A stretch of 64,000 nt of DNA from Thermovorax subterraneus (GCA_021608145.1 JAKIHM010000012.1:1-64000); one strand, 5' to 3'; positions 1 through 64,000 are shown, counted from the first letter of the stretch. Program-made: numbers and translations. Notes: a model not told the origin generated them from the letters alone.

Positions 1-411
1 AAATTATTGGGATATCTTAAGGATAACTGGGAAGGGATAGTGAATTCACCGGCAGCAGAAAGACTTGGGACGATAGAAGGGCAGATACAACACAATGTAG
101 CGAGGCGAATGAAGCGTCGAGGAGCGAGGTGGAGCGAATCTGGAGCGGATAGGATGACACGGATTTTGGCAGAGAAAGCAAATGGCAAGTTAGAAGAATA
201 CGCGATGCGTTGGCCCATGAAGCAGAAAAAGATAAAAGAGATAGTAACGGAGATAGCTCAAACGGAGGAGAAAAAGAAAGCAAAAGTAGAAGACATAGAA
301 AAGTGGCTGAAGGTTTCGCTGCCGATTTTAAATGGGCCCCACGCAAGCAAGCCATGGATAAAATATGTGCTTAAGGAATTAAGCCGTTCCAACTTTTCGG
401 CAATGATTTAG
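1..411 (+). CDS. ISLre2-family transposase, C-terminal part (cut by window edge)
   Basis: The open frame enters from the left edge and ends at a TAG stop, leaving about 136 residues. It carries the typical carboxy-terminal block of ISLre2 (UPF0236) transposases: a GYLKDNWEGI start, the segment EGQIQHNVARRMKRRGARWS followed by GADRMTRILA, and a lysine/glutamate-rich tail. These enzymes mobilise their own insertion sequence. The left portion and the left inverted repeat lie outside the window, so whether the copy is complete cannot be judged. I found no convincing right terminal repeat in the AT-rich 170 bases after the stop. Assignment to the family is confident; activity is unknown. Confidence 0.85.
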   Translation, partial: KLLGYLKDNWEGIVNSPAAERLGTIEGQIQHNVARRMKRRGARWSESGADRMTRILAEKANGKLEEYAMRWPMKQKKIKEIVTEIAQTEEKKKAKVEDIEKWLKVSLPILNGPHASKPWIKYVLKELSRSNFSAMI

Positions 412-583
412 AAGAAAGGATTTGGTATATTTGAGGAATGAATTCAACTCTTGGTAGAGAAGATAATTATTCAACTTTGCAGTAATTATTTTACAAAAAT
501 AGTAATATTATACATTAAGTTTTTATCAACTAGACTCAAATAATGGTGAGGTTAGCTTAGAAAAAATTTTTACCTACAAACTC

Positions 584-611
584 TTGACACGGACATGTGA
601 TTTTCATCACA
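584..611 (+). promoter_or_regulatory. hcp promoter -35 box with overlapping CRP/FNR-type operator
   Basis: A consensus -35 hexamer TTGACA (584-589) is followed directly by the perfect inverted repeat TGTGAT-TTTC-ATCACA (596-611). This matches the layout of CRP/FNR-family operators (TGTGA-N6-TCACA). It lies about 65 bases before hcp and no good -10 box is visible, so the site could act as an activator or a repressor site. Clostridial hcp genes are known targets of the CRP/FNR-family regulator HcpR; that this palindrome is an HcpR site is inference. Confidence 0.6.
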
Positions 612-675
612 GAATTTACAGTTTTTCGGCGTTATTATTTTAATTGAAACAAAAAAATACCACGGAGGGGATTAT

Positions 676-1962
676 ATGTTCTGCTATCAGTGCGAGCAAA
701 CTCCAAAAGGCGGTTGCACAAAAATCGGAGTTTGCGGTAAAAACGAGGATATATCCAGCCTCCAAGATATGATCATCCTGGGACTCAAGGGAATATCAGC
801 ATACGCGGTCCACGCAAGAGAACTTGGCTTTACCGACCCCGAAGTTGACGCCACCATACAGGAAGCTCTTTACATGACCCTGACCAACGTTAATTTCAAC
901 CTACAGGAGCATATAGATATGGCGATGAAGGTAGGCAGGGCAACGGTAAAGGTCATGGAACTTTTAGACAAGGCTCATACGTCCAAGTTCGGAATCCCGG
1001 AACCGGTAGAAGTTCCCCAGGACAAAATCGAAGGCCACTGCATCCTGGTAACCGGTCATAATCTCCACGCTCTTAAATTACTGCTCGAACAATCCGAAGG
1101 GAAAAGCGTAAACATTTACACCCACTCAGAAATGCTGCCTGCCCACGGCTATCCAGAACTTAGAAAATACAAGCATCTAAAAGGGAACTTAGGCAAATCC
1201 TGGACCGACCAAAGGAAACTTTTCGAAGAGTTTCCCGGCGCTATCGTGGGGACCACCAACTGCATAATGCCAATAAAGGGCACGTACTCCGACCGCTTCT
1301 TCAGCTACGGTGTAGCAGGACTTGAGGGCGTTCAGAAAATCGAAAACGACGATTTCACGCCCGTTATCGAAAAAGCCCTGTCGCTTCCGCCAGCCAACGT
1401 AGATTCCGATAAGAAGGTAGTGACTGGCTTCCATCACGAAACGGTACTTAAAATCGCCCCCGAAATAATTGACGCCGTAAAGGCCGGAAAAATAAAAAGG
1501 TTCTTCGTGATAGCAGGTTGCGACACTCCGGGCAGCGGCAACGAGTACTACAGGAAGCTCGCCTTAGCTTTGCCGAAGGACTGCGTTATCATCACCACCT
1601 CCTGCGGCAAATTCCGCTTCAACGACGTAGATTACGGCACCGTGCCTGGAACCAACATCCCGCGCTATATAGACTTCGGCCAGTGCAACAACTCCATCTC
1701 GGCGATAAAGGTAGCAACGGCCCTTGCCGAAGCTTTCAACTGTTCGGTGAATGACTTGCCCCTTTCTATAGTGCTCTCTTGGTTCGAGCAAAAAGCCGTG
1801 GCAATACTTCTCGGCCTTTTGAGCCTGGGAGTGAAAAATATCTATATCGGCCCCAAAGCCCCCGAATTCATTACACCGGGAGTGATGAAGATCCTCCAGG
1901 ACAACTTCAACCTGAAGCTCATAAGCGATATAGAAAAGGACCTCGCCGAAATGCTCGGATAA
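676..1962 (+). CDS. hcp: Hybrid cluster protein (hydroxylamine reductase)
   Basis: Cytoplasmic iron-sulfur protein linked to nitrosative and oxidative stress defence; it reduces hydroxylamine or nitric oxide at a hybrid Fe-S-O cluster. The N-terminal cysteines C3, C6, C14 and C20 form the CX2C-X7-CX5C cluster motif. Further on come VTGHNLHAL and YTHSEMLPAHGYPEL, which match the His and Glu hybrid-cluster ligand segments, then GCDTPGSG, TTSCGKFRF and the QCNNS cysteine segments. At 428 residues it is shorter than the roughly 550-residue class I/II proteins and fits class III, common in thermophiles. The start is preceded by CGGAGGGG. It stands alone, with its own operator upstream and a strong terminator downstream. 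Confidence 0.95.
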   Translation: MFCYQCEQTPKGGCTKIGVCGKNEDISSLQDMIILGLKGISAYAVHARELGFTDPEVDATIQEALYMTLTNVNFNLQEHIDMAMKVGRATVKVMELLDKAHTSKFGIPEPVEVPQDKIEGHCILVTGHNLHALKLLLEQSEGKSVNIYTHSEMLPAHGYPELRKYKHLKGNLGKSWTDQRKLFEEFPGAIVGTTNCIMPIKGTYSDRFFSYGVAGLEGVQKIENDDFTPVIEKALSLPPANVDSDKKVVTGFHHETVLKIAPEIIDAVKAGKIKRFFVIAGCDTPGSGNEYYRKLALALPKDCVIITTSCGKFRFNDVDYGTVPGTNIPRYIDFGQCNNSISAIKVATALAEAFNCSVNDLPLSIVLSWFEQKAVAILLGLLSLGVKNIYIGPKAPEFITPGVMKILQDNFNLKLISDIEKDLAEMLG

Positions 1963-1969
1963 ATAGTAT

Positions 1970-1997
1970 GGCATCTCCGAACGGAGATGCCTTTTTT
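1970..1997 (+). terminator. Rho-independent terminator of hcp
   Basis: A perfect 10-bp stem GGCATCTCCG / CGGAGATGCC with a 2-base loop is followed by TTTTTT, starting 8 bases after the hcp stop. Confidence 0.9.
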
Positions 1998-2032
1998 ATA
2001 GTACCTACTCGGTTTTTCCAAGATGTTTGAGG

Positions 2033-2701
2033 TTATACAGCGTACAACTTTCGCAACAGCGTGACCAGGATGTCTGTAAACTGCCGCCCCCTGTGCGCAA
2101 AGTCCCACAGGCTTCTTCCCGTTTCGCGGTGGCTCATATTCACGTCCACTTCTACAACCTTAAAACCTTTTCTGAGCACGTCTATCAAAAACCCGACCTC
2201 TGCGCCGAATCCAGCCGGGATTTCCCTAACGCTTTTCAGCACTTCGCGCTTAAACGCTCGCTGGCCCGATAGTGCTGCATTAAATTTTTGCCCTGTCATG
2301 AGATAAACTCCCCACCGCGAAAGACTTTTCACTAGCCCAAATCCGCCTTTTTTCCTGGCTTTGGGGAATTTAGCTACGGTCATATCGGCCCTTCCTTTTT
2401 TTATCGGTTCCAAAAGCTTTTCCAGGTCATCGGCCTTAAAACAAAGGTCCGCATCGAGAAAAACGACTATTTCTCCTTTTGCGGCAAAACAGCCCGTCAT
2501 CAGAGCAGCCCCTTTTCCCCTGTTTTTTTCATGCCTTATTACCGTTGCTCCTGCGGTGGCTGCTTTTTCTGCGGTAGTGTCCGTTGAACCATCATCCACC
2601 ACTATTATCTCCTTTAAATTTTCGATTTTTTTTGCTTCTCTTATGACGAATTTCACATTTTTTTCTTCGTTAAAAGCTGGAATTACAACGCTTACACGCA
2701 T
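2033..2701 (-). CDS. Family 2 glycosyltransferase (polyprenyl-phosphate sugar transferase type)
   Basis: 222-residue single-domain GT-A enzyme. It opens with SVVIPAFNEEKNV, followed by the nucleotide-binding VVDDGSTD and the metal-binding DADL around residue 84. This resembles dolichol/undecaprenyl-phosphate mannosyl- or glucosyltransferases, but it lacks C-terminal membrane helices and GtrA-type domains. A late SGQRAFKREVL segment matches the acceptor loop of that group. The gene ends just after the hcp terminator, so the two are convergent, and it is divergent from the L,D-transpeptidase gene. The sugar and the acceptor cannot be told from sequence. Confidence 0.8.
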   Translation of the reverse strand: MRVSVVIPAFNEEKNVKFVIREAKKIENLKEIIVVDDGSTDTTAEKAATAGATVIRHEKNRGKGAALMTGCFAAKGEIVVFLDADLCFKADDLEKLLEPIKKGRADMTVAKFPKARKKGGFGLVKSLSRWGVYLMTGQKFNAALSGQRAFKREVLKSVREIPAGFGAEVGFLIDVLRKGFKVVEVDVNMSHRETGRSLWDFAHRGRQFTDILVTLLRKLYAV

Positions 2702-2769
2702 CTTATCCCCTCGTATGCAATTCGTTTTTAAAGGACAAAATATAACCGTGAGCGCTGGGAGGTGAAAGT

Positions 2770-3450
2770 TTGAAAAAATTACTTAGAGTCACCGCTTTTA
2801 TATTTATATTTTTAATGGCTTTTTATTCACCTTCACAGGCCTTCCAGGATACTTCCGGCCAAAAACCAAAAGGCGAAGTTTCTTTGGTAATATATACCCT
2901 TGAAAGGAAGCTTGTAGTCTTGGATGACGGAAAGCCCTTTAAGACCTTTCCAGTAGCGGTGGGTACCTTCGAAACCCCTACTCCCATAGGTCTTTTCAGG
3001 ATTACAGAAAAATCAAAATGGGGCGAGGGATTCGGCAGCCGGTGGATGAGGCTCAGCGTTCCCTGGGGAATTTACGGCATCCACGGCACAAACAAGCCCT
3101 ATTCCATCGGCGGTTTCGCCTCACACGGGTGCATCAGGATGCACAACAGGCATGTAGAAGAGGTTTACAGTTGGGTAAAGGTGGGCACAAAGGTTTATAT
3201 AGTGGGAGGCGTGGACGGGCCTTTCACCTTCGGCTTCAGAACGCTGGTCCAGGGCAGCAGGGGCTCGGATGTGGTGGAGGTGCAAAAAAGGCTTTTTAAT
3301 CACGGATTTTACAGCGGCAACTTTGACGGAATCTACGGTTCCGGAACACGGGAAGCCGTGAAGGCCTTTCAAAAGGGAAGAGGCCTTAAGGCTACCGGCA
3401 TAGTTGACGAAGCCACTTATAGGGCCCTCGGAATCTTCAGGTTTGAATAA
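2770..3450 (+). CDS. L,D-transpeptidase with C-terminal peptidoglycan-binding domain
   Basis: Exported cell-wall enzyme of 226 residues. An N-terminal signal peptide of about 25 residues ends near SQAFQ. A YkuD catalytic domain spans roughly residues 37-155, with the HGTNKPYSIGG histidine and the SHGCIRMHN catalytic cysteine motif intact. A peptidoglycan-binding-1 repeat lies at about 160-222 (VVEVQKRLFNHGFYSG). Such enzymes form 3-3 peptide cross-links or attach to peptidoglycan. The start is a TTG placed after GGGAGGTGAAAG. The gene is monocistronic and divergent from the glycosyltransferase. Confidence 0.9.
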   Translation: MKKLLRVTAFIFIFLMAFYSPSQAFQDTSGQKPKGEVSLVIYTLERKLVVLDDGKPFKTFPVAVGTFETPTPIGLFRITEKSKWGEGFGSRWMRLSVPWGIYGIHGTNKPYSIGGFASHGCIRMHNRHVEEVYSWVKVGTKVYIVGGVDGPFTFGFRTLVQGSRGSDVVEVQKRLFNHGFYSGNFDGIYGSGTREAVKAFQKGRGLKATGIVDEATYRALGIFRFE

Positions 3451-3474
3451 AAAAAGCGGCTTTTAGTCCGCCGC
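3448..3474 (-). terminator. Terminator of the small gene at 3479-3703
   Basis: Read on the minus strand, GCGGC-N9-GCCGC is followed by TTTTTTT. It overlaps the last codons of the convergent L,D-transpeptidase gene. Confidence 0.65.
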
Positions 3475-3478
3475 CAAT

Positions 3479-3703
3479 CTAAAATTTGTCTTTAAGATGC
3501 TTTGCAAAATATTTCGCCGCCCCCGGACATTCCCGCGAAAGCTGCTCCAGGAAGCATGAAACAATTTCCGGCTTTGACACTGCAAGTTCGGCTGTTATGG
3601 ATTCAACCAGATTTTCCGGTAACGCTCCTCTTTTCATTATGGAAGACTTTATTACGCTCACGGTTCTTTCAACATCTTTGAAATTTTGTATGGAAGGTGT
3701 CAT
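3479..3703 (-). CDS. Small conserved-looking protein of unknown function
   Basis: A 74-residue protein starting MTPSIQNFKDVERT. I chose this ATG, not an in-frame codon 28 residues upstream, because GGGGAAGAAGAA sits just before it. It is soluble and predicted mostly helical, with two cysteines (in EIVSCF and RECPGA) and a basic C-terminus. I do not recognise a family. It lies downstream of tRNA-Leu but is separated from it by a terminator, and it is followed by its own terminator. Confidence 0.6.
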   Translation of the reverse strand: MTPSIQNFKDVERTVSVIKSSIMKRGALPENLVESITAELAVSKPEIVSCFLEQLSRECPGAAKYFAKHLKDKF

Positions 3704-3784
3704 TTCTTCTTCCCCTTTTTTACTTAATATGAGCGAGTTCTGAAAAAATATTTTGGCAATTATTGTTAAATGTTTGGTTAAAGA

Positions 3785-3817
3785 CAAAAAAATAAAGGCC
3801 CTTTTTGTAGGACCCTA
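3785..3817 (-). terminator. Terminator of tRNA-Leu
   Basis: On the minus strand, AGGGTCC-N8-GGGCCTT pairs over 7 bases with two wobbles and is followed by TATTTTTTTG, seven bases after the tRNA CCA end. Confidence 0.65.
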
Positions 3818-3823
3818 TATTCC

Positions 3824-3911
3824 TGGTGCCGAAGGTGGGATTCGAACCCACACGGGCCTTTCGCCCACTACACCCTGAATGTAGCGCGTCTGCCAATTCC
3901 ACCACTTCGGC
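3824..3911 (-). tRNA. tRNA-Leu (anticodon CAG)
   Basis: An 88-nt class II tRNA with the CCA end encoded. The acceptor stem is GCCGAAG / CTTCGGC. The anticodon stem CTACA / TGTAG encloses loop TTCAGGG, giving anticodon CAG. A long variable arm (TGGGCGAAAGGCCC) identifies Leu, and the T-arm contains GGTTCGAATCC. It would read CUG codons. Confidence 0.97.
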
Positions 3912-3952
3912 ACAAATCGCAATTATTATATTACCACACTCTTTATTATAAT

Positions 3953-4091
3953 TCAAGAGCTTTTTACGCCGAGAGAGATTCCCGTCATCGAGTTGCCGAT
4001 AATCATTCCGGCAATTGGGATAAAGTATCTCGGTTCATACCATGGTGACAGATTAACCACAACGAGTATGAAGAAGTGCCTTATCCTTTGC
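3953..4091 (-). pseudogene. fetB (UPF0014) permease remnant
   Basis: About 45 residues survive of an ABC permease of the FetB/YbbM (UPF0014) type. The frame carries [18 protein letters not shown] then IPIAGMIIGNSMTGISL, the conserved core of this family, and stops shortly after. The normal protein is about 250 residues, so both its N-terminal half and its C-terminal end are gone. It is joined directly to the 3' end of the fetA remnant in another frame, which indicates an internal deletion removing the fetA end and the fetB start. Confidence 0.7.
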
Positions 4092-4575
4092 GTTTGTATA
4101 CTGAACCAATTTTTCTTTAATCGCTTTTTCAGTATCTTCATCCAGAGCAGATGAAGGTTCATCCAGCAGAAAAACTTCGGGGTCCATTAATATGATTCTT
4201 CCAAGAGCCAATCGCTGCTTTTCTCCACCCTATAATTTTTCCGCATCTTCTGTAAGGGGTTTGTTCAGATGCACCATATTCAAAGTTTCCAGCAGTTTAT
4301 TATCTCCAACAATTGGTTTTTCTGAAAACTTTAAGCCTATAAGCAGGTTATCCCCGACGGTGCCGGAAAAAATTAGAGGAGTCTGGGGTAGCACGACCAC
4401 ACTTCTTCTTTAATTCAATGGAATTTATTTCATCTAACGCCTTTCCGTTATAAAATATTTTTCCGCATGTGGGACTTACGAGTTTATTTAATAACCTCAA
4501 CAGAGTGGTTTTTCCGCTTCCGCTTTCTCCTACTATCGCGGTTATTTTGCCTTTTGGGATAAACAGATTTTTAAT

Positions 4576-4714
4576 GTGACATCCTCCCCCTAATGAATTA
4601 GGGGGCATCCCAACGTGGGATGGCGGCACACGCCGCAGGTTAGCCAGCATTCCCCGGTCTACCCGGTTCATCACCTTAGCCTTAAGGGGTGTCACGCTCC
4701 CCTTTCTCCCAGGG
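4576..4714 (-). ncRNA. Candidate omega RNA (TnpB guide scaffold) at the right end
   Basis: The 139 bases between the tnpB stop and the element's right end are GC-rich, non-coding and able to fold. They end in a hairpin (CCCCCTAAT / ATTAGGGGG) and GATGTCAC. In studied IS605 elements this region is transcribed as the omega RNA, and its guide is read from the flanking DNA. By that logic the guide here would begin ATTAAAAATCTG in the fetA remnant. This assignment follows family knowledge and position; no transcription evidence is visible. Confidence 0.4.
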
Positions 4715-5833
4715 TCATGCCCCAAGAGCATCGAGCGCTCTCGCGGCTATGTTCATTGCCCCAACCCTGTCCGCATCAGATTGGTACCCACATTCTATGC
4801 ATCTAAACCAGCCTTGGGCCTTACGATTATACCGGGAAGCATTCCCGCACTTCGGACAGGTCTTGGAGGTTTCCTTGGGGTCGACGTAGATTACAGGAAC
4901 CCCGGCAAGGGCTGCCTTGTATTCGATAAACGAGGCCAGCTCCTTGAAGTTCCATCCGGTCATCATCCGGTTGAACTTTTTTGATCCTTTAGTCCGCTCG
5001 CGGATACCAAGGAGGTTTTCCAGCGCAATCGCCTTGCCTTCTTTCTTCGCTATTTCAACTATGCGCTTCGAGATGCAGTGGTTGATATAACGCATCCACC
5101 TTGTTTCGCGGCCGGCTTCTTTCTTGACTCGGGAAAGCCTGCCCGCCTGCTGAAGTGCAGCTCTCCTTGCTGCCCACTGCTCCTTGCGCCACCTGACCTG
5201 GCGGCCGTCAAAAAAGATGTTGTTGGACAGCACGGCAAGCTTTACTATGCCGAAGTCGACCCCGATTACGCCGCACGGCTCGTTTAAGTGAGTCTCGTAT
5301 ACTAATGATATGGCAGCATACCACTCTCCGTCTTTACCACGCCATATCTCTATGGACCCTTGTCGGCAGGAACCTCCTGCCAGGTCCCGGAGCCTTTTGG
5401 CATGGTATTCGGAAGTGACAATGGGCACTGCTATCTGGCTCCTACCGGAGGAGACAGGGAACTTGATGACCCATGTGCCTGAATGCAGCTGATGTATTGA
5501 ATAGCAGTCCTGCCGCACCATTACCGGAACTATCCGGTCAAATTTGGGCAGGTTGGATTTCTTGCCATTTTTTGTGCGTGAAAGGTATGAGCGATAAGCT
5601 GAGAGTGCTTTGAGCATGGCGCACTGGAGTGTAGCGCGGTTGAGGTCGAATAGTTCACAGGCTTTATGGTAGGTTTCGCGGTTTAACTTTGCCCTGCTGG
5701 TAATTTTCAAAGTTTCAGCCTGTTCTAGGAACCAGGCGCAGGCTTTTCGATATGTCTCGAGCATGCGAACCATCTTCTCCAGTTTGCCTTTGTTTGGGGA
5801 TAGGAGTTTTACCTTGAGGGTTACTGTCTGCAT
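4715..5833 (-). CDS. tnpB: TnpB RNA-guided nuclease of an IS605-type element
   Basis: A 372-residue protein starting MQTVTLKVKLLSP after CCGGAGGAGATAC. The RuvC-like catalytic residues are all present: Asp in GVIGVDFGIVKLAVLS, Glu in AIALENLLGIR, and Asp in YQSDADRVGAMNIA. The zinc ribbon CPKCGNASR...FRCIECG lies between the last two. The length is normal for TnpB (about 350-420), with no frameshift, so the nuclease looks intact. TnpB enzymes cut DNA next to a transposon-adjacent motif under guide of the omega RNA and help the element persist at its site. Confidence 0.93.
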   Translation of the reverse strand: MQTVTLKVKLLSPNKGKLEKMVRMLETYRKACAWFLEQAETLKITSRAKLNRETYHKACELFDLNRATLQCAMLKALSAYRSYLSRTKNGKKSNLPKFDRIVPVMVRQDCYSIHQLHSGTWVIKFPVSSGRSQIAVPIVTSEYHAKRLRDLAGGSCRQGSIEIWRGKDGEWYAAISLVYETHLNEPCGVIGVDFGIVKLAVLSNNIFFDGRQVRWRKEQWAARRAALQQAGRLSRVKKEAGRETRWMRYINHCISKRIVEIAKKEGKAIALENLLGIRERTKGSKKFNRMMTGWNFKELASFIEYKAALAGVPVIYVDPKETSKTCPKCGNASRYNRKAQGWFRCIECGYQSDADRVGAMNIAARALDALGA

Positions 5834-6117
5834 ATAGTATCTCCTCCGGTTCGCTTAAATTTTAGCATAACCGGAGAAAAATAGCAAGCCGCCATTCATC
5901 CCCCGATTAAAATCGGGGGCATTCTGGCGGGATTTTTGGTAAAGTATATCTTTGTATTTAACTTCCTGCAGACGAAACATGTTACATCCTTCCTCCATGA
6001 AACTTGAATTCAGTCTTTTATTTCATTGAAAAGCTCGTAAGCTTTTTTTCTGACTTCATTCAAAATCTCAATGATTCAAATCTGTCGAAGTGATGAGCTG
6101 ACATGCTTGGCAGGAAA

Positions 6118-6155
6118 GCAAAAAAAAATCGGCGGCAAGAGATGCTCTCGCCGGC
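6118..6155 (-). terminator. Terminator of the flavin oxidoreductase gene
   Basis: On the minus strand, GGCGAGAG-CAT-CTCTTGCC (8 bp, one G-T pair) is followed by GCCGATTTTTTTT. It lies about 30 bases beyond the stop. The remaining 5981-6117 stretch towards the fetA remnant holds no gene I can support. Confidence 0.75.
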
Positions 6156-6184
6156 CTATACGGCTGCGAAATTACAAACGTGCA

Positions 6185-8005
6185 CTAAATTTTTAATGCA
6201 AGTTCGGCACCGTCTCTTATCGCCTCTACTGCGGTTGCTACACCTTTACAGTCACCTATGAAGAAGTACCGTTCATCCCCTCGAAGCCTGCTGAAAGTGT
6301 CATCGGGCGCATTTCCGATGGCCACCACCATGTCGTCCACTTCAATGCTGATTTCACCTTCGGTCGAATCGCAGATGATTTTTCCGCCTTCCAACTTTTT
6401 AACAGAAGTATTCGTCCTTATTTCCACGCCATGCTTTTTGAGCCTCTCAAGGATGAGTCTTTTCAGCATCGGGAAAAGATTCGATAATACATCGCCCTGT
6501 GCTTCTAGAACTACCACTTCTTTTCCTTTCTCTGCCAGATATTCAGCGGTTTCAAGGCCAGTGAGGCCTCCGCCTATTACAGCAACCCTTTTACCAGGCG
6601 GGATGTTGCCTGCAAGGACATCGACGGCCAAAAAGGGCGTTTTATCCACGGTGATCTTGAGATTTGCCGGCTTTGATCCGGTAGCTATTACGATCCTGTC
6701 GTAATCGCTCGCTTCGATTTCGTCGACGGTAACTGTTTTTCCGAGAATGATGTTTACGCCATATTTTAAAAGATCCTTTTCCAGGTACTCCACCACACGC
6801 CCGATTTCCTGCTTGTATGGGGGAAGTTTCGCTACATTCAACTGCCCGCCCAGCTTTGTTCCCTTCTCATAAAGGTCAACCCGGTGGCCTTTTCTGGCAA
6901 GGTAAGAGGCGGCAGCCATTCCGGCCGGGCCTCCGCCTATCACGGCAATTTTAAGGGGCCTTTCGGCTTTTACCCTGAAATCCTCTTCCCTTCCCACTTC
7001 CGGGTTCATCAGGCACGATACAGAAGATCCATTCAATATATATGCGATACAGGCCTGGTTGCAGTGGACGCAGTATTTTACCTCATCTTCCCGGCCGTCT
7101 TTCAGCTTACCTATGCAGTCTGGATCTGCTATAAGCCCCCTGGCTATACCGATGAAGTCAGCCGCACCGCTTGTGAGAATATCTTCCCAATCTTTTGCTT
7201 TACCCAGCTTGTTCGCAGCAATAACTGGGATTTTGACGTTTTCTTTTATCCGCCTTGTAAGTGAAATGAGTGGCCTATCTTCAAGGGACATGGGTGCTAT
7301 GTGGTATTCGGCATTAGCACCTATCCCACCAGAGATGCTGAGGGCGTCGGCGCCGCTTTCTTCCAGCATTTTTGCCACTTCTATGCTTTCACTAATGTCA
7401 AGGCCTCCGGGAGTAAAATCGTCAGCGTTTATCCTGCACGTAACGACAATATCCGGCACCTGCTCTTTCACTTCTTTTAAAATTTCCAGGGCAAATCTCG
7501 CCCTTCCCTTCAAACTCCCACCGTATTCATCCTGCCGCGCATTTAGGTTTGGAGACAAAAACTGACTTACCAGCCAGCCGTGGGCAAAATGAAGTTCGAC
7601 CAGGTCGAATCCTGCCTTTTTTGCCCTAGCAGCAGCTTTAGCAAAATCTTTAACGAAGCCTTCTATTTCCTCATGCGTAAAGTCAGTGGGCCTGTACCTG
7701 GGATTGTGCAGTGCAATCTGTATGCCTGCCCTGGCGCCGTTATCGTGTATGACCCCGGCCAATTTGGAAAGCCCCTTTATCCTGTCATCATTTTCTATGC
7801 CGAGCTGATTTTTAAAGAACTTGCCGAATTCGTTTACATAACTTGCCTCTACTATTACAAGTGCCACATCGGCGGACCTTCTCCGGTAATAACCGAGTTC
7901 ACTGTCGCTTACAGAACCGCCCGAAGCCAGATTAGTTACGGTAGGAAGCATAACAATGCGGTTTTTCAACACCATATTACCGATTCTGCCTTCAGTGAAG
8001 AGCAC
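6185..8005 (-). CDS. NADH:flavin oxidoreductase / 2-enoate (2,4-dienoyl-CoA) reductase family
   Basis: 606-residue multidomain flavoprotein. Residues 1 to about 325 form an old-yellow-enzyme TIM barrel (LFTEGRIGNMVLKNRIVMLP, the HFAHGWLVSQFLSP active-site loop, and SGGIG). A cysteine cluster YCVHCNQACI...SCLMNPEVG near residues 330-355 would bind [4Fe-4S]. FAD- and NAD(P)-binding Rossmann folds follow (VIGGGPAGMAAASYLARKG, VIGGGLTGLETAEYLAEKG). The layout matches FadH/2-enoate reductases, which reduce alpha,beta-unsaturated acids or thioesters. The substrate is unknown. I chose GTG at 8005 because GGAGGTGATACA precedes it; the upstream TTG lies inside that ribosome site. Divergent from the LysR gene, its probable regulator. 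Confidence 0.9.
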   Translation of the reverse strand: MLFTEGRIGNMVLKNRIVMLPTVTNLASGGSVSDSELGYYRRRSADVALVIVEASYVNEFGKFFKNQLGIENDDRIKGLSKLAGVIHDNGARAGIQIALHNPRYRPTDFTHEEIEGFVKDFAKAAARAKKAGFDLVELHFAHGWLVSQFLSPNLNARQDEYGGSLKGRARFALEILKEVKEQVPDIVVTCRINADDFTPGGLDISESIEVAKMLEESGADALSISGGIGANAEYHIAPMSLEDRPLISLTRRIKENVKIPVIAANKLGKAKDWEDILTSGAADFIGIARGLIADPDCIGKLKDGREDEVKYCVHCNQACIAYILNGSSVSCLMNPEVGREEDFRVKAERPLKIAVIGGGPAGMAAASYLARKGHRVDLYEKGTKLGGQLNVAKLPPYKQEIGRVVEYLEKDLLKYGVNIILGKTVTVDEIEASDYDRIVIATGSKPANLKITVDKTPFLAVDVLAGNIPPGKRVAVIGGGLTGLETAEYLAEKGKEVVVLEAQGDVLSNLFPMLKRLILERLKKHGVEIRTNTSVKKLEGGKIICDSTEGEISIEVDDMVVAIGNAPDDTFSRLRGDERYFFIGDCKGVATAVEAIRDGAELALKI

Positions 8006-8039
8006 TTGTATCACCTCCAAGATAAATTCTACATCTTAC

Positions 8040-8054
8040 TTTACTATTAGTAAA
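8040..8054. promoter_or_regulatory. Palindrome between divergent oxidoreductase and LysR genes
   Basis: A perfect 15-base inverted repeat TTTACTATTAGTAAA (TTTACT-ATT-AGTAAA) lies in the 101-base divergent interval. Position and symmetry suit a LysR operator controlling both genes. Assignment is inference. Confidence 0.5.
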
Positions 8055-8106
8055 ATAATATGATATTATGAGATTGATAAGTTTATGGTTATATGAGGTG
8101 GCCGTT

Positions 8107-8997
8107 ATGACCTTCAGGGATATAGAGATCTTCGTGACCGTTTGCGAGTTAAAGAGCATGTCTGCTGCCGCAAAAAAGCTCTATATGTCCCAACCCGCCG
8201 TCAGCCAGACCATATCGCAGATGGAGGGAGAACTCCAGGTCAGACTCTTTGATAGGATAGGAAAGAGGCTTACCCTCACGTATCCAGGAGAAATCCTGTA
8301 TAGTTATGGAAGGCGGATACTCAATCTTGTCAAGGAGGCAGAGAGTACTCTTGATGATGTGAGGAACATGAGGATGGGAAGACTGAGGGTGGGAGCCAGT
8401 ACAACGGTGGGAATTTACCTGCTCCCGGAGATAATCGGCGAGTTCAGGAAAAGGTTCAGTGTCGACGTCTACTTTACGATTGACAATACAGCAGGGATAG
8501 AAAAGCTGATATCTGATAATTCTATAGACCTTGGCATTGTCGAAGGGCCGGTCCACTCAAGGGACATTGTTGTAACACCCTATATAGACGATGAGCTGTA
8601 TCTTGTATGCTCAAAAAACCACCGGTGGGCGGAGAAAAAAAGCATCAGCCCCGCAGAGATTGAAAACGAGGATATAATCATGCGAGAAAAGGGAAGCGGG
8701 ACGAGGGAAGTCTTTGAGGAGACCATGGCGAGAAATAATGTGAGGTACAGAATAAAATACGTTCTTAATAATACGGAGGCTATAAAAAAGGCCGTCGAAG
8801 CCAATATAGGCGTTTCGGTCATATCAAGGCTAGCCGTTGAAAAGGAGATAAGAGGCGGCAGGCTCGTGAAAGTTGACATTGAAAATATAAGGTTTGAAAG
8901 GAAGTTTAGCATCATTTATCATAAAGACAAGTTCAAATCGAATCTGTTCGAAGAATTTATAAAACACCTTTATGACTTTAGAAGCAATATAAAGTAG
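8107..8997 (+). CDS. LysR-family transcriptional regulator
   Basis: 296-residue regulator with an N-terminal winged helix-turn-helix (MTFRDIEIFVTVCELKSMSAAAKKLYMSQPAVSQTI, about residues 1-60) and a LysR substrate-binding domain from about 85 to 290. I chose ATG 8107, after AGGTGGCCGTT; the frame is open further upstream but without a ribosome site. The effector domain resembles CysB/YeiE-type members, but the ligand is not deducible. Divergent to the flavin oxidoreductase, so most simply its regulator. Confidence 0.9.
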   Translation: MTFRDIEIFVTVCELKSMSAAAKKLYMSQPAVSQTISQMEGELQVRLFDRIGKRLTLTYPGEILYSYGRRILNLVKEAESTLDDVRNMRMGRLRVGASTTVGIYLLPEIIGEFRKRFSVDVYFTIDNTAGIEKLISDNSIDLGIVEGPVHSRDIVVTPYIDDELYLVCSKNHRWAEKKSISPAEIENEDIIMREKGSGTREVFEETMARNNVRYRIKYVLNNTEAIKKAVEANIGVSVISRLAVEKEIRGGRLVKVDIENIRFERKFSIIYHKDKFKSNLFEEFIKHLYDFRSNIK

Positions 8998-9037
8998 CGG
9001 CCGCGAAGCGTAACTCACTGCCGCAAACGCAAACTAG

Positions 9038-9943
9038 TTAAAATACACCCATCAACTTCAACATTTTGACGACAGGACCTCCGCCTTTTTCGCACCGAAT
9101 CACTTTGTTTTCTCTGTGTGCAGCAAGTATAAGCTGCAGCAGTGCAAGACTCATATTAGGGTTTTCGCCAAATTCGAGGTTTACTACATCAGCACGCATT
9201 AACGCTTCTTTTAGACGTTGGAGATCTTCTACTTTATACTGCATGCTCAAGTTTATTTTCACATCGTTCATATCAACTTTATTACGAACCTTCTCATGAA
9301 CCGGTCTTATTTCTACATTTTCAACGTCCTGGATATTTTTTAACCCTAAAATGATATCCTCGATATCTCTACTAATCTCAATTACCGCCACTATTTCTTT
9401 ACATTCGAGTTTTTCTCTTATTAAAACGTCAATGGGAGGATCAATGCTCAATATGTTCCCCATTTCCTCGAGATACTTTACTATTACCAAGGCGCGGGCA
9501 GTTTTCATCATACAGTCACCGTTAATCTTCACCGATACCTGCCATTTGGTATTTTCTCCCATTGACCCTGTATGTATTAAGTTGTTTATAATATCTACCA
9601 GTTCGGCTGCATTGCCATCATAAACTTCCCCTTTAATCGCTGCAGTGATCATCTTTTTAAGAGCGTCAAGGCATTCAAAGAAAAGGTCTATCAGTTCATC
9701 ATTAACACCAAGTTCACCTTTTCTAAGCTTATCAAAAAGGCTCTCTAAATTGTGGCTGAAATCTGCAACTTCACTGAAACCCATAGTAGCCGATGAACCT
9801 TTTAATGTGTGCATAATCCTGAAGATCTCATTGAGAACATCCGATTGTTCAGGTTTTTCTTCCAATTCCAGAAGGAGTTGTTCCAATCTCGAAAGTTGCT
9901 CCCCAGTTTCTTCGATATAGGCATCAAGGTAATTCCACTCCAT
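9038..9943 (-). CDS. Stand-alone HPt phosphotransfer protein with CheA P2-like domain
   Basis: 301-residue protein that supplies the part missing from the neighbouring CheA. Residues 1-105 form an HPt domain with the phosphorylatable His45 in IMHTLKGSSATMGF. Residues about 128-215 look like a CheA P2 (CheY-binding) domain: WQVSVKINGDCMMKTARAL then a LEEMG...DPP segment. The last 75 residues (DVKINLSMQYKVEDL...ALLQLILAAHREN) resemble a STAS fold. There is no kinase domain. The ATG follows the CheA stop with no gap (TAAATG on the minus strand), so translation is probably coupled. It is the last gene of the operon. Confidence 0.85.
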   Translation of the reverse strand: MEWNYLDAYIEETGEQLSRLEQLLLELEEKPEQSDVLNEIFRIMHTLKGSSATMGFSEVADFSHNLESLFDKLRKGELGVNDELIDLFFECLDALKKMITAAIKGEVYDGNAAELVDIINNLIHTGSMGENTKWQVSVKINGDCMMKTARALVIVKYLEEMGNILSIDPPIDVLIREKLECKEIVAVIEISRDIEDIILGLKNIQDVENVEIRPVHEKVRNKVDMNDVKINLSMQYKVEDLQRLKEALMRADVVNLEFGENPNMSLALLQLILAAHRENKVIRCEKGGGPVVKMLKLMGVF

Positions 9944-12304
9944 TTAAATTCCTCCCGCCAGCTCTTCAGGATTCAAGACAAGGACAATATTTCCATCTCC
10001 CAGTATAGCTGCACCTAAAAAACACGTGGCAGAAGAAAGCTCTTCAGCTAGCGGCCTTATTATAATTTCCTGCTCGCCAATAAATTCATCCACCACAACC
10101 GCCATGCCGCTATTTAACACAACCAGCGGATACTCTTCATACTCATACCCCTTATCCCAATCACTTTGAAGCCCCATAAACTCCCGCAGTCTTAAAAGTG
10201 GCATTATCTCTTGCCTGAGGACAACTACTTCTCTCCCCTTCATCCTTCTTACATCATCTGCTTTGATTTTCACCATCTCGCGCACACTCTCCAGCGGCAA
10301 AGCGTAGCGCTGGCCCTGCACGGTAACGAGCAATACCTTCGATGTCACCATAGTCACAGGCAGTTCCATAAATACAGAAGTTCCTATTCCCACCTTGCTG
10401 ACCACGCGCACATTGCCACCCAGTTTTCTAACTGTATCACGGATTACGTCCATTCCCACCCCTCTGCCCGACAGTTCGGTTACTCCTTCTGAAGTGCTGA
10501 AACCTGGTATGAACAAAAGTTCTAAGGCCTCATCATCTTTCATCTTGGCTGCTTCTTCAGCAGATATAAACCCTTTTTCAATCGCTTTAGCCCTTATAAC
10601 ATCAGGATTGATGCCTCGCCCGTCATCTCGGACTTCAACCACAACCTTATCTCCTATTCGCTGAGCCCTGAGAATCAGCGTGCTTTCTTCAGGCTTACCG
10701 GCTTTTTTTCTCTCTTTGGGCTCTTCAATACCATGGTCAATAGCATTTCTTATAATGTGCAGCATCGGATCATAAAGAGCCGTTACGATATTTTTATCTA
10801 TTTGTGTCTCTTCACCCTCGGTGACAAGGCGCACCTTTTTATTCAACTTTCTGCTTATTTCGCGAACCATTCGTGGGAAACGGTCGAAGATATACCGCAC
10901 AGGAAGAAGCCGCAAGCTCATAACTATATCCTGTAAATCCTTTCCTATTCTATTCAGCAAAACCTGGCGTTCTTTCAACTCTCTTGTTATTTCCGATAAA
11001 CCGTATTTCATTTCAACTTTTCTTATCATATAAGAGAGACCATTGTTCACCACGATCAGTTCTCCGACGAGATTCATAAGTTCGTCCACTTTAGCCTGCT
11101 CTACCCTTAATGTCTTTGTAATTTCGCCTCTCGAACTGCTGTTTTCGCCCTCTCCGGTTTTCGCAGAAATCTTTTCTCCCTTCTTTTCTAAAACTGGTGG
11201 TCTGGCAAAATTACCCCGATCTTTTTTAAATGGTTTCTCATTACCTTCAATTATCTGGCTAATGAGATTTGAAAACCTCTTTGGCCATATCGTGCTATTT
11301 TCCTTAAGCGCGCCGATTAAGCTTTCTCCTTTTGCAATCCACCCCATGTATTCTGCAACTTTCTGCAGCACGTTTATAACCATATCTCCCCTTGAACGCC
11401 GTTCTTCTGGCGTTTCGGCAATTTGGTAGAACATTTCTTGCTGGGAAATGATTAAATCGAGCACTTCGTTTACTTTATCTTCTGCAACAGAAATAGACGT
11501 AGGACCATTTTCTGATTCTAAAAGCTCCATAACCGCATCCGGAAATACTGGGGATACCAGCACCCTAATATTCCTTTCCGATCCTGCTGTTTCCCAAATC
11601 GTTTCTTCTATTTCCTGGGCGCTTTTGTCGGTAACGACAATAAAATTCAGCGAAATGAAGAGATTAGAAGGATCAAAATCTTGAAGTGAAGGCAATGTCC
11701 GCAAGTCAGCAGCAATATGGGCAACTTCTCCTATTTTTCTCAGCTTGCAGAAAATATCAAGTACGTCAATCTCAATTGCGTCAGGACCAGCTGTTTGCAG
11801 CGATACCTCGTATACGTCGCCGCCTTTATGCAGCAATTCCCTCAAAAATTTTTTCCTCTCTGCCGATATTGTGTGCAGCATATCGTCTGTATGAATTACA
11901 GGCATATAAAGCAACTTATCCATCTTATTCAAAAAGTCGTATACTTTATCTTCAATTTCTTTTAGCCCTAGTTTCTTTAAAGTCTCAAGTCCTTCTTTTT
12001 CTGCACTTTCTACTAAACTCAATAGCCTCTCAAAGGCGTCCAGCATAAAATCACTCAGATCAGCATCAATAGTCTTTTCCCGTAAAGCTACTTCTTTTGT
12101 CAATTTTATTAAACCTTCGACCACAGAACCTATTTCTTCTAAATCATATGACTTGCATAATCCTAAAAGATTATCTAATCTGCTTAAAATTTGCTCTGCT
12201 GCCTTATCTTTTTCATCTGCATTTTCCAGGGCGAGCACCAAAAAGCCTATGTTGCCAAGAAGTTCTTTTGCAGCTTTTATAAAGCTTTTTTCTCCACTAA
12301 TCAT
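9944..12304 (-). CDS. cheA: CheA-type histidine kinase core lacking the phospho-accepting histidine
   Basis: 786-residue chemotaxis kinase. The first 130 residues are helical and HPt-like but contain no histidine at all, so the normal autophosphorylation site is absent. Residues about 165-260 look like a P2-type domain. A dimerisation region begins near 395 (LRVEQAKVDELMNLVGELI). The ATPase domain has an N box (DPMLHIIRNAIDHGIEEP), G1 (VRDDGRGI), F box (FIPGFST) and G2 (SGRGVGMDVI). A CheW-like domain occupies about 650-785. The catalytic side looks intact, so it would phosphorylate an HPt in trans, most simply the protein encoded immediately downstream. Confidence 0.92.
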   Translation of the reverse strand: MISGEKSFIKAAKELLGNIGFLVLALENADEKDKAAEQILSRLDNLLGLCKSYDLEEIGSVVEGLIKLTKEVALREKTIDADLSDFMLDAFERLLSLVESAEKEGLETLKKLGLKEIEDKVYDFLNKMDKLLYMPVIHTDDMLHTISAERKKFLRELLHKGGDVYEVSLQTAGPDAIEIDVLDIFCKLRKIGEVAHIAADLRTLPSLQDFDPSNLFISLNFIVVTDKSAQEIEETIWETAGSERNIRVLVSPVFPDAVMELLESENGPTSISVAEDKVNEVLDLIISQQEMFYQIAETPEERRSRGDMVINVLQKVAEYMGWIAKGESLIGALKENSTIWPKRFSNLISQIIEGNEKPFKKDRGNFARPPVLEKKGEKISAKTGEGENSSSRGEITKTLRVEQAKVDELMNLVGELIVVNNGLSYMIRKVEMKYGLSEITRELKERQVLLNRIGKDLQDIVMSLRLLPVRYIFDRFPRMVREISRKLNKKVRLVTEGEETQIDKNIVTALYDPMLHIIRNAIDHGIEEPKERKKAGKPEESTLILRAQRIGDKVVVEVRDDGRGINPDVIRAKAIEKGFISAEEAAKMKDDEALELLFIPGFSTSEGVTELSGRGVGMDVIRDTVRKLGGNVRVVSKVGIGTSVFMELPVTMVTSKVLLVTVQGQRYALPLESVREMVKIKADDVRRMKGREVVVLRQEIMPLLRLREFMGLQSDWDKGYEYEEYPLVVLNSGMAVVVDEFIGEQEIIIRPLAEELSSATCFLGAAILGDGNIVLVLNPEELAGGI

Positions 12305-12316
12305 TTTCCCCCATCC

Positions 12317-12688
12317 CTACCTAATACCTGTCAGCATCTTCGCGGAAAGCTGTAGGCAAATCGGATCAACGGGTTTTTCTAAATAAAGATTGGCTCCAGC
12401 TCGGAAGGCTTCCAAATAGTCATTTTCTCCCGACTCGGTGGATATGACGATCACAGGGACAAAGTCGGAGAGATGCTGCTGTCTTATCTGCCTTATAAGC
12501 TCGTATCCGTGCATTTTGGGCATATTCACGTCAACTAGCAGGAGGTCGAATTTGTTTTTGAGATATTTTTCCAGGGCCTCATAGCCGTTGGCGGCTTCTT
12601 CTACCTCAAAGCCTGCATTCCGGAGTATCGTGCCATGAAAGCCTCGAACCGCAGTAGAATCATCCACAATTAATGCGCGTGGCTTCAT
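12317..12688 (-). CDS. cheY: CheY-like single-domain response regulator
   Basis: 123-residue receiver domain. It has the acidic pair D9-D10, phosphoacceptor D53 (LLLVDVNMP), the switch Ser/Thr in VIVISTES and the conserved Lys in YLEKPVD. I chose the MKPRALIVDD start because GAGGTG lies just upstream; an in-frame codon 13 residues earlier lies inside cheR. It sits between cheR and the CheA core and is the natural phosphate acceptor of this pathway. Confidence 0.88.
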   Translation of the reverse strand: MKPRALIVDDSTAVRGFHGTILRNAGFEVEEAANGYEALEKYLKNKFDLLLVDVNMPKMHGYELIRQIRQQHLSDFVPVIVISTESGENDYLEAFRAGANLYLEKPVDPICLQLSAKMLTGIR

Positions 12689-12704
12689 AATTTCTTTTAT
12701 CACC

Positions 12705-13523
12705 TCATTTCTGGTATACAAATGCATTCTTAAACCGACGCAGTTTAAAAATAGGAGTTATGCGGCTCATCGACTCCGAATGGCCCAAAAATATATAACC
12801 GCCCTCTGTCAGAGCTTCGTAAAAGTAAAGGGCCACTTGTCTTCGCGATGCGTCATCAAAATAAATAAGCACATTTCTGCAAAAAATCACATCAAAATCC
12901 ATCATCCTTCGCATTGCCGCCGCATCCATTAAATTTAGCTGGTAGAATTTAACCTTTTTTCGAAGCTCCGGAATTATTTCATAAAATTCTCCGCGTCTTA
13001 TGAAATAACGCATTTTATATTCTTCAGGTACCAACCGGACAGACCTTTTCGAATACAAACCTATTTCTGCTTTTTCTATGACTTCTGTATTAATATCTGT
13101 CGCGTGGACCTCCCAGGTCACTCTCTCCACGTCTTCAAGCATTTCTTCCATAATTATGGCAAGCGTATACGGTTCTTCGCCTGTAGAACATCCGGCAGAC
13201 CAGACGCGGATCTTCTGCTGCTTTTCTTTGGATTTTTTCTCAAGAAGCTCTGGCAGGATTTCCTCCGCAAAACATTTCAACTGGTAATATTCTCTGAAAA
13301 AATAAGTCTCATTTACCGTAAGAATATTGATCAGTTCTTGAAGTTCCTGCCCAGTTACATCAAACCGCAGCCACGCAAAATAACTTCTGAAATTGTCATG
13401 TCCGGTTGCCTTAATACGGCTTTCTATTCTGCTTTCAACATAATATTTTTTATGCTCTTCGAAATAAATTCCAGTTTTTCTGTAGATAAAATCTCTGAGC
13501 TTGATAAATTCTTCAGCTGTCAC
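12705..13523 (-). CDS. cheR: CheR chemoreceptor glutamate methyltransferase
   Basis: 272-residue S-adenosylmethionine-dependent methyltransferase that methylates MCP glutamates. It has an all-helical CheR N-terminal domain (residues 1-75, with FIYRKTGIYFEEHKKYYVES) and a catalytic domain containing VWSAGCSTGEEPYTLAI and the FDVIFCRNVLIYF motif. GTG 13523 follows AGAGGTGTAGAA; the alternative TTG five codons earlier overlaps the end of the HEAT gene. There is no C-terminal pentapeptide-binding or TPR extension. Confidence 0.92.
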   Translation of the reverse strand: MTAEEFIKLRDFIYRKTGIYFEEHKKYYVESRIESRIKATGHDNFRSYFAWLRFDVTGQELQELINILTVNETYFFREYYQLKCFAEEILPELLEKKSKEKQQKIRVWSAGCSTGEEPYTLAIIMEEMLEDVERVTWEVHATDINTEVIEKAEIGLYSKRSVRLVPEEYKMRYFIRRGEFYEIIPELRKKVKFYQLNLMDAAAMRRMMDFDVIFCRNVLIYFDDASRRQVALYFYEALTEGGYIFLGHSESMSRITPIFKLRRFKNAFVYQK

Positions 13524-13534
13524 TTCTACACCTC

Positions 13535-14113
13535 TCAATCTCCCAGTTTTTTTATAGCCATCTTTACAACATAGTCAAAAAACGGGCTGGAAAAGCGGTT
13601 AGCAGCCCGCATTATTACTTCCCTATCTTCTTCGCCGCACCCAACTTCACCCAAATACTCAATTGCCGCTGCCACAACGTTTTCATCTTCATCTTCTGCT
13701 ATCACCTTTCTTAAAAGCGTTGGCGCTTCTTTTAAACGCCCTTCTCCTAAAGCATTAACTGCCAACTGCCGGACATCCTTATCAGGATGCTTAATCATTT
13801 TTTCAAGGACTTCTAGCGCCGAATCTCCCAAAATAGACAGTATTTCAACTCCCGCGTTTCTAACATATGCATCATCATTCTTTAAAAGCTCCGCTGCAGA
13901 TTCCGCCACATACCTGTCCCCTATTTTAATAAGCGAACTTACTATTGCCTCCTGAACCGCCCTGCTTGTCTCCACCTCAAGTTGTCCTATAAGGGCATCT
14001 ACAACTTTTTTCCCTTTGGCTTCTCCAAGATCAAGCACTGCCATGACTCGCTCACTTTCATTCCTGCCGTTTTTCATCAAATTTAATAGTTCATTTATGT
14101 GAGATTCTTGCAT
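13535..14113 (-). CDS. HEAT-repeat protein of the chemosensory operon
   Basis: 192-residue all-helical protein with about five HEAT-type repeats, visible as the recurring pattern 'V..A.V.ALG.....A...L.'. Examples are ERVMAVLDLGEAKG, VRNAGVEILSILGDSA and VRQLAVNALGEGRL. HEAT proteins are scaffolds without enzymatic activity. Its start lies inside the 3' end of cheB (23-base overlap) and its stop lies just before cheR, so it is translationally embedded between the two adaptation enzymes. A role in docking CheB or CheR to the array is inference. Confidence 0.8.
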   Translation of the reverse strand: MQESHINELLNLMKNGRNESERVMAVLDLGEAKGKKVVDALIGQLEVETSRAVQEAIVSSLIKIGDRYVAESAAELLKNDDAYVRNAGVEILSILGDSALEVLEKMIKHPDKDVRQLAVNALGEGRLKEAPTLLRKVIAEDEDENVVAAAIEYLGEVGCGEEDREVIMRAANRFSSPFFDYVVKMAIKKLGD

Positions 14114-15197
14114 ATTCGTTCACCCTCTTCAATATAATATCGCTGATTTTATAGGCGGGTGCTATAATGTCTGCTCCTCCTCGCTCTATGGCTGCTTTGG
14201 GCATACCAAAAACCACTGCGGTTTCTTCTGACTCTGCAATGGTTAATCCGCCCTTTTTTCTTATCTCAACCATCATATTGGCTCCATCGTCGCCCATGCC
14301 TGTCAAAAGCACACCTATAATATTCCGGCCATCCACATTTTCAAGCACCGATTTCATGGTTACGTTAACGGATGGCTTGTACAGCGCATCTTCAGGCTCC
14401 TTAGTCAGTCTGGCTCTTAGTCTTGCAGTCTTAGAATCCCGTTCTACTACAAGATGCCACCCACCTTTTGCCACGGTAATCGTTCCAGGCTCTATTGAAG
14501 CCCCGTCGCTCGCTTCCCTTACGGGCAAATTGCAATACTGGTCAAGGCGCTTTGCAAAAGATTCCGTAAAAGCTGGAGGCATGTGCTGAACCACCAACAC
14601 TGCCCCCACAAAGTCGGAAGGAAAGCGCGGCAATATCTCCATCAGAGTTTTCGGCCCTCCGGTTGAAACTCCAATTACCACAATAATTTCATCTTCAAAA
14701 ACTATGCACTCATTTTTCTTCCCGGACGCCTCATGCTTTTTGGCCTCAGCTGTAGTTTTCCTGGAAGACCTTGTACGACCTATTAATTTCCTATTTGAAA
14801 AAGCAGCTGCTCTCACCTTTGCTACAATTTCATCGGCCACCTGCTTTATTCCTAGTGAAACCGTCCCACCGGGCTTTGCCACGAAGTCAACGGCCCCGAG
14901 TTCAAGAGCTTCGAAGGTGACTAAGGCCCCCTCCGTAGTGAGGGAAGAAATGACTATAACCGGACAGGGTGCAAGGGCCATAATATGCTGCAGGGCCGTA
15001 AGACCATCCATATGTGGCATATTTATATCAAGAGTTACCACATCGGGGGAAAGCCTTAGAGTCTTCTCTACCGCCTCCCGACCATCCCTGGCCGTGTCAA
15101 TTACCTCTATATCTTCCTCGCTCTCCAAGATATCTCTCAAGCACCTACGCATGAAAGCTGAGTCGTCCGCTACAAGCACGCGAATTTTTTTCCCCAT
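14091..15197 (-). CDS. cheB: CheB protein-glutamate methylesterase/deamidase response regulator
   Basis: 368 residues: an N-terminal receiver (DDSAFMRR, phosphoacceptor Asp in VVTLDINMP, Lys in FVAKPGG), a linker rich in Lys/Arg/Ser (about 125-165), and a C-terminal methylesterase domain. The esterase carries the catalytic Ser in VIGVSTGGPKT, His in VVQHMPPAFT and Asp in LLTGMGDDGA. It removes methyl groups from the chemoreceptor and closes the adaptation loop with CheR. Weak ribosome site AAGGGGA about 13 bases upstream. Confidence 0.95.
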   Translation of the reverse strand: MGKKIRVLVADDSAFMRRCLRDILESEEDIEVIDTARDGREAVEKTLRLSPDVVTLDINMPHMDGLTALQHIMALAPCPVIVISSLTTEGALVTFEALELGAVDFVAKPGGTVSLGIKQVADEIVAKVRAAAFSNRKLIGRTRSSRKTTAEAKKHEASGKKNECIVFEDEIIVVIGVSTGGPKTLMEILPRFPSDFVGAVLVVQHMPPAFTESFAKRLDQYCNLPVREASDGASIEPGTITVAKGGWHLVVERDSKTARLRARLTKEPEDALYKPSVNVTMKSVLENVDGRNIIGVLLTGMGDDGANMMVEIRKKGGLTIAESEETAVVFGMPKAAIERGGADIIAPAYKISDIILKRVNEYARISHK

Positions 15198-15207
15198 AAT
15201 CTGACAA

Positions 15208-16743
15208 TCATTCCCCTTGTTCTATTTTGTCAATTTCCATGAGTTCTTTCTTTTCCTTCCCCGACAGGACCTCCTCTGCAGAAAGCAGAATAATCATTCT
15301 GTTTGCTCCATCAAATTTTGCTATTCCTCTGATGAACCTCTGTTCTATCTCTTCTACCAGAATTTCGGGCGTACTTTCTATGTGGGATCGCTTTATCTTT
15401 AGAACTTCTTTAACAGAATCCACAATGAGGCCGGTACGCCTTCCGGAAATTTCGACGATCACTATCCTGTTATGCTCATCCCGGTCTGCTTTTTTTAATC
15501 CGAACTTTTTCCTAAGATCAATTACGGGCACAATTATACCACGCAAATTTATAACGCCCTCTACAAAATCCGGAGCCTTTGGAACAGCTAGTATATCCGT
15601 TAGCCTTATTATTTCCCTCACATCTTCTATCGAGAATGCGCACTCCATGCCATCCACGACGAAACTCACAAGTTGTTCCTCTTCATCCTTTTCATCAATA
15701 ACTTCCATTTCGCCATCATCCCCGCAAGACCGTAATATATCAGCGCTTTCTTTTAACCCGTGGGAAAACATCTTTTTGGGGTCAAGCACATAAACCAAGC
15801 GCCTGCCACCCTCAAGCTTGCATATCCCGCTTATCTCCTCAATACCTTTTCCTTTTAAAAGCGGTGGTACAGGGTCAATCGAGGTTCTGGCAATACGCAG
15901 TACTTCTGAAACTACATCGACTCTAAATCCTACTGTGTAAGAGCAGTCTTCTTCTTTTACATGAGTTACTATTATCCTTGACCTCTCGTCAGAAGCGCAT
16001 TCCTCCATGTGGAATAACCGCCTCATGCTTACGATGGGCAATATCCTATTGCGTAGTGAAATAATTCCAAGAATGTAAGGGGGTGTATTAGGGATTTCAT
16101 TGATCTCTTCGGAGTTTCGAACTATCTCCTGGACATTCGCCACCTCTATTCCATATTCCTCGTTACCTATCTTGAAGCTGATGAGCTGCAACTGTTCTTC
16201 ACTGGTTGTATCCATACTTTTCTTATTATCTTCGTTAATTCTGGTATGATTAATTGTATTTACCAGTTTCTTGCTAGCTTCTCCCTCCCATGATTTAATG
16301 AGCCGCCTTGCGTCCAACAGCATAACCAATTTCTCGCCATCTTCGATTCTTGCCACCCCCTCCAAAAAATCCACAGCAGTTTCTTCCCCAGATATTTCTT
16401 CTATCTCATCCCTTCGAATAGATATTACCCCTGCAACCCGGTCTACTACGTATCCGAGTCTTTTATCATCCGCTGTCAGCACGATCACACGGCTTGCCTC
16501 AGTATCTTCCGCTTTCGCAAGCCCCAGGCGCAGTCTGCAATCTACAATTGTCAGGATGGTTCCCCGGAGGTTGGCAAGGCCCCGAATATATTGAGGGGCA
16601 CGGGGGACCTTCACAACCTCCGGAACCCTTATTATCTCCTGCAAATACTTTATTGCTACTCCGTACATTTCATCGCCCAGATAGAAGGTAATGTACTGAT
16701 TGCTGTTTTCAATCGACCTTTCGATTGTGGTTACCGTTTCCAT
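15208..16743 (-). CDS. Triple CheW adaptor protein
   Basis: 511 residues containing three successive CheW/SH3-like adaptor domains, at about 15-150 (QYITFYLGDEMYGVAIKYLQE), 182-325 (QLISFKIGNEEYGIEVANVQE) and 358-500 (QLVSFVVDGMECAFSIEDVRE). Each domain has the 'RGLANLRG / LGIISLRN / EGVINLRG' hydrophobic signature. The linkers are charged and without obvious fold. Ordinary CheW is a single domain of about 150 residues that bridges receptor and CheA; a three-domain version could bind several kinases or receptors at once. It lies between the MCP and cheB and is the only CheW in the operon. Confidence 0.92.
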   Translation of the reverse strand: METVTTIERSIENSNQYITFYLGDEMYGVAIKYLQEIIRVPEVVKVPRAPQYIRGLANLRGTILTIVDCRLRLGLAKAEDTEASRVIVLTADDKRLGYVVDRVAGVISIRRDEIEEISGEETAVDFLEGVARIEDGEKLVMLLDARRLIKSWEGEASKKLVNTINHTRINEDNKKSMDTTSEEQLQLISFKIGNEEYGIEVANVQEIVRNSEEINEIPNTPPYILGIISLRNRILPIVSMRRLFHMEECASDERSRIIVTHVKEEDCSYTVGFRVDVVSEVLRIARTSIDPVPPLLKGKGIEEISGICKLEGGRRLVYVLDPKKMFSHGLKESADILRSCGDDGEMEVIDEKDEEEQLVSFVVDGMECAFSIEDVREIIRLTDILAVPKAPDFVEGVINLRGIIVPVIDLRKKFGLKKADRDEHNRIVIVEISGRRTGLIVDSVKEVLKIKRSHIESTPEILVEEIEQRFIRGIAKFDGANRMIILLSAEEVLSGKEKKELMEIDKIEQGE

Positions 16744-16761
16744 GAAGCCATCACCCTATCC

Positions 16762-18720
16762 TTAAAACTGCTGCAGTTCATCCGCCAGCGCTGCAATCTC
16801 CTCAATGGCCCTTGAAAGTTCTCTCACGCCTTCTGCCTGCTGCTTGCCTGCCGCAGCCGCTTCCTGGGCGGCTCTTGACGCTTCTTCTGCAGCAGACGCG
16901 ATCTGGTCAACACCTTTTCTTGCCTCCTCAATAGCGAGCACACTCTGCCTGGCTTCTTCAGCAATTTCTTCCGTTCCTTTTACTATAGCCTTCATGTCTT
17001 TATCTATCTGTTCCAAATCCTTTGAAGTCTTTTTTGCTTTTTCTACTTCCTGAATTGTAGACTCACTTATTGCTTCTGTATCCATGAGCACAATTTTTAT
17101 CTGTTCCTGTATAGACCTTACAAGCTCTTTTATCTGCTCGGCATTGCTTGCACTATCCTGGGCCAAATTCCTGATGTCCGATGCGACAACCGCAAAACCT
17201 TTACCATATTCTCCTGCTCTTGCTGCCTCTATAGCTCCACTTACAGCAAGCATATTTGTCTGAATACCAACTGTAACGATAGTATCCACAATCTTGTCGA
17301 TTTCTCTGGCCCTGGATTCTAACGTTTTTATCTTTTCAATATTTTGTCTGTTTGTATTCATGGCTTCTAAAATTCCGGATATCAATTGGTCTACATTCGC
17401 TTTATTGCGCTCCAACAATTCTGCAAGTTCTTTAACCTTCTTTAACGAAGACTGCGCCTCTTCGCTGATCGTCTTCATCCCTTTCTCTATCTGTGCCGCA
17501 GCTCCGGAAGATTCTTCGGCCGCCGCTGCTTGCTGTTCACTACCCTTGGCTATCTGAGAAAGTGCCGCCATGATCTGGTCTGCCGATTTGCTTGCTTCTT
17601 CAATGGCAGCTGAAAGTTCTTCTGCCGCAGCTGCAAGGCTCTCGGCCGATTTTTGAGTATCGGTAGAAGATCTCAACTCCTCTGCCATTTCAGCAAGTTC
17701 ACTAGCAGCCTGGCTTATGTCAGAAAGGGCTTTTGTTTGCTGGTCTATCGCCTGAAGGGCTTCCTGCGTTGCTTTAGCCTGCTCTTCAGCCCCGCTTGCG
17801 ACTATTTCAGCTCCCTTTTGGAATTCCTGCACAGCCTGCAAAGACTCGCGGCTTAGATCATTTATTATGGCTGCAGCTTTTACTACTTCTTCCATTGCCC
17901 TGATAACAGAAATTAGATCTTCACTTATCACTTTCCCTCTTTCTACCTGAGAACGTGCTTTGGCTGCAGATTCATTAATGGCATCTACCACAACCTTTAC
18001 TTCTTGTTGAATGTTATTTACGACCTCTCTTATGTCATTAGCTGCCTTTTCAGAAGTTTCTGCCAGTACCCGTACCTCATCGGCCACCACAGCAAATCCC
18101 TTGCCGTGCTCTCCAGCCCGTGCTGCTTCGATTGCAGCATTTAAAGCAAGCAAATTGGTCTGATCGGCTATCCTGACAACTGCTTTAATGATATTGCCTA
18201 TGCTTTCCGCCTGCTTTTCTAACTGAGCTACAAGCCTTGCTGATTCCTCATTTTTAGCAGATGCCTTGTTAACACCTTCTACAAGTTTTTCTATGTCTTC
18301 AGCCGTTTTTTCAACAAGCGCCTGAATGGCTTTCCCTCGCTCCAGCGCCAGCCGGGCATTTTCTGCAGCCCTCTCTGCTCCTCTTGTTATCTGCTCAATT
18401 GCCGCCAGTGATTCCTGGGTTGCTTTGCTCGCTTCTTCTGCCCCGCTGGCAATCTGTTCCATAGAAGACCTTAGTTCTTCTACTGCTCCTGAAGCTTCCT
18501 CCACTCCTGATGACAGTTCTTCCGTTGCAGCTGCAATCCTTTCTGCTGCCTGCTGCCTCTTTGCAAAGGTACGCGCCTTTTTTCTTTGCATTTCAAGCTG
18601 TTTTTTATCCACGTTGTACAAAGCTGACTCTATTTGGTTTGAGCCGGCTTTATCGTTCTTTGCTGTATCTGTAGGCTCTCCACCTAACGGCGCAAGTGAT
18701 TTAAAATTTTTCTCCGGCAT
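16762..18720 (-). CDS. Soluble chemoreceptor-like protein with two MCP signalling tips
   Basis: 652-residue, almost wholly coiled-coil protein with no membrane segment and no recognisable sensor domain. It contains two methyl-accepting signalling hairpins. The first tip lies near residues 190-225 ([20 protein letters not shown]) and the second, diverged tip near 488-520 ([20 protein letters not shown]). Repeated E/A/S-rich heptads ([30 protein letters not shown]) flank both and hold candidate methylation sites. The start at ATG 18720 follows GGAGGTGGATGGGAAT; an earlier GTG overlaps that ribosome site. It is the first chemotaxis gene of the operon. The input is presumably intracellular. Confidence 0.88.
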
Positions 18721-18776
18721 ATTCCCATCCACCTCCGGTTATTGTTGTTCACTTAGAATTGTATTCGTTTGTAAAA

Positions 18777-19343
18777 TCATTTGACGTCGATGCGCAGTAG
18801 TTCGACACTCTGTAGGAAGCATTTCAGTAACTCCGGATCAAATTGACCCTTTGAATCTTTTAATATATCAATGGCCTGGTGTACTGGCAGCGGGTCGCGA
18901 TAAGGCCTTTTGCTTGTGAGCGCATCGAACGTATCAGCTATAGCTATAATCCTCCCAAAGAGCGGTATCTGATCACCTATTAATCCTTTCATGTAACCCA
19001 TACCATCGTATCTTTCATGATGATAGTAGACTCCATCAACTATTGCCTTTGAAAAGCCAAGGCTTGCCAGCAAATTCCTGCCTATAACTACGTGCTGCTG
19101 TACTATTTGCTTTTCCCAGCGGGTGTATTTTCTCGTCGTTTTTAAAAGTCTATCTGGAAGTCCTATTTTGCCGCAGTCATGAAGTAAAGCTGCCACATAA
19201 AGCTCTTTAACTTCTTCGGGACGTAAGCCCAACGCACTTCCTATCGCTGCAGTGTATTTTGCCACATTTTTGCAATGAATTGCTGTTACCCCGTCCCTTG
19301 CTAATAATACGTAAAACAAAGCAAGAGTGAGATTCCATAACAC
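18777..19343 (-). CDS. HD-GYP domain protein (probable c-di-GMP phosphodiesterase)
   Basis: 188 residues made almost entirely of an HD-GYP domain: HDCGKIGLPDRLL metal-binding motif, HHERYDGMGY in the position of the GYP signature (here GYM, so the proline is replaced), then ADTFDALTSKRPYR. HD-GYP enzymes hydrolyse cyclic di-GMP; loss of the proline leaves activity uncertain. The GTG start (19343) follows AAGGGAAAGATGAA. No sensor domain is attached. It lies 56 bases before the MCP gene on the same strand and may be co-transcribed with the chemotaxis genes. Confidence 0.82.
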   Translation of the reverse strand: MLWNLTLALFYVLLARDGVTAIHCKNVAKYTAAIGSALGLRPEEVKELYVAALLHDCGKIGLPDRLLKTTRKYTRWEKQIVQQHVVIGRNLLASLGFSKAIVDGVYYHHERYDGMGYMKGLIGDQIPLFGRIIAIADTFDALTSKRPYRDPLPVHQAIDILKDSKGQFDPELLKCFLQSVELLRIDVK

Positions 19344-19474
19344 ACTTCATCTTTCCCTTGTGATGTCCGTTTTCTTTGGTTTTTGTAAATTGTACGTGTC
19401 ACTTACCTAAAATCACCTCTCATAACTGATGTTTTATATTTTGATATATTTCGACACAAATTGTCAGAATCCTT

Positions 19475-19550
<76 letters not shown>

Positions 19551-19581
19551 TATTATTTTTATTTTTCAAAAGCATATTTTA

Positions 19582-19610
19582 ATCAAAAAAAATAGAGGGG
19601 CACTCCCCTC
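19582..19610 (-). terminator. Terminator of the stressosome operon
   Basis: On the minus strand, GAGGGG-AGTG-CCCCTC is followed by TATTTTTTTTG, 21 bases after the stop of the CBS-PAS-HD gene. Confidence 0.85.
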
Positions 19611-19631
19611 ATTACTAAATGACTCAATAGC

Positions 19632-20948
19632 TCACAGCTTTCTGCTGGCAAAGAATCCTGTATAAATATCCATCTCAATCTCCTGGTTGTAAGTGGGAAA
19701 ACTACTTTCTTCCTTCACGTAAACTTTTGTCCCACTTATCTTCATTTCCACTTTTGAGCCCCTGCGAGTAATTCCAGCTGAAAAGCCATCGATCAATCTG
19801 AAAAACCTGTACATTGGCAAAAGATACTGCGGAAAGTCTGACGGCAGCTCGTTCTCCTCATGGTGGTGATACTTTATCAAATAATACACTTTATCGTCTA
19901 TGTTATATAACGCCCTGCTCAGATCAGCTCCCCGAAACGCATGAAGGTGACCCTTTTCAAATGCCTCTTTCGGATTTACTATATCCCCTATTTTTAAATC
20001 CGGCTGCACCTTTCCGATATCATGCAGAATGGTGGCCTGCACAAGTACATTCTTTTCCATCCCCGGCAATTCCATCAGCCCTTGCCTAAAGGCATCCGCG
20101 ATTAGTTTGAGCATGTTTATGACGTGCCTGAAACACCCGTTGTTGATCACGCCGGTTATTTTTATCATACCTGTATTTTCGTCGTACTCGTCCATATACT
20201 CCACTATAGATTTTAGCCGTGCCTCGATGCGCTGGTCCGGAAGCATTATCGAAAATGCCGTTTCCACTTCACTTTGACTACTTCTAAGCTTTTCCATCAT
20301 GGTGTACTCCGCCGTTATATCGGCAAAAGTAACCAGAAAATAATTTGCTTCCCGTAAAATATTCGAACATATCCTGTAGTAGGTTCCCGCTTTGGTTGTG
20401 AGTATCTTTCTCGGATTATCCTTAATTATCGCCTTCATTTCTTCAACGCCTATTGAATTTTCCGATATTATCTCCATTGCTAGCTTATTAGCCTGTATGA
20501 CTTCGCCAACTTCCGATACCAGCGCAATCCCAAAGGGAAGGAGGTTTATCACTGCCTCTATTAAGCGCTCTATATCTATCCTTTTTTTCCTTTCCTCACC
20601 GTGCGACCTTATAAGTTCGCCTATTACCTCATCCAGCGAAAGTCTGCCTGCTATTCTTCCCTCTTTACCAGTAAATAGCGGCAATCTTCCGTATTTATTT
20701 ATCCTTTCAACAATGCCCTCTATGTCCATGGGCGATTCCAGCTTATCCTCGTCTTTTATCAAAACGGCAATGTCCTTGGCTTTAAATTTTGCACCTTCAT
20801 CTCCCATGAGAAGCCATTTTATTATCGTTTTGCCATCAATGTACCCATAAACACCTTCTTCCTTCTCTACAATTACCAGGGCTCCTTCACTTTCAAGCAG
20901 TGCTTTCGCAACTTCTCTCAAATCCGCATCTGGCGGAACTACAGGCAA
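19632..20948 (-). CDS. CBS-PAS-HD signalling protein with an in-frame TGA near its start
   Basis: 438 residues from a TTG. The N-terminal 115 residues resemble a CBS pair (VVPPDADLREVAKALLESEG...). A PAS-like domain spans about 130-215 (LLPFGIALVSEVGEVIQANK). An HD hydrolase-like domain occupies about 265-400 with VLVQATILHDIGKVQPD and IKYHHHEE; it lacks a GYP motif. The natural start is probably upstream at ATG 20978, which follows GGGAGGGTGCTTAA and encodes MEDILMDR. That frame hits TGA at 20952-20954 and then continues in frame into NLPVVPPDAD. Either the TTG is used, or the gene carries a nonsense change or sequence error. Last gene of the stressosome operon. Confidence 0.75.
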   Translation of the reverse strand: MPVVPPDADLREVAKALLESEGALVIVEKEEGVYGYIDGKTIIKWLLMGDEGAKFKAKDIAVLIKDEDKLESPMDIEGIVERINKYGRLPLFTGKEGRIAGRLSLDEVIGELIRSHGEERKKRIDIERLIEAVINLLPFGIALVSEVGEVIQANKLAMEIISENSIGVEEMKAIIKDNPRKILTTKAGTYYRICSNILREANYFLVTFADITAEYTMMEKLRSSQSEVETAFSIMLPDQRIEARLKSIVEYMDEYDENTGMIKITGVINNGCFRHVINMLKLIADAFRQGLMELPGMEKNVLVQATILHDIGKVQPDLKIGDIVNPKEAFEKGHLHAFRGADLSRALYNIDDKVYYLIKYHHHEENELPSDFPQYLLPMYRFFRLIDGFSAGITRRGSKVEMKISGTKVYVKEESSFPTYNQEIEMDIYTGFFASRKL

Positions 20949-20991
20949 ATTTCATCGGTCCATTAGTATATCTTCCATTTAAGCACCCTCC

Positions 20992-21795
20992 CTAACATTT
21001 GTTGTCCAGGGAACCGTAGAAAACAAGCTTGTTTTTTCCTTTCGCCTTAGCTGCATACATTGCTGCATCTGCAAATTCTACAATCTCCTCCATACTTAAC
21101 GGGCGGTCATCCGGATACACCGCTGCACCTATGCTGGCGGTAATTTTAATCCTGGCTTCTGTATAAACCCCCTCCTCTATTCGTTTCCTTACCCTTTCGA
21201 GGGGCTTTTTAGCCTCGCTACTTTCCGTTTCCGGCAGCAATATGAGGAATTCCTCGCCTCCATACCTCATAACCACGTCCTTATCCCTGAGTCACGTCTT
21301 TATAACAGTGCTCACTTCCTTCAATAGTTCGTCTCCGATCACATGGCCGTATCTATCATTAATATCTTTGAAATTGTCTATATCAAGCATGGCCACTGTA
21401 AGAGGTGTTTTTGTCATACTTGCATTCGACCAGAGTTTCGAGAGAATTCTATCAATTGCTAGCCTATTGTAAAGACCTGTCAGGGGATCTCTTTCGACAC
21501 TCTCCTTTAGAGTGAGGAGCAAGGCATCCGTTGCTATGAGTATTTGGGCTAGAAATTCTGTGGCTCTCTCAATGTAGATCCACTGGACCATATCGTTATC
21601 CTGCTTTATATTAAGAACGTCTTTTAGAACTTGATTATGAATGTCCAGAATATTTGCTGCTTGGGCTGAAGACTCGTCCAGCAATTTTATAAGGCGCTGG
21701 TATGCCTCAAACAGTACCTCATCTTGCCCACCTTTTAGAAGGTATTCTGAAAGGTAATTCTTGTACTCCATCACAAAGCTCTTAAGATTTTTCAC
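20992..21795 (-). pseudogene. Diguanylate cyclase (GGDEF) interrupted by an in-frame TGA
   Basis: One reading frame runs over the whole interval except for a TGA at 21292-21294. The N-terminal piece (167 residues) has a helical domain of about 105 residues reminiscent of the RsbT-binding N-domain of RsbU, then the start of a GGDEF domain (RDPLTGLYNR, MLDIDNFKDINDRYGH). After the TGA the frame continues LRDKDVVMRYGGEEF, including the GGEEF active-site motif, to the end (ADAAMYAAKAKGKN). With one sense codon in place of TGA it would be a normal 267-residue cyclase. As written it would be truncated before the active site. It follows the phosphatase gene with a 4-base overlap. Confidence 0.85.
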
Positions 21796-22763
21796 TGCCC
21801 TATTCCCCCTCTTGCTACAAGTGCGGTAGCATCATCTTCTTTTATACTGAACTCCGTCACTATCTTTAAAGCAGCGTCTCTAGCACTTAATGTTCTGATC
21901 CATACTATGTCTGGCGTCGGAATAAACTGATTCTTTATTCCATCGGTACAGACCACTAATGTAGAATAAAGCAGCGACACGGGTTCTTTAAATATTTTCG
22001 GGCTGGCCTGCACTCTCCCAATGACACCGCCTACTCCCATGATTCTCCTTGCAGACCCAGCATCGACGAGCCAGGCCTTTATATTGCCCACGTTTATGTA
22101 TTCTATCATGGATTCAGAAACCAGAGCAACAAAAGCAGCACAACCGCGAGTATCTCGTAAAAGCCTCTGAAGATCCGCATATATCTTTTCTATTTTCTCC
22201 TCAGCTGAATTCTTAATGTAAAACTCTATAAGTTTCGCAACTTCGTGCGCCCTTCTGCCGTGGCCTAAGACATCCGCGACAAATAACATATATTTCTCGC
22301 CCATCTTCTTCCATAAGCACACATCTCCGCTCTCTTCCTCCAGATAATGCGGCTTTGATGCCGTTCCGACTTGAAAAATAAAATTCTTCCCATTTTGCTT
22401 TGAAGGCTTGAAGGTAGCCTTTACTCTTGTACCTCCGCCGGGTTTTCGCTCGATTTCAAGTTCATTGCTGCTTTTTTTTACCACTTCAAGGCCTATACCA
22501 AGCCCACCGGATAGCTTATCTTCGCTGCTATCTCCCGTAACCCTTCCTATATCTTCGGCCACGATGCGAAGACCATCCTCCCTAAGTTCTACTTCTATAA
22601 AGCCCTTTTTGCCGTATTTCAAAATATTAGTGGCCAATTCTTTGGCCACGAGCAGTGTTGAGGGTATGTCCAGGTTAATTTTTTTCAAAAATTTCTTCAG
22701 GCGGTATTCGAGAATAAAAAGATCGGCTTCAACAGCAATATCGACCTTCAGCCTCTCTGTCAA
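21792..22763 (-). CDS. HATPase-PP2C fusion (RsbX/SpoIIE-type phosphatase) of the stressosome
   Basis: 323 residues. Residues 1-120 are an anti-sigma-kinase type ATPase domain (VAKELATNILKYG N box, AEDIGRV, GGLGIGLEVVKKSS). Residues about 130-320 are a small PP2C/SpoIIE-type phosphatase domain like RsbX (MLFVADVLGHGRRAHEVAK, VVCTDGIKNQF, EDDATALVAR). RsbX removes phosphate from RsbS and RsbR to reset the stressosome; the added ATPase domain suggests an RsbT- or RsbW-like partner interaction. The start overlaps the rsbT stop by 4 bases. Confidence 0.85.
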   Translation of the reverse strand: MTERLKVDIAVEADLFILEYRLKKFLKKINLDIPSTLLVAKELATNILKYGKKGFIEVELREDGLRIVAEDIGRVTGDSSEDKLSGGLGIGLEVVKKSSNELEIERKPGGGTRVKATFKPSKQNGKNFIFQVGTASKPHYLEEESGDVCLWKKMGEKYMLFVADVLGHGRRAHEVAKLIEFYIKNSAEEKIEKIYADLQRLLRDTRGCAAFVALVSESMIEYINVGNIKAWLVDAGSARRIMGVGGVIGRVQASPKIFKEPVSLLYSTLVVCTDGIKNQFIPTPDIVWIRTLSARDAALKIVTEFSIKEDDATALVARGGIGQ

Positions 22764-23194
22764 AACGCGCGCCTCCTTTTTTCCACGATAACGGCCGTTC
22801 CCTTTCCAACTTCAGACTCGATATGAAAACTGTCCATAAGCCTTCTGATCCCTGCAAGGCCCAGCCCCAGGCTTCTTTCTGAAGTCGTATATCCTCCGCT
22901 TACCGCAAGTTCCACATTTTCTATACCAGGTCCCCTGTCGCACGCCAAAATCTCTATAGTTGTCGCCTTCTCTGGACCTGCTTCTTTCTTTCTAATGTAA
23001 ATGTACCCTTCCTTTGCATACCTGTAAATATTTCTTGCCAGCTCCGAGACGGCCGTGGCTATTTTAGTGACATCCGCCAGAGAAAAATTCATTTTCTGTG
23101 CAAAATTTTTTGCCATCTGCCTGGACACCGCTATATCGCTTTCATCTTTTATCTTCAGCACTATATCGTAGTCCTGGGGATTTACTTCTATCAC
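22760..23194 (-). CDS. rsbT: RsbT-type serine/threonine switch kinase
   Basis: 144-residue GHKL-fold protein kinase: N box SELARNIYRYAKEGYI, G1 ACDRGPGI, G2 GLGLAGIRRLMD. In the stressosome RsbT phosphorylates RsbS and RsbR, is released, and activates an output protein through that protein's N-terminal domain. The expected output here is the diguanylate cyclase two genes downstream, not an RsbU phosphatase. It follows rsbS by about 40 bases. Confidence 0.92.
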   Translation of the reverse strand: MIEVNPQDYDIVLKIKDESDIAVSRQMAKNFAQKMNFSLADVTKIATAVSELARNIYRYAKEGYIYIRKKEAGPEKATTIEILACDRGPGIENVELAVSGGYTTSERSLGLGLAGIRRLMDSFHIESEVGKGTAVIVEKRRRAF

Positions 23195-23236
23195 CCGGTA
23201 TCACTCCCCCAACGCAAAGCATTGAAAAAGCGCCGT

Positions 23237-23596
23237 TTAATCCAGCTCATCCAGAATATCTATAGCATCCTCAAGGCTCCGGGCAGTGATTATATCTTTC
23301 AACCTGATTCCCATCTGGGCCAGCGTAAGCGCTACCTGCGGCTGAATCCCGCATAAAACAGTATGGCATCCCATAGCTTTAGCCATACCGGCCGTCTCCG
23401 ACAGGACAAAAGATATGTAGCTGTCGATTACATCTACCATACTGACATCGATTATTATACCCCGGACGTCATTCTCGTGTATCTCGTGGAGTATCTGCAT
23501 CTGCAGCCTCTCAACCGTATTATCATCAAGTTCGATCTGTATTGGGACAAGCAAGTAATCATAAAGCTTTATGGTCGGCACTACCTTACTCTTCAT
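23237..23596 (-). CDS. rsbS: RsbS-type STAS scaffold protein of the stressosome
   Basis: 119-residue single STAS domain. IDVSMVDVIDSYISFVL places a serine at residue 59, equal to the phosphorylated Ser59 of Bacillus subtilis RsbS. I chose the MKSKVVPTIKL start, preceded by AGAGGGGACGGCG, over an in-frame codon eight residues upstream. It overlaps the end of the RsbR gene by 11 bases. RsbS and RsbR build the icosahedral stressosome core that holds RsbT. Confidence 0.92.
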   Translation of the reverse strand: MKSKVVPTIKLYDYLLVPIQIELDDNTVERLQMQILHEIHENDVRGIIIDVSMVDVIDSYISFVLSETAGMAKAMGCHTVLCGIQPQVALTLAQMGIRLKDIITARSLEDAIDILDELD

Positions 23597-24233
23597 CGCC
23601 GTCCCCTCTTTTTCGGCCATGTTTTCTGTCGCTTTTTTCAGGTGCTATACCAATCGCATACTTGAGGGCGCTTTCCAGATCCCTCTTTATAATTACCATG
23701 TTAAAATCGACGCCCAGTTTTACAAGGGTATGAGCTATCTCCGGCTTTATTCCCGTCAGAATTACATCGCTGCCTAGCAGCTTTATCGCGTTAAACATTT
23801 CTATTAAAAATCCTCCGACAATGGTATCGATCATCGGCACTCCCGTCACATCCACGATAACTATCTTTGCCCTGGTGCTTGCTGTTTTTTCAAGAAGTTT
23901 TTCGGCCATGTTCTGGGCTCTGTGGCTGTCAAGGGTACCGATGAGAGGCACGAGGAGTATATCCTGCCAGATCCTTATTATGGGAGTCGCAAGTTCGGCG
24001 AGTATGTCCCCCAGTTCTCTTATGCGCGTCTCCTTTTCTTTTTTCGACTCATCCAATACTTCAACTACGACTTTTAAAATTTCTGCAAAGGGAAATCCTT
24101 CTATTTTTTCGTTCAAAAACTCAAATCCTTTCAACAAAGCACTTGAATCAACGACATTCATGAGACTTTTTAGCGGTTCTTTAATTTTTTCCTTCATGTC
24201 CGCGTTTCCGGAAGCATCCGCAAGATTAACCAA
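23586..24233 (-). CDS. rsbR: RsbR-type stressosome sensor/scaffold, 5' end out of frame
   Basis: The open part encodes an N-terminal helical region (about 85 residues) and a C-terminal STAS domain. Both phospho-threonine sites of RsbR are kept: VPMIDTIVGG (Thr171-like) and ILTGIKPEIA (Thr205-like). The likely true start is GTG 24322 (KEAIIYNLEALLEGLARQDGIKK), which is in another frame. The two join at a run of eight A (minus strand, 24249-24256); nine A would give a continuous protein of about 245 residues. This may be a slippage mutation, a sequencing error or transcriptional slippage. First gene of the stressosome operon. Confidence 0.8.
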   Translation of the reverse strand: MVNLADASGNADMKEKIKEPLKSLMNVVDSSALLKGFEFLNEKIEGFPFAEILKVVVEVLDESKKEKETRIRELGDILAELATPIIRIWQDILLVPLIGTLDSHRAQNMAEKLLEKTASTRAKIVIVDVTGVPMIDTIVGGFLIEMFNAIKLLGSDVILTGIKPEIAHTLVKLGVDFNMVIIKRDLESALKYAIGIAPEKSDRKHGRKRGDGDEE

Positions 24234-24383
24234 AAAATCCTCCCATTCTTTTTTTTAATCCCATCCTGTCTTGCCAGTCCTTCTAAAAGCGCTTCTAAAT
24301 TATAAATTATGGCCTCTTTCACGATAATACCACCCCTATCTTACAATATAAACTCTATAAAAGTAATGTTAGTCCCACAAACT

Positions 24384-24389
24384 ATTATA
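24384..24389 (-). promoter_or_regulatory. Possible -10 box of the stressosome operon
   Basis: A consensus TATAAT (minus strand) lies about 60 bases before the GTG at 24322. No well-spaced -35 box is visible. The interval 24323-24462 holds no other feature. Confidence 0.3.
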
Positions 24390-24462
24390 ATACATAAATT
24401 AATGCGCAAGAGCAATAAAGTGCTTTTAAATTCTCTTTACCCGATAGCTCTAGAAAATAGGA

Positions 24463-24495
24463 CAAAAAAATATCCGGACCGATAAGCCCGGGTAT
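24463..24495 (-). terminator. Probable terminator of uvrA
   Basis: On the minus strand, ATACCCGG and CCGGATAT pair across a 10-base loop with one mismatch, and TTTTTTT follows. It begins two bases after the uvrA stop. Confidence 0.6.
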
Positions 24496-24497
24496 TT

Positions 24498-27323
24498 TTA
24501 CTTCTCACATCCCAAAACTTTCTTTAGAAAATGCCCCGTGTAAGACTTCTCGTTGGCGGCCACATCTTCCGGAGTCCCCTGTGCAACAATCTCGCCTCCC
24601 GCATCTCCTCCTTCCGGACCGAGGTCTATTACATAATCGGCGGTTTTTATCACATCAAGGTTGTGCTCGATAACTATTACCGTACTTCCCCCATCCACCA
24701 ACCGGTGAAGCACATCCAAAAGCTTTTTTATATCCGCTGGATGTAGTCCCGTGGTGGGCTCGTCCAGGATGTACACTGTGCCACCGTTGTTCTTCCTCGA
24801 AAGCTCGGCAGCAAGCTTTACTCTCTGGGCTTCGCCTCCCGACAGCGTAGTGGAAGACTGTCCTAACTTGATGTACCCCAGCCCCACATCCCGTAATGTC
24901 TCCAGCTTACGCCTTATTTTGGGAAGGTTTTGGAAAAATTCCAGTGCTTCGTCCACCGTCATATCGAGCACATCGGCGATGCTCTTTCCCTTGTACTTTA
25001 CTTCTAAGGTTTCCCGGTTATAGCGCTTGCCCTTGCATACCTCGCATGGAACGTAAACATCTGCCAGAAAATGCATTTCTATCTTTATTATTCCATCTCC
25101 CTTACATGCTTCGCACCGACCGCCTTTTACGTTAAAGCTAAACCTGCCCGGTTTGTAACCCCTCATCCTGGCCTCTGGGGTCAGTGAAAAGACCTCTCGT
25201 ATATCGTTAAAAACCCCTGTATACGTAGCAGGATTAGACCTCGGCGTCCTGCCTATTGGAGATTGATCTATGTTTATTACCTTTTCCACGTATTCTACGC
25301 CTTCTATGCCATCGAAGTCGCCGGGCCTTGTCTTTACGCCGGATAGCTTTTCCTTCAAAGCTTTGTACAGGATCTCGTTTACAAGAGTACTCTTTCCGGA
25401 ACCCGAAACCCCCGTCACGCAGGTAAAAAGCCCCACCGGAAATTTCACGTCTATATCTTTAAGGTTGTGCTCTCGGCAGCCCCTCAACACTATCCACCGG
25501 CCATCGGGCTTTCTCCTTTTCGGTGGCACAGGTATTTTAAGTTTTCCGCTTAGGAACTTTCCAGTCAGGGACTCCTCGCATTTTTCAATGACTTCCACTG
25601 GTCCTGCCGCAACAACCCTTCCCCCATGTTCTCCCGCTCCAGGGCCAATATCTATTATATAATCGGCGGCCCTCATGGTATCCTCGTCGTGCTCCACCAC
25701 CAGCACCGTATTCCCAAGGTCCCTAAGTTCTTTTAAGGTTCTTATAAGGCGCTCGTTGTCCCTTTGGTGCAACCCTATGCTGGGCTCGTCGAGTATATAT
25801 AAAACTCCTACCAATCTCGAGCCTATTTGGGTGGCAAGCCTTATCCTCTGGGACTCACCGCCGGAAAGCGTCCCGGCGGGCCTGTCCAGCGTCAAGTAAT
25901 CGAGGCCCACATCAATCAAAAATTGGAGCCTGTTTTTTATTTCTTTCAAAACCTGCTGGGCAATAATTCTTTCCTTCTCGGTAAGCTCCAGCTCCTGGAA
26001 AAATCGCATGCAGTCCCTTATGGAAAGGGCGGTAACTTCTGCTATAGAAAGCCCCCCTACTTTCACCGCAAGGCTTTCCGGCTTTAGCCTTGCCCCCTTG
26101 CAGGCGGGGCAGGGCCTCGTGCTCATAAACTGTTCGATTTCTTCCCTGGACCACTCGGAATCCGTTTCCTCGTATCGCCGCTTTAAATTATTGATAACGC
26201 CTTCGAAATATCCCCGGTAGTGCCTCGTGCTGCCGTAGCGGCTTTCGTAGTAAAAGTCTATTATCTCGTCGGAACCATATAGCAAAATATCTATCATGCG
26301 CTCATCCATCTTCTCAAGCGGTGTTTCCACGTCATAGCCGTAGTGCTCCAGCACCGCCTGAAGCATCTGAAAATAGTACCCATCGGGGCTGCTGCTCCAA
26401 GGCACTATAGCACCTTCGGCCACAGACTTTGACCTATCGGGTATTACAAGGTCCGGATCGATTTCCATGTTTACCCCGAGTCCGCTGCATGCCGGGCAGG
26501 CGCCGTAGGGACTGTTAAAGGAAAACATCCTGGGAGACAATTCCTCTAGGCTGATGCCGCAGTCCGGGCAGGCAAAATTCTGGGAAAAAAGTATTTCCTT
26601 TTCTCCGATCACATCTATGACCACGAGACCCCCTGACCTCGCAAGGGCCGTTTCAATGGAATCGGCAAGCCTCGATTCCACACCGGGACGCACTACAATC
26701 CTGTCCACTATGATTTCGATATTGTGCTTTTTATTTTTATCGAGTTTTATTTCTTCTCCAACTTCCATGATTTCTCCGTCTATGCGGACCCGCATGAAAC
26801 CGTCCTTTTTTATACCTTCCAGGAGCTTCTGGTGTTCGCCCTTCCTGCCCCGCACCACCGGTGAAAGCACCTGTATCTTAGTGCCTTCAGGCATTTCCAT
26901 CACCGCGTCCACCATCTGGTCGACGGTCTGCTGGGATATCTCCCTGTCGCAGCGCGGGCAGTGGGGCCGGCCTATCCTTGCAAAAAGGAGCCTTAGGTAA
27001 TCGTAAATCTCCGTCACCGTCCCCACTGTAGAACGGGGGTTTTTGCTGGTGGTCTTCTGGTCGATGGAGATAGCAGGGGATAAACCTTCTATATAGTCCA
27101 CGTCTGGTTTGTCCATCTGGCCCAGAAACTGGCGGGCGTAGGCCGACAGCGACTCCACATATCGCCTCTGCCCTTCGGCGTAAATGGTATCGAAGGCCAG
27201 AGTGGATTTGCCCGACCCGGAAATACCCGTTATCACAACCAGCTTGTCCCTGGGTATTTCCACATCGATGTTCTTTAAGTTGTGCTCCCTTGCTCCTTTA
27301 ACTATTATTTTATCCTTTGACAT
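24498..27323 (-). CDS. uvrA: Excinuclease ABC subunit A
   Basis: 941-residue DNA-damage recognition ATPase of nucleotide excision repair. It contains two ABC modules: Walker [21 protein letters not shown] near residue 35 and [19 protein letters not shown] near 645, with signatures [12 protein letters not shown] and [12 protein letters not shown]. Zinc-binding cysteine sets include [14 protein letters not shown]...CPACSGLG and CEACKGDG...[10 protein letters not shown]. Length is normal. The ATG at 27323 overlaps the uvrB stop by 14 bases, so the two form a uvrBA operon. Confidence 0.98.
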
Positions 27324-29328
27324 GAATATCACTACCCTCTCTCACGACGCTGAAAGCCTGGGCCTTTATTTCCAGTATGATATCGCGAAGCTGGGCCGCC
27401 TTTTCGAATTCCAGATTCCGCGCCGCCTGCTTCATCTCTTTTTCCAGCTTTTCAACGTAGGCTTTCAGTTCCTTTTTGGTCATCTTGGCGAGGTCCTTAT
27501 CGGGCAGGAAGTCTTCTTTTTTGTCCACTTCCTTAGTGGCCTCGATGAGCTCCCTTATGCCCTTTTTGACCGTGGTGGGCACTATGCCGTGCTTTTTGTT
27601 GTACTCCATCTGTATCTGTCGGCGGCGGTTGGTTTCACTTATCGCCCTTGCCATTGATTCCGTTATGGTATCCGCATACATTATTACGCGCCCTTCGGCG
27701 TTGCGAGCCGCACGCCCGATAGTCTGAATCAGCGAGGTTTCCGAACGCAAAAATCCTTCCTTGTCGGCATCTAAAATTGCCACCAGAGAGACCTCAGGAA
27801 GGTCCAGGCCCTCCCTCAAGAGATTGACTCCAACAAGGCAGTCGAATTTTCCGAGCCTGAGGTCCCGCAATATCTCAAGCCTTTCCAGGGTATTAATCTC
27901 AGAATGCAGGTATTTTACCTTGATTCCGGATTCTCTCAAATAGTCGCAAAGGTCCTCGGCCATCTTTTTCGTCAGGGTGGTAACCAGGACTCTCTGGTCC
28001 TTTTCAGCCCTCTTTCTTATCTCGCCGATGAGGTCGTCTATCTGCCCCTTTGTAGGCCTCACCTCTACTTCAGGGTCCAAAAGGCCGGTAGGCCTTATGA
28101 TTTGTTCGACCACCTGAGAGCTCTTTTCAAGCTCGTAAGGGCCCGGCGTGGCTGAAAGAAATATGACCTGGTTTATCCTTTCCTCGAATTCCTCAAAGGT
28201 CAGAGGACGGTTGTCGAAGGCCGAAGGAAGCCTGAAGCCGTGTTCCACCAAGGCTTCCTTGCGGGAGCGGTCCCCCGCGTACATGGCCCTCAGCTGGGGA
28301 ATCGTAACGTGGGATTCATCTATAATTATCAGGTAATCTTCCGGGAAATAATCAAGGAGAGTAAAGGGCGGCTCTCCCGGTTTTCTCCCCGTAAGGTGTC
28401 TGGAGTAATTTTCAATCCCCTTGCAGTATCCGGTCTCACGAAGCATTTCAATGTCGTAGTTCGTGCGCTGCTCGAGCCTTGCCGCTTCAAGGAGCTTCCC
28501 TTTAGCCTTCAGTTCCGCCACCCGCTCTTCAAGCTCCTGCTGTATGGACTTTATAGCAGCTTCCAGCTTGTCTTTCGGAGTTACGTAGTGGGACGCAGGG
28601 AAAATCGAAACGTGGTTTCTTTCCCCGATAACTTCGCCGGTGAGGGTGTCAAACTCGGTTATCCTCTCGATTTCATCGCCGAAAAACTCCACCCTTATGG
28701 CCCTTTCCGTGAAGGACGCAGGATAGATTTCTAAAATGTCGCCGCGCACCCGGAAAGTGTTGCGGGTAAAATCGTAATCGTTTCTCGTGTACTGAATTTC
28801 CACCAGCCGGCGAATGACCTCATCCCTATCCTTTACCATTCCAGGCCTTAAAGATATAACCTGGTTTTCGTAATCCACCGGAGAACCCAGGCTGTATATG
28901 CAAGAAACGCTGGCGACTATGATAACGTCTCGCCGTTCGAACAATGCCGCCGTGGCCGAGTGGCGGAGTTTATCAATCTCGTCGTTTATGGATGCATCCT
29001 TTTCAATGTAGGTGTCGGTCTGGGGGATGTACGCCTCGGGCTGGTAATAGTCATAGTAGCTGACAAAATATTCCACAGCGTTATTGGGAAAAAACTCCTT
29101 GAGCTCGCTGCAAAGTTGACCCGCCAAGGTCTTATTGTGAGCTATGACCAGAGTCGGCTTTTGAACCTTTTCTATTATGTGAGCGATGGTAAAAGTTTTG
29201 CCGGTGCCAGTAGCCCCGAGAAGCGTCTGGAATTTATATCCCTTTTTTATACCTTCGGACAATTGGGCGATTGCTTTGGGCTGATCGCCTTTCGGAGTAA
29301 AACTGGAAACAACCCGAAACTCCCCCAT
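27310..29328 (-). CDS. uvrB: Excinuclease ABC subunit B
   Basis: 672-residue helicase-like subunit that verifies damage and recruits UvrC. Walker A is [12 protein letters not shown]. The beta-hairpin region is [21 protein letters not shown], split over tandem tyrosines. The DEAD-like box is IIIDESH, and motif VI-type arginines lie in [11 protein letters not shown]-terminal UVR coiled coil (about 630-665, [22 protein letters not shown]) contacts UvrC. Full length. First gene of uvrBA, with an extended -10 promoter about 35 bases upstream. Confidence 0.98.
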
Positions 29329-29363
29329 GGCAATACCACCTTCTTCATCTTGTTCACCTTAAA

Positions 29364-29372
29364 ATTATACCA
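29364..29372 (-). promoter_or_regulatory. Extended -10 promoter of uvrBA
   Basis: TGGTATAAT (minus strand) is a perfect extended -10 element about 35 bases before the uvrB start. The -35 region is weak. No clear LexA-type GAAC-N4-GTTC box is seen. Confidence 0.5.
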
Positions 29373-29387
29373 TATTTTTGTTTGGGC

Positions 29388-31253
29388 TTAAGATGTAACG
29401 GCAAACTGACTTTTATACAGTTCCGCGTAAAACCCACCTTTTTTTACCAGCTCTTCGTGCGTGCCTTTTTCGATTATCCTTCCGTTGTTTATCACCAGAA
29501 TCATGTCTGCATCCTTTACAGTGGAAAGGCGGTGGGCTATGACGAAGCTCGTCCTGCCTTTCATTAAGTTTTTCAAAGCCTTTTGGATGTATATTTCTGT
29601 TACTGTATCCACATTGCTCGTTGCCTCATCAAGGATCAGTATTTCCGGATTGGCTAAAAAAGCCCGGGCGATGGTTATAAGCTGTTTTTGTCCCTGGGAA
29701 ATGTTTGATGCCTCTTCGTTTAAAACCGCATCGTAACCTCCCGGCAGGGTCTTTATGAAATAGTGGGCGTGGGCTGCTTTTGCCGCGTTTACAATTTCCT
29801 CCTCGGTGGCCCCTTCTTTGCCGTACGCGATGTTTTCCCGTATGGTCCCGCTGAAAAGCCAGGTGTCCTGCAGGACCATCCCGAATATTTTTCTTAAATT
29901 TTCCCTGGAAATATCCCTTATGTCCACGCCGTCCACGGTTATCTTTCCCTTTTTAATTTCATAAAACCGCATCAGAAGATTTACTATGGTGGTTTTTCCG
30001 GCTCCCGTCGGACCCACGATGGCCACCTTCTGGCCGGGTTTTACCTCCACGTTCAGGTCTTCTATCAGGGGCACATTTTCGCTGTAACTGAAGCTTACGT
30101 TTTCGAATTTCACGCATCCTTTTACATTTTTCAGTACCAATTTAGGACTATCTGAGGTTTCTTCCTCCTCGTCTAATATCTCAAAGACGCGCTCGGCGGA
30201 AGCGATGGTGGACTGGAGGATGTTCGTAATGTTCGCTGTCTGGGTTATGGGGTGATTGAACTGCCTGGAATACTGGATGAAGGCCTGAACATCTCCTATT
30301 TCGAGAACCCTTCTAATTACAAAAATTCCTCCGGCAGCGCAGACTATCACGTATCCTATATTGCTAATAAAGTTCATCAATGGCATTATGATTCCCGAGA
30401 GGAACTGGGCTCTCCACGATGCGTCGTAGAGTTTTTCATTCATTTCCACAAAAGCTTTTACGAAATCCCCTTCGCGGTTGAAGGCTTTAATCACGTTAAA
30501 TCCGCCGTAGGTTTCCTCCACGTGGCCGGTCAAATTGCCCAAAACAGCCTGCTGCTTTGAAAAAAGCCTCTGCGAGCGGGACGCTATGGACATCGTCGCC
30601 ACAATGCTAAAGGGCAGCGTCAATAATGTGATAAAAGTCAAAACCGGGCTTATCGCCAGCATCATCGCCACGATGCCCAAAAGAGTAACGACAGCGGATA
30701 AAAGCTGGAGGATACTTTGCTGCAGCGTAGTACTTATATTGTCTATGTCGTTTGTAATCCTGCTCAAAACATCGCCATAGGTGCGGGAATCGAAAAATTT
30801 TAGAGGCAGTTTGGTAAGTTTCCCCATAACCTCGTTCCTGAGCGAAAAAACCATGCGCTGCGATACTACAGCCATCAAGTAATGCTGGATGTATGTGAAA
30901 AAAGCAGCTAAAACGTAAAGTACCGCTAAAAGCATAAGTTTTTGCAATATAAATCCGAAATCTATTTTTGAACCCAATCCCGCTTTTTGCGCAATAACTC
31001 CCTTAAAGAGTTCTGTTGTTATATCTCCCATTATTCTTGGCCCAAACACGTTGAACATATTGGACAGCACAACTAGTACGAACACAATCGCAATTTGGAA
31101 AAAATAAGGCCTTATATATTTCAGGAGTCTTTTCAAAGTGCCCTTCAGGTCTTTTGGCTTTTCCGCGGGCCTCACCATGGGCGGCCCTCCGACGAAGCCC
31201 CTTGCACCGGGCCGCCTCCCGTGGAACATGGGCCCTCGCGGTCCTATGCTCAT
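29388..31253 (-). CDS. ABC exporter half-transporter, subunit 2 (heterodimeric multidrug type)
   Basis: 621 residues with six predicted membrane helices (about 55-350) fused to an ABC ATPase (about 385-615): Walker A GPTGAGKTT, Q-loop VLQDTWLF, signature NISQGQKQLI, Walker B ILILDEATSNVD and H-loop IAHRLST. The signature reads SQGQK in place of SGGQ, as often in one half of degenerate heterodimers. An N-terminal basic, Gly/Pro-rich tail (MSIGPRGPMFHGRRPGARG) precedes the first helix. The start follows AGGAGGAATTGGC and overlaps the partner's stop by 4 bases (ATGA). Confidence 0.92.
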   Translation of the reverse strand: MSIGPRGPMFHGRRPGARGFVGGPPMVRPAEKPKDLKGTLKRLLKYIRPYFFQIAIVFVLVVLSNMFNVFGPRIMGDITTELFKGVIAQKAGLGSKIDFGFILQKLMLLAVLYVLAAFFTYIQHYLMAVVSQRMVFSLRNEVMGKLTKLPLKFFDSRTYGDVLSRITNDIDNISTTLQQSILQLLSAVVTLLGIVAMMLAISPVLTFITLLTLPFSIVATMSIASRSQRLFSKQQAVLGNLTGHVEETYGGFNVIKAFNREGDFVKAFVEMNEKLYDASWRAQFLSGIIMPLMNFISNIGYVIVCAAGGIFVIRRVLEIGDVQAFIQYSRQFNHPITQTANITNILQSTIASAERVFEILDEEEETSDSPKLVLKNVKGCVKFENVSFSYSENVPLIEDLNVEVKPGQKVAIVGPTGAGKTTIVNLLMRFYEIKKGKITVDGVDIRDISRENLRKIFGMVLQDTWLFSGTIRENIAYGKEGATEEEIVNAAKAAHAHYFIKTLPGGYDAVLNEEASNISQGQKQLITIARAFLANPEILILDEATSNVDTVTEIYIQKALKNLMKGRTSFVIAHRLSTVKDADMILVINNGRIIEKGTHEELVKKGGFYAELYKSQFAVTS

Positions 31254-32974
31254 GCCAATTCCTCCTCGGAAAGTTGAGATAGCACTATCTCGCGGTATTC
31301 CGGGCATGTCTTAAAAAGCTCCTCGTGTTTTCCTATTCCTGCTATCCTGCCGTCCTTTAGCACGATTATCTGGTCGGCGTCCATGACCGTGGCCACCCTT
31401 TGGGCAACCACTAAAACAGTGCTGTCTTTTGTCTCCTTCCTTATAGCAGCCCGCACTTTTGCGTCGGTTCTAAAATCAAGGGCGGAAAAACAGTCGTCGA
31501 AAAGGTAAATCCGTGGCCTTTTCGCCACAGCCCGGGCGATTGAAAGGCGCTGTTTTTGGCCTCCGGAAAGGTTCTTGCCTCCCTGTGAAATTACGGAATT
31601 ATATCCGCCCCCCATATTTGAAATAAATTCGGAAGCCTGAGCTATCAAAGCCGCCCTTTCTACTTCCTCGCGGTTCAAATCTTTCCCGAACCTTATGTTT
31701 TCCTCAACGGTACCCGAAAAGAGCACCACCCTTTGTGGTACATATCCTATCGCATCCCTTAATTTCCCCTGGGGCAAAAGCCTTATATCAATTCCGTCGA
31801 TTAAAATACTGCCCGATGTTACATCGTAAAACCTCATTATGAGATTTAAAATTGTCGTCTTGCCGGCTCCGGTGCCTCCTATTATGGCGGTGACGCTGCC
31901 CGGTTCGGCTCTAAAAGATATTTCTTTCAAAACAGGCTCTGCCGAACCGGGATATTTAAAGGTAACATCTTTAAACTCTATAGTCCCTTTTATTTCTTCC
32001 GGTTCAACGGGATTTTCCGGTTCCCTTATCGCCGGTACCGTCTCGAGGACCTCAATTACCCTCGACGCGGAAGCGTGCGCCCGCGGAAACATTACAAACA
32101 CCATGGACATCATCATCAGGGAGAACATCAAGTGCATTACGTATTGGATGAAAGCCATCAGGTCCCCGACTTGAAGGGTTCCTCGCTCAATCCTTATCCC
32201 CCCAAACCATAAAATGGCGATGATCGTAAAGTTTACGACAAGGGAGGTGGCCGGCATGAACCACGACATCAACCTGTTCACATTAATGGAAGTTTCGGTC
32301 AGATCCAGATTTGCCTTTTCGAACCTTTGCCTTTCGTATTCCGACCGGTTGAAGGCGCGAATCACCCTTATCCCTATGAGGTTTTCTCTGAGTATGAGAT
32401 TCAACCTGTCTATTTTTTTCTGGATGGCTTCGAAAAGCAGCACCGACCTTCTGTACAGGAAATATACTATTCCAATGAGGAGCGGCACTGTAACCAGCAA
32501 CACCAGCGAAAGCTGTGCATCCTTGTATACCGCCATTATCATGCTGCCTATCCCCATCAAAGGCGCCCTCGCCACCATTCTGAGCCCCATCACCGTCATC
32601 ATTTGAATCTGGTTTACGTCATTCACTGTCCGGGTTATGAGCGATGCGGTGCCGAATTTATCGAATTCCGCAAGCGAAAAACTTCCCACATGTTTGAAGA
32701 TGTTTTCCCGTAAATCCCTCCCGAACCCCATGGCGGCCTTCGAAGAAAGATAGCTTGCCAGGATGGCCGCAATAGTTCCCCCTAAAGCAACAAGCAGCAT
32801 AATAATTCCCTTTCTCAATATGTATCCCACATCCTTATTTAGAATTCCCGTATCTACGATGTCTGCCATAAGATTGGGAAGGTAAAGTTCGGATACCGCC
32901 TGAAGAAATATTAAAAAAAGCGAACCCGCCACGTAGTTTTTATAAGGCTTTAGCCACTTTAAAAGCTTCGCCAC
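31250..32974 (-). CDS. ABC exporter half-transporter, subunit 1
   Basis: 574 residues: six membrane helices (about 10-300) and an ABC ATPase (about 335-570) with Walker A GGTGAGKTT and signature NLSGGQKQRL. Walker B is IYLFDDCFSALD, where Asp stands in the position of the catalytic Glu. The H-loop reads VVAQRVATV with Gln where His is usual. The pair therefore has one consensus and one degenerate ATP site, as in BmrCD/TM287-288-type exporters. The substrate is unknown. Translated just ahead of subunit 2. Confidence 0.92.
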   Translation of the reverse strand: MAKLLKWLKPYKNYVAGSLFLIFLQAVSELYLPNLMADIVDTGILNKDVGYILRKGIIMLLVALGGTIAAILASYLSSKAAMGFGRDLRENIFKHVGSFSLAEFDKFGTASLITRTVNDVNQIQMMTVMGLRMVARAPLMGIGSMIMAVYKDAQLSLVLLVTVPLLIGIVYFLYRRSVLLFEAIQKKIDRLNLILRENLIGIRVIRAFNRSEYERQRFEKANLDLTETSINVNRLMSWFMPATSLVVNFTIIAILWFGGIRIERGTLQVGDLMAFIQYVMHLMFSLMMMSMVFVMFPRAHASASRVIEVLETVPAIREPENPVEPEEIKGTIEFKDVTFKYPGSAEPVLKEISFRAEPGSVTAIIGGTGAGKTTILNLIMRFYDVTSGSILIDGIDIRLLPQGKLRDAIGYVPQRVVLFSGTVEENIRFGKDLNREEVERAALIAQASEFISNMGGGYNSVISQGGKNLSGGQKQRLSIARAVAKRPRIYLFDDCFSALDFRTDAKVRAAIRKETKDSTVLVVAQRVATVMDADQIIVLKDGRIAGIGKHEELFKTCPEYREIVLSQLSEEELA

Positions 32975-33042
32975 GAAAATTCATCCCCTTGCTTTTCAAT
33001 GCATATCAAAATTATAATACCAAAAAGAAATACCGTAAATAT

Positions 33043-33072
33043 ATAAAAAAATGCGCCACCTTCCGGCGACGC
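33043..33072 (-). terminator. Terminator of the prd operon
   Basis: On the minus strand, GCGTCGCC-GGAA-GGTGGCGC (8 bp, two wobbles) is followed by ATTTTTTTAT, nine bases after the MetS-like stop. Confidence 0.8.
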
Positions 33073-33080
33073 AATCGCCA

Positions 33081-33179
33081 TCATTTCTCGGATTTAAGCG
33101 CCACATTCAAAAAGAAAAGTAATCCGCCCCACACTACCGTCAACATGGTTATCATAGTAATTATACTTCCCAGCCTCAT
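33081..33179 (-). CDS. MetS-like small membrane subunit of the NSS transporter
   Basis: A 32-residue peptide, MRLGSIITMITMLTVVWGGL then a short FFLNVALKSEK tail. It is a single membrane helix with the central WGG and the K-rich end seen in small subunits of NSS transporters such as MetS. Its ATG overlaps the transporter's TGA (ATGA), so translation is coupled. In MetP/MetS-type systems the small subunit is needed for full transport. The assignment rests on pattern and position. Confidence 0.75.
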   Translation of the reverse strand: MRLGSIITMITMLTVVWGGLLFFLNVALKSEK

Positions 33180-34636
33180 TCCTCACCTTCACCTCTTTTA
33201 TGCGAAACAGCTTTTGCAATTCTATTATTCAGCGCCAATATCACAGCAATAACTATGCCCCATTGTGCGAACATCGTAGCGGGGCTGTAAACTTCAAAGG
33301 GATTCCACCAGGTTTCCGGATACCATGTGAATTGCTGGTATATCCACCAGCCGAAAATTATCGCAAAAAGAATGGGGAATATTCTTATGCAAAAGTCCCA
33401 CCACAGGCCAATTTTTATATCGGAAAATGGATTAATATCCTTCTTCCTTGCCCTCTCAAGCCCATATTTAATAAGGGCAAAGGCAACGAAAAGTCCGCTT
33501 ATCAATAGGGCTACACCCCACACCTGGTCTTGGTTGTTTAGAAAATCGATGTCTACTGCCGAAGGAAGCCCGCCGAGAAAGCTAAATAAGGCAACGGTGA
33601 AAGCCGCCTTTTTCCTATCCCATCCGGCATCGATCAGGTTTCTTATTACTACTTCGTACATGGCATAAAGGGATGTCAAGGCCGCAAAAGCCATAGCCAG
33701 GAAAAATGCCGATGCAATCCACCTGCCACCCGGTAGCTCCGGGAAAAGCCTTGCAAGCCATATAAACGTAAGCCCTGTATTGCCCGAAGAGAGTATCTCT
33801 TCCACGTTTGCGGGAACGAGCGCAAAAATCGTCGGAATAATTGTCATAGCTGCTATAAAAGCGGCAGAAGTATCGGCAAGACCCGTTATAAAGCTGTTTA
33901 CTGTCACATCTTCCTTTTCGCTGGTATAGACAGCATAGGTTATCATAAATCCCCAACCAGCGCCTGTAGACCACGCCGCCTGCGTGAAGGCCTCAAGCCA
34001 TACTTTAGCGCTCATTAACTTGCTAAAATCAGGATTGAAAAGGTAGTCCAGACCTTTTAAAGCGCCCGGAAGCGTAAGAGCCCTCACCATTCCTATTACT
34101 AGCAAGGCAAAAAGAGATGGGATTAATATTTTAGAAACTTTCTCGATCCCACCTTCTACTCCTTTGAATACTACATAAGTGCCCAAAGCTACCGAAATGA
34201 AGTGAAATAAAATTCCCTGCCATGGATTATTTATAAAGCCTTCCCAGATGGCTTTGGTATCAGCACCCGGTCTTAAAACCCCTTCCAGGCCGAACACGAA
34301 ATACCGCAACGTCCAGCCCATCGTCACCGAATAATAAGCACCGAGTGCGAAGCATACGAAAGCTATCCACGCGCCCATCCAGGTATAGCGCTCGCCCATA
34401 AAGTCCCTAAAAGCGCCTATCGTGCCCTTCCTAGTCCTTCGTCCTATGACGACCTCCGCCATCAGAAGGGGAATGCACCAAACTAAAAGTGCTACAAGAT
34501 ACGCCACCAAAAAAGGTCCCCCACCGTTTGCCGTCGCTACCCTTGGAAAGCGCCACACATTTCCCGTTCCCACCGCTTGTCCCATCGCAGCAGCTATAAA
34601 ACCGAACCTGGTCGCAAACGACTCTCTCTTTGTCAT
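33176..34636 (-). CDS. Neurotransmitter:sodium symporter (NSS) family amino-acid transporter
   Basis: 486 residues with about 12 membrane helices. TM1 carries the family signature GFIAAAMGQAVGTGNVWRFPRVATANGGGPF, including the unwound GxGNxWRFP substrate/Na+ site. These secondary carriers use sodium to import amino acids. It lies at the 3' end of the proline reductase operon, downstream of the TSUP permease, so proline is the natural guess, but the substrate specificity cannot be read off. Starts MTKRESFATRFG. Confidence 0.88.
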   Translation of the reverse strand: MTKRESFATRFGFIAAAMGQAVGTGNVWRFPRVATANGGGPFLVAYLVALLVWCIPLLMAEVVIGRRTRKGTIGAFRDFMGERYTWMGAWIAFVCFALGAYYSVTMGWTLRYFVFGLEGVLRPGADTKAIWEGFINNPWQGILFHFISVALGTYVVFKGVEGGIEKVSKILIPSLFALLVIGMVRALTLPGALKGLDYLFNPDFSKLMSAKVWLEAFTQAAWSTGAGWGFMITYAVYTSEKEDVTVNSFITGLADTSAAFIAAMTIIPTIFALVPANVEEILSSGNTGLTFIWLARLFPELPGGRWIASAFFLAMAFAALTSLYAMYEVVIRNLIDAGWDRKKAAFTVALFSFLGGLPSAVDIDFLNNQDQVWGVALLISGLFVAFALIKYGLERARKKDINPFSDIKIGLWWDFCIRIFPILFAIIFGWWIYQQFTWYPETWWNPFEVYSPATMFAQWGIVIAVILALNNRIAKAVSHKRGEGEE

Positions 34637-34664
34637 CTGCTAACCTCCACTTTGAAAATTTCCC

Positions 34665-34685
34665 GGGGCCCTTATTCAGGGCCCC
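34665..34685 (-). other. Intercistronic hairpin between TSUP permease and NSS genes
   Basis: A perfect 8-bp stem GGGGCCCT / AGGGCCCC with a 5-base loop, not followed by a T run on the minus strand. It could act as a processing or stability element rather than a terminator. Confidence 0.55.
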
Positions 34686-34716
34686 GCAAACAACTAGAGA
34701 TATAGAGATATTTTAT

Positions 34717-35583
34717 TTATATTTCTTCCGAGCCTCTCATTGCAGACCTTAACATCGAAATTGCCGTGTATATTATTACGAATACTACCAGCCACTTCAA
34801 TAATGTAAGCGGCATTGACTTCACGAGATACGCTGCTACAAGTACTCCCAGAGAACCGGCGATAGTGATTGCCACCGACGCTTTCCTGTCGTAAGCCCCT
34901 TCCTGCACGAATTTTATCGAAGCCGCCGGCATCAGGAAAGCGCAAGAACCCATCATTATCGGGAAAGCCACCCTAGGACTCATTCCCAAAGCATATACCA
35001 ATGCCATACACGGTGCGTAAAGGCCGATGCCAATTGTCATCAATGCACCCAATATGAAGTTGCCTACAACACCTATTATAAGTTTCGTTCCAGTGAGTCC
35101 AATTGCCTCGCCGCCTACCGGCATCAGGTTGAATATTCCGGCGAGGAAAATTAACGCAACTATTAAGAGTGCGACGCCCATCCCCATCTGTATTTTCTTC
35201 TCCGGAAGCTTCGCCACTACTCCGGCTCCGAGGACCGCACCTAATGTAGCCGAAGCGAGCATGGAAATAAGGGTTATCGGCTCAACTTTAATTACCGTTA
35301 TGAATATAAGCGCTTCCAAAACTACCGGTATCGTCATGCTCACATTAAGTGTGCCGGGTATCAACCTGTCAGGAACAAGCTTCATCAGCTTAAAAAAGGC
35401 CGTTGTGGGTGCAAAGCTTCCTATCCCCAGAGTATCAAAGAAGTTTACTATGAAACCAACCAGTGAAAGCTTTGCCCAGCTCGCATCAGAAAACGTATTC
35501 TTGTTTTTTATTGTGTCCTTTACGAACACGTAAGAAAACCCAAGGGTTAAAATTCCTAAAACCGACAATACAGCCTGTGTCAT
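34717..35583 (-). CDS. TSUP (TauE/SafE) family permease in the prd operon
   Basis: 288 residues with about eight membrane helices in two homologous halves and the TSUP-type loops (FIVNFFDTLGIGSFAPTTAFFKL and LIIGVVGNFILGALMTIGIG). TSUP proteins transport sulfur- or carbon-containing organic anions. It lies between prdF and the NSS gene on the same strand. In this setting it might export the product 5-aminovalerate or import proline; neither is demonstrated. Confidence 0.82.
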   Translation of the reverse strand: MTQAVLSVLGILTLGFSYVFVKDTIKNKNTFSDASWAKLSLVGFIVNFFDTLGIGSFAPTTAFFKLMKLVPDRLIPGTLNVSMTIPVVLEALIFITVIKVEPITLISMLASATLGAVLGAGVVAKLPEKKIQMGMGVALLIVALIFLAGIFNLMPVGGEAIGLTGTKLIIGVVGNFILGALMTIGIGLYAPCMALVYALGMSPRVAFPIMMGSCAFLMPAASIKFVQEGAYDRKASVAITIAGSLGVLVAAYLVKSMPLTLLKWLVVFVIIYTAISMLRSAMRGSEEI

Positions 35584-35618
35584 AATTCCCCTCCTTGTAA
35601 ATTTTTAAACGGCTATTC

Positions 35619-36653
35619 CTACTTGCAGCATTCACCTGAACCCTTGCTTCCCAGTAAAAATCCATATTTTACCGGGTCATCCGGGTCAATTACGAACTGG
35701 TTAAATCCCGTTATATAAGCGTTTCCGGTTATCTCCGGAATTACGGCATCGAAAGGTCCGACCTTGGTGGCACCGATTAACCTCCCTTTAAATACGGTAC
35801 CTATTATGCTTTCGTACAAGAAGTCCTGCCCCAGGTCGAGTTTGCCTTTAGCGTACAAAGTAGCCATTTTGGCACATGTTCCCGTGCCGCAAGGTGACCG
35901 GTCTGCCTGACCATCGCCGAAAATTACAACGTTTTTAAGGTGCGCATTCGGGTTTTCCGTATCATCATAAATTTCCACGAGGTCTATTGTCTTTATGTGT
36001 TCCTTTTCGGGATGCTGAACTTTAATTTGCTTGTTGGCCGCCCTCTTTATGGCCATCCCCGCTTTTATTAAATCATCCACATTGGAAGGCTCAATTTTTA
36101 TCCCAAGCTGTTTTGCATCTACTATGGCAAAAAAGCTTCCGCCAAACGCAATATCAGCGGTAATTTGCCCAAGCTCTGGCACGTCTATCTTCACATCCGC
36201 TTCGTAGAGGAATGCCGGAACATTTCTCACTGTTACCGATTTTACAACGTTATCCTCAACCTCTGCCCTTGCCTCTACAAGTCCAGCAGGTGTGTCCAAT
36301 TTGACGTGGGTTACCGGAGTTACGGCCTTTACCATGCCGGTTTCAATCGCAACCGTAACTGCGCCGATAGACCCGTGGCCGCACATGTTGAGGTATCCGC
36401 CGCCGTCCATGAAAATTATGCCGAAGTCCGCTTCCTGATTTACAGGTGCCGTAATTATGGACCCGAACATGTCCCTGTGGCCCCTCGGCTCGTGCATCAA
36501 TGCCGTTCTTATGTGGTCCATGTTTTTCTCGAGATATTCTTTTTTCTCGGCCATGGTCTTCCCCGGTATGTGCGGAATTCCTCCCACCACCACCCGGGTC
36601 GGTTCGCCCATAGTGTGGGAATCCACCGCGATTATGAGCTTGCCGAATCTCAT
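35619..36653 (-). CDS. prdF: Proline racemase
   Basis: 344-residue PLP-independent racemase that converts L-proline to D-proline, the substrate of the reductase. Both catalytic cysteines are present: Cys91 in NMCGHGSIGAV and Cys255 in DRSPCGTGTCAK. Cys at both positions favours racemase/epimerase over the Thr-containing dehydratases of the same family. An unusual GSGECCK end adds two cysteines. The gap to prdE is only 4 bases. 4-Hydroxyproline epimerase is the main alternative, made unlikely by the operon. Confidence 0.94.
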   Translation of the reverse strand: MRFGKLIIAVDSHTMGEPTRVVVGGIPHIPGKTMAEKKEYLEKNMDHIRTALMHEPRGHRDMFGSIITAPVNQEADFGIIFMDGGGYLNMCGHGSIGAVTVAIETGMVKAVTPVTHVKLDTPAGLVEARAEVEDNVVKSVTVRNVPAFLYEADVKIDVPELGQITADIAFGGSFFAIVDAKQLGIKIEPSNVDDLIKAGMAIKRAANKQIKVQHPEKEHIKTIDLVEIYDDTENPNAHLKNVVIFGDGQADRSPCGTGTCAKMATLYAKGKLDLGQDFLYESIIGTVFKGRLIGATKVGPFDAVIPEITGNAYITGFNQFVIDPDDPVKYGFLLGSKGSGECCK

Positions 36654-36657
36654 ATTT

Positions 36658-37122
36658 TCATCTCCCTTTTCGCTTCATTTTTTTCTTTAAAATTTTAATT
36701 GATTTTATCACGTCTTTTTTCGTAACGCAATTTTGTCCGACAATCTCCGTCTCCATGCCTTCGCCCGCTTTATCCAGATCTATAATGTCTTCCATGTATT
36801 CGTTTTCGACTACCAGCCCGTTGCCGGCAAAGGTAAGGCCAACCGCCGGAATCCCCCTTTTGCCCAGCTCTTCGATGTGTGCGGCAAAGTCTATATGCTG
36901 GTTTCCGAAACCCTCGGCATATATTAAGACTCCGTCGACCCCAAGCGCCTCTGCCAGTATGCCCAGTCTTTTGGCCACGTAAAACTTTTCCAGGTTGTCC
37001 TGAGGGCTTCCTACCACGGCAATGCCAACCAAATCCAAACTTTTGTCGTTTCTCACGATTTCCACCATCGGGTCGTTCATGTGGTGCAAGGTGGTCTCCT
37101 TAGTGGAAGGTCCTATTCCCAT
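36658..37122 (-). CDS. prdE: Proline reductase cluster protein PrdE (PrdA C-terminal homologue)
   Basis: 154 residues homologous to the part of PrdA after its self-cleavage site. MGIGPSTKETTLHHM aligns with PrdA TCIGPASKENTRHYF, and VGSPQDNLEKFYVAKRLG with VGSPQVNEEKFYVSERLG. The position of PrdA's cleavage Cys407 is a Gly here, so no pyruvoyl group can form. Its exact role in the reductase is not known. It starts 12 bases after the prdD stop. Confidence 0.88.
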   Translation of the reverse strand: MGIGPSTKETTLHHMNDPMVEIVRNDKSLDLVGIAVVGSPQDNLEKFYVAKRLGILAEALGVDGVLIYAEGFGNQHIDFAAHIEELGKRGIPAVGLTFAGNGLVVENEYMEDIIDLDKAGEGMETEIVGQNCVTKKDVIKSIKILKKKMKRKGR

Positions 37123-37134
37123 ATTGATACCTCC

Positions 37135-38013
37135 TTAGGTGACGGAATGAATGCCACCATCCCTTACTTCGTTCGGCGAAAGGATTACAGGCACGTTGCC
37201 CAGGTCTATGATGGACCTACCTCCCCGCACCCCACCGGGTTCTGACGGCATTATAATCTTTTCGTGCATTGCACCCTGGCCGCCCAGTTCCTTTACGATG
37301 AGTACCTTTGGCCTGCCCTCACGCCTTACGTCCTTAAACTCCTGGACATATATTGCTTCCTGAGGAGGTAATTTTTTAAGTTCCTGTCTTATATGGTCAA
37401 GAATCCAGTCGCATACCTGATGGGCTGCCAAGGGACCTCGCCTTTCCATGCCGGTGCCTTTTTCTATCACCACATCGATATTCAGTATAATTTCCCTATT
37501 TCCCGGCGTGCCCGGCATTCCAAAGGCCACCTTTTCATTTAAAATTCCATGGGACGAACCGAATTCGGATATTTGCCTGCCTTCCTCATCGGTTCCTGTC
37601 AGAAAGACCACCATTCCACCGAGAAAATGGGTGACACCTTCTCCGATTTTGCCTTCCACCTTAGCCGCTACTGGAATAATGTCCATGATGGAATTCACAA
37701 AGACGTTTCTTTCACCGGGCTTAATAACCCTTAAAGTTACTTTTTTCACAATCGGGTTAATATTAACAGCACGACCGGCCAGCTCTTCATCGATGTACAA
37801 GATATTGTTTTCTATCTTAGTATATTTCGAAATTTTTACATCTTTTACGGAATATTCCCGCCACGTCAGTGTTCTCATTATTTTTTCTTTTAGAAATGGT
37901 GTCACCTCATTTTTCGACTTCTCCCCCGACTTATTTTTTAAAGCGAGCTGGGCATACTTTTCCGGCATTTCCATCGTCACACTCTTCGCCCTGGCAATGG
38001 ACAACCTGACCAT
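37135..38013 (-). CDS. prdD: Proline reductase cluster protein PrdD (PrdA N-terminal homologue)
   Basis: 292 residues homologous to the part of PrdA before its cleavage site (ESGIQVHEFGS versus EEGRQISEFGS; PAGVLGGRPNVDLGN versus PGGVRGGRSIIDLGN). It ends ...EVRDGGIHSVT, exactly where PrdA reads ...RDGGIHALT before the cleaved Cys. PrdD and PrdE thus together equal one PrdA split into two genes. I chose MVRLSIARAKS, preceded by AAAGGGGGTGAAATAAAA. Function is unproven; probably an accessory or paralogous subunit. Confidence 0.88.
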   Translation of the reverse strand: MVRLSIARAKSVTMEMPEKYAQLALKNKSGEKSKNEVTPFLKEKIMRTLTWREYSVKDVKISKYTKIENNILYIDEELAGRAVNINPIVKKVTLRVIKPGERNVFVNSIMDIIPVAAKVEGKIGEGVTHFLGGMVVFLTGTDEEGRQISEFGSSHGILNEKVAFGMPGTPGNREIILNIDVVIEKGTGMERRGPLAAHQVCDWILDHIRQELKKLPPQEAIYVQEFKDVRREGRPKVLIVKELGGQGAMHEKIIMPSEPGGVRGGRSIIDLGNVPVILSPNEVRDGGIHSVT

Positions 38014-38045
38014 TTTTATTTCACCCCCTTTACATGGCATTTGCT

Positions 38046-38070
38046 GCCGGCAGGCAAAAGGCCTGCCGGC
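38046..38070 (-). other. Strong intercistronic hairpin between prdB and prdD
   Basis: A perfect 10-bp GC-rich stem GCCGGCAGGC / GCCTGCCGGC with a 5-base loop lies 12 bases after the prdB stop. No T run follows on the minus strand. It may protect or process the upstream message so that PrdA and PrdB outnumber the downstream products. Confidence 0.65.
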
Positions 38071-38082
38071 TCAAAAATATTT

Positions 38083-38808
38083 TTATATTTTAGCTTTGTA
38101 TTCATAAGGAAGTGGAATTACCTTTCCATAGGTATCTATAGTCTCCAGAGCTTTTAAGGCATCTTTTAAAATCGCAGTCTGCATAACCTCGTTGTTAGGT
38201 TCGCCTACGTTCGCCCCCATAGGCACCATAGGCGCCACAATCCTGGGTGAACCCTGCTGCTTCGCTACCGGCGGCAAAGCAGCAATAAGCACGGTTGGGA
38301 TTCCGACACTTTCTATTGCTCTCTGCACAATCACGGCAGAGCGGTGGCAGGTCCCTCAGCCGGCGGTCAGGACGGCCACGTCAACTCCTTCCCTTTTTAA
38401 CACCTCCGCAATCTGGGGACCCGTTTCTTCCTGGAACTTCTTTACATTGCCGCCTCCACCCATGAATCCTATATGCACGGGAGCTGCTGCTTTTATAAAG
38501 CCCTCTTTTGCCAGTTCCCTGAGCCTGTCGATGGGGAACATGCAGTTTATGTCCCTGTTTACGTCGGTGTTGTCGTAGCCTCCGTGAGTTACCATCAGCT
38601 CCGAGGATGGAGTATCGCCGGGTATTTCCCTGTAGGTGAAGTCCCCGGCCAGGTTGAACGGTTTTTGGGATTTCATGTGAATCCCCGCCGCAGACACCAG
38701 AGCTACGGTACAATCTTTGAGTTCTTTGGTAAAAGGCGTAAATACCGGCGGCGGAGTAATAGGAACGTAAATCTCCGATTGGAGCCCTTCCACCACTGTA
38801 AGCTTCAT
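38083..38808 (-). CDS. prdB: D-proline reductase selenoprotein subunit PrdB (UGA = Sec151)
   Basis: 241 residues when the TGA at 38356-38358 is read as selenocysteine. The active-site motif is LTAG-U-GTCHRSA, matching the Sec-containing motif of PrdB, where the selenol attacks the alpha carbon of D-proline bound to the pyruvoyl group of PrdA. Both halves are in the same frame and in the same family. The MKLTVVEGLQSE start follows GGGAGGTAAACAA. A hairpin of SECIS type lies 14 bases after the UGA. The gene starts 4 bases after the small gene upstream. Treating the halves as separate or broken genes would be wrong. Confidence 0.95.
38321..38341 (-). promoter_or_regulatory. Candidate bacterial SECIS element in prdB
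   Basis: CTCTGC-CGTGATTGT-GCAGAG (6-bp stem, 9-base loop containing GU) begins 14 bases downstream of the UGA in the prdB message. This is the spacing and form of bacterial SECIS hairpins recognised by SelB. Confidence 0.65.
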
Positions 38809-38812
38809 TTGT

Positions 38813-39013
38813 TTACCTCCCATCGCTTTTTAATATAACGTAACTCATCTTTAATTCGACCTCGTCTCCGACCTCCGGACGCTTACCACAAATAAGCATC
38901 CGGAGGGGAACCCTCAACATACCCATCCGGCCGTAAAACTCGATTTTTACATCTCTCTCGGTAAGTTCAATTATTTTCCCTTTGATCGGCCGGACATCGG
39001 CATTTATTTCCAT
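38813..39013 (-). CDS. Small conserved protein between prdA and prdB (CBO2463/CBO2479-type)
   Basis: 66 residues, beta-rich: VRPIKGKIIELTERDVKIEF then a MGMLRVPLRML core and an acidic turn (GKRPEVGDEVELK). It resembles the small conserved proteins found beside proline reductase genes in clostridia (CBO2463/CBO2479 domain). The function is unknown. It follows AAAGGAGAAGCATT and lies 15 bases after prdA and 4 bases before prdB, so it is made with the catalytic subunits. Confidence 0.72.
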   Translation of the reverse strand: MEINADVRPIKGKIIELTERDVKIEFYGRMGMLRVPLRMLICGKRPEVGDEVELKMSYVILKSDGR

Positions 39014-39028
39014 AATGCTTCTCCTTTG

Positions 39029-40786
39029 CTACTTTTTCGCTTTCCTTATGAGCTCTTGGTTCTTTTCAATCACCGACTGATCCCATTTCTTTGGCGCCGG
39101 TTTAATCTCTACTCCGGCCATCTTTGCCTTCAGCATGGCAAGTGCCCTTTCTGCATCCTCTCTGGTGAGGGTGTTGTCGCCCAGAATTTCGGATTCCATG
39201 CCGTTGGGGTCCTTGTTGAGCTCGACCATCGCATCCATGTACTTATTGCCCACTATCAGCTGCCCCTGATACGCCGCATAGGTCACGCCGACCACCGGAA
39301 TTCCCCGCTTGCCGATCTGTTCGATGTGGGAAGCAAAGTCGATGTGGTTGTTGCCGAATCCTTCAGTGGTTACAATAGCACCGTCCACTCCCATAGCCTC
39401 AATCAGGGCGCCGAGACGTTCCGACACGTAAAACTTTTCTTCATTGACCTGCGGGCTTCCAACAAATACCACACCCACCAGGTTCACCTCTTCATCTTCC
39501 GCCACGAGGTTCACAAGCGGTTCTCTGAAATAGTGCCGCGTATTTTCTTTCGATGCCGGACCGATACAGGTGAGGGCGTGAATTCCTCCATCCCTTACTT
39601 CGTTGGACGATAGCACCACCGGGATGTTTCCCAAATCCACATTGGGCCTGCCTCCCAACACTCCGGCGGGCTCCTTCGGCAGTATCACGTTGTCGTGCAT
39701 GGCACCCTGACCCATGATTTCCTTTACTATTACCACTCTCGGTCTTCCGACTCTTTCAACATCTTTGTATTCGATTACCCTGGCGGCCTCGGATGGGGCC
39801 TTCTTCTTCAGCACTTCTCTGATTTCCTGTATCACCGCATCGCAGACCTTATGAGCTGCATAGGGCCCTCTTCTTTCCATTCCGGTCCCGGCCTGAATCG
39901 TTACGTGTATTCTTATCATGATGTCGTTTTCATCGGGACAGCCGGGCCTGCCGAACCGCACCTTTTCACCGATAATTCCCTCGCATGAGCCGAATTCATG
40001 CACCTGAATCCCGCTTTCATCAACACCTGTGAGGATGACGACCGCCCCGGAGAGAACGTGGGTTATACCTTCTCCGATGGCACCCTCCACTTTCGTGGCT
40101 ATAGGGATTACATCCATAATGGTATTGGTGAAGACGTTTTTATTGTCGGGAGTTATTATGTCTATTTCCATTTTCTTCGCCAGCGGATCGGCTTTTAAGG
40201 CATCTTCCGCCAATGTTTTCCTGATGGTGAGAATGCCGTTTTCAAAAGAAGTTTCATCTCCCAGTCTAACTTCCTTAACATCGAATTCGTGCATTAAAAG
40301 CGTTCTTTTCACGCGGTCTTCTATTTTTTCTTCTTTGCGGAGTTCTTCTTCCGGCCTTGCCGCCGGTTCTGTTGCTGTCGCGGTCGTGACTATAGCGGGA
40401 ATTTCCAGGTTTATACCCTTACCCTCTTCGATGTGAATCCTTATGACGTTCCCTTTGCCAATTGCATTCGAAGCCGCTTCCTCTTTAGCCACACCGTTCT
40501 CCTTTATTACCTCAGGTTTTGTTTCCTCTTCTTCTATTCCCCCTTCTATCATATCTGGTGTAATGGGTGTCAAGGCATCTACGGTTTTTACTAATTTTTT
40601 CCCCAGGACCTGACCTATTGTCAAAACGTTCTCCGGTATGATAAGGAGTCCTGATTCCTCCAGGTCCGGAAATATGGCAGGGTCTTCCAGGTCAGCGGGG
40701 CTTATTACAGTTCCCTCCTGGGTAAGGCAGCAGACCACCGCCGGGTCGTTTTTATGCTGATTGGCGGTTTCCGGCGTTATAGACAT
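39029..40786 (-). CDS. prdA: D-proline reductase proprotein PrdA (pyruvoyl subunit precursor)
   Basis: 585-residue precursor. Family knowledge: it cleaves itself before a cysteine, which becomes the N-terminal pyruvoyl cofactor of the small chain. The site is GGIHALT-C407-IGPASKENT, giving chains of about 406 and 179 residues. The N-terminus has a CC motif (AVVCCLTQEGT), followed by an acidic, proline/alanine-rich linker at about 85-165. The enzyme with PrdB reduces D-proline to 5-aminovalerate. It follows prdC by 19 bases. Confidence 0.95.
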   Translation of the reverse strand: MSITPETANQHKNDPAVVCCLTQEGTVISPADLEDPAIFPDLEESGLLIIPENVLTIGQVLGKKLVKTVDALTPITPDMIEGGIEEEETKPEVIKENGVAKEEAASNAIGKGNVIRIHIEEGKGINLEIPAIVTTATATEPAARPEEELRKEEKIEDRVKRTLLMHEFDVKEVRLGDETSFENGILTIRKTLAEDALKADPLAKKMEIDIITPDNKNVFTNTIMDVIPIATKVEGAIGEGITHVLSGAVVILTGVDESGIQVHEFGSCEGIIGEKVRFGRPGCPDENDIMIRIHVTIQAGTGMERRGPYAAHKVCDAVIQEIREVLKKKAPSEAARVIEYKDVERVGRPRVVIVKEIMGQGAMHDNVILPKEPAGVLGGRPNVDLGNIPVVLSSNEVRDGGIHALTCIGPASKENTRHYFREPLVNLVAEDEEVNLVGVVFVGSPQVNEEKFYVSERLGALIEAMGVDGAIVTTEGFGNNHIDFASHIEQIGKRGIPVVGVTYAAYQGQLIVGNKYMDAMVELNKDPNGMESEILGDNTLTREDAERALAMLKAKMAGVEIKPAPKKWDQSVIEKNQELIRKAKK

Positions 40787-40805
40787 AGGACTCTACCTCC
40801 TTTTC

Positions 40806-42095
40806 TTATTTCTTAAGCCTCCGCACGAGGGGGTGACCCACGGTGCGCAAGGCATGGTCGGTGTGATGGTATACGGGCATTTTCAGCTTGGGTGCTACAC
40901 CCATTACTGTGTTTGTACAGTCGCTGCACGTCCCCACTATGAGCACTTCAGCTCCACTTTTCTTGAGCTTCAGTATCTTTTCGGCCTGACCCGGGCAGTT
41001 TCCAGGATTTTCACACTTTATCGTGCCCCTTGCGTCCACAACCTGCTTGCAGCGCTCGACTCCGGCCACACAGGCCCCCATCTTTTGTGCTATCTCTCGC
41101 AGTCTCGCTTCATTTGCACCGCAGCCGCAAACCAGCAGTCCCGCCCTCCTTTTCTCCCTCGGCAACGGGTCGGTAACTATTATTCCTCCCGTGGTCTTGG
41201 TCACTACGCAATCTAGATCAACAGCTTTTCCAGTAAACGGCCCTCCCATTATAATTTCTCCGTATTCTCCTTCGATACCGCCCGCTATCTTTATGAGTTC
41301 TGACACCGGAGTTCCAATTGGGACGTCGAAAAATACGTGAGCCTTCCTTCCGCTTTTTAAGCGACCCACCACCGTTACGTTTTTTGATATTACCGGCTTT
41401 CTCTCCTCTACCGCCTCGCATATTCTGGAAAGGGTTTCTACGTTCGATACGACGGCCCTCGCCTCTTTGGGGAGCTGGTCGGGTTTTAAAAGTTGCCCCA
41501 ATATGTCCCTGATTAAGGCCCTTTCTTCGCCCATCGGATAGATGTCAGGCATCCCTTTAACTTCGATCCTGGGATCGTCTATTACCGACTTCATCGCTTC
41601 GATAGCCTTTTTGTTTTTAGCCTTTATGGCTATATAAGCCCTGGAAGCATTGGTAGCCTCCATGGCATATTTAATTCCTTTATATACTTTTTCGGGCTCT
41701 TTTTCCATTTGCCTGACGTTGTGCTCAAGAAGCGGTTCGCATTCCACCCCATTGGCTATGACAACGCCGCCCTGTAAATCCACGTCCATTTTAATATGGG
41801 TGGGAAATCCAGCACCGCCCATTCCTACTATTCCAGCTTCTTTTATTGCCTCTATTATGCTGTCCGTTTCTTTAATGGGGACGAAGCCTTCCGGCTGTTC
41901 TTTGTCGGGCTCTATTTCGATATACTCTTCGGTTATAGCTTTAACCCTGCCGCTTACGCTCGAGTGAATGTTGGCTCCCAATTTTTCCGGCGCCGCAATG
42001 AGCTGACCTTTTTTGACCTTATCGCCTTCTGCTACAACGGGTTGGCAGGGCGAGCCTACGTGCTGTCGGAGCGGTATCCTCAAGCTGTAGTCCAA
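40806..42095 (-). CDS. prdC: PrdC, RnfC-like electron-transfer protein of proline reductase
   Basis: 429 residues homologous to RnfC/NqrA-type NADH and flavin-binding subunits (GIVGMGGAGFPTHIKMD, VVANGVECEPLLEHN-like segment, then an SLBB-like domain). Cysteine-rich C-terminus: LVCGCGANEARLRE, GACVAGVERC and VGTCSDCTNT. No in-frame UGA is present. It probably passes electrons from NADH or the Rnf complex to PrdAB. I place the start at TTG 42095 (LDYSLRIPL) after AAAGGAGGTGAAAAC; the frame is open upstream but crosses the sigma-54 promoter. Confidence 0.9.
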   Translation of the reverse strand: MDYSLRIPLRQHVGSPCQPVVAEGDKVKKGQLIAAPEKLGANIHSSVSGRVKAITEEYIEIEPDKEQPEGFVPIKETDSIIEAIKEAGIVGMGGAGFPTHIKMDVDLQGGVVIANGVECEPLLEHNVRQMEKEPEKVYKGIKYAMEATNASRAYIAIKAKNKKAIEAMKSVIDDPRIEVKGMPDIYPMGEERALIRDILGQLLKPDQLPKEARAVVSNVETLSRICEAVEERKPVISKNVTVVGRLKSGRKAHVFFDVPIGTPVSELIKIAGGIEGEYGEIIMGGPFTGKAVDLDCVVTKTTGGIIVTDPLPREKRRAGLLVCGCGANEARLREIAQKMGACVAGVERCKQVVDARGTIKCENPGNCPGQAEKILKLKKSGAEVLIVGTCSDCTNTVMGVAPKLKMPVYHHTDHALRTVGHPLVRRLKK

Positions 42096-42132
42096 GTTTT
42101 CACCTCCTTTGTGACTTTCGGAACAATATTTA

Positions 42133-42148
42133 AGCAACTTGCGTGCCA
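42133..42148 (-). promoter_or_regulatory. Sigma-54 (-24/-12) promoter of the prd operon
   Basis: TGGCACG-CAAG-TTGCT on the minus strand matches the sigma-54 consensus TGGCACG-N4-TTGC[A/T] at every defined position. It lies 38 bases before the prdC start, directly downstream of the sigma-54 activator gene prdR, so PrdR-dependent transcription is expected. Confidence 0.9.
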
Positions 42149-42257
42149 ACGTTCGCCTCCGTTAGACAAAATTTTTTAAAGCCTCACTAGTTAATATCAG
42201 CGGTCATGTCTGCTTTTATTCTCGTTTCAGCCGTTGGCAAAAAATAAAACTCGAACC

Positions 42258-42271
42258 GTCAGTGTACCGAC
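42258..42271. promoter_or_regulatory. Possible PrdR upstream activating site
   Basis: An imperfect dyad GTCAGTGTACCGAC (10 of 14 positions symmetric) lies about 110 bases upstream of the -24 element. The distance fits an enhancer-binding protein site. This is a weak, positional guess. Confidence 0.25.
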
Positions 42272-42325
42272 ATTATTCGACAAGGTATTTGTGAAAACTA
42301 TAATAATCACTTAAAATGAGGCTTG

Positions 42326-42370
42326 TTAAAAAAATGTCCAACTATCTGACGCCTGTCAGCTAGTTGGACA
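42326..42370 (-). terminator. Terminator of prdR
   Basis: A 16-bp stem starting TGTCCAACTA with a 4-base loop and one mismatch contains the prdR stop codon and is followed by TTTTTTT on the minus strand. It insulates prdR from the prd operon promoter. Confidence 0.92.
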
Positions 42371-43756
42371 TCCGATTTTGAGCGACTGCATTTTGTAATA
42401 AAGGGTGCTCCGCGGTATTCCCAGAAGCTCGGCAGCTTTTGCCTTATTGTTACCCGCTATCTTCAAGGCGTTGGTGATAGCCTGCTTTTCAGCTTCAGCC
42501 ACAACCTCATCCAGCTTTTTGAGGCTGACCTTATTTTGTTCCACGCCCTTTTCTTCAAAATATCTTCTTATCGATTGGGGCAGATGTTCAGCTAGAATCA
42601 TCCCATCTTCTGCCAGAATTACCAGCCGTTCAACGACGTTTTTGAGTTCCCTCACGTTTCCGGGCCACGGATAATTTAACATCATCTCCACCGCAGCCGG
42701 TTCAATAAAATCTATCACTTTTTTATTTTTAACCGAGTACTCTTTCAAATAATGATCGATTAATACGGGAATATCCTCGGGCCGCTCTCTTAATGGAGGT
42801 ATCTTCAGAGATACCACGTCGAGCCTGTAAAAGAGGTCTTCCCTGAAAAGACCCTGTCTCACCATTTCGTGCAAATCCCTGTTGGTGGCAGCTATTACTC
42901 TTATATTTACTTTTACGGGTTTTACTCCACCGACCCTGTAAAATTCCCTGTTTTCCAGGGCCCGGAGGAGCTTTGCCTGCATCTCCAAGGGCATCTCACC
43001 TATTTCGTCGAGAAAGAGGGTGCCGCCCTCAGCAAGTTCGAACTTTCCCGGTTTCCCCTTTTTCTGGGCTCCGGTGAAAGCCCCGGGGTCGTATCCGAAA
43101 AGCTCGCTTTCCAGCAGGCTCTCTGGTATGGAGCTGCAGTCTACCACAACGAAGGGTTTATCCCTTCGGGGACTTTCCTGGTGAATGGCCCTTGCAAAAA
43201 GGTCTTTTCCTGTACCGCTTTCACCTTGTATCAACACGGATGCATCGCTTTCGGCCACTTTTCGCGCAAGAAATATGAGGTCGTACATCTTCTTGCTTTT
43301 GTATACGATATTTTCAAAACTGCAATTTTGCTTTTCCTTTTTCATTTCTTCCTCAATGTACTCGAGGTATTTAATCCTGTCCCTCGCCTTTTCCAGCTCT
43401 TGACTCAGCTTTTTTATTTCTGTGATGTCCTGATCAATCGACACGACGCCTAAAATCGTATCTCCTTTTTTGATGGGAATGGAGCTTATAACCACTACAT
43501 TGCCTTCTCTCGGCCTGTGTTCCACGTATTCCACCGCTTTTCCCGTTTTTAAAACTTCCAAAGCCAGAGCATTAGGGAAAAACTGAGCAATGTCTCTCCC
43601 CAGAATCCTATCCCTTTTTATTCCGTAAAGTTTTTCCGCCTGACTATTCCAGTATACTACGCGCCTTTCGCTGTCGATAACACATATACCCTCGTTTATA
43701 TGTTCCAAAATGCTCTCCAAGGGAATGGTAAAACCTTCGAAGTTCGTCGCCGCCAT
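42356..43756 (-). CDS. prdR: PrdR-type sigma-54-dependent activator
   Basis: 466 residues: an N-terminal PAS domain (about 10-115), a short coiled coil, an AAA+ domain (about 145-375) and a Fis-type helix-turn-helix (about 420-460, [20 protein letters not shown]). The AAA+ domain has Walker [11 protein letters not shown], the sigma-54 contact loop GAFTGA and Walker [14 protein letters not shown]. PrdR activates prd genes in response to proline in clostridia. The PAS domain presumably carries the proline or metabolite signal. It lies immediately upstream of the -24/-12 promoter of prdC. Confidence 0.9.
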
Positions 43757-43829
43757 ATTATACGACCTCCATCGCTTCGTTTATTGTGTTGGAAAATGCA
43801 ATATCCATGCCAGATCCACCAGCTCCCTA

Positions 43830-43860
43830 AAAATAAATTATGGAGAGGGCTTTCCTCTCC
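43830..43860 (-). terminator. Terminator of the small gene at 43868-44065
   Basis: On the minus strand, GGAGAGG-AAAGC-CCTCTCC is followed by ATAATTTATTTTTA, starting a few bases after the stop. Confidence 0.7.
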
Positions 43861-43867
43861 GTTAGAA

Positions 43868-44065
43868 TCAATTAACGTAGATTATTTTGTTTCGCCGACG
43901 GGTGAAAAAGCCTGCAGACCTTTGTCCGTAAGTATCCTTTCCTTCCTGCATGGAGTCTATGTTCATAATCTTCAGCATGATCTGCTTTTTCTCTTCTTCC
44001 GAAGCGGTCATATATGCTCTGAGGAGCATATCTCTTTCCCGCTCTAAGTACTGCTGCCGCGTCAC
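43868..44065 (-). CDS. Small charged protein of unknown function
   Basis: 65 residues, start GTG after GGAGGGATTGC. The first two thirds are helical and highly charged (RERDMLLRAYMTASEEEKKQ...), and the tail is basic (GFFTRRRNKIIYVN). There are no membrane segments or cysteines. I do not recognise a family. It lies between the PDZ protein and prdR, with its own terminator, so it is probably monocistronic. The 214 bases upstream (44066-44279) are AT-rich without another gene. Confidence 0.6.
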   Translation of the reverse strand: MTRQQYLERERDMLLRAYMTASEEEKKQIMLKIMNIDSMQEGKDTYGQRSAGFFTRRRNKIIYVN

Positions 44066-44279
44066 CGCAATCCCTCCTTGTATATTGTATTTTTTAATCT
44101 AGCTTAGGACTGTTATTTCTTTCACAATCATTATATCATATCGTAAAAAATTTATCAAGTATGTAAGTTGTAAATAACCACAAATTTTCTTAATTTTAAC
44201 TTGAATTTTAAAAAGTCCTTTACTTCATCCCTCCCTTCCATATTTTATAATCCCACATTTTTTTGCCTTTTATTCAAAA

Positions 44280-44304
44280 AATAAAAAAAGCTGCAAAGCA
44301 GCTT
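44280..44304 (-). terminator. Terminator of the division/cell-wall operon
   Basis: On the minus strand, AAGCTGC-TTT-GCAGCTT is followed by TTTTTATTTTTTG, 16 bases after the stop of the PDZ protein. Confidence 0.85.
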
Positions 44305-44320
44305 CGAATCCGTCTTGACA

Positions 44321-45559
44321 TTATCCCCTCTTTACTATTTTTTTCATCCTTTCAAGTAAGCTTTTTTCTTCCACAACTACAAAAGGAGCATCCTGCCCTT
44401 TTGGAACAACGAGCAAGCCTAACATTCCAATACCTTCTGGATAAGCCATCATATCCACCGTTTTGGATTCCCCATTGGGCTTTATTACATCCAACCACAC
44501 GTAAGTAGGCCTGGTTTCTCTTATCATCCTTATGTCATCTTCGCTGTCAATCTGCCTCCCGTTTATGGCAATCAACACGTCGCCAGGCTCAATCCCCATT
44601 TTTTCTGCCGGCGATCCTTTCACCAGGTCCAGAACCTTAACTCCTTTTTCTGGCGGTGCAAAAAGGGGTGAACTTTGCCTTTCCTTTTTCTTTCCAAAAA
44701 TGATTAAGGCCTCGTGGGCAACAGGTGCAAATAGTGCGGCTAAATATTTAAATGCAGCTATCCTCGATGCTATTATTGAAAGCAATAGCAGCACTGTGCT
44801 AAAAATCAATAAGTTTATTGCCGACGACCTGCTTCTTGTCCTCGGCGTCCTTGATAATGCAATGTCTCCATACCCCAAGGCAGCTACCACCGGTACCATA
44901 AGGTATACTATATCTTCCCTCCCAAGAAATTCGGAGGGAGGTTTGACAACCGGCCACCATTCAGGCATGTTGACCATGTCCTGAACGGGAAGCTGTCCTG
45001 AAGTAACTGCTAACATCATTATCGGCACGGGCCAAAATTCCTGAAGGGAAAAACCCCCTATTACACCGTACCTGTTGTCCTGGATAAAAACAGGCGCGCT
45101 GTTCAAATCTCCAGTAGCGTAAATCAACATGCTTTCTACCAGGTGAAGAACGCCAACCAGTGCCATAAGACCTGCCACATCAACTTTCGGAAAGCCGAAA
45201 ACAAGAGAAAAGAGGGAGACTATGCCCCCTGCATAGGAAAAACACATAAAGCGCGGATGTACGAGCATAAGGGCAATCGCCAATGGCCACACATAAGTCA
45301 GCCCTGCTTCGGTTATGCTTATGCCCAAAAAGACTATTACGAGGCTACCTATTATGCCACCAATAAAACCGGCCAGGATAGAATAAATAACCTTCCTTCC
45401 CGGACTTTCTCTAACAAATCCGAACATTCTTGCTTCCAGGTCGGCGGTCTTTTTGTACTGCAGCCAAATTATAAATATTACCGCCCAAAAGAAGGGGTTA
45501 GCCATTGAAAGCGGCATGCCTTCTAAAATGAAGCGGACTATTTTTATCAGCGTAAACAT
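44321..45559 (-). CDS. Polytopic membrane protein with C-terminal PDZ domain (MinJ-like)
   Basis: 412 residues with about seven to eight membrane helices over the first 285, then a PDZ domain at about 300-385 (KVLDLVKGSPAEKMGIEPGDVLIAINGRQIDS). The layout matches Bacillus MinJ/YvjB-neighbourhood proteins, which act as a topological bridge between DivIVA and MinD. Its place right after ctpA and the ftsEX genes agrees with a division or envelope role. It starts at ATG 45559 after GAGGAGTAGGGTGC, 12 bases past the protease stop. Confidence 0.78.
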   Translation of the reverse strand: MFTLIKIVRFILEGMPLSMANPFFWAVIFIIWLQYKKTADLEARMFGFVRESPGRKVIYSILAGFIGGIIGSLVIVFLGISITEAGLTYVWPLAIALMLVHPRFMCFSYAGGIVSLFSLVFGFPKVDVAGLMALVGVLHLVESMLIYATGDLNSAPVFIQDNRYGVIGGFSLQEFWPVPIMMLAVTSGQLPVQDMVNMPEWWPVVKPPSEFLGREDIVYLMVPVVAALGYGDIALSRTPRTRSRSSAINLLIFSTVLLLLSIIASRIAAFKYLAALFAPVAHEALIIFGKKKERQSSPLFAPPEKGVKVLDLVKGSPAEKMGIEPGDVLIAINGRQIDSEDDIRMIRETRPTYVWLDVIKPNGESKTVDMMAYPEGIGMLGLLVVPKGQDAPFVVVEEKSLLERMKKIVKRG

Positions 45560-45571
45560 GCACCCTACTCC

Positions 45572-46795
45572 TCAAAACTTTGTTTTTAGTATTTCTACGG
45601 CTTTCTTTAGTTGCTCATCTTCATTTTTCGGAATCTCATAAGAACTTACGACTTTCTTCAAAGATACCTCAAAGTCGGGCTCTACTCCTTTCCCATCTAT
45701 GGACCTCCCGCTGGGAAGGTAGTACTTTGCTATGGTCATCTTCAGGCCCGACCCGTCGCTCAAAGGCACGAGTTCCTGCACGGTACCTTTTCCGAAGGTC
45801 CTTTTCCCCACCAGCACTGCCCTTCCGGTGTCCTGCAGTACTCCAGAAACGATTTCCGCAGCGCTGGCACTGTTTTCGTTTATAAGCACAGCAAGGGGAA
45901 ATCCCAAGCTCGCATCGTCGGAATAATACTCCTCCAATTTATTTCCGTATCTATCCCTGGTGAAGACCACGAGCCCTTTTCCCATGAGCATATCCGCCAC
46001 TCGCACAGCCTCATCTAAGGCTCCTCCGGGATTGTCCCTTAGGTCCAACACTAGAGCTTTTATCCCTTTTTGCTGCAAAGCTGTCAAAGCGTTTGCGAAT
46101 TCCTCTGAAGTATAAGAGTCAAAGGAAGATATTCTCACATAACCGATGTCATTTTCAATTATATCCCATTTTACCGTTTTTAGCCTTATATCATCCCTCA
46201 CTAGCTCGTATTTAAGAAGTTCTTGTACACCGGGCCTTTCCACGTAAATGGTGACTTTCGTCCCCTTTTTACCCCTGAGCAGCTTTACAGCTTCGTCAAT
46301 GCTCTTGCCTTTTAGCTCCACCCCATCTACCTTAACTATGCGGTCCCTCGGGCGAATACCTGCTTTATAAGCCGGAGTGCCTTCTATAGGGGCAACTACT
46401 ATAATCGCACCGGTCTCTTCGTCCACATCCAGCGAAAGTCCTACCCCCTCGAAGCTCCCGTTCAAAGAAATCATAAAATCCTCAAACTCTTCCGGCTCCA
46501 TGAATACCGAATAGGGGTCCTCCAGGGCCTGAACCATCCCATTTATGGCTCCGCGAATGAGAATTTGCGGTGGAACTTCCTTTACGTACCTCTCCCGTAT
46601 GTAATTCATCACCTCTAAAACGGGCATGAGTTCGGGAGTTTCCCCGGACTTTGTCTGAACTTCCCCCAGGATGGGTTTTTCTTTTAAAGTAGAAAGGGGC
46701 TTAACCCCGATAGCAGCCCCTAAAAAGAACGCAACGGTGAACACGATGAGATATGTAATTGACGCCCTTATAATCTTTCTTTTTTCGGTCAGCAT
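45572..46795 (-). CDS. ctpA: CtpA-type C-terminal processing serine protease (S41)
   Basis: 407 residues with an N-terminal signal anchor (about 10-30), a PDZ domain (about 95-180, FEGVGLSLDVDEETGAI...AGIRPRDRIVKVDG) and an S41 peptidase domain. The catalytic Ser is in NENSASAAEIV and the Lys in GKRTFGKGTVQE. Carboxy-terminal proteases act outside the membrane and often control peptidoglycan hydrolases; the adjacent M23 gene fits such a link. There is no peptidoglycan-binding tail, unlike Bacillus CtpB-type relatives. Confidence 0.93.
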   Translation of the reverse strand: MLTEKRKIIRASITYLIVFTVAFFLGAAIGVKPLSTLKEKPILGEVQTKSGETPELMPVLEVMNYIRERYVKEVPPQILIRGAINGMVQALEDPYSVFMEPEEFEDFMISLNGSFEGVGLSLDVDEETGAIIVVAPIEGTPAYKAGIRPRDRIVKVDGVELKGKSIDEAVKLLRGKKGTKVTIYVERPGVQELLKYELVRDDIRLKTVKWDIIENDIGYVRISSFDSYTSEEFANALTALQQKGIKALVLDLRDNPGGALDEAVRVADMLMGKGLVVFTRDRYGNKLEEYYSDDASLGFPLAVLINENSASAAEIVSGVLQDTGRAVLVGKRTFGKGTVQELVPLSDGSGLKMTIAKYYLPSGRSIDGKGVEPDFEVSLKKVVSSYEIPKNEDEQLKKAVEILKTKF

Positions 46796-46854
46796 CCATC
46801 CTACCCCTTAATTCATTCAAAAATCTCCTGTTCTGTTTTATCTATTATACCACA

Positions 46855-48000
46855 TTATTTTACCCAATTCCATGGGCTTACATGCTGACCGTCCTTACGC
46901 ACTTCAAAGTGAAGGTGAGGCCCTGTGGAGATGCCAGTGCTTCCAACGAGGCCTATTCTTTCTCCTCTTTTTACGTTTTGCCCTTCGCCAACCAATATTT
47001 TGGAAAGGTGAGCATATAGCGTTGAAATACCTCCACCATGATCGATGATTATGGTATTGCCGTACCCCCCATAGTAGCCGGCGTATATCACTTCGCCATT
47101 GTCAGCAGCTACTACATTAGCCCCCATGGGGGCACCTATGTCTATGCCGGTATGGAAACGCCTTGATTTGTATACCGGGTGAACGCGCCAACCATAGTCG
47201 GATGTAATATTCCTGGAGCTCGGGGCAGGCCACTGAAATACTCCGGTTCCAACGTAGCCCTTCGAGCTTCTCGCCTGAATTTGCCTTATCATCTCGGCTA
47301 TTTTCCTGGATTCCTCTTCCAGCTGGTCCTGCTGGCGTTCGTATTCCCTTCTTTGCTCTTCGAGGGCTGCCAGAAGCCTCTGGCGGTCCTGCTGGCGGGA
47401 AGCCAGCTTCGCCCTGTGAGTATTTATGAGTTGATACTGCCGAGCTATGGCCTGGCGCTGGGCTTCCAATTCGGATTTTTTCTTTTCCACCAACTCTTTT
47501 TTCGCCTGAAATTCCATAAGAAGTGTTTTGTCATAATCCAATAGGCGCTTTACCATATCCAAACGGGTTAGAAATTCCGAAAAACTAGCCGACTCGAGCA
47601 TTACTTCCAGATAATCCACGGGCCCTGCTTTGTACATTGCCCGCAGCCTTGTCTTGAGGTCATCTTCCTGTTTTTTAACTTCTTCTTCTGCTTTTTTCAG
47701 TTCCTGCTGGGTAATGGCCAGTTTTTGCTGGGTGAGTTTTAATTGCGCTTCGGCAGCGGCGAGCTTATTTTGGGTTTCCTGAAGGTCCTTTTCTATCGCT
47801 TCTAGCTCCTCTGCAACGTTATTCTTTTGAGCGTTAACCTTTCTCAATGAATTCCTTATCTCCTGTATCTTTTTCGATATTTGACTCTGCTGGGTTTTTA
47901 AATTTTCAAGATCGATCGCTTTTGCCGGTATCATAGATGTCATGAAAAAAAGCACAGCCAGAATTAAACCGAAAACGTCGCGGGCCTTTAGTTTTTTCAA
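46855..48000 (-). CDS. Coiled-coil M23 peptidoglycan hydrolase (EnvC-like)
   Basis: 381 residues: a signal peptide (about 1-28), long coiled coils (about 30-245, rich in Q/K/E heptads), and a C-terminal M23/LytM domain (about 270-380). The zinc motif is complete: HTGIDIGAP and the HLHFEV motif. So unlike EnvC, which lacks the zinc ligands and only activates amidases, this protein could cut peptide bonds itself. In Gram-positives FtsEX activates such coiled-coil hydrolases, and the gene directly follows ftsX. Confidence 0.9.
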   Translation of the reverse strand: MKKLKARDVFGLILAVLFFMTSMIPAKAIDLENLKTQQSQISKKIQEIRNSLRKVNAQKNNVAEELEAIEKDLQETQNKLAAAEAQLKLTQQKLAITQQELKKAEEEVKKQEDDLKTRLRAMYKAGPVDYLEVMLESASFSEFLTRLDMVKRLLDYDKTLLMEFQAKKELVEKKKSELEAQRQAIARQYQLINTHRAKLASRQQDRQRLLAALEEQRREYERQQDQLEEESRKIAEMIRQIQARSSKGYVGTGVFQWPAPSSRNITSDYGWRVHPVYKSRRFHTGIDIGAPMGANVVAADNGEVIYAGYYGGYGNTIIIDHGGGISTLYAHLSKILVGEGQNVKRGERIGLVGSTGISTGPHLHFEVRKDGQHVSPWNWVK

Positions 48001-48022
48001 ACCATAGACCTCCTTTCTTCCG

Positions 48023-48895
48023 CTAGACCCTCAAAAATCTCCTTATAGAAAAGCCGCTTCCAAAAGCCCCCAAAAATGTCCCCATTAAAAGCAGACCGAG
48101 AGTGTACTCGTTAAATTCCTTTAATGGAAGAAGAGAAATCATCGGAACATTTAATTTCACCATGTTGTACAAATAACTGTAGCCAACTGCCAGCAAAGCA
48201 ATGGCAATCAGCGAACCCGTAAACCCGAGTATCATGCCTTCAATCAGAAAAGGCCATCTCACGAACCAGTCCGTAGCACCTATATACTTCATTATGCTTA
48301 TTTCCCTGCGCCTTGAAAAAACCGTGATCCTTATGGTGTTCGATATTATGAAGACCGATATCGTAGCAAAAATCGCCATTACTGCTAGGCCCATCAGCCT
48401 CATCCAGTATGTAACTTTAAACAGCTTTTCTACAACGCCCTTGCCGTATTTTACTTCCTCTATCCCCTCTATTTTCTGTATCCTTTCCGCTACCCCCGCA
48501 ACTTCCTGAGGAGTCTCAACCTTGATGCGAAAGGAGTTAGGCAGCGGATTTTCTATGCCTTCCAGCAACTCTTCGCCCACCTGTTTTTTGAATTCCTCCA
48601 AAGCCTGTTCCTTCGACACAAATACAACCTCTTTAACCCCATCCAGACTTTTTATGCTCAATTCGATCTGGTTTATTTTAAGCTTGTCTACCGAATCTTC
48701 GACATACGCGGTAATCTCTACTTGCGATTCCACATTTTTTGCTATGTAATCAAAATTTATCGATATCATCAAAAAAGAGCCGAATATTATCAGCGCCGAA
48801 GCCACGGCTCCTATGGAAGCTAAACTCATCCACCCGTTCCGAAAAAGGTTTACGAAAGCTTCTTTGAAAAAGTAACGGATGGTTCTAAGTTTCAC
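48023..48895 (-). CDS. ftsX: Cell-division membrane protein FtsX
   Basis: 290 residues, four membrane helices: one near 25-45, then a large extracellular loop (about 50-160), then three at about 170-190, 220-240 and 265-285. FtsX transmits ATP hydrolysis by FtsE across the membrane to cell-wall hydrolases. I chose GTG 48895 ([13 protein letters not shown]) after AGAGGGG. It lies 11 bases inside the ftsE end. An in-frame upstream codon would overlap ftsE by 53 bases. Confidence 0.93.
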
Positions 48896-49580
48896 AGCGG
48901 TAAACCCCTCTTTCTTCATCCCTGACCAGTCGTCCATCTTCTAATTGCAGAACCCTTTTTTTCATGGCATCTACGAGTTCTTTGGCATGGGTGGCAACAA
49001 TTAACGTCGTGCCTTTTTTATTTATTTCATCCAGCAATTTAATTATCTCCCAGGAAGTATCCGGGTCCAGGTTGCCCGTAGGTTCATCGGCAATGATTAC
49101 GTCCGGATTGTTGACAAGAGCTCTCGCTAAGGCAGCTCTTTGCTGCTCTCCTCCCGAAAGCTCGTGGGGCCTTGAGTTCATTTTATGAGAAAGCCCTACC
49201 ATTTCTATAACCTTGGGTACCCTTCTCCTGATTTCCCTTGGAGATGCCTCTATAACTTCCATGGCGAAGGCCACGTTTTCATAAACGGTCTTTTGGGGAA
49301 GCAGCCTGAAGTCTTGAAAAACAACTCCCAACCTTCTCCTCAGATAAGGTACTTCCTTCGGCTTCAAACGCGTAATGTTCTTCCCATTTATAAAAATCTG
49401 GCCTCGGGTGGGTAATTCCTCGCGAAAAAGGAGCTTGAGAAATGTAGATTTTCCTGCCCCAGTCGGTCCTACAAGAAACACAAACTCTCCCTTTTCTATC
49501 TTCACGTTGATGTCCTTGAGCGCTACACACCCGCCCGGGTAAATTTTTGATACTCCCACCATTTCTATAATGTGTTGCAC
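48885..49580 (-). CDS. ftsE: Cell-division ATP-binding protein FtsE
   Basis: 231-residue ABC ATPase: Walker [11 protein letters not shown]-loop [10 protein letters not shown], signature [12 protein letters not shown], Walker [13 protein letters not shown] and H-loop [10 protein letters not shown]. It has the usual FtsE length and works with FtsX at the division site or lateral wall. First gene of the ftsE-ftsX-M23-ctpA-PDZ cluster; the interval to ribH (49581-49680) holds the upstream region. Confidence 0.95.
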
Positions 49581-49680
49581 TTTTTATCCACCTCTCACCA
49601 ATTATTTTTTAAGTTCGACACAAATCCCAAAATTCCTTCCCTCTCGGGACTCATATTTTATGGTAATATATTCCCGCGAA

Positions 49681-49705
49681 TTAAAAAAGCGGTTATTCGC
49701 CGCTT
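49681..49705 (-). terminator. Terminator of the rib operon
   Basis: On the minus strand, AAGCGG-CGAATAA-CCGCTT is followed by TTTTAATT. The loop contains the ribH stop codon. Confidence 0.75.
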
Positions 49706-50175
49706 TTAGTAGGTAGTAATTTCTTAAGATTGGCCATCTCTATAGCTGTCAGCGCTGCATCCCATCCCTTATTTCCCGCCTTGGTGCCCGCTCTCTCTAC
49801 CGCCTGTTCTACGGTATCGGTAGTCAGGACGCCGAAGATGGTGGGCACCTTTGTTTCGAGAGATACTAAAGCAATTCCTTTAGAAACTTCGGCAGCAACG
49901 TAATCGAAATGAGGCGTCGCACCTCTTATTACTGCACCCAAGCAGATTACCGCATCGAAACGCCCGCTCTCTGCCATTATTTTCGCCGTAAGGGGTATCT
50001 CGAAACTTCCCGGCACCCAGTAAACCTCGATAGCCTCGTCTTGGGCACCGTGGCGAACCAGGCAGTCGAGCGCACCTTCAAGGAGTTTTTTGGTGATGAA
50101 TTCATTGAAACGGCTGACAACAATACCGAATCTCAGGTTTTCTGCGGTCAGTTTGGCCTGGATAATTTTGGGCAT
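49693..50175 (-). CDS. ribH: 6,7-dimethyl-8-ribityllumazine synthase
   Basis: 160 residues. Condenses 5-amino-6-ribitylaminouracil with dihydroxybutanone phosphate, the step before riboflavin. Family motifs are present: [47 protein letters not shown] with the catalytic His, and [11 protein letters not shown]. It forms icosahedral or pentameric shells. Last gene of the operon. Confidence 0.97.
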
Positions 50176-50196
50176 TTTAGCATCCTCCTCCTTTTT

Positions 50197-51399
50197 TTAT
50201 AGCCAGTGACCCAACTTTTCTTTCTTAGTTTCCAGGTACCTTGCGTTGTTTTTAGTAGGCGGGATTTTGAGCGGTATACGCTCCACTATCTCAAGGCCGT
50301 AACCTGCAAGGCCCACTACCTTCCTAGGATTGTTTGTAAGGAGGCGCATCTTTTCAACCCCCAGGTCCTTTAGTATCTGCGCACCTATGCCGTAATCCCG
50401 AAGGTCGGGAGGAAACCCTAACTTCAGATTGGCTTCCACCGTATCAAATCCTGCATCTTGCAAAGCGTATGCCCTTATTTTGTTAGCAAGCCCTATACCT
50501 CGACCCTCCTGGCGCATATACAGAATCAAACCTTTTCCTTCTTCTTGAATTAGCTTCATGGCCGCCCTCAATTGAGGACCGCAGTCGCAGCGCTGTGAAG
50601 AGAAAACATCTCCGGTAAGGCATTCAGAGTGGACGCGCACCAGGGGCACGTCGCCCTCATTTATCTCTCCTTTCATGAGTACTAGATGGGTCTCTGAAGT
50701 AACTATGTCTTCATAACATATCAGTTTGAATTCCCCGTAATCGGTTGGCAGGAACGTCTCTGCCACCCGCCTCACCAGCTTTTCCCTGGCTTTGCGGTAC
50801 CTTATGAGGTCTTCTATTGTAATTATTTTTAGTCCCCACTTTCCGGCAAGCTTCATAAGGTCCGGAAGCCTCGCCATGGTACCATCGTCCTTCATTATTT
50901 CGCAGATAACGCCGGCTGGATAAAGCCCGGCCAATCGCGCAAGATCTACTGCCGCTTCGGTGTGTCCGGCCCTCCGCAGCACTCCGCCATCCCTGGCTAT
51001 TAGGGGAAATATATGGCCCGGGCGGCGCAGGTCCTGGGGTTTCGTGGCCGGATCTATCAACGCCTTTACTGTATCGGCCCTGTCGTAAGCTGATATGCCA
51101 GTGGAATTTCCGACGTAATCCACGGATACTGTAAATGCGGTACCCATATTGTCAGTGTTATTGCCAACCATCAAGGGCAGGTCAAGCTCTTCAGCCCTTT
51201 TTTTCGTAATGGGGACGCATATTAGGCCGCGGCCGTGAATTGCCATAAAACTTATGGCTTCCGGCGTTACCTTCTCCGCAGCCATGACAAGGTCTCCCTC
51301 GTTTTCCCTGTCCTCGTCGTCGACAACGATTATCATTTTTCCCTGCCTAATGTCCTCTATGGCTTCTTCAATGGTATTGAATTTAAATTCCCCAGACAT
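50197..51399 (-). CDS. ribBA: Bifunctional DHBP synthase / GTP cyclohydrolase II
   Basis: 400 residues. The RibB domain (about 1-205) makes dihydroxybutanone phosphate from ribulose 5-phosphate ([18 protein letters not shown] acidic motif, [17 protein letters not shown]). The RibA domain (about 210-400) opens the GTP ring: zinc ligands [14 protein letters not shown], and the [13 protein letters not shown] active site. It is in the middle of the rib operon, 21 bases before ribH. Confidence 0.97.
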
Positions 51400-51453
51400 C
51401 GATTTTCTCCTTCCTTTTTGGGCTCTAGGGTTGAAAAAGCAGCCCTGAACCGG

Positions 51454-52101
51454 CTAAAAGCCGTAAGACTTGAGCATTTCAGCAGTCAGGCTTTTCTCTG
51501 CCGGGTTCTTATGCAGAGTCGTCAAGTATTCTTTTACGTATTTCCCTATGATATCAGTTTCGATGTTTACTTTATCTCCCTGGTTTTTGTACTTAAGAAC
51601 CGTAGCATTGAGGGTATGGGGTATTATAGAAACTGAAAACCCATGGATACTCACCGCCTGGACGGTCAAGCTGATGCCGTCTACGGCTACGGAACCTTTG
51701 GGTACAATATATTCCATTAGCTCCGGCGGCACGCCTATCTCAAACACCACCGCGTTTCCTTCGGGATAAGTTCTAAGTATTCTACCCACCCCATCCACAT
51801 GGCCCAAGACCATGTGCCCGCCAAACCTACCTCCCGCTTTTAGAGCTCTTTCAAGATTTACTCGTTTGCCCGCCGAAAGCTCGCTTAAAGTTGTGCTTCT
51901 TAAAGTTTCCGGCATAATGTCGGCCATAAAGGAATCGTTTCTGACCTCCCTGGCCGTCAGGCATACCCCATTGACCGCAACACTGTCGCCGACCTGGAGG
52001 TCTTCCAGTACTTTTTTACATGAAATGGTAATCAGGGCTCCTGAAGAAGACCCGATCAATTTAGTAACAATTCCTACCTCTTCGATTATGCCGGTAAACA
52101 T
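51454..52101 (-). CDS. ribE: Riboflavin synthase, alpha subunit
   Basis: 215 residues of two tandem lumazine-binding barrels (MFTGIIEEVG at 1; GGHMVLGHVDGVG at about 97). Each half has the VNGVCLT / VDGISLTV signature. It dismutates two lumazines to riboflavin. The start overlaps the ribD end by 16 bases. Confidence 0.96.
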   Translation of the reverse strand: MFTGIIEEVGIVTKLIGSSSGALITISCKKVLEDLQVGDSVAVNGVCLTAREVRNDSFMADIMPETLRSTTLSELSAGKRVNLERALKAGGRFGGHMVLGHVDGVGRILRTYPEGNAVVFEIGVPPELMEYIVPKGSVAVDGISLTVQAVSIHGFSVSIIPHTLNATVLKYKNQGDKVNIETDIIGKYVKEYLTTLHKNPAEKSLTAEMLKSYGF

Positions 52102-53207
52102 GAGGATTCCCCCTTTCCAGGGTCAGGATAGGCTTCCAGCAGCAGATCCCCGCCTATCACCTCGGCTGAATGAAATTTGAACCGTGGAGCTTGCTTTAGC
52201 TGGTCGATGGGAAGAATTCCAATAGAATCGATTCCATCGCCGCCTATTATCAAAGGAGCCTGGAACACCAGCAGTTTATCCACCAGATTCTCTTTTATGA
52301 AGGAAGCTATAAGGGTGGCCCCTCCTTCGACCAACACGCTAGTTATCCCCATACTGCCCAGGATTTCCATCAGCCGCTTAAGGTCTACCCTGCCATCGAC
52401 AGCGGGAACCTTTATCACTTCAACACCCTTTCCCTTCAGAGCATTGACCTTTTCGCTATCGGCCCTTTCCGTGGTGGCAAGTATTACCCGCCCGTCTTTG
52501 CATTCCAGCATCCGCGCGTCAAGGGGTATTCTGGCCCACGAATCCACCACTATCCTGAGTGGGCTTTTTCTTTCTCCCGGCAACCGACAGGTGAGAAGCG
52601 GGTCATCAGCCAGCACCGTGCCTATACCTACCATTACCGCATCGTACCAGCTCCTAAACTCGTGGGCTTTTATCCTGGCAGGTTCTCCTGTAATCCACCT
52701 AGATTCGCCCGAGGCCATAGCAATCTTGCCATCAAGGGACTGGGCTATTTTTGCGACGACAAAAGGCCTGCCAGTGGTGATATACTTTATAAAAACCTCG
52801 TTCAATTTTCTCGCTTCTTCTTCCAATATTCCGACTTCTACCTCAACACCAGCTTCTCTCAAGCGCTTTATACCCTTACCGGTTACCAGGGGATTAGGGT
52901 CGGTCATAGCCACCACAACCCTTTTTATCCCGGCCCTTATTATCGCATCGGCACAAGGGGGGGTTCTACCGAAGTGGCAGCAGGGTTCAAGGTTTACATA
53001 TAGCTCCGCCCCCCTGGCCCTTTCACCCGCCTGGGCCAAGGCTATCACCTCGGCATGTGGCTCTCCAGCTTTCCTGTGGTAGCCTTCGCCAACTATCTCG
53101 CCGTGCTTTACTATTACCGCCCCCACCATAGGATTTGGACTGGTGGTGCCTCTGCCCTTCTTTGCCAAGTCCAGCCCCCGTTTCATGAAGAAAACGTCTC
53201 TTTCCAT
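52086..53207 (-). CDS. ribD: Bifunctional pyrimidine deaminase/reductase
   Basis: 373 residues. The deaminase domain (about 1-145) has the zinc/catalytic HAEVIAL and PCCHFGRTPPCADAI. The reductase domain (about 150-370) has KIAQSLDGKIAMASGESRWITG and VEGGATLIASFI. It carries out the second and third steps from the GTP branch. I chose MERDVFFMKRG, preceded by GCGGAGGTATTTT. First gene behind the FMN riboswitch. Confidence 0.96.
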   Translation of the reverse strand: MERDVFFMKRGLDLAKKGRGTTSPNPMVGAVIVKHGEIVGEGYHRKAGEPHAEVIALAQAGERARGAELYVNLEPCCHFGRTPPCADAIIRAGIKRVVVAMTDPNPLVTGKGIKRLREAGVEVEVGILEEEARKLNEVFIKYITTGRPFVVAKIAQSLDGKIAMASGESRWITGEPARIKAHEFRSWYDAVMVGIGTVLADDPLLTCRLPGERKSPLRIVVDSWARIPLDARMLECKDGRVILATTERADSEKVNALKGKGVEVIKVPAVDGRVDLKRLMEILGSMGITSVLVEGGATLIASFIKENLVDKLLVFQAPLIIGGDGIDSIGILPIDQLKQAPRFKFHSAEVIGGDLLLEAYPDPGKGESSCLPA

Positions 53208-53221
53208 AAAATACCTCCGCA

Positions 53222-53252
53222 TAAAAAAATACCCTGCTGTCTTCAGGGTATT
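53222..53252 (-). terminator. Riboswitch-controlled terminator before ribD
   Basis: On the minus strand, AATACCCTG-N7-CAGGGTATT (9 bp) is followed by TTTTTAT, between the FMN riboswitch and the ribD ribosome site. With FMN bound it would stop transcription. Confidence 0.9.
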
Positions 53253-53274
53253 CTCGGATAAAATAATTAAACAA

Positions 53275-53411
53275 GTCTTCTCCCATCCAGACTTTACTGT
53301 CGGCTCCGGAATCTCACCGGATCAGCCTTTCGGCTCGCGGGCTTAAGGCTTTTCGCCTATCACCGCCGGTCAGGAATTGAAGGCAAAATGCCTTCTCACC
53401 TTGCCCCGAAG
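53275..53411 (-). promoter_or_regulatory. FMN riboswitch (RFN element)
   Basis: On the minus strand the leader shows the conserved RFN blocks in order: CTTCGGGGCAAGGTGAGA, then TTCCTGACCGGCGGTGATAG, AGCCCGCGAGCC, and GGTGAGATTCCGGAGCCGAC ending in GTCTGGATGGGAGAAGA. It senses FMN and controls ribD-ribE-ribBA-ribH through the following terminator. Confidence 0.97.
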
Positions 53412-53441
53412 ACTTTCTTAAAATTTGATTCAGTTTCTTTA

Positions 53442-53470
53442 ATAATACCATACAAAGCACGGGATTACAA
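53442..53470 (-). promoter_or_regulatory. Promoter of the rib operon
   Basis: On the minus strand, TTGTAA (-35) and TATTAT (-10) lie 17 bases apart, with TGG before the -10. Transcription would start about 25 bases before the riboswitch. Confidence 0.7.
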
Positions 53471-53560
53471 TACCGTTTTTTTAGAAGACTTAATATTCCA
53501 TGATCGAATAAGGTAAAATATTATTTAAAGCAGATACTCAAGTCGGGCAGGTGTTTTGGC

Positions 53561-54451
53561 ATGGGCTATCGCGACCTTTCTTTTGAAGAATTATCCCGCC
53601 AGGTTAAAAAAGCCGTTGAACTTTTATCCGATTGCGCAGTCTGCGCCCAGGAATGCCACGTGAACCGCCTAAAAGGCGAGAGGGGATTTTGCCGCACCGG
53701 CCGCTATGCGGTAGTGAGCAGCTGGGGACCTCATTTTGGCGAAGAGGAAGTGCTTGTAGGCACCCACGGCTCCGGCACCATATTTTTCGCCTACTGCAAC
53801 ATGGCCTGCAGATTCTGTCAAAACTGCGAGATAAGCCATTACGGCGAAGGCAGGGAAATGTCAGCTCGGGAACTTGCCGATGTAATGCTGGAATTACAAC
53901 AAATTGGGTGCCATAACGTAAACTTAGTGTCCCCCAGCCATTGCGTGCCTCAGATCATTGAGGCTCTGCAGCTAGCCGTAAAAGACGGTTTAAAAATTCC
54001 TCTCGTCTACAACACGGGCGGTTACGATTCGGTCCAAACCCTGAAATTGCTTGACGGCATCATAGACATATACATGCCTGACATAAAATTCGGCGACGAC
54101 GAAACGGGAAGGATTTATGCTTCCGCTCCGGGTTATTTTACCGTGGCAAAGCGGGCGGTAAAGGAAATGCACAGGCAGGTAGGGGACCTCGTAGTAGACG
54201 AAAAGGGGCTTGCAGTTAGAGGTTTGATAGTAAGACACCTCGTGCTTCCCAATGACCTTGCCCGGACAGAAGAAGTTATGAAATTTCTCGCTGAAGAAAT
54301 TTCTCCAAATACTTTTGTCAATATCATGGACCAATATTACCCCGCCCATAAGGCTCATAATGACCCCGTTCTTTCAAGACGCATAACTTCTCGAGAGTAC
54401 AGCCAAGCGTTAAAAATCGCCAAGGCCGCAGGATTAAAACGCATATACTAA
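53561..54451 (+). CDS. Radical SAM protein, pyruvate formate-lyase-activating-enzyme-like
   Basis: 296 residues. The radical SAM cluster motif CNMACRFC lies at about residues 86-93. An extra N-terminal cysteine set (CAVCAQECHVNR...GFC) suggests a second iron-sulfur site. The domain otherwise matches PflA-like proteins that stand alone from any glycyl radical enzyme. The target is unknown; no glycyl-radical enzyme is nearby. Monocistronic, convergent with the GT-GH130 gene, and divergent from the rib operon. Confidence 0.85.
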   Translation: MGYRDLSFEELSRQVKKAVELLSDCAVCAQECHVNRLKGERGFCRTGRYAVVSSWGPHFGEEEVLVGTHGSGTIFFAYCNMACRFCQNCEISHYGEGREMSARELADVMLELQQIGCHNVNLVSPSHCVPQIIEALQLAVKDGLKIPLVYNTGGYDSVQTLKLLDGIIDIYMPDIKFGDDETGRIYASAPGYFTVAKRAVKEMHRQVGDLVVDEKGLAVRGLIVRHLVLPNDLARTEEVMKFLAEEISPNTFVNIMDQYYPAHKAHNDPVLSRRITSREYSQALKIAKAAGLKRIY

Positions 54452-54500
54452 AAAAAGCGCGAGTTTCGCCTCAATTTCCAGGCGTTCTCGCGGCTTTCTT
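54451..54500. terminator. Bidirectional terminator between convergent genes
   Basis: A long GC-rich imperfect stem (GCGCGAG...CTCGCGGC with inner CGCC/GGCG) is flanked by AAAAAA on the left and CTTTCTTATT on the right, so it could end transcripts from both sides. Confidence 0.7.
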
Positions 54501-57500
54501 ATTCTAAAACATATTTGCTTTTCAGGCGCTGTCTTACTTTTTCCGGTATGAGGTCGCCCACTTTACCTTTTGCTACACATACGCTGGTGTCGGCAGCCCC
54601 GTAGTACACCAGGACCTCGTCTTCTTCGCCCAAGATTTCCTTTTCTTCAGCAGGTACCGCCCCGCACGTGAACACCACATTAGGTACCCAAGACTGGCCT
54701 TTTTCTCCGACTTCGTATTTGGTTTCCGGCGAAAGAATCGGGTTTGGCGAACGATACAGCACTCTTCCCGGATCATCCAGGTCAACCAGTACGACTCCTA
54801 GCCTGTATACCATTTCGTGGTCGACTCCGTGGTATATTAAAAGCCATCCGAACTTTGTTTTTAAAGGCTGCGCCCCTGCTCCTATTTTCAGGGAGTCCCA
54901 CATCATTCCGGCGCGCGGCCCCATTATTATTTTATGGCCTTCATGGGGCCAGGGGAACGCCAATTTGTCTGAATACGCGACCCAGATGCTGGGTTCTATC
55001 CTGTGGTATATTACGTAATTTCCTTTGATTTTTTCCGGGAACAGTATGGCATCTTTATCCCACACCCCGGGAAATGCCAATCCTCTCCTTTTCCACCGGT
55101 CGAAATTGCGGTTCAAAAAATCTTCCACTGAAATCGACGCGGCGGCTATTTGCGCAACAACCCCGTCGTAAGCCGTATAAAGCATTACTATCTCGTCGTC
55201 TATAACGACCACACGAGGGTCTTCGCAGCCCTTTAGTTCCTCCCTGGTTTCCGGAACGAAAATAGGGTGTTTTAACCTTTCCAGGACGTTATACCCGTCA
55301 GTTACGGCGAGGCCTATTCTAGACACTTCGTCCTGACCAAAAGCTCTGTAAAGCAGATAAACCTTATCCTTTATCCTCAGGCTTGCAGCATTAAGCACGT
55401 ATCTATTTTCCCACCAGTGTTCCTTTATAGGATTTAAAATCGGATTTTTTTCGTACCGTTCGAGCATACCTGCCGGCGGCCAATCTTCCAGTTCCTGTAC
55501 TACCACCTCTTCTTTAGGCGGCTTAATCCCCAAAAGCATGTCCAGCAGGTCCTGGTATTCCCTTCCAAGGCTTATCAGCTGGAAAACCTGATTCATTATC
55601 TCTTCGGGGTCATATCCCAACTCTCTGTATATTTCTTCCAGCAAGTCATGGTTGAACCAATCTCTCTCCACGTGCAGCGAAAGCGGAGTCGGCACCCCCT
55701 CTCCGCCTTTGAAGCTGAAGCTGGCCCATGTCCACGCAGAACACGGCAGGAAAGTCCCGTCCTCCAGGGTGAGCCCTAAACCGTAACCTTCGGCCATCTT
55801 TAAAAGGTACTCTGCTTCCCTTTTCTTTCCTTCTCCTTCAAGGTTTCTTGCAAATTCTTTAAGCCTTGCTACAAATTCCCTCTGATGCCAGTTTTCAAAG
55901 ACGCGGTGAGCTGAAAAAATTTCCCTGCCGTAATGCTTTGTTATTGAATTTACGAACTTTTGACCAACTTCTCTACGCTCTTTAGTGTAAATTTCCCATA
56001 TCTTGGAATAATGTTCGGCTTCGATTATGCTCTTTGCTATCCTCGTAAAATAGCGGAGTTTGGGGTACCTGCCACCCATCCCCTTGCCCAGATTTACTAC
56101 GGCTATCCTTGCCGTCAACCTGCTGTAGCGCGAAATATCTGCCCAGTCGTTCAAAACCGGAATCCTTTCCCTGCTGAGCACCAGTGGAAGCAATTCAACT
56201 TCTTCGAAGCTGTCAGGTCTCAGATTGTCCTGAAGCCACTCGTAAATATGAGCAAAGTATTCGGGCCGCTCGGTAAACTGGGCTAAAGTCAATATATCCC
56301 TTACGTCTACGTTGTCCATCAGCTCGCGCATGTTGCGGAAGTTAAGCCTTACCAATAAATTCCTCGGAGGGAATTCATAAAGGAGTTTCCTTAGCACATC
56401 CCACTTGACGCCGAGCACCTTTTTGTGGGGGAAGACCTCGAAAATTTTCTGACATACTTGTAATATACCTTCTTCAGTAGAGAGGTCTCCCGGGAAAATG
56501 CGGTCAACTACCCTTTCAAGTTCGCCCAGGAAATTTTCGAAGCGTCCGATTATTACTTTTGAGGTTTTCTCGGTTATTTCAAGGATATTCCTTATGTAAT
56601 CTTCAAAAGCTCTGCTATATTTTCGCTGCAGCCTTTTGAATATTTCGTTGGGATATATTTCCTTCCCAAGATAACCTTTTAATTTTTTTGGAAGCACAAT
56701 AGGGACTCCCGGCACGAATTCCAGATAGTCAAGAGGTGTAATCAATGGCTTTACTCCAGCGCGCCTTTTTTCAAACAGGAGTTTAAAGTTCCGTCTTTCA
56801 CTTAAAAAAGCTTTTTCCTGGGATTCTGCCAGGCTCTTCACTTTTGAGTTGATTATATCTCTTTCATCCGCTCCTATTTTTTTCAAAACCGAATCCAGTT
56901 TCAGAATTTCATTCGCGTATCCCGCTACCATGCCGTCGTAAACGCCGGCAAATGCATCTATGATGTCTTCCTTTAATACTTCCCCATTCGTTGAAAAAGC
57001 AGTTAGAAGTTCAAGGGCGACTTTCGCCCAAATTTCAACCGGGAACCTAAAGTCGCTCTTTTCTGAAGATGCGATTTTCTTTAAAGCTTCGCTCGTGTCC
57101 TTCTCTAATAGGGCCTCAAAGAGGCGCTCGTTGCGCTTAAAATTCTTCTTGAAAGATTCAACATATGTATCTACGTTTAGCTCCTCAAAAAGTGCATCCC
57201 CTTTTACTTCATGCACTGCATAAAAAACATCCGGTTTTTTCACTACAAATTCATCCTGCCAAATTTCTTCGTCGCGCAATATACATTCGAAAACCGTCCT
57301 CGACACCGCTTTGAAAACTATGTTGCGCTTTTGGTAAAGCGAGGGCGGGGATATTTTTCGGTCCAATTTTACTTCACATATTTTTCTCCCCCACCTTATA
57401 GCTGTCATAATAAGCCATGGAGTTATTCCATAGCCTCCTAAGTGCTCAGAACACTGGTCGAATTCTTTACATAGGTCCTCTACCAGGTCATGGGAAAATG

Positions 57501-58056
57501 CATATACTCCGCTCAAAGGGTCGGATACGCTTATCCCGTAAAATGCCGTAAGAAGCGGGGACACAAAAAGCTTGCCCGTAGTTTCTTCAAAGGGACTTCT
57601 CACGAAGCTTGCAATGGCCATATCGTATCCGCCGGAAACGGGATTGTATAATCCCTCTATGCATTGTGGGGTAATTCCCTTTTCTTGTCCACTTTCCAGG
57701 TCGGCCTCAAGCAGGATTACGTCTGACTCCAGCATTCGAGCCACTTCAAATATAGCCCTCGTGCTAAAACCTTTGCCTTTCGCTTCATCCGGCATTGAAA
57801 AGCAAAGGACCTCACCTTCTTCGCACGTTGCAATATTTTCCACAATTTCCCTTCCTGCAGGGTCTCCTGCACATACAATGAGCTTCTTATACCCGCCGGC
57901 AACCAGACTATTTCTTGCCGTTTCCAAAAGCCTCTTCAGTGTCTCCTCCTCGTTAAAAAAGGGTATACCAATTACCACATCTATTCTTTCATCCTTTAGG
58001 TTTTCTATAAGTTTCCTTACCTCTCTTGTGGCATCCTTAAGAAGCATCGATTCCAC
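54499..58056 (-). CDS. Glycosyltransferase-GH130 phosphorylase fusion protein
   Basis: 1185 residues, cytoplasmic, no signal peptide. Residues 1 to about 270 are a GT-A glycosyltransferase (VVIGIPFFNEEETLKRLL, LLEADLESG as DXD-like motif) close to the glucosyl- or mannosyl-glycerate synthase group. Residues about 290-860 are helical without a family I recognise. Residues about 865-1185 are a GH130 beta-mannoside phosphorylase-type five-bladed propeller (YEKNPILNP, catalytic Asp about 944 in GCEDPRVVV, GSPGLEYHG-like IYHGVDHE). It could make and phosphorolytically recover a mannose- or glucose-based compound. GTG start after AGGAGGTAAAAAT. Third gene of a three-gene operon. Confidence 0.82.
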   Translation of the reverse strand: MESMLLKDATREVRKLIENLKDERIDVVIGIPFFNEEETLKRLLETARNSLVAGGYKKLIVCAGDPAGREIVENIATCEEGEVLCFSMPDEAKGKGFSTRAIFEVARMLESDVILLEADLESGQEKGITPQCIEGLYNPVSGGYDMAIASFVRSPFEETTGKLFVSPLLTAFYGISVSDPLSGVYAFSHDLVEDLCKEFDQCSEHLGGYGITPWLIMTAIRWGRKICEVKLDRKISPPSLYQKRNIVFKAVSRTVFECILRDEEIWQDEFVVKKPDVFYAVHEVKGDALFEELNVDTYVESFKKNFKRNERLFEALLEKDTSEALKKIASSEKSDFRFPVEIWAKVALELLTAFSTNGEVLKEDIIDAFAGVYDGMVAGYANEILKLDSVLKKIGADERDIINSKVKSLAESQEKAFLSERRNFKLLFEKRRAGVKPLITPLDYLEFVPGVPIVLPKKLKGYLGKEIYPNEIFKRLQRKYSRAFEDYIRNILEITEKTSKVIIGRFENFLGELERVVDRIFPGDLSTEEGILQVCQKIFEVFPHKKVLGVKWDVLRKLLYEFPPRNLLVRLNFRNMRELMDNVDVRDILTLAQFTERPEYFAHIYEWLQDNLRPDSFEEVELLPLVLSRERIPVLNDWADISRYSRLTARIAVVNLGKGMGGRYPKLRYFTRIAKSIIEAEHYSKIWEIYTKERREVGQKFVNSITKHYGREIFSAHRVFENWHQREFVARLKEFARNLEGEGKKREAEYLLKMAEGYGLGLTLEDGTFLPCSAWTWASFSFKGGEGVPTPLSLHVERDWFNHDLLEEIYRELGYDPEEIMNQVFQLISLGREYQDLLDMLLGIKPPKEEVVVQELEDWPPAGMLERYEKNPILNPIKEHWWENRYVLNAASLRIKDKVYLLYRAFGQDEVSRIGLAVTDGYNVLERLKHPIFVPETREELKGCEDPRVVVIDDEIVMLYTAYDGVVAQIAAASISVEDFLNRNFDRWKRRGLAFPGVWDKDAILFPEKIKGNYVIYHRIEPSIWVAYSDKLAFPWPHEGHKIIMGPRAGMMWDSLKIGAGAQPLKTKFGWLLIYHGVDHEMVYRLGVVLVDLDDPGRVLYRSPNPILSPETKYEVGEKGQSWVPNVVFTCGAVPAEEKEILGEEDEVLVYYGAADTSVCVAKGKVGDLIPEKVRQRLKSKYVLE

Positions 58057-58067
58057 ATTTTTACCTC

Positions 58068-59093
58068 CTATACCGCCGGCACAAATGCCCTTTCACCATT
58101 ATTCTCTATTTGTTCTAATATCTGGTGAGCCAGGAGGAAAGTGACTATGGCTTCTGCCCCCTGGTTCTGGTTTACGCCATCGGGTGTCAGGGCATCATGG
58201 CAACCTTCGGTTTCCTTGTTTATGAGGGGAATTTCATTAATATTTTCACCCCAGTACCAGTTATAAGCCGTCTTTGCCTTCAGAAAATACTCCCTTTCTC
58301 CCGTCGCAATGAATGCCTGCAGGCACGCCAATATTACTGACGCAGCATCGACTGGTTGCTGGTCATAAAGCGGCATTGCGTTTTCCTTTTCCCACCATCC
58401 TCTATTGCCCACTATATTCAGATAGCCTTTTTTAAAGAGGGCATCAGTTAAAAATCCAAGGGTGTTCTTGGCCACTTCCAATACCTTCCTATCGCCACTC
58501 ATGGTATAGTAAGAAAATAATGAATGCGGCAGCAGGGCATTACAATACGTCAGTTTATCTTCGAACCAACACCATTTTCCAGCCGTATTTTCTTCATATA
58601 ATTTTACAAGCTTGTAGGCCATCTTTTTTGCAGCAGGATATAGTTCTTTATATACATTGAAATTGTTTATAAGATTGACTATGCCCAGGAGAACGTAAGC
58701 TACGGCTCTAGGGGCTTCCAAATTTAGGGCTTTTTCTAAACTTTTTTTGACCATTTTCAAGCTTATTTCTTTCACTTGACTCATATCGCTCGATGCAGAA
58801 AAGCTTGCAGCCATAAAAGCGCGTCCAATGCAGTCTTCTGAATTAAGTACTGGCACAAATCGGTCTTCCAGTTTCAGGTTGTTCCACAAGCCGTTTTCCT
58901 CCTGAGCTTGTTCCAGGAAGCTAATATATATCCGTGCAAGCTTCTCTCGCATATCGTCTTTCATGTCCACAGTCACAAGCAGTGCTCTCGCGTTGTCGTC
59001 CACCGTATAACCGCTGGATTTCTGTGGTGTAGATTTTTCGGCAAACTGGATTATTCCCGTGGAGTCGGTCATATTCATGAGGTGCTTATACAT
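58068..59093 (-). CDS. (alpha/alpha)6-barrel-like protein linked to a glycosyltransferase operon
   Basis: 341 residues with repeated paired helices typical of (alpha/alpha)6 toroids (GYTVDDNARALLVTV, EDCIGRAFMAAS, QQPVDAASVILACLQAF). Acidic and aromatic residues line the expected cavity. No named catalytic motif is certain. Proteins of this type are often found beside GT4 and GH130 genes in mannan- or glycoside-related clusters, and may be hydrolases or scaffolds. It overlaps the GT4 stop by 8 bases and lies 11 bases before the fusion gene. Confidence 0.7.
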   Translation of the reverse strand: MYKHLMNMTDSTGIIQFAEKSTPQKSSGYTVDDNARALLVTVDMKDDMREKLARIYISFLEQAQEENGLWNNLKLEDRFVPVLNSEDCIGRAFMAASFSASSDMSQVKEISLKMVKKSLEKALNLEAPRAVAYVLLGIVNLINNFNVYKELYPAAKKMAYKLVKLYEENTAGKWCWFEDKLTYCNALLPHSLFSYYTMSGDRKVLEVAKNTLGFLTDALFKKGYLNIVGNRGWWEKENAMPLYDQQPVDAASVILACLQAFIATGEREYFLKAKTAYNWYWGENINEIPLINKETEGCHDALTPDGVNQNQGAEAIVTFLLAHQILEQIENNGERAFVPAV

Positions 59094-60246
59094 CTTTCAC
59101 CGCCCTCCTAGTGAAGTTGGGCTTTAATATCTCCTCTATGATCTCCACGTAGCTTTTCGCAACTTGGGGCCATGTCATAGTCTTCCCCAGTTTGCCAGCT
59201 TTCCTTTCCAGTTGACTCTTTAAAATAGGGTCTTTTAGTATTCGATCTATTAGGGTAGCTAGTTCTTCTGGATCGGCCTGTGACGCGACAAGCCCTCTTC
59301 CATTTGCCAACATCTCGAGTGAATAGTCATAAGGTGTTGAAACGATCGCCCTCCCGCAACCTATCGCATACGAAAGCGTACCGCTTACTGCCTGATGCCT
59401 GCCGGGATACGGGGTAATGTAGACATCAGTCATATAGAGGTAATCTCCTATCTCTTCAAGGGTTAGGAATTTGTTGATAAAACGAACATTGTCGTGGAGG
59501 TTTAGGTCATCCACCAGCTTTTCTAGAGATTCACGGTAAACCTCGCCTTCTCGCTTTTTTAGTTTGGGATGGGTTTCTCCCACGATAAAATACAATATAT
59601 CCGGATATTTTTCTTTTAATATAGCTATGGCTTTAATCCCTATCTCGATGCCCTTTCCAGGCCCGATAAATCCGAAAGTAGTGACCACAGGCCTGCCTGA
59701 AACGCCGTAGGCTTCTTTCAGCCTTTCTCTTGGCTTTTCCCTGAAAACTGGCACTCCATGCGGTACCACGTAGATCTTATTGAGGGGTATTTTATAAACT
59801 TCGTGCAAAAGTTCTGCAGAGCGCTTAGTCATGCAAATTACTGCCGATGCGCTTTGTCCCAATTTCATAAGTATGCTCTTTTGACTTATCGTCGGCTGGG
59901 AAAGCACCGTATGAGTATTTAAGATGAAAGGCTTTTTCAGGTGAGCCACAAAATCGAGGAGGTAATTTCCGTCACAGCCGCCGAAAATTCCATATTCGTG
60001 TTCCAAAAGCACAAGATCCGTATAACTGGAATTGATGTATTCTGCTGAGGCTGCAAAATCCTCTTTGCACTCCTCATGAAGCTCAAATACCACTTCGGGA
60101 GGGTAAGAATAAGAAGAGCCATTGTCGGTGATGGCGAGTATTTTTACTTCTTGTCCCCACAAGGTAAGGTTGTCCCTCAAGTCTTTAGCAAATGATGCTA
60201 TACCGCATTCTCTAGGTGGATAGGTGGATAATATAGCCAGATTCAT
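59086..60246 (-). CDS. Family 4 glycosyltransferase
   Basis: 386 residues with a GT-B fold. The N-terminal domain (1 to about 165) has NLAILSTYPPRECGIASF and a HEYGIFGG acceptor loop. The C-terminal domain has VTTFGFIGPGKGIEIGIKA, FIVGETHPKLKKREG and the EX7E-like ITPYPGRHQAVSGTLSYAIGCGRA. GT4 enzymes are retaining and use UDP- or GDP-sugars. ATG 60246 follows GGGGGATGTCT. First gene of the operon with the (alpha/alpha)6 protein and the GT-GH130 fusion. Confidence 0.88.
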   Translation of the reverse strand: MNLAILSTYPPRECGIASFAKDLRDNLTLWGQEVKILAITDNGSSYSYPPEVVFELHEECKEDFAASAEYINSSYTDLVLLEHEYGIFGGCDGNYLLDFVAHLKKPFILNTHTVLSQPTISQKSILMKLGQSASAVICMTKRSAELLHEVYKIPLNKIYVVPHGVPVFREKPRERLKEAYGVSGRPVVTTFGFIGPGKGIEIGIKAIAILKEKYPDILYFIVGETHPKLKKREGEVYRESLEKLVDDLNLHDNVRFINKFLTLEEIGDYLYMTDVYITPYPGRHQAVSGTLSYAIGCGRAIVSTPYDYSLEMLANGRGLVASQADPEELATLIDRILKDPILKSQLERKAGKLGKTMTWPQVAKSYVEIIEEILKPNFTRRAVKDV

Positions 60247-60430
60247 AGACATCCCCCATTTCTATATATAATAAAAGGGTCTTTCCCCAATCCAATTCCC
60301 AGAAACACCACATACATTCTTATTATATATTTAAACAAGCTATATTATCCCACTTGCGGCGAATAGCACCATTGCCGGGAAATTTTTAAGAAAGACAGCA
60401 GGTATGTTGAAGGAGGAAAATCTCAAGAAG

Positions 60431-60463
60431 AAAATTAAAACTCTGACGTGAGATCAGAGCCTT
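60431..60463 (-). terminator. Attenuator-like hairpin in the leader of the GT4 operon
   Basis: On the minus strand, AAGGCTCTGA-TCTCACG-TCAGAGTTTT (10 bp with wobbles) is followed by TTTTAATTTTC, between the promoter and the GT4 start. It may be a regulated terminator. The rest of 60253-60777 shows no gene. Confidence 0.5.
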
Positions 60464-60521
60464 TAGGAGGAGAAAAATATATTGCTAGGAATATACATTA
60501 TAAAATCTTTTCTTATATTTT

Positions 60522-60550
60522 AAAGTATTACATTTTCTGTAGTTTGTCAA
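60522..60550 (-). promoter_or_regulatory. Promoter upstream of the GT4 operon
   Basis: On the minus strand, consensus TTGACA (60545-60550) is 17 bases from TACTTT (60522-60527). It would give a leader of about 270 bases that includes the hairpin at 60431-60463. Confidence 0.5.
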
Positions 60551-60777
60551 GGGATATGAGGACAAGGATGGCGTGAAGTTGTTTTAGGTTTTTATGCCCC
60601 ACCATTACTTTACACAGGATAGTTTTTGGAAGATTATACCGAAGATAGTTATGCCCTATAGAATAATTGGTATATATTACCATTATACGAACACAATTTC
60701 CCTTCCTTACTCACTCCCGGGTGTTAAAATAAAATTGTGTGTAGTGTATAATAAAATCTCCAGGGAAACTGGTAATT

Positions 60778-61075
60778 ATGGATAAAAATACCTATTACCA
60801 GACAGTTAAAAATATTGCTGTTCAGAAAGTATTAAACCAATATTGCTCTGCACAGGATCCCTCTCGTCCTGCCCTGAAAAAATTGCTGGAAGATTTGCTC
60901 GACTGGTTTATGTTGTCTGAACGCCAAATCTATCTCATGAAAAACGATAACGACATCAGAATCTCCCCTTCTCAATACCCTCAAAAGCCTCAATCTCCCT
61001 TATTCTGATGATGAGCTCAACAAAATCAAAGATAACCTCAAAAGCAAGCTGGAGCTATTATACTGGTCCACCGCC
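60778..61075 (+). pseudogene. Mutator/IS256-type transposase remnant
   Basis: Starts MDKNTYYQTVKNIAVQKVL and then LLDWFMLSERQIYLMKNDND, an N-terminal segment like that of mutator-type transposases. The next bases jump to another frame (LNLPYSDDELNKIKDNLKSKL), which suggests an internal deletion of most of the gene. It ends where the IS21 remnant begins on the other strand. Not functional. Confidence 0.5.
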
Positions 61076-61646
61076 AATATGTTCAAATATGTCCTTCAGT
61101 CCCTGAAACAGACATTCCTGGTTTTCACCTTTGAAAAGCTAGGTATATCCTGCGTTGCTGAAGGGAAACTACAGGTTCAGATAAAATCCGTGGTGCAATG
61201 CCCCGTTTTCGTAAAAGTCGGCTTCGCCGAAGTCCACCTGCGCTTCACCGGGGATATGTTCAAGCGGCAGACGGCAGGAGTTGTCCTAGTATATTTCTTT
61301 TTTCCTTACGGCCACGTAGCCTGCTACTGTGCGGTAAGAACAGTTAAACTGCCCTTGATATTTTTCACAGAGCCTGTCGTAAATCCTTTTTGTGGTATGC
61401 CTCTGCTTTTTGCGAGCTTTTTTATCTTCTTCAAGTCAATGGTCTATATCCACCCTGAAAGGGTCGAGTTTTGGGTAAGGTATTTTTAACTTCTTCAGCT
61501 TTAAGCCTGGTGTTCCAGTCCTCTCGATAGATATACTTACGTATTGTTTTTCGGTCTTTTTGGAACTCCCGGGCTATCTCACTGATATTTTGCCCTTTCA
61601 TAAAGAATGCTTTTCTGATATCATCAATTTGGGTCATTGTGAGCAT
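61060..61646 (-). pseudogene. IS21-family IstA transposase remnant
   Basis: The 5' end encodes MLTMTQIDDIRKAFFMKGQN and ISEIAREFQKDRKTIRKYI, the helix-turn-helix of IstA. The remainder is in several frames with stops but keeps recognisable stretches: CSYRTVAGYVAVRKKE, then IPGEAQVDFGEADFY with the catalytic-site Asp, then ECLFQGLKDIFEHIGG. The 3' third of istA and all of istB are missing. Decayed copy. Confidence 0.7.
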
Positions 61647-61859
61647 CCTCCAATTCCTCCCTTGCAGTTAAGTTGTCCTTAACTACAAGGGTAAAGGTTT
61701 TTAGGGGTGCCTGCAATGACCTTTGCAAATCTGGGAATTTTATTTTGCAACTCTGTCCATTTGTATTATGCAATAAACAATAAAGGACATCAAAGAGAAG
61801 ATAAAAAAGTCGCATCGCAATCTATGAAAAGCAGGCAACAGCAAGGATAAACAGTATCA

Positions 61860-62061
61860 ACGCCTCCATATAAGAAAAGAAAACCGACAAAGAGGTCAAC
61901 GACTACATAAAAAAGGTTGTAATCAACGAAAAAGAGCTCGCAAAACTCGAAGAGGACCTGGCAGAAATACTGAACGTCAACGCGAAAAACTTCATAGCTA
62001 GCGAGTACAAAAAAACCTCTTTCCGGGAATTGCAGCACATGGAGGATGAGTTCATTTTTTG
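61860..62061 (+). pseudogene. Open reading fragment without a start, next to inverted repeats
   Basis: About 66 codons free of stops, rich in K and E (VNDYIKKVVINEKELAKLEE then DLAEILNVNAKNFI), end in TGA just before the repeat at 62064. There is no start codon with a ribosome site. It looks like the C-terminal end of a lost transposase or mobile gene, but I do not recognise the family. Confidence 0.35.
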
Positions 62062-62063
62062 AA

Positions 62064-62182
62064 TTCTTGTATTACAGGATTTCCTTTCAAAACCTTGTTC
62101 AGAGGAAAGTTGTATTACAGAAAACCCAAAAAAATGCCCTCAAAGCTAGTAAAATCAAGGCTTTGACCTTGTAATACAAGAA
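62064..62182. repeat. MITE-like element with 13-bp terminal inverted repeats
   Basis: TTCTTGTATTACA at 62064-62076 and TGTAATACAAGAA at 62170-62182 are perfect inverted repeats. A third copy of TTGTATTACA lies inside at 62110-62119. The 119-base unit has no coding capacity. It may be the paired ends of a deleted insertion sequence. The following 62183-62525 contains no gene I can support. Confidence 0.6.
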
Positions 62183-62525
62183 CGTGTCATCCACGTTATT
62201 ATACAAAGTTTTCCCTGACGACATGAAATGCGGGTCCATTACAAACAAAGGCAATTATCTCAAAATGCTTCGTAAAACTGTTGGCCATTGCCCGTAAAGC
62301 CTTGAAAGATCTAGGTATGACGGCAGGCAGATGTGCGAAAAATAAACGAACGATCGAAGCAAGCAACTTCATCAACCACCCCACCCCATTATTGATTAAA
62401 CCTGCTATTTTGATTCAGGAGAATGCGGCCTAAAAAGCAGCTATAAAAGTGGTAGGCAAAACGTTAGAGAGTCAAAAAGTGGTGGGATAGTTTTTTAGTA
62501 ATGGAATGGAGACTAATAAATGCCC

Positions 62526-62571
62526 ATAAAAAATTAGCCCTATATCGATTATTAAATACTCAGTATAGGGC
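62526..62571 (-). terminator. Terminator after tctB
   Basis: On the minus strand, GCCCTATA-N19-TATAGGGC is followed by TAATTTTTTATG, 23 bases after the tctB stop. Confidence 0.75.
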
Positions 62572-62593
62572 AGAAGTTATAGGCTTTAAATTT

Positions 62594-63037
62594 TTAAGGC
62601 ATAGGGATATTCGCAAAATATACGAATAGAAACCAAAACGCCGTTCCTGTTATTATTCCAAATATAATAGATGTGACAAATGAACGCTCTCCAAAGACCT
62701 GCATTGTTAATATAAGAAAAATTATAGTGGAAATTAAGTATCCTAAAAAAATTACAGCAAAGCTATATAAGAGTAATAAAATTATTGCTATTACGGCTGG
62801 TGAAAATTTGAGATGCAATCCTATTAATATTGACTCGGAAAATGTATCTTTTTTATAAGTTGCTATCAGATAGCAAGCACTGCTACATAGTAAAATAGCA
62901 CTAAGTATAAACAAATACCAACCTGGACCAAGTATTTCATTTGTAGTTGCTTTAACGAGTCGCAAACTATCGATTAAGCCTATAATTCCTAGCATGATAA
63001 AAATTATTCCTTCATTCTTTATTATGGAGCTGATCAT
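62594..63037 (-). CDS. tctB: Tripartite tricarboxylate transporter TctB subunit
   Basis: 147 residues with four membrane helices (about 10-28, 40-62, 80-112, 122-145), typical of the small TctB subunit. It would work with a large TctA permease and the TctC binding protein to import tricarboxylates or other organic acids by a sodium or proton gradient. It lies 53 bases downstream of tctC. No tctA follows; a terminator and transposon relics do. Confidence 0.85.
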   Translation of the reverse strand: MISSIIKNEGIIFIMLGIIGLIDSLRLVKATTNEILGPGWYLFILSAILLCSSACYLIATYKKDTFSESILIGLHLKFSPAVIAIILLLLYSFAVIFLGYLISTIIFLILTMQVFGERSFVTSIIFGIITGTAFWFLFVYFANIPMP

Positions 63038-63090
63038 TATATTTCATGACTCCTTTAATTTTTTTATGTTATTTTATTTATTTTTTCTAT

Positions 63091-64000
63091 TTATTTTTTC
63101 AATGCTTTTAATTCATCGGCTAGATTTAAAACGTAGTTGCGATAATCCTCGGAATTAGCAAAAGCCGGGACTGCTCCTATTTTAGCTAATTCTTCTACTA
63201 CTTTGGGATCCTTTAAAATTTCTTCGGTTGTTCTTTCCCAAATTTTAACGATATCACCAGATAGCCCTTTAGGTGCTGCAAAACCTACATGACCGCGGAA
63301 AGTAACAGTATTCCATCCTTGTTCCACTGTGGTTGGAACATCGGGAAAACTTTGAAATCTTTCTTTACCCGTAATAGCTATTAGTTTTACTTTGCCTGCA
63401 TTGTATACTGGGCCTACTGAAGTTGAAGATACTACTCCAATATCCACATGTCCTCCGGCTACCGCTGTAGCTAAGTCGCTTCCTCCAGGATATGTTACCA
63501 TTTTTACTTTTGAAGTATCTATTCCTTTAGCTTCTAAAGCAGCCATAAACTGGACGACAGGAGCATCAGCACCTGCGGTACCACCTAACCAGCCCCATTT
63601 TATATTTTCAGGGTTATTTTTGATTGCTTCAGCCACATCGTTTAAAGATTTCCATGCCAAATCAGTTCGAATTATAAACAACCAAGGAAATTCGGCAACT
63701 TTGGCAATGTAAGTTCTTTCCGAGATATCAAAAGGCACATCTGTTCCCCATGCAGCAACAATTGCATTGCTACCATCGGCATCAGCGAGTATAGTATATC
63801 CGTCTGGTTTGCTAGTTAGAGCTTCTAGCGTACCGGGTATACCTTTGCCTCCAGGTTTGTTTATAACATTTATAACTGCTCCCCATTTTTCTGCTAAAGC
63901 TTTTGATGCAACTCTAGCGACTAAATCAGTACTTCCACCTGCTGACCAGGGACATATAACATTTATAGGTTGAGTTGGGTATTTTACTGACTGGTTATTC
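63091..64000 (-). CDS. tctC: Tripartite tricarboxylate transporter substrate-binding protein TctC (cut by window edge)
   Basis: 303 residues visible; the reading frame runs out of the window, so the signal peptide is missing. The visible start NNQSVKYPTQPINVICPWSA and the GGSTDLVARVASKALAEKWG block are typical of Bug/TctC-type periplasmic or lipoprotein binders. The rest covers both lobes (GGTAGADAPVVQFM, VDIGVVSSTSVGPVYNAGKVK, GHVGFAAPKGL). It captures an organic acid at the cell surface for TctAB. The ligand is unknown. Followed by tctB. Confidence 0.9.
   Translation of the reverse strand, partial: NNQSVKYPTQPINVICPWSAGGSTDLVARVASKALAEKWGAVINVINKPGGKGIPGTLEALTSKPDGYTILADADGSNAIVAAWGTDVPFDISERTYIAKVAEFPWLFIIRTDLAWKSLNDVAEAIKNNPENIKWGWLGGTAGADAPVVQFMAALEAKGIDTSKVKMVTYPGGSDLATAVAGGHVDIGVVSSTSVGPVYNAGKVKLIAITGKERFQSFPDVPTTVEQGWNTVTFRGHVGFAAPKGLSGDIVKIWERTTEEILKDPKVVEELAKIGAVPAFANSEDYRNYVLNLADELKALKK

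Follow-up and report, generated by a model that had tools for sequence, protein, structure and literature searches.

Known mannoside phosphorylases and related transferases

The closest described systems are the GH130 enzymes Teth514_1789 and Teth514_1788 (beta-1,2-mannobiose and oligomannan phosphorylases), single-domain proteins of ~300 aa whose genes lie with those for GT4 and ManC in a GDP-mannose cluster (PMC4264767), an arrangement also found with relatives of the fusion described here. Beta-1,2-mannoside phosphorylases were reported from Thermoanaerobacter by Chiku et al. (2014), but no source of beta-1,2-oligomannan was found (PMC4264767). Residue criteria for phosphorylase versus hydrolase activity and for beta-1,2 specificity in GH130 were given by Cuskin et al. 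(PMC4599007). On the transferase side, MgS (mannosylglycerate synthase; GT78, 2bo4/2y4k) combines a GT-A core with a C-terminal helical domain. In GpgS (glucosyl-3-phosphoglycerate synthase; GT81), the conserved network of the donor site consists of the first Asp of the DxD motif, Lys114 and Glu232; the second Asp is the metal-binding one, and His258 is the counterpart of the MgS metal ligand His217 (PMC2581804). GT78/81 enzymes retain configuration, giving alpha products, whereas GH130 acts on beta-mannosides (PMC2581804, PMC4264767). The Leishmania GT108 mannosyltransferase/phosphorylases of mannogen resemble the fusion in propeller fold class, in beta-1,2-mannan chemistry and in a possible storage logic; however, they are single-domain members of another family without a sequence match to it, and the dual activity with GDP-Man is that of GT108.

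The window analysed here is a 64,000-nucleotide stretch of Thermovorax subterraneus DNA, in which one gene joins a GT78/81-like module, a novel domain and a GH130 domain. From sequence and predicted structure we read its product, with a probability of about 0.52, as a cytosolic, enlarged form of GH130 phosphorylase, of beta-1,2-mannoside type, within a GDP-mannose/mannoside operon and with two N-terminal modules constantly fused to it. With Teth514_1788/Teth514_1789 (9fj8, 7fip) it shares the catalytic propeller, the EDPR general-acid motif, the basic phosphate-site residues and K1001; unlike them, it carries ~865 additional residues in two modules, and identity in the common domain is ~39-43%. 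No description of the GT–middle–GH130 architecture was found in the literature searched, which takes in few subscription journals.

The fusion gene and its operon

The fusion gene (54499..58056, minus strand) encodes 1185 aa in one open frame running from a GTG start at 58056, with an AGGAGGT Shine-Dalgarno sequence just 5' of it, to a stop codon at 54499-54501, with no internal stop. Directly 3' of the stop codon lies a hairpin with a T-run (54454..54485, minus) resembling an intrinsic terminator. The fusion is the last of three genes, preceded by those for a GT4 glycosyltransferase (59086..60252, minus) and a 341-aa protein (58068..59093, minus). The first two overlap by 8 bp and the fusion gene starts 11 bp past the second; given this spacing, the ribosome site and the downstream hairpin with its T-run, the three look like one operon. 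The 341-aa protein has a profile match to 7tem (E=1e-7) and weak similarity to GH127 and to GH76 alpha-mannanase, and is probably an (alpha/alpha)-type toroid. No signal peptide or membrane segment was obvious in the fusion protein on inspection by eye, and the protein is read as cytosolic. A chance or mis-called ORF was ruled out by the single open frame and by homologues conserved over the full length; their presence in at least 25 other genomes (38-100% identity) places the ORF far beyond chance.

The GH130 domain

Residues 865-1185 (54502..55464, minus) form the C-terminal domain, where the initial annotation had placed a GH130 domain, an assignment that was borne out. Pfam PF04041 matches residues 887-1169 (E=3.4e-53, 181 bits vs a gathering score of 26), and the nearest PDB relatives are the two Teth514 enzymes. 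The full-length model (mean pLDDT 86.2, pTM 0.78) contains a five-bladed propeller that superposes on 9fj8 (TM 0.89, E 6e-26, 39% identity). Membership of GH130 is well supported by sequence, fold and active site.

Conservation was counted over 70 fused members; the alignment had 72 rows, and unrelated long ORFs, namely second ORFs in the loci L072 and L074, were left out of the counts (the Fitch count of 3 changes includes these two unrelated rows). N889, R904, E945, D946, K1001, H1018, R1019, K1057, H1076 and D1156 are invariant in all 70, as is the whole EDPR motif (945-948), whose E945-D946 pair corresponds to the Glu of GH130_NC and the catalytic Asp. The basic residues of the phosphate site (R1019, K1057, H1076) are present in place of the hydrolase Glu pair and have identical counterparts in the aligned 7fip and 1vkd, which suggest their exact role. 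K1001 is the probable beta-1,2-specificity Lys (Lys199 of BT3780), being K in 7fip and 9fj8, with R found on aligning TM1225; alignment is likewise the basis on which K1001, R1019, K1057 and H1076 are matched to residues of the published enzymes. Measured by what Cuskin et al. laid down, this set of residues is in keeping with phosphorylase activity on beta-1,2-linked substrates. Among NCBIfam models, the phosphorylase model scored 262 bits and the beta-1,2-mannosidase model 86, and a hydrolase is disfavoured by these scores and by the basic phosphate-site residues. At 261.8 bits, the domain falls below the equivalog cut-off for beta-1,2-mannobiose phosphorylase (450 bits), so it is a relative in the same subfamily and not the same equivalog.

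The glycosyltransferase module

A glycosyltransferase had been proposed for residues 1-270. Its GT-A fold was confirmed by profile and fold searches, with a core at residues 1-265 (57262..58056, minus), but the module extends to about residue 435 through a helical bundle (residues 266-435; 56752..57261, minus). Three standalone glycosyltransferase homologues (L137, L139 and L140; 413-437 aa) contain the bundle and stop about where it ends, which makes it part of the module and completes a GT78-like unit. The Pfam GT2 match is marginal (E=0.012 with the whole protein, 0.0006 with only the domain); profile searches recovered GT2 structures, DPMS among them (E about 2e-5) and, with the standalone relatives included, GpgS (E 2e-6). 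In the fold search, mannosylglycerate synthase came first for residues 1-435 (2y4k/2bo4; TM 0.73-0.76, ~420 columns, E 1e-11), followed by GpgS (TM about 0.6).

The window protein shares with GT78 and GT81 the PLSG motif, the Lys of the GKG motif and the second Asp of DxD, yet identity is ~15% and the first DxD Asp, the Asp192/Glu232 equivalent and the metal His are changed. Only two of five donor/metal features are kept (K95 and D119); E117 replaces D, T212 replaces D/E, and the donor site has an altered Lys-Asp-Glu/Asp ion network (K95, E117, T212). The DxD column reads E-A-D, and among the fused members its first Asp occurs in 0/70 and its second in 50/70. At the position of the metal-binding His (His258 of GpgS, His217 of MgS) the window has Ser, with H in 3/70. 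In the standalone homologues D-x-D is intact, as are the His and the Asp that follows GV. Because the first Asp, Asp/Glu and metal-His columns are changed, the canonical transferase site of the window protein is, by its sequence, eroded, and GT78/81 membership is one of predicted fold only, two defining features being absent. The view that the module is simply dead was softened, since most losses of the second Asp fall in a single Syntrophomonas clade, which has lost it throughout while keeping the fusion. Some catalytic role may persist, because D119 is kept in those 50 members and the module never drops out of the fusion.

The novel middle domain

Between the two enzyme-like modules, the initial annotation had left some 570 residues without a recognised family. 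With the helical bundle assigned, this region shrinks to some 430 residues (about 436-864; 55465..56751, minus), and the domain search and structure prediction proposed for it yielded a confident fold of no known family. The model of residues 258-868 has a mean pLDDT of 86.3, and values within the domain are mostly above 85. There was no Pfam match in 19 members and no PDB sequence or profile match, and fold searches of PDB and viral structures gave nothing at E<=0.001 (the best, 3u24, was not significant at E=0.034, probability 0.21); these searches rule out a known family. Conservation climbs toward the end of the domain, where residues 751-800 equal the GH130 active-site blocks and the motif DGTFxPCSxW[TS]WASxS[FY]KGGxGxPxP spans residues 766-791. 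E446, W775, W777, S779, G785, E797 and W800 do not vary among the 70 fused members. Among 398 genomes of the phylum, the domain was seen within the fusion in 48 and never outside it, four weaker matches covering only the helical bundle of the transferase module.

Distribution and gene neighbourhood

Full-length homologues were present in 21 of the 21 searched relatives of the same order, with fragmented assemblies yielding incomplete ones, and the first sample added five other families. Scanning a single genome per species returned 150 matching stretches, from which 80 contigs were fetched. The search for the same architecture across genomes, suggested at the outset, thus gave a clear answer: every complete copy among these contigs has the order GT–middle–GH130, which rules out a contig artefact or one-off fusion. 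The family is widespread and not an oddity. Carriers are mostly anaerobic Bacillota, plus Dehalococcoidia; among the hosts are Fervidicola, Thermosediminibacter, Tepidanaerobacter, Syntrophomonas, Pelotomaculum, Desulfotomaculum, Peptococcaceae, and MAGs labelled Dehalococcoidia and Deltaproteobacteria. The genomes nearest to that of the window are a Tepidanaerobacteraceae MAG (99.7% in the fusion protein) and Fervidicola (87%). Relative to 11 standalone GH130s, the fused ones are monophyletic with a support of 0.47, and because this is weak no single origin is claimed.

Across 95 loci, in which some genomes are represented by overlapping copies, the neighbours of the fusion gene were a 342-aa protein (68), GT4 (52), ManC (mannose-1-phosphate guanylyltransferase; 37) and phosphomannomutase (PMM; 36) and, more rarely, a second GT4 (19, in some cases with a fused cupin of mannose-6-phosphate isomerase), a standalone GH130 (12) and ManA (5). 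The 341/342-aa partner protein was found in 43/48 genomes with the fusion vs 48/350 others. Two loci from fusion-free genomes (L147 and L152) hold an operon of GH130 (306 aa), GT4, 342-aa protein, ManC and PMM, and those of L154 and L148 are similar; there, a standalone GH130 of ~306 aa, without the transferase and novel domains, occupies the operon with the same neighbours as the fusion. These gene neighbours support a place in mannose metabolism.

Proposed function and alternatives

Judged by its invariant active-site markers and fold, the GH130 propeller would reversibly convert a beta-1,2-linked (oligo)mannoside and phosphate to alpha-mannose 1-phosphate and a shortened chain. The GT78/GT81-fold module, with its decayed donor/metal site, most likely binds a glycan, an acceptor or a nucleotide sugar, or serves a structural purpose; ordinary GDP-mannose transfer is less likely. 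For the novel domain, a part in chain handling or in forming the polymer/acceptor side of the GH130 site is probable, though it may be an enzyme in its own right. A beta-mannoside pool and GDP-mannose are probably linked by a flow of mannose 1-phosphate, because this type of operon combines GT4, the 341-aa protein and GH130 and, in relatives, also ManC and phosphomannomutase. The substrate, the direction of the reaction, the roles of the two N-terminal modules and the identity of the pool are our deductions. GT4 is a retaining family. With GT4 and GT78/81 both retaining, the GH130 site or some unrecognised activity would have to supply the beta linkages.

The initial annotation had read the protein as synthesis and phosphorolytic recovery in one polypeptide, and a bifunctional enzyme of this kind would pair an active mannosyl- or glucosyltransferase, perhaps making an alpha-linked primer, with a GH130 domain that elongates or recovers beta-mannose as a reversible store. 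The GT-A fold and the match to MgS, a GDP-mannose enzyme, are in keeping with this, as are the retained K95 and D119 and the ManC/PMM genes beside the fusion genes of relatives. Nevertheless, we judge it unlikely: three positions differ from GT78/81 (E117, T212 and the Ser in the metal-His column), a Syntrophomonas clade that still has the fusion has lost D119, and an alpha-retaining transferase and a beta-acting GH130 would not both cycle one bond. The claim as originally worded is therefore unsupported, and it is unlikely that the polypeptide simply makes and breaks the same bond, because GT78/81 enzymes make alpha linkages and GH130 acts on beta. It seems quite unlikely that synthesis or hydrolysis is carried out by the novel domain (436-864), as a new glycan-active family working with GH130 beside a relic transferase scaffold. 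Its fold is confident and without known relative, and the stretch 766-800 is conserved like the GH130 active site, with the invariant Trp, Ser, Gly and Glu residues listed above; yet no known catalytic motif was found in 436-864, the invariant residues could equally form an interface with GH130, and the domain never occurs without GH130 in the 398 genomes.

A GT108-like, mannogen-type function, in which the propeller makes beta-1,2-mannan from GDP-mannose and breaks it with phosphate as an intracellular energy store, the N-terminal modules tuning the switch, appears very unlikely. Fold class and linkage are the same as in GT108 (PMC8950772) and GDP-mannose genes adjoin the fusion in many relatives, but no GT108 chain was among the PDB matches at E<=1 and no beta-1,2-mannan polymer from these bacteria was reported in the literature searched. 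Glycogen phosphorylase was found in 1/48 carriers vs 116/350 non-carriers (Fisher p 7e-7) and glycogen synthase in 14/48 vs 205/350, a contrast that is strong at genome level but lineage-confounded, the carriers clustering in about 11 families. It is no more than suggestive, being compatible with a storage role such as the initial annotation proposed but confounded by shared ancestry; the stronger proposal that such storage replaces glycogen was not upheld, given this confounding and the 14 carriers that keep glycogen synthase.

Returning to the enlarged phosphorylase, its operon context would make the missing source of beta-1,2-oligomannan (Chiku et al., 2014) testable, and the fusion hints at an unstudied bacterial mannose-chain metabolism. 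Were these anaerobes to make a beta-1,2-mannan chain, bacteria would have a parallel to mannogen, the reserve of Leishmania. A bacterial counterpart of mannogen metabolism, with an intracellular beta-1,2-mannan pool in syntrophic and thermophilic anaerobes that is formed from GDP-mannose or Man1P and mobilised by the three-module fusion, and with residues 436-864 founding a new glycan-active or glycan-binding domain family, is a tentative and rather doubtful extension. The ~430-residue conserved domain, always fused to a putative mannoside phosphorylase and confidently predicted to adopt a fold without structural relative, is a target for enzymology and structure.

The genome of the window carries two standalone GH130 genes besides the fusion; these already supply beta-1,2-type phosphorylases, an observation that counts against the best explanation. 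Its ManC and PMM genes lie on other contigs, outside the fusion operon.

Standalone GH130 genes and variation within the fusion

Standalone GH130 genes lie ∼4.8 kb upstream of the fusion gene in loci of related genomes (L065, L071, L073, L082, L084, L086, L103 and others). Where the fusion has K1001 and H1018, these proteins have R and D, respectively, substitutions suggesting that the neighboring standalone enzymes have a different linkage specificity. Within the fusion family, one Syntrophomonas clade (within L091-L123) has N, H, K, G or Q in place of the second DxD Asp, with the GH130 and novel domains remaining invariant. The window's own genome encodes two standalone GH130 proteins of the beta-1,2 type (L025:9248-10156 and L026:9594-10517); the former gene has an oxidoreductase-like gene beside it, and the latter adjoins genes that, judged by eye, resemble a PTS permease, a regulator and mannitol-1-phosphate dehydrogenase.

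Standalone transferases and operon neighbors

Standalone GT78/81-like transferases of 413-437 aa occur at three loci (L137:849-2090, L139:2413-3699 and L140:1881-3194), with both the DSD motif and the His intact; these may be uncharacterized GpgS/MgS-like synthases. The gene that follows in L139 and L140 encodes a sugar ABC solute-binding protein.

The family of the 341-aa operon partner (window 58068-59093), for which Pfam has no model, turned up in 91 of the 398 genomes sampled from the phylum, with 7tem as its top structural lead (E=1e-7). Its gene usually adjoins GT4, and in several genomes the two are apparently joined in one frame (∼760-830 aa). A family in this mannose neighborhood (L027:12773-13999, 408 aa; L157:10751-12016) had no match in Pfam or NCBIfam. 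Genes resembling, by eye, the tripartite tricarboxylate transporter TctA/B/C adjoin the operon (window 62594-63999; L024:9110-10603).
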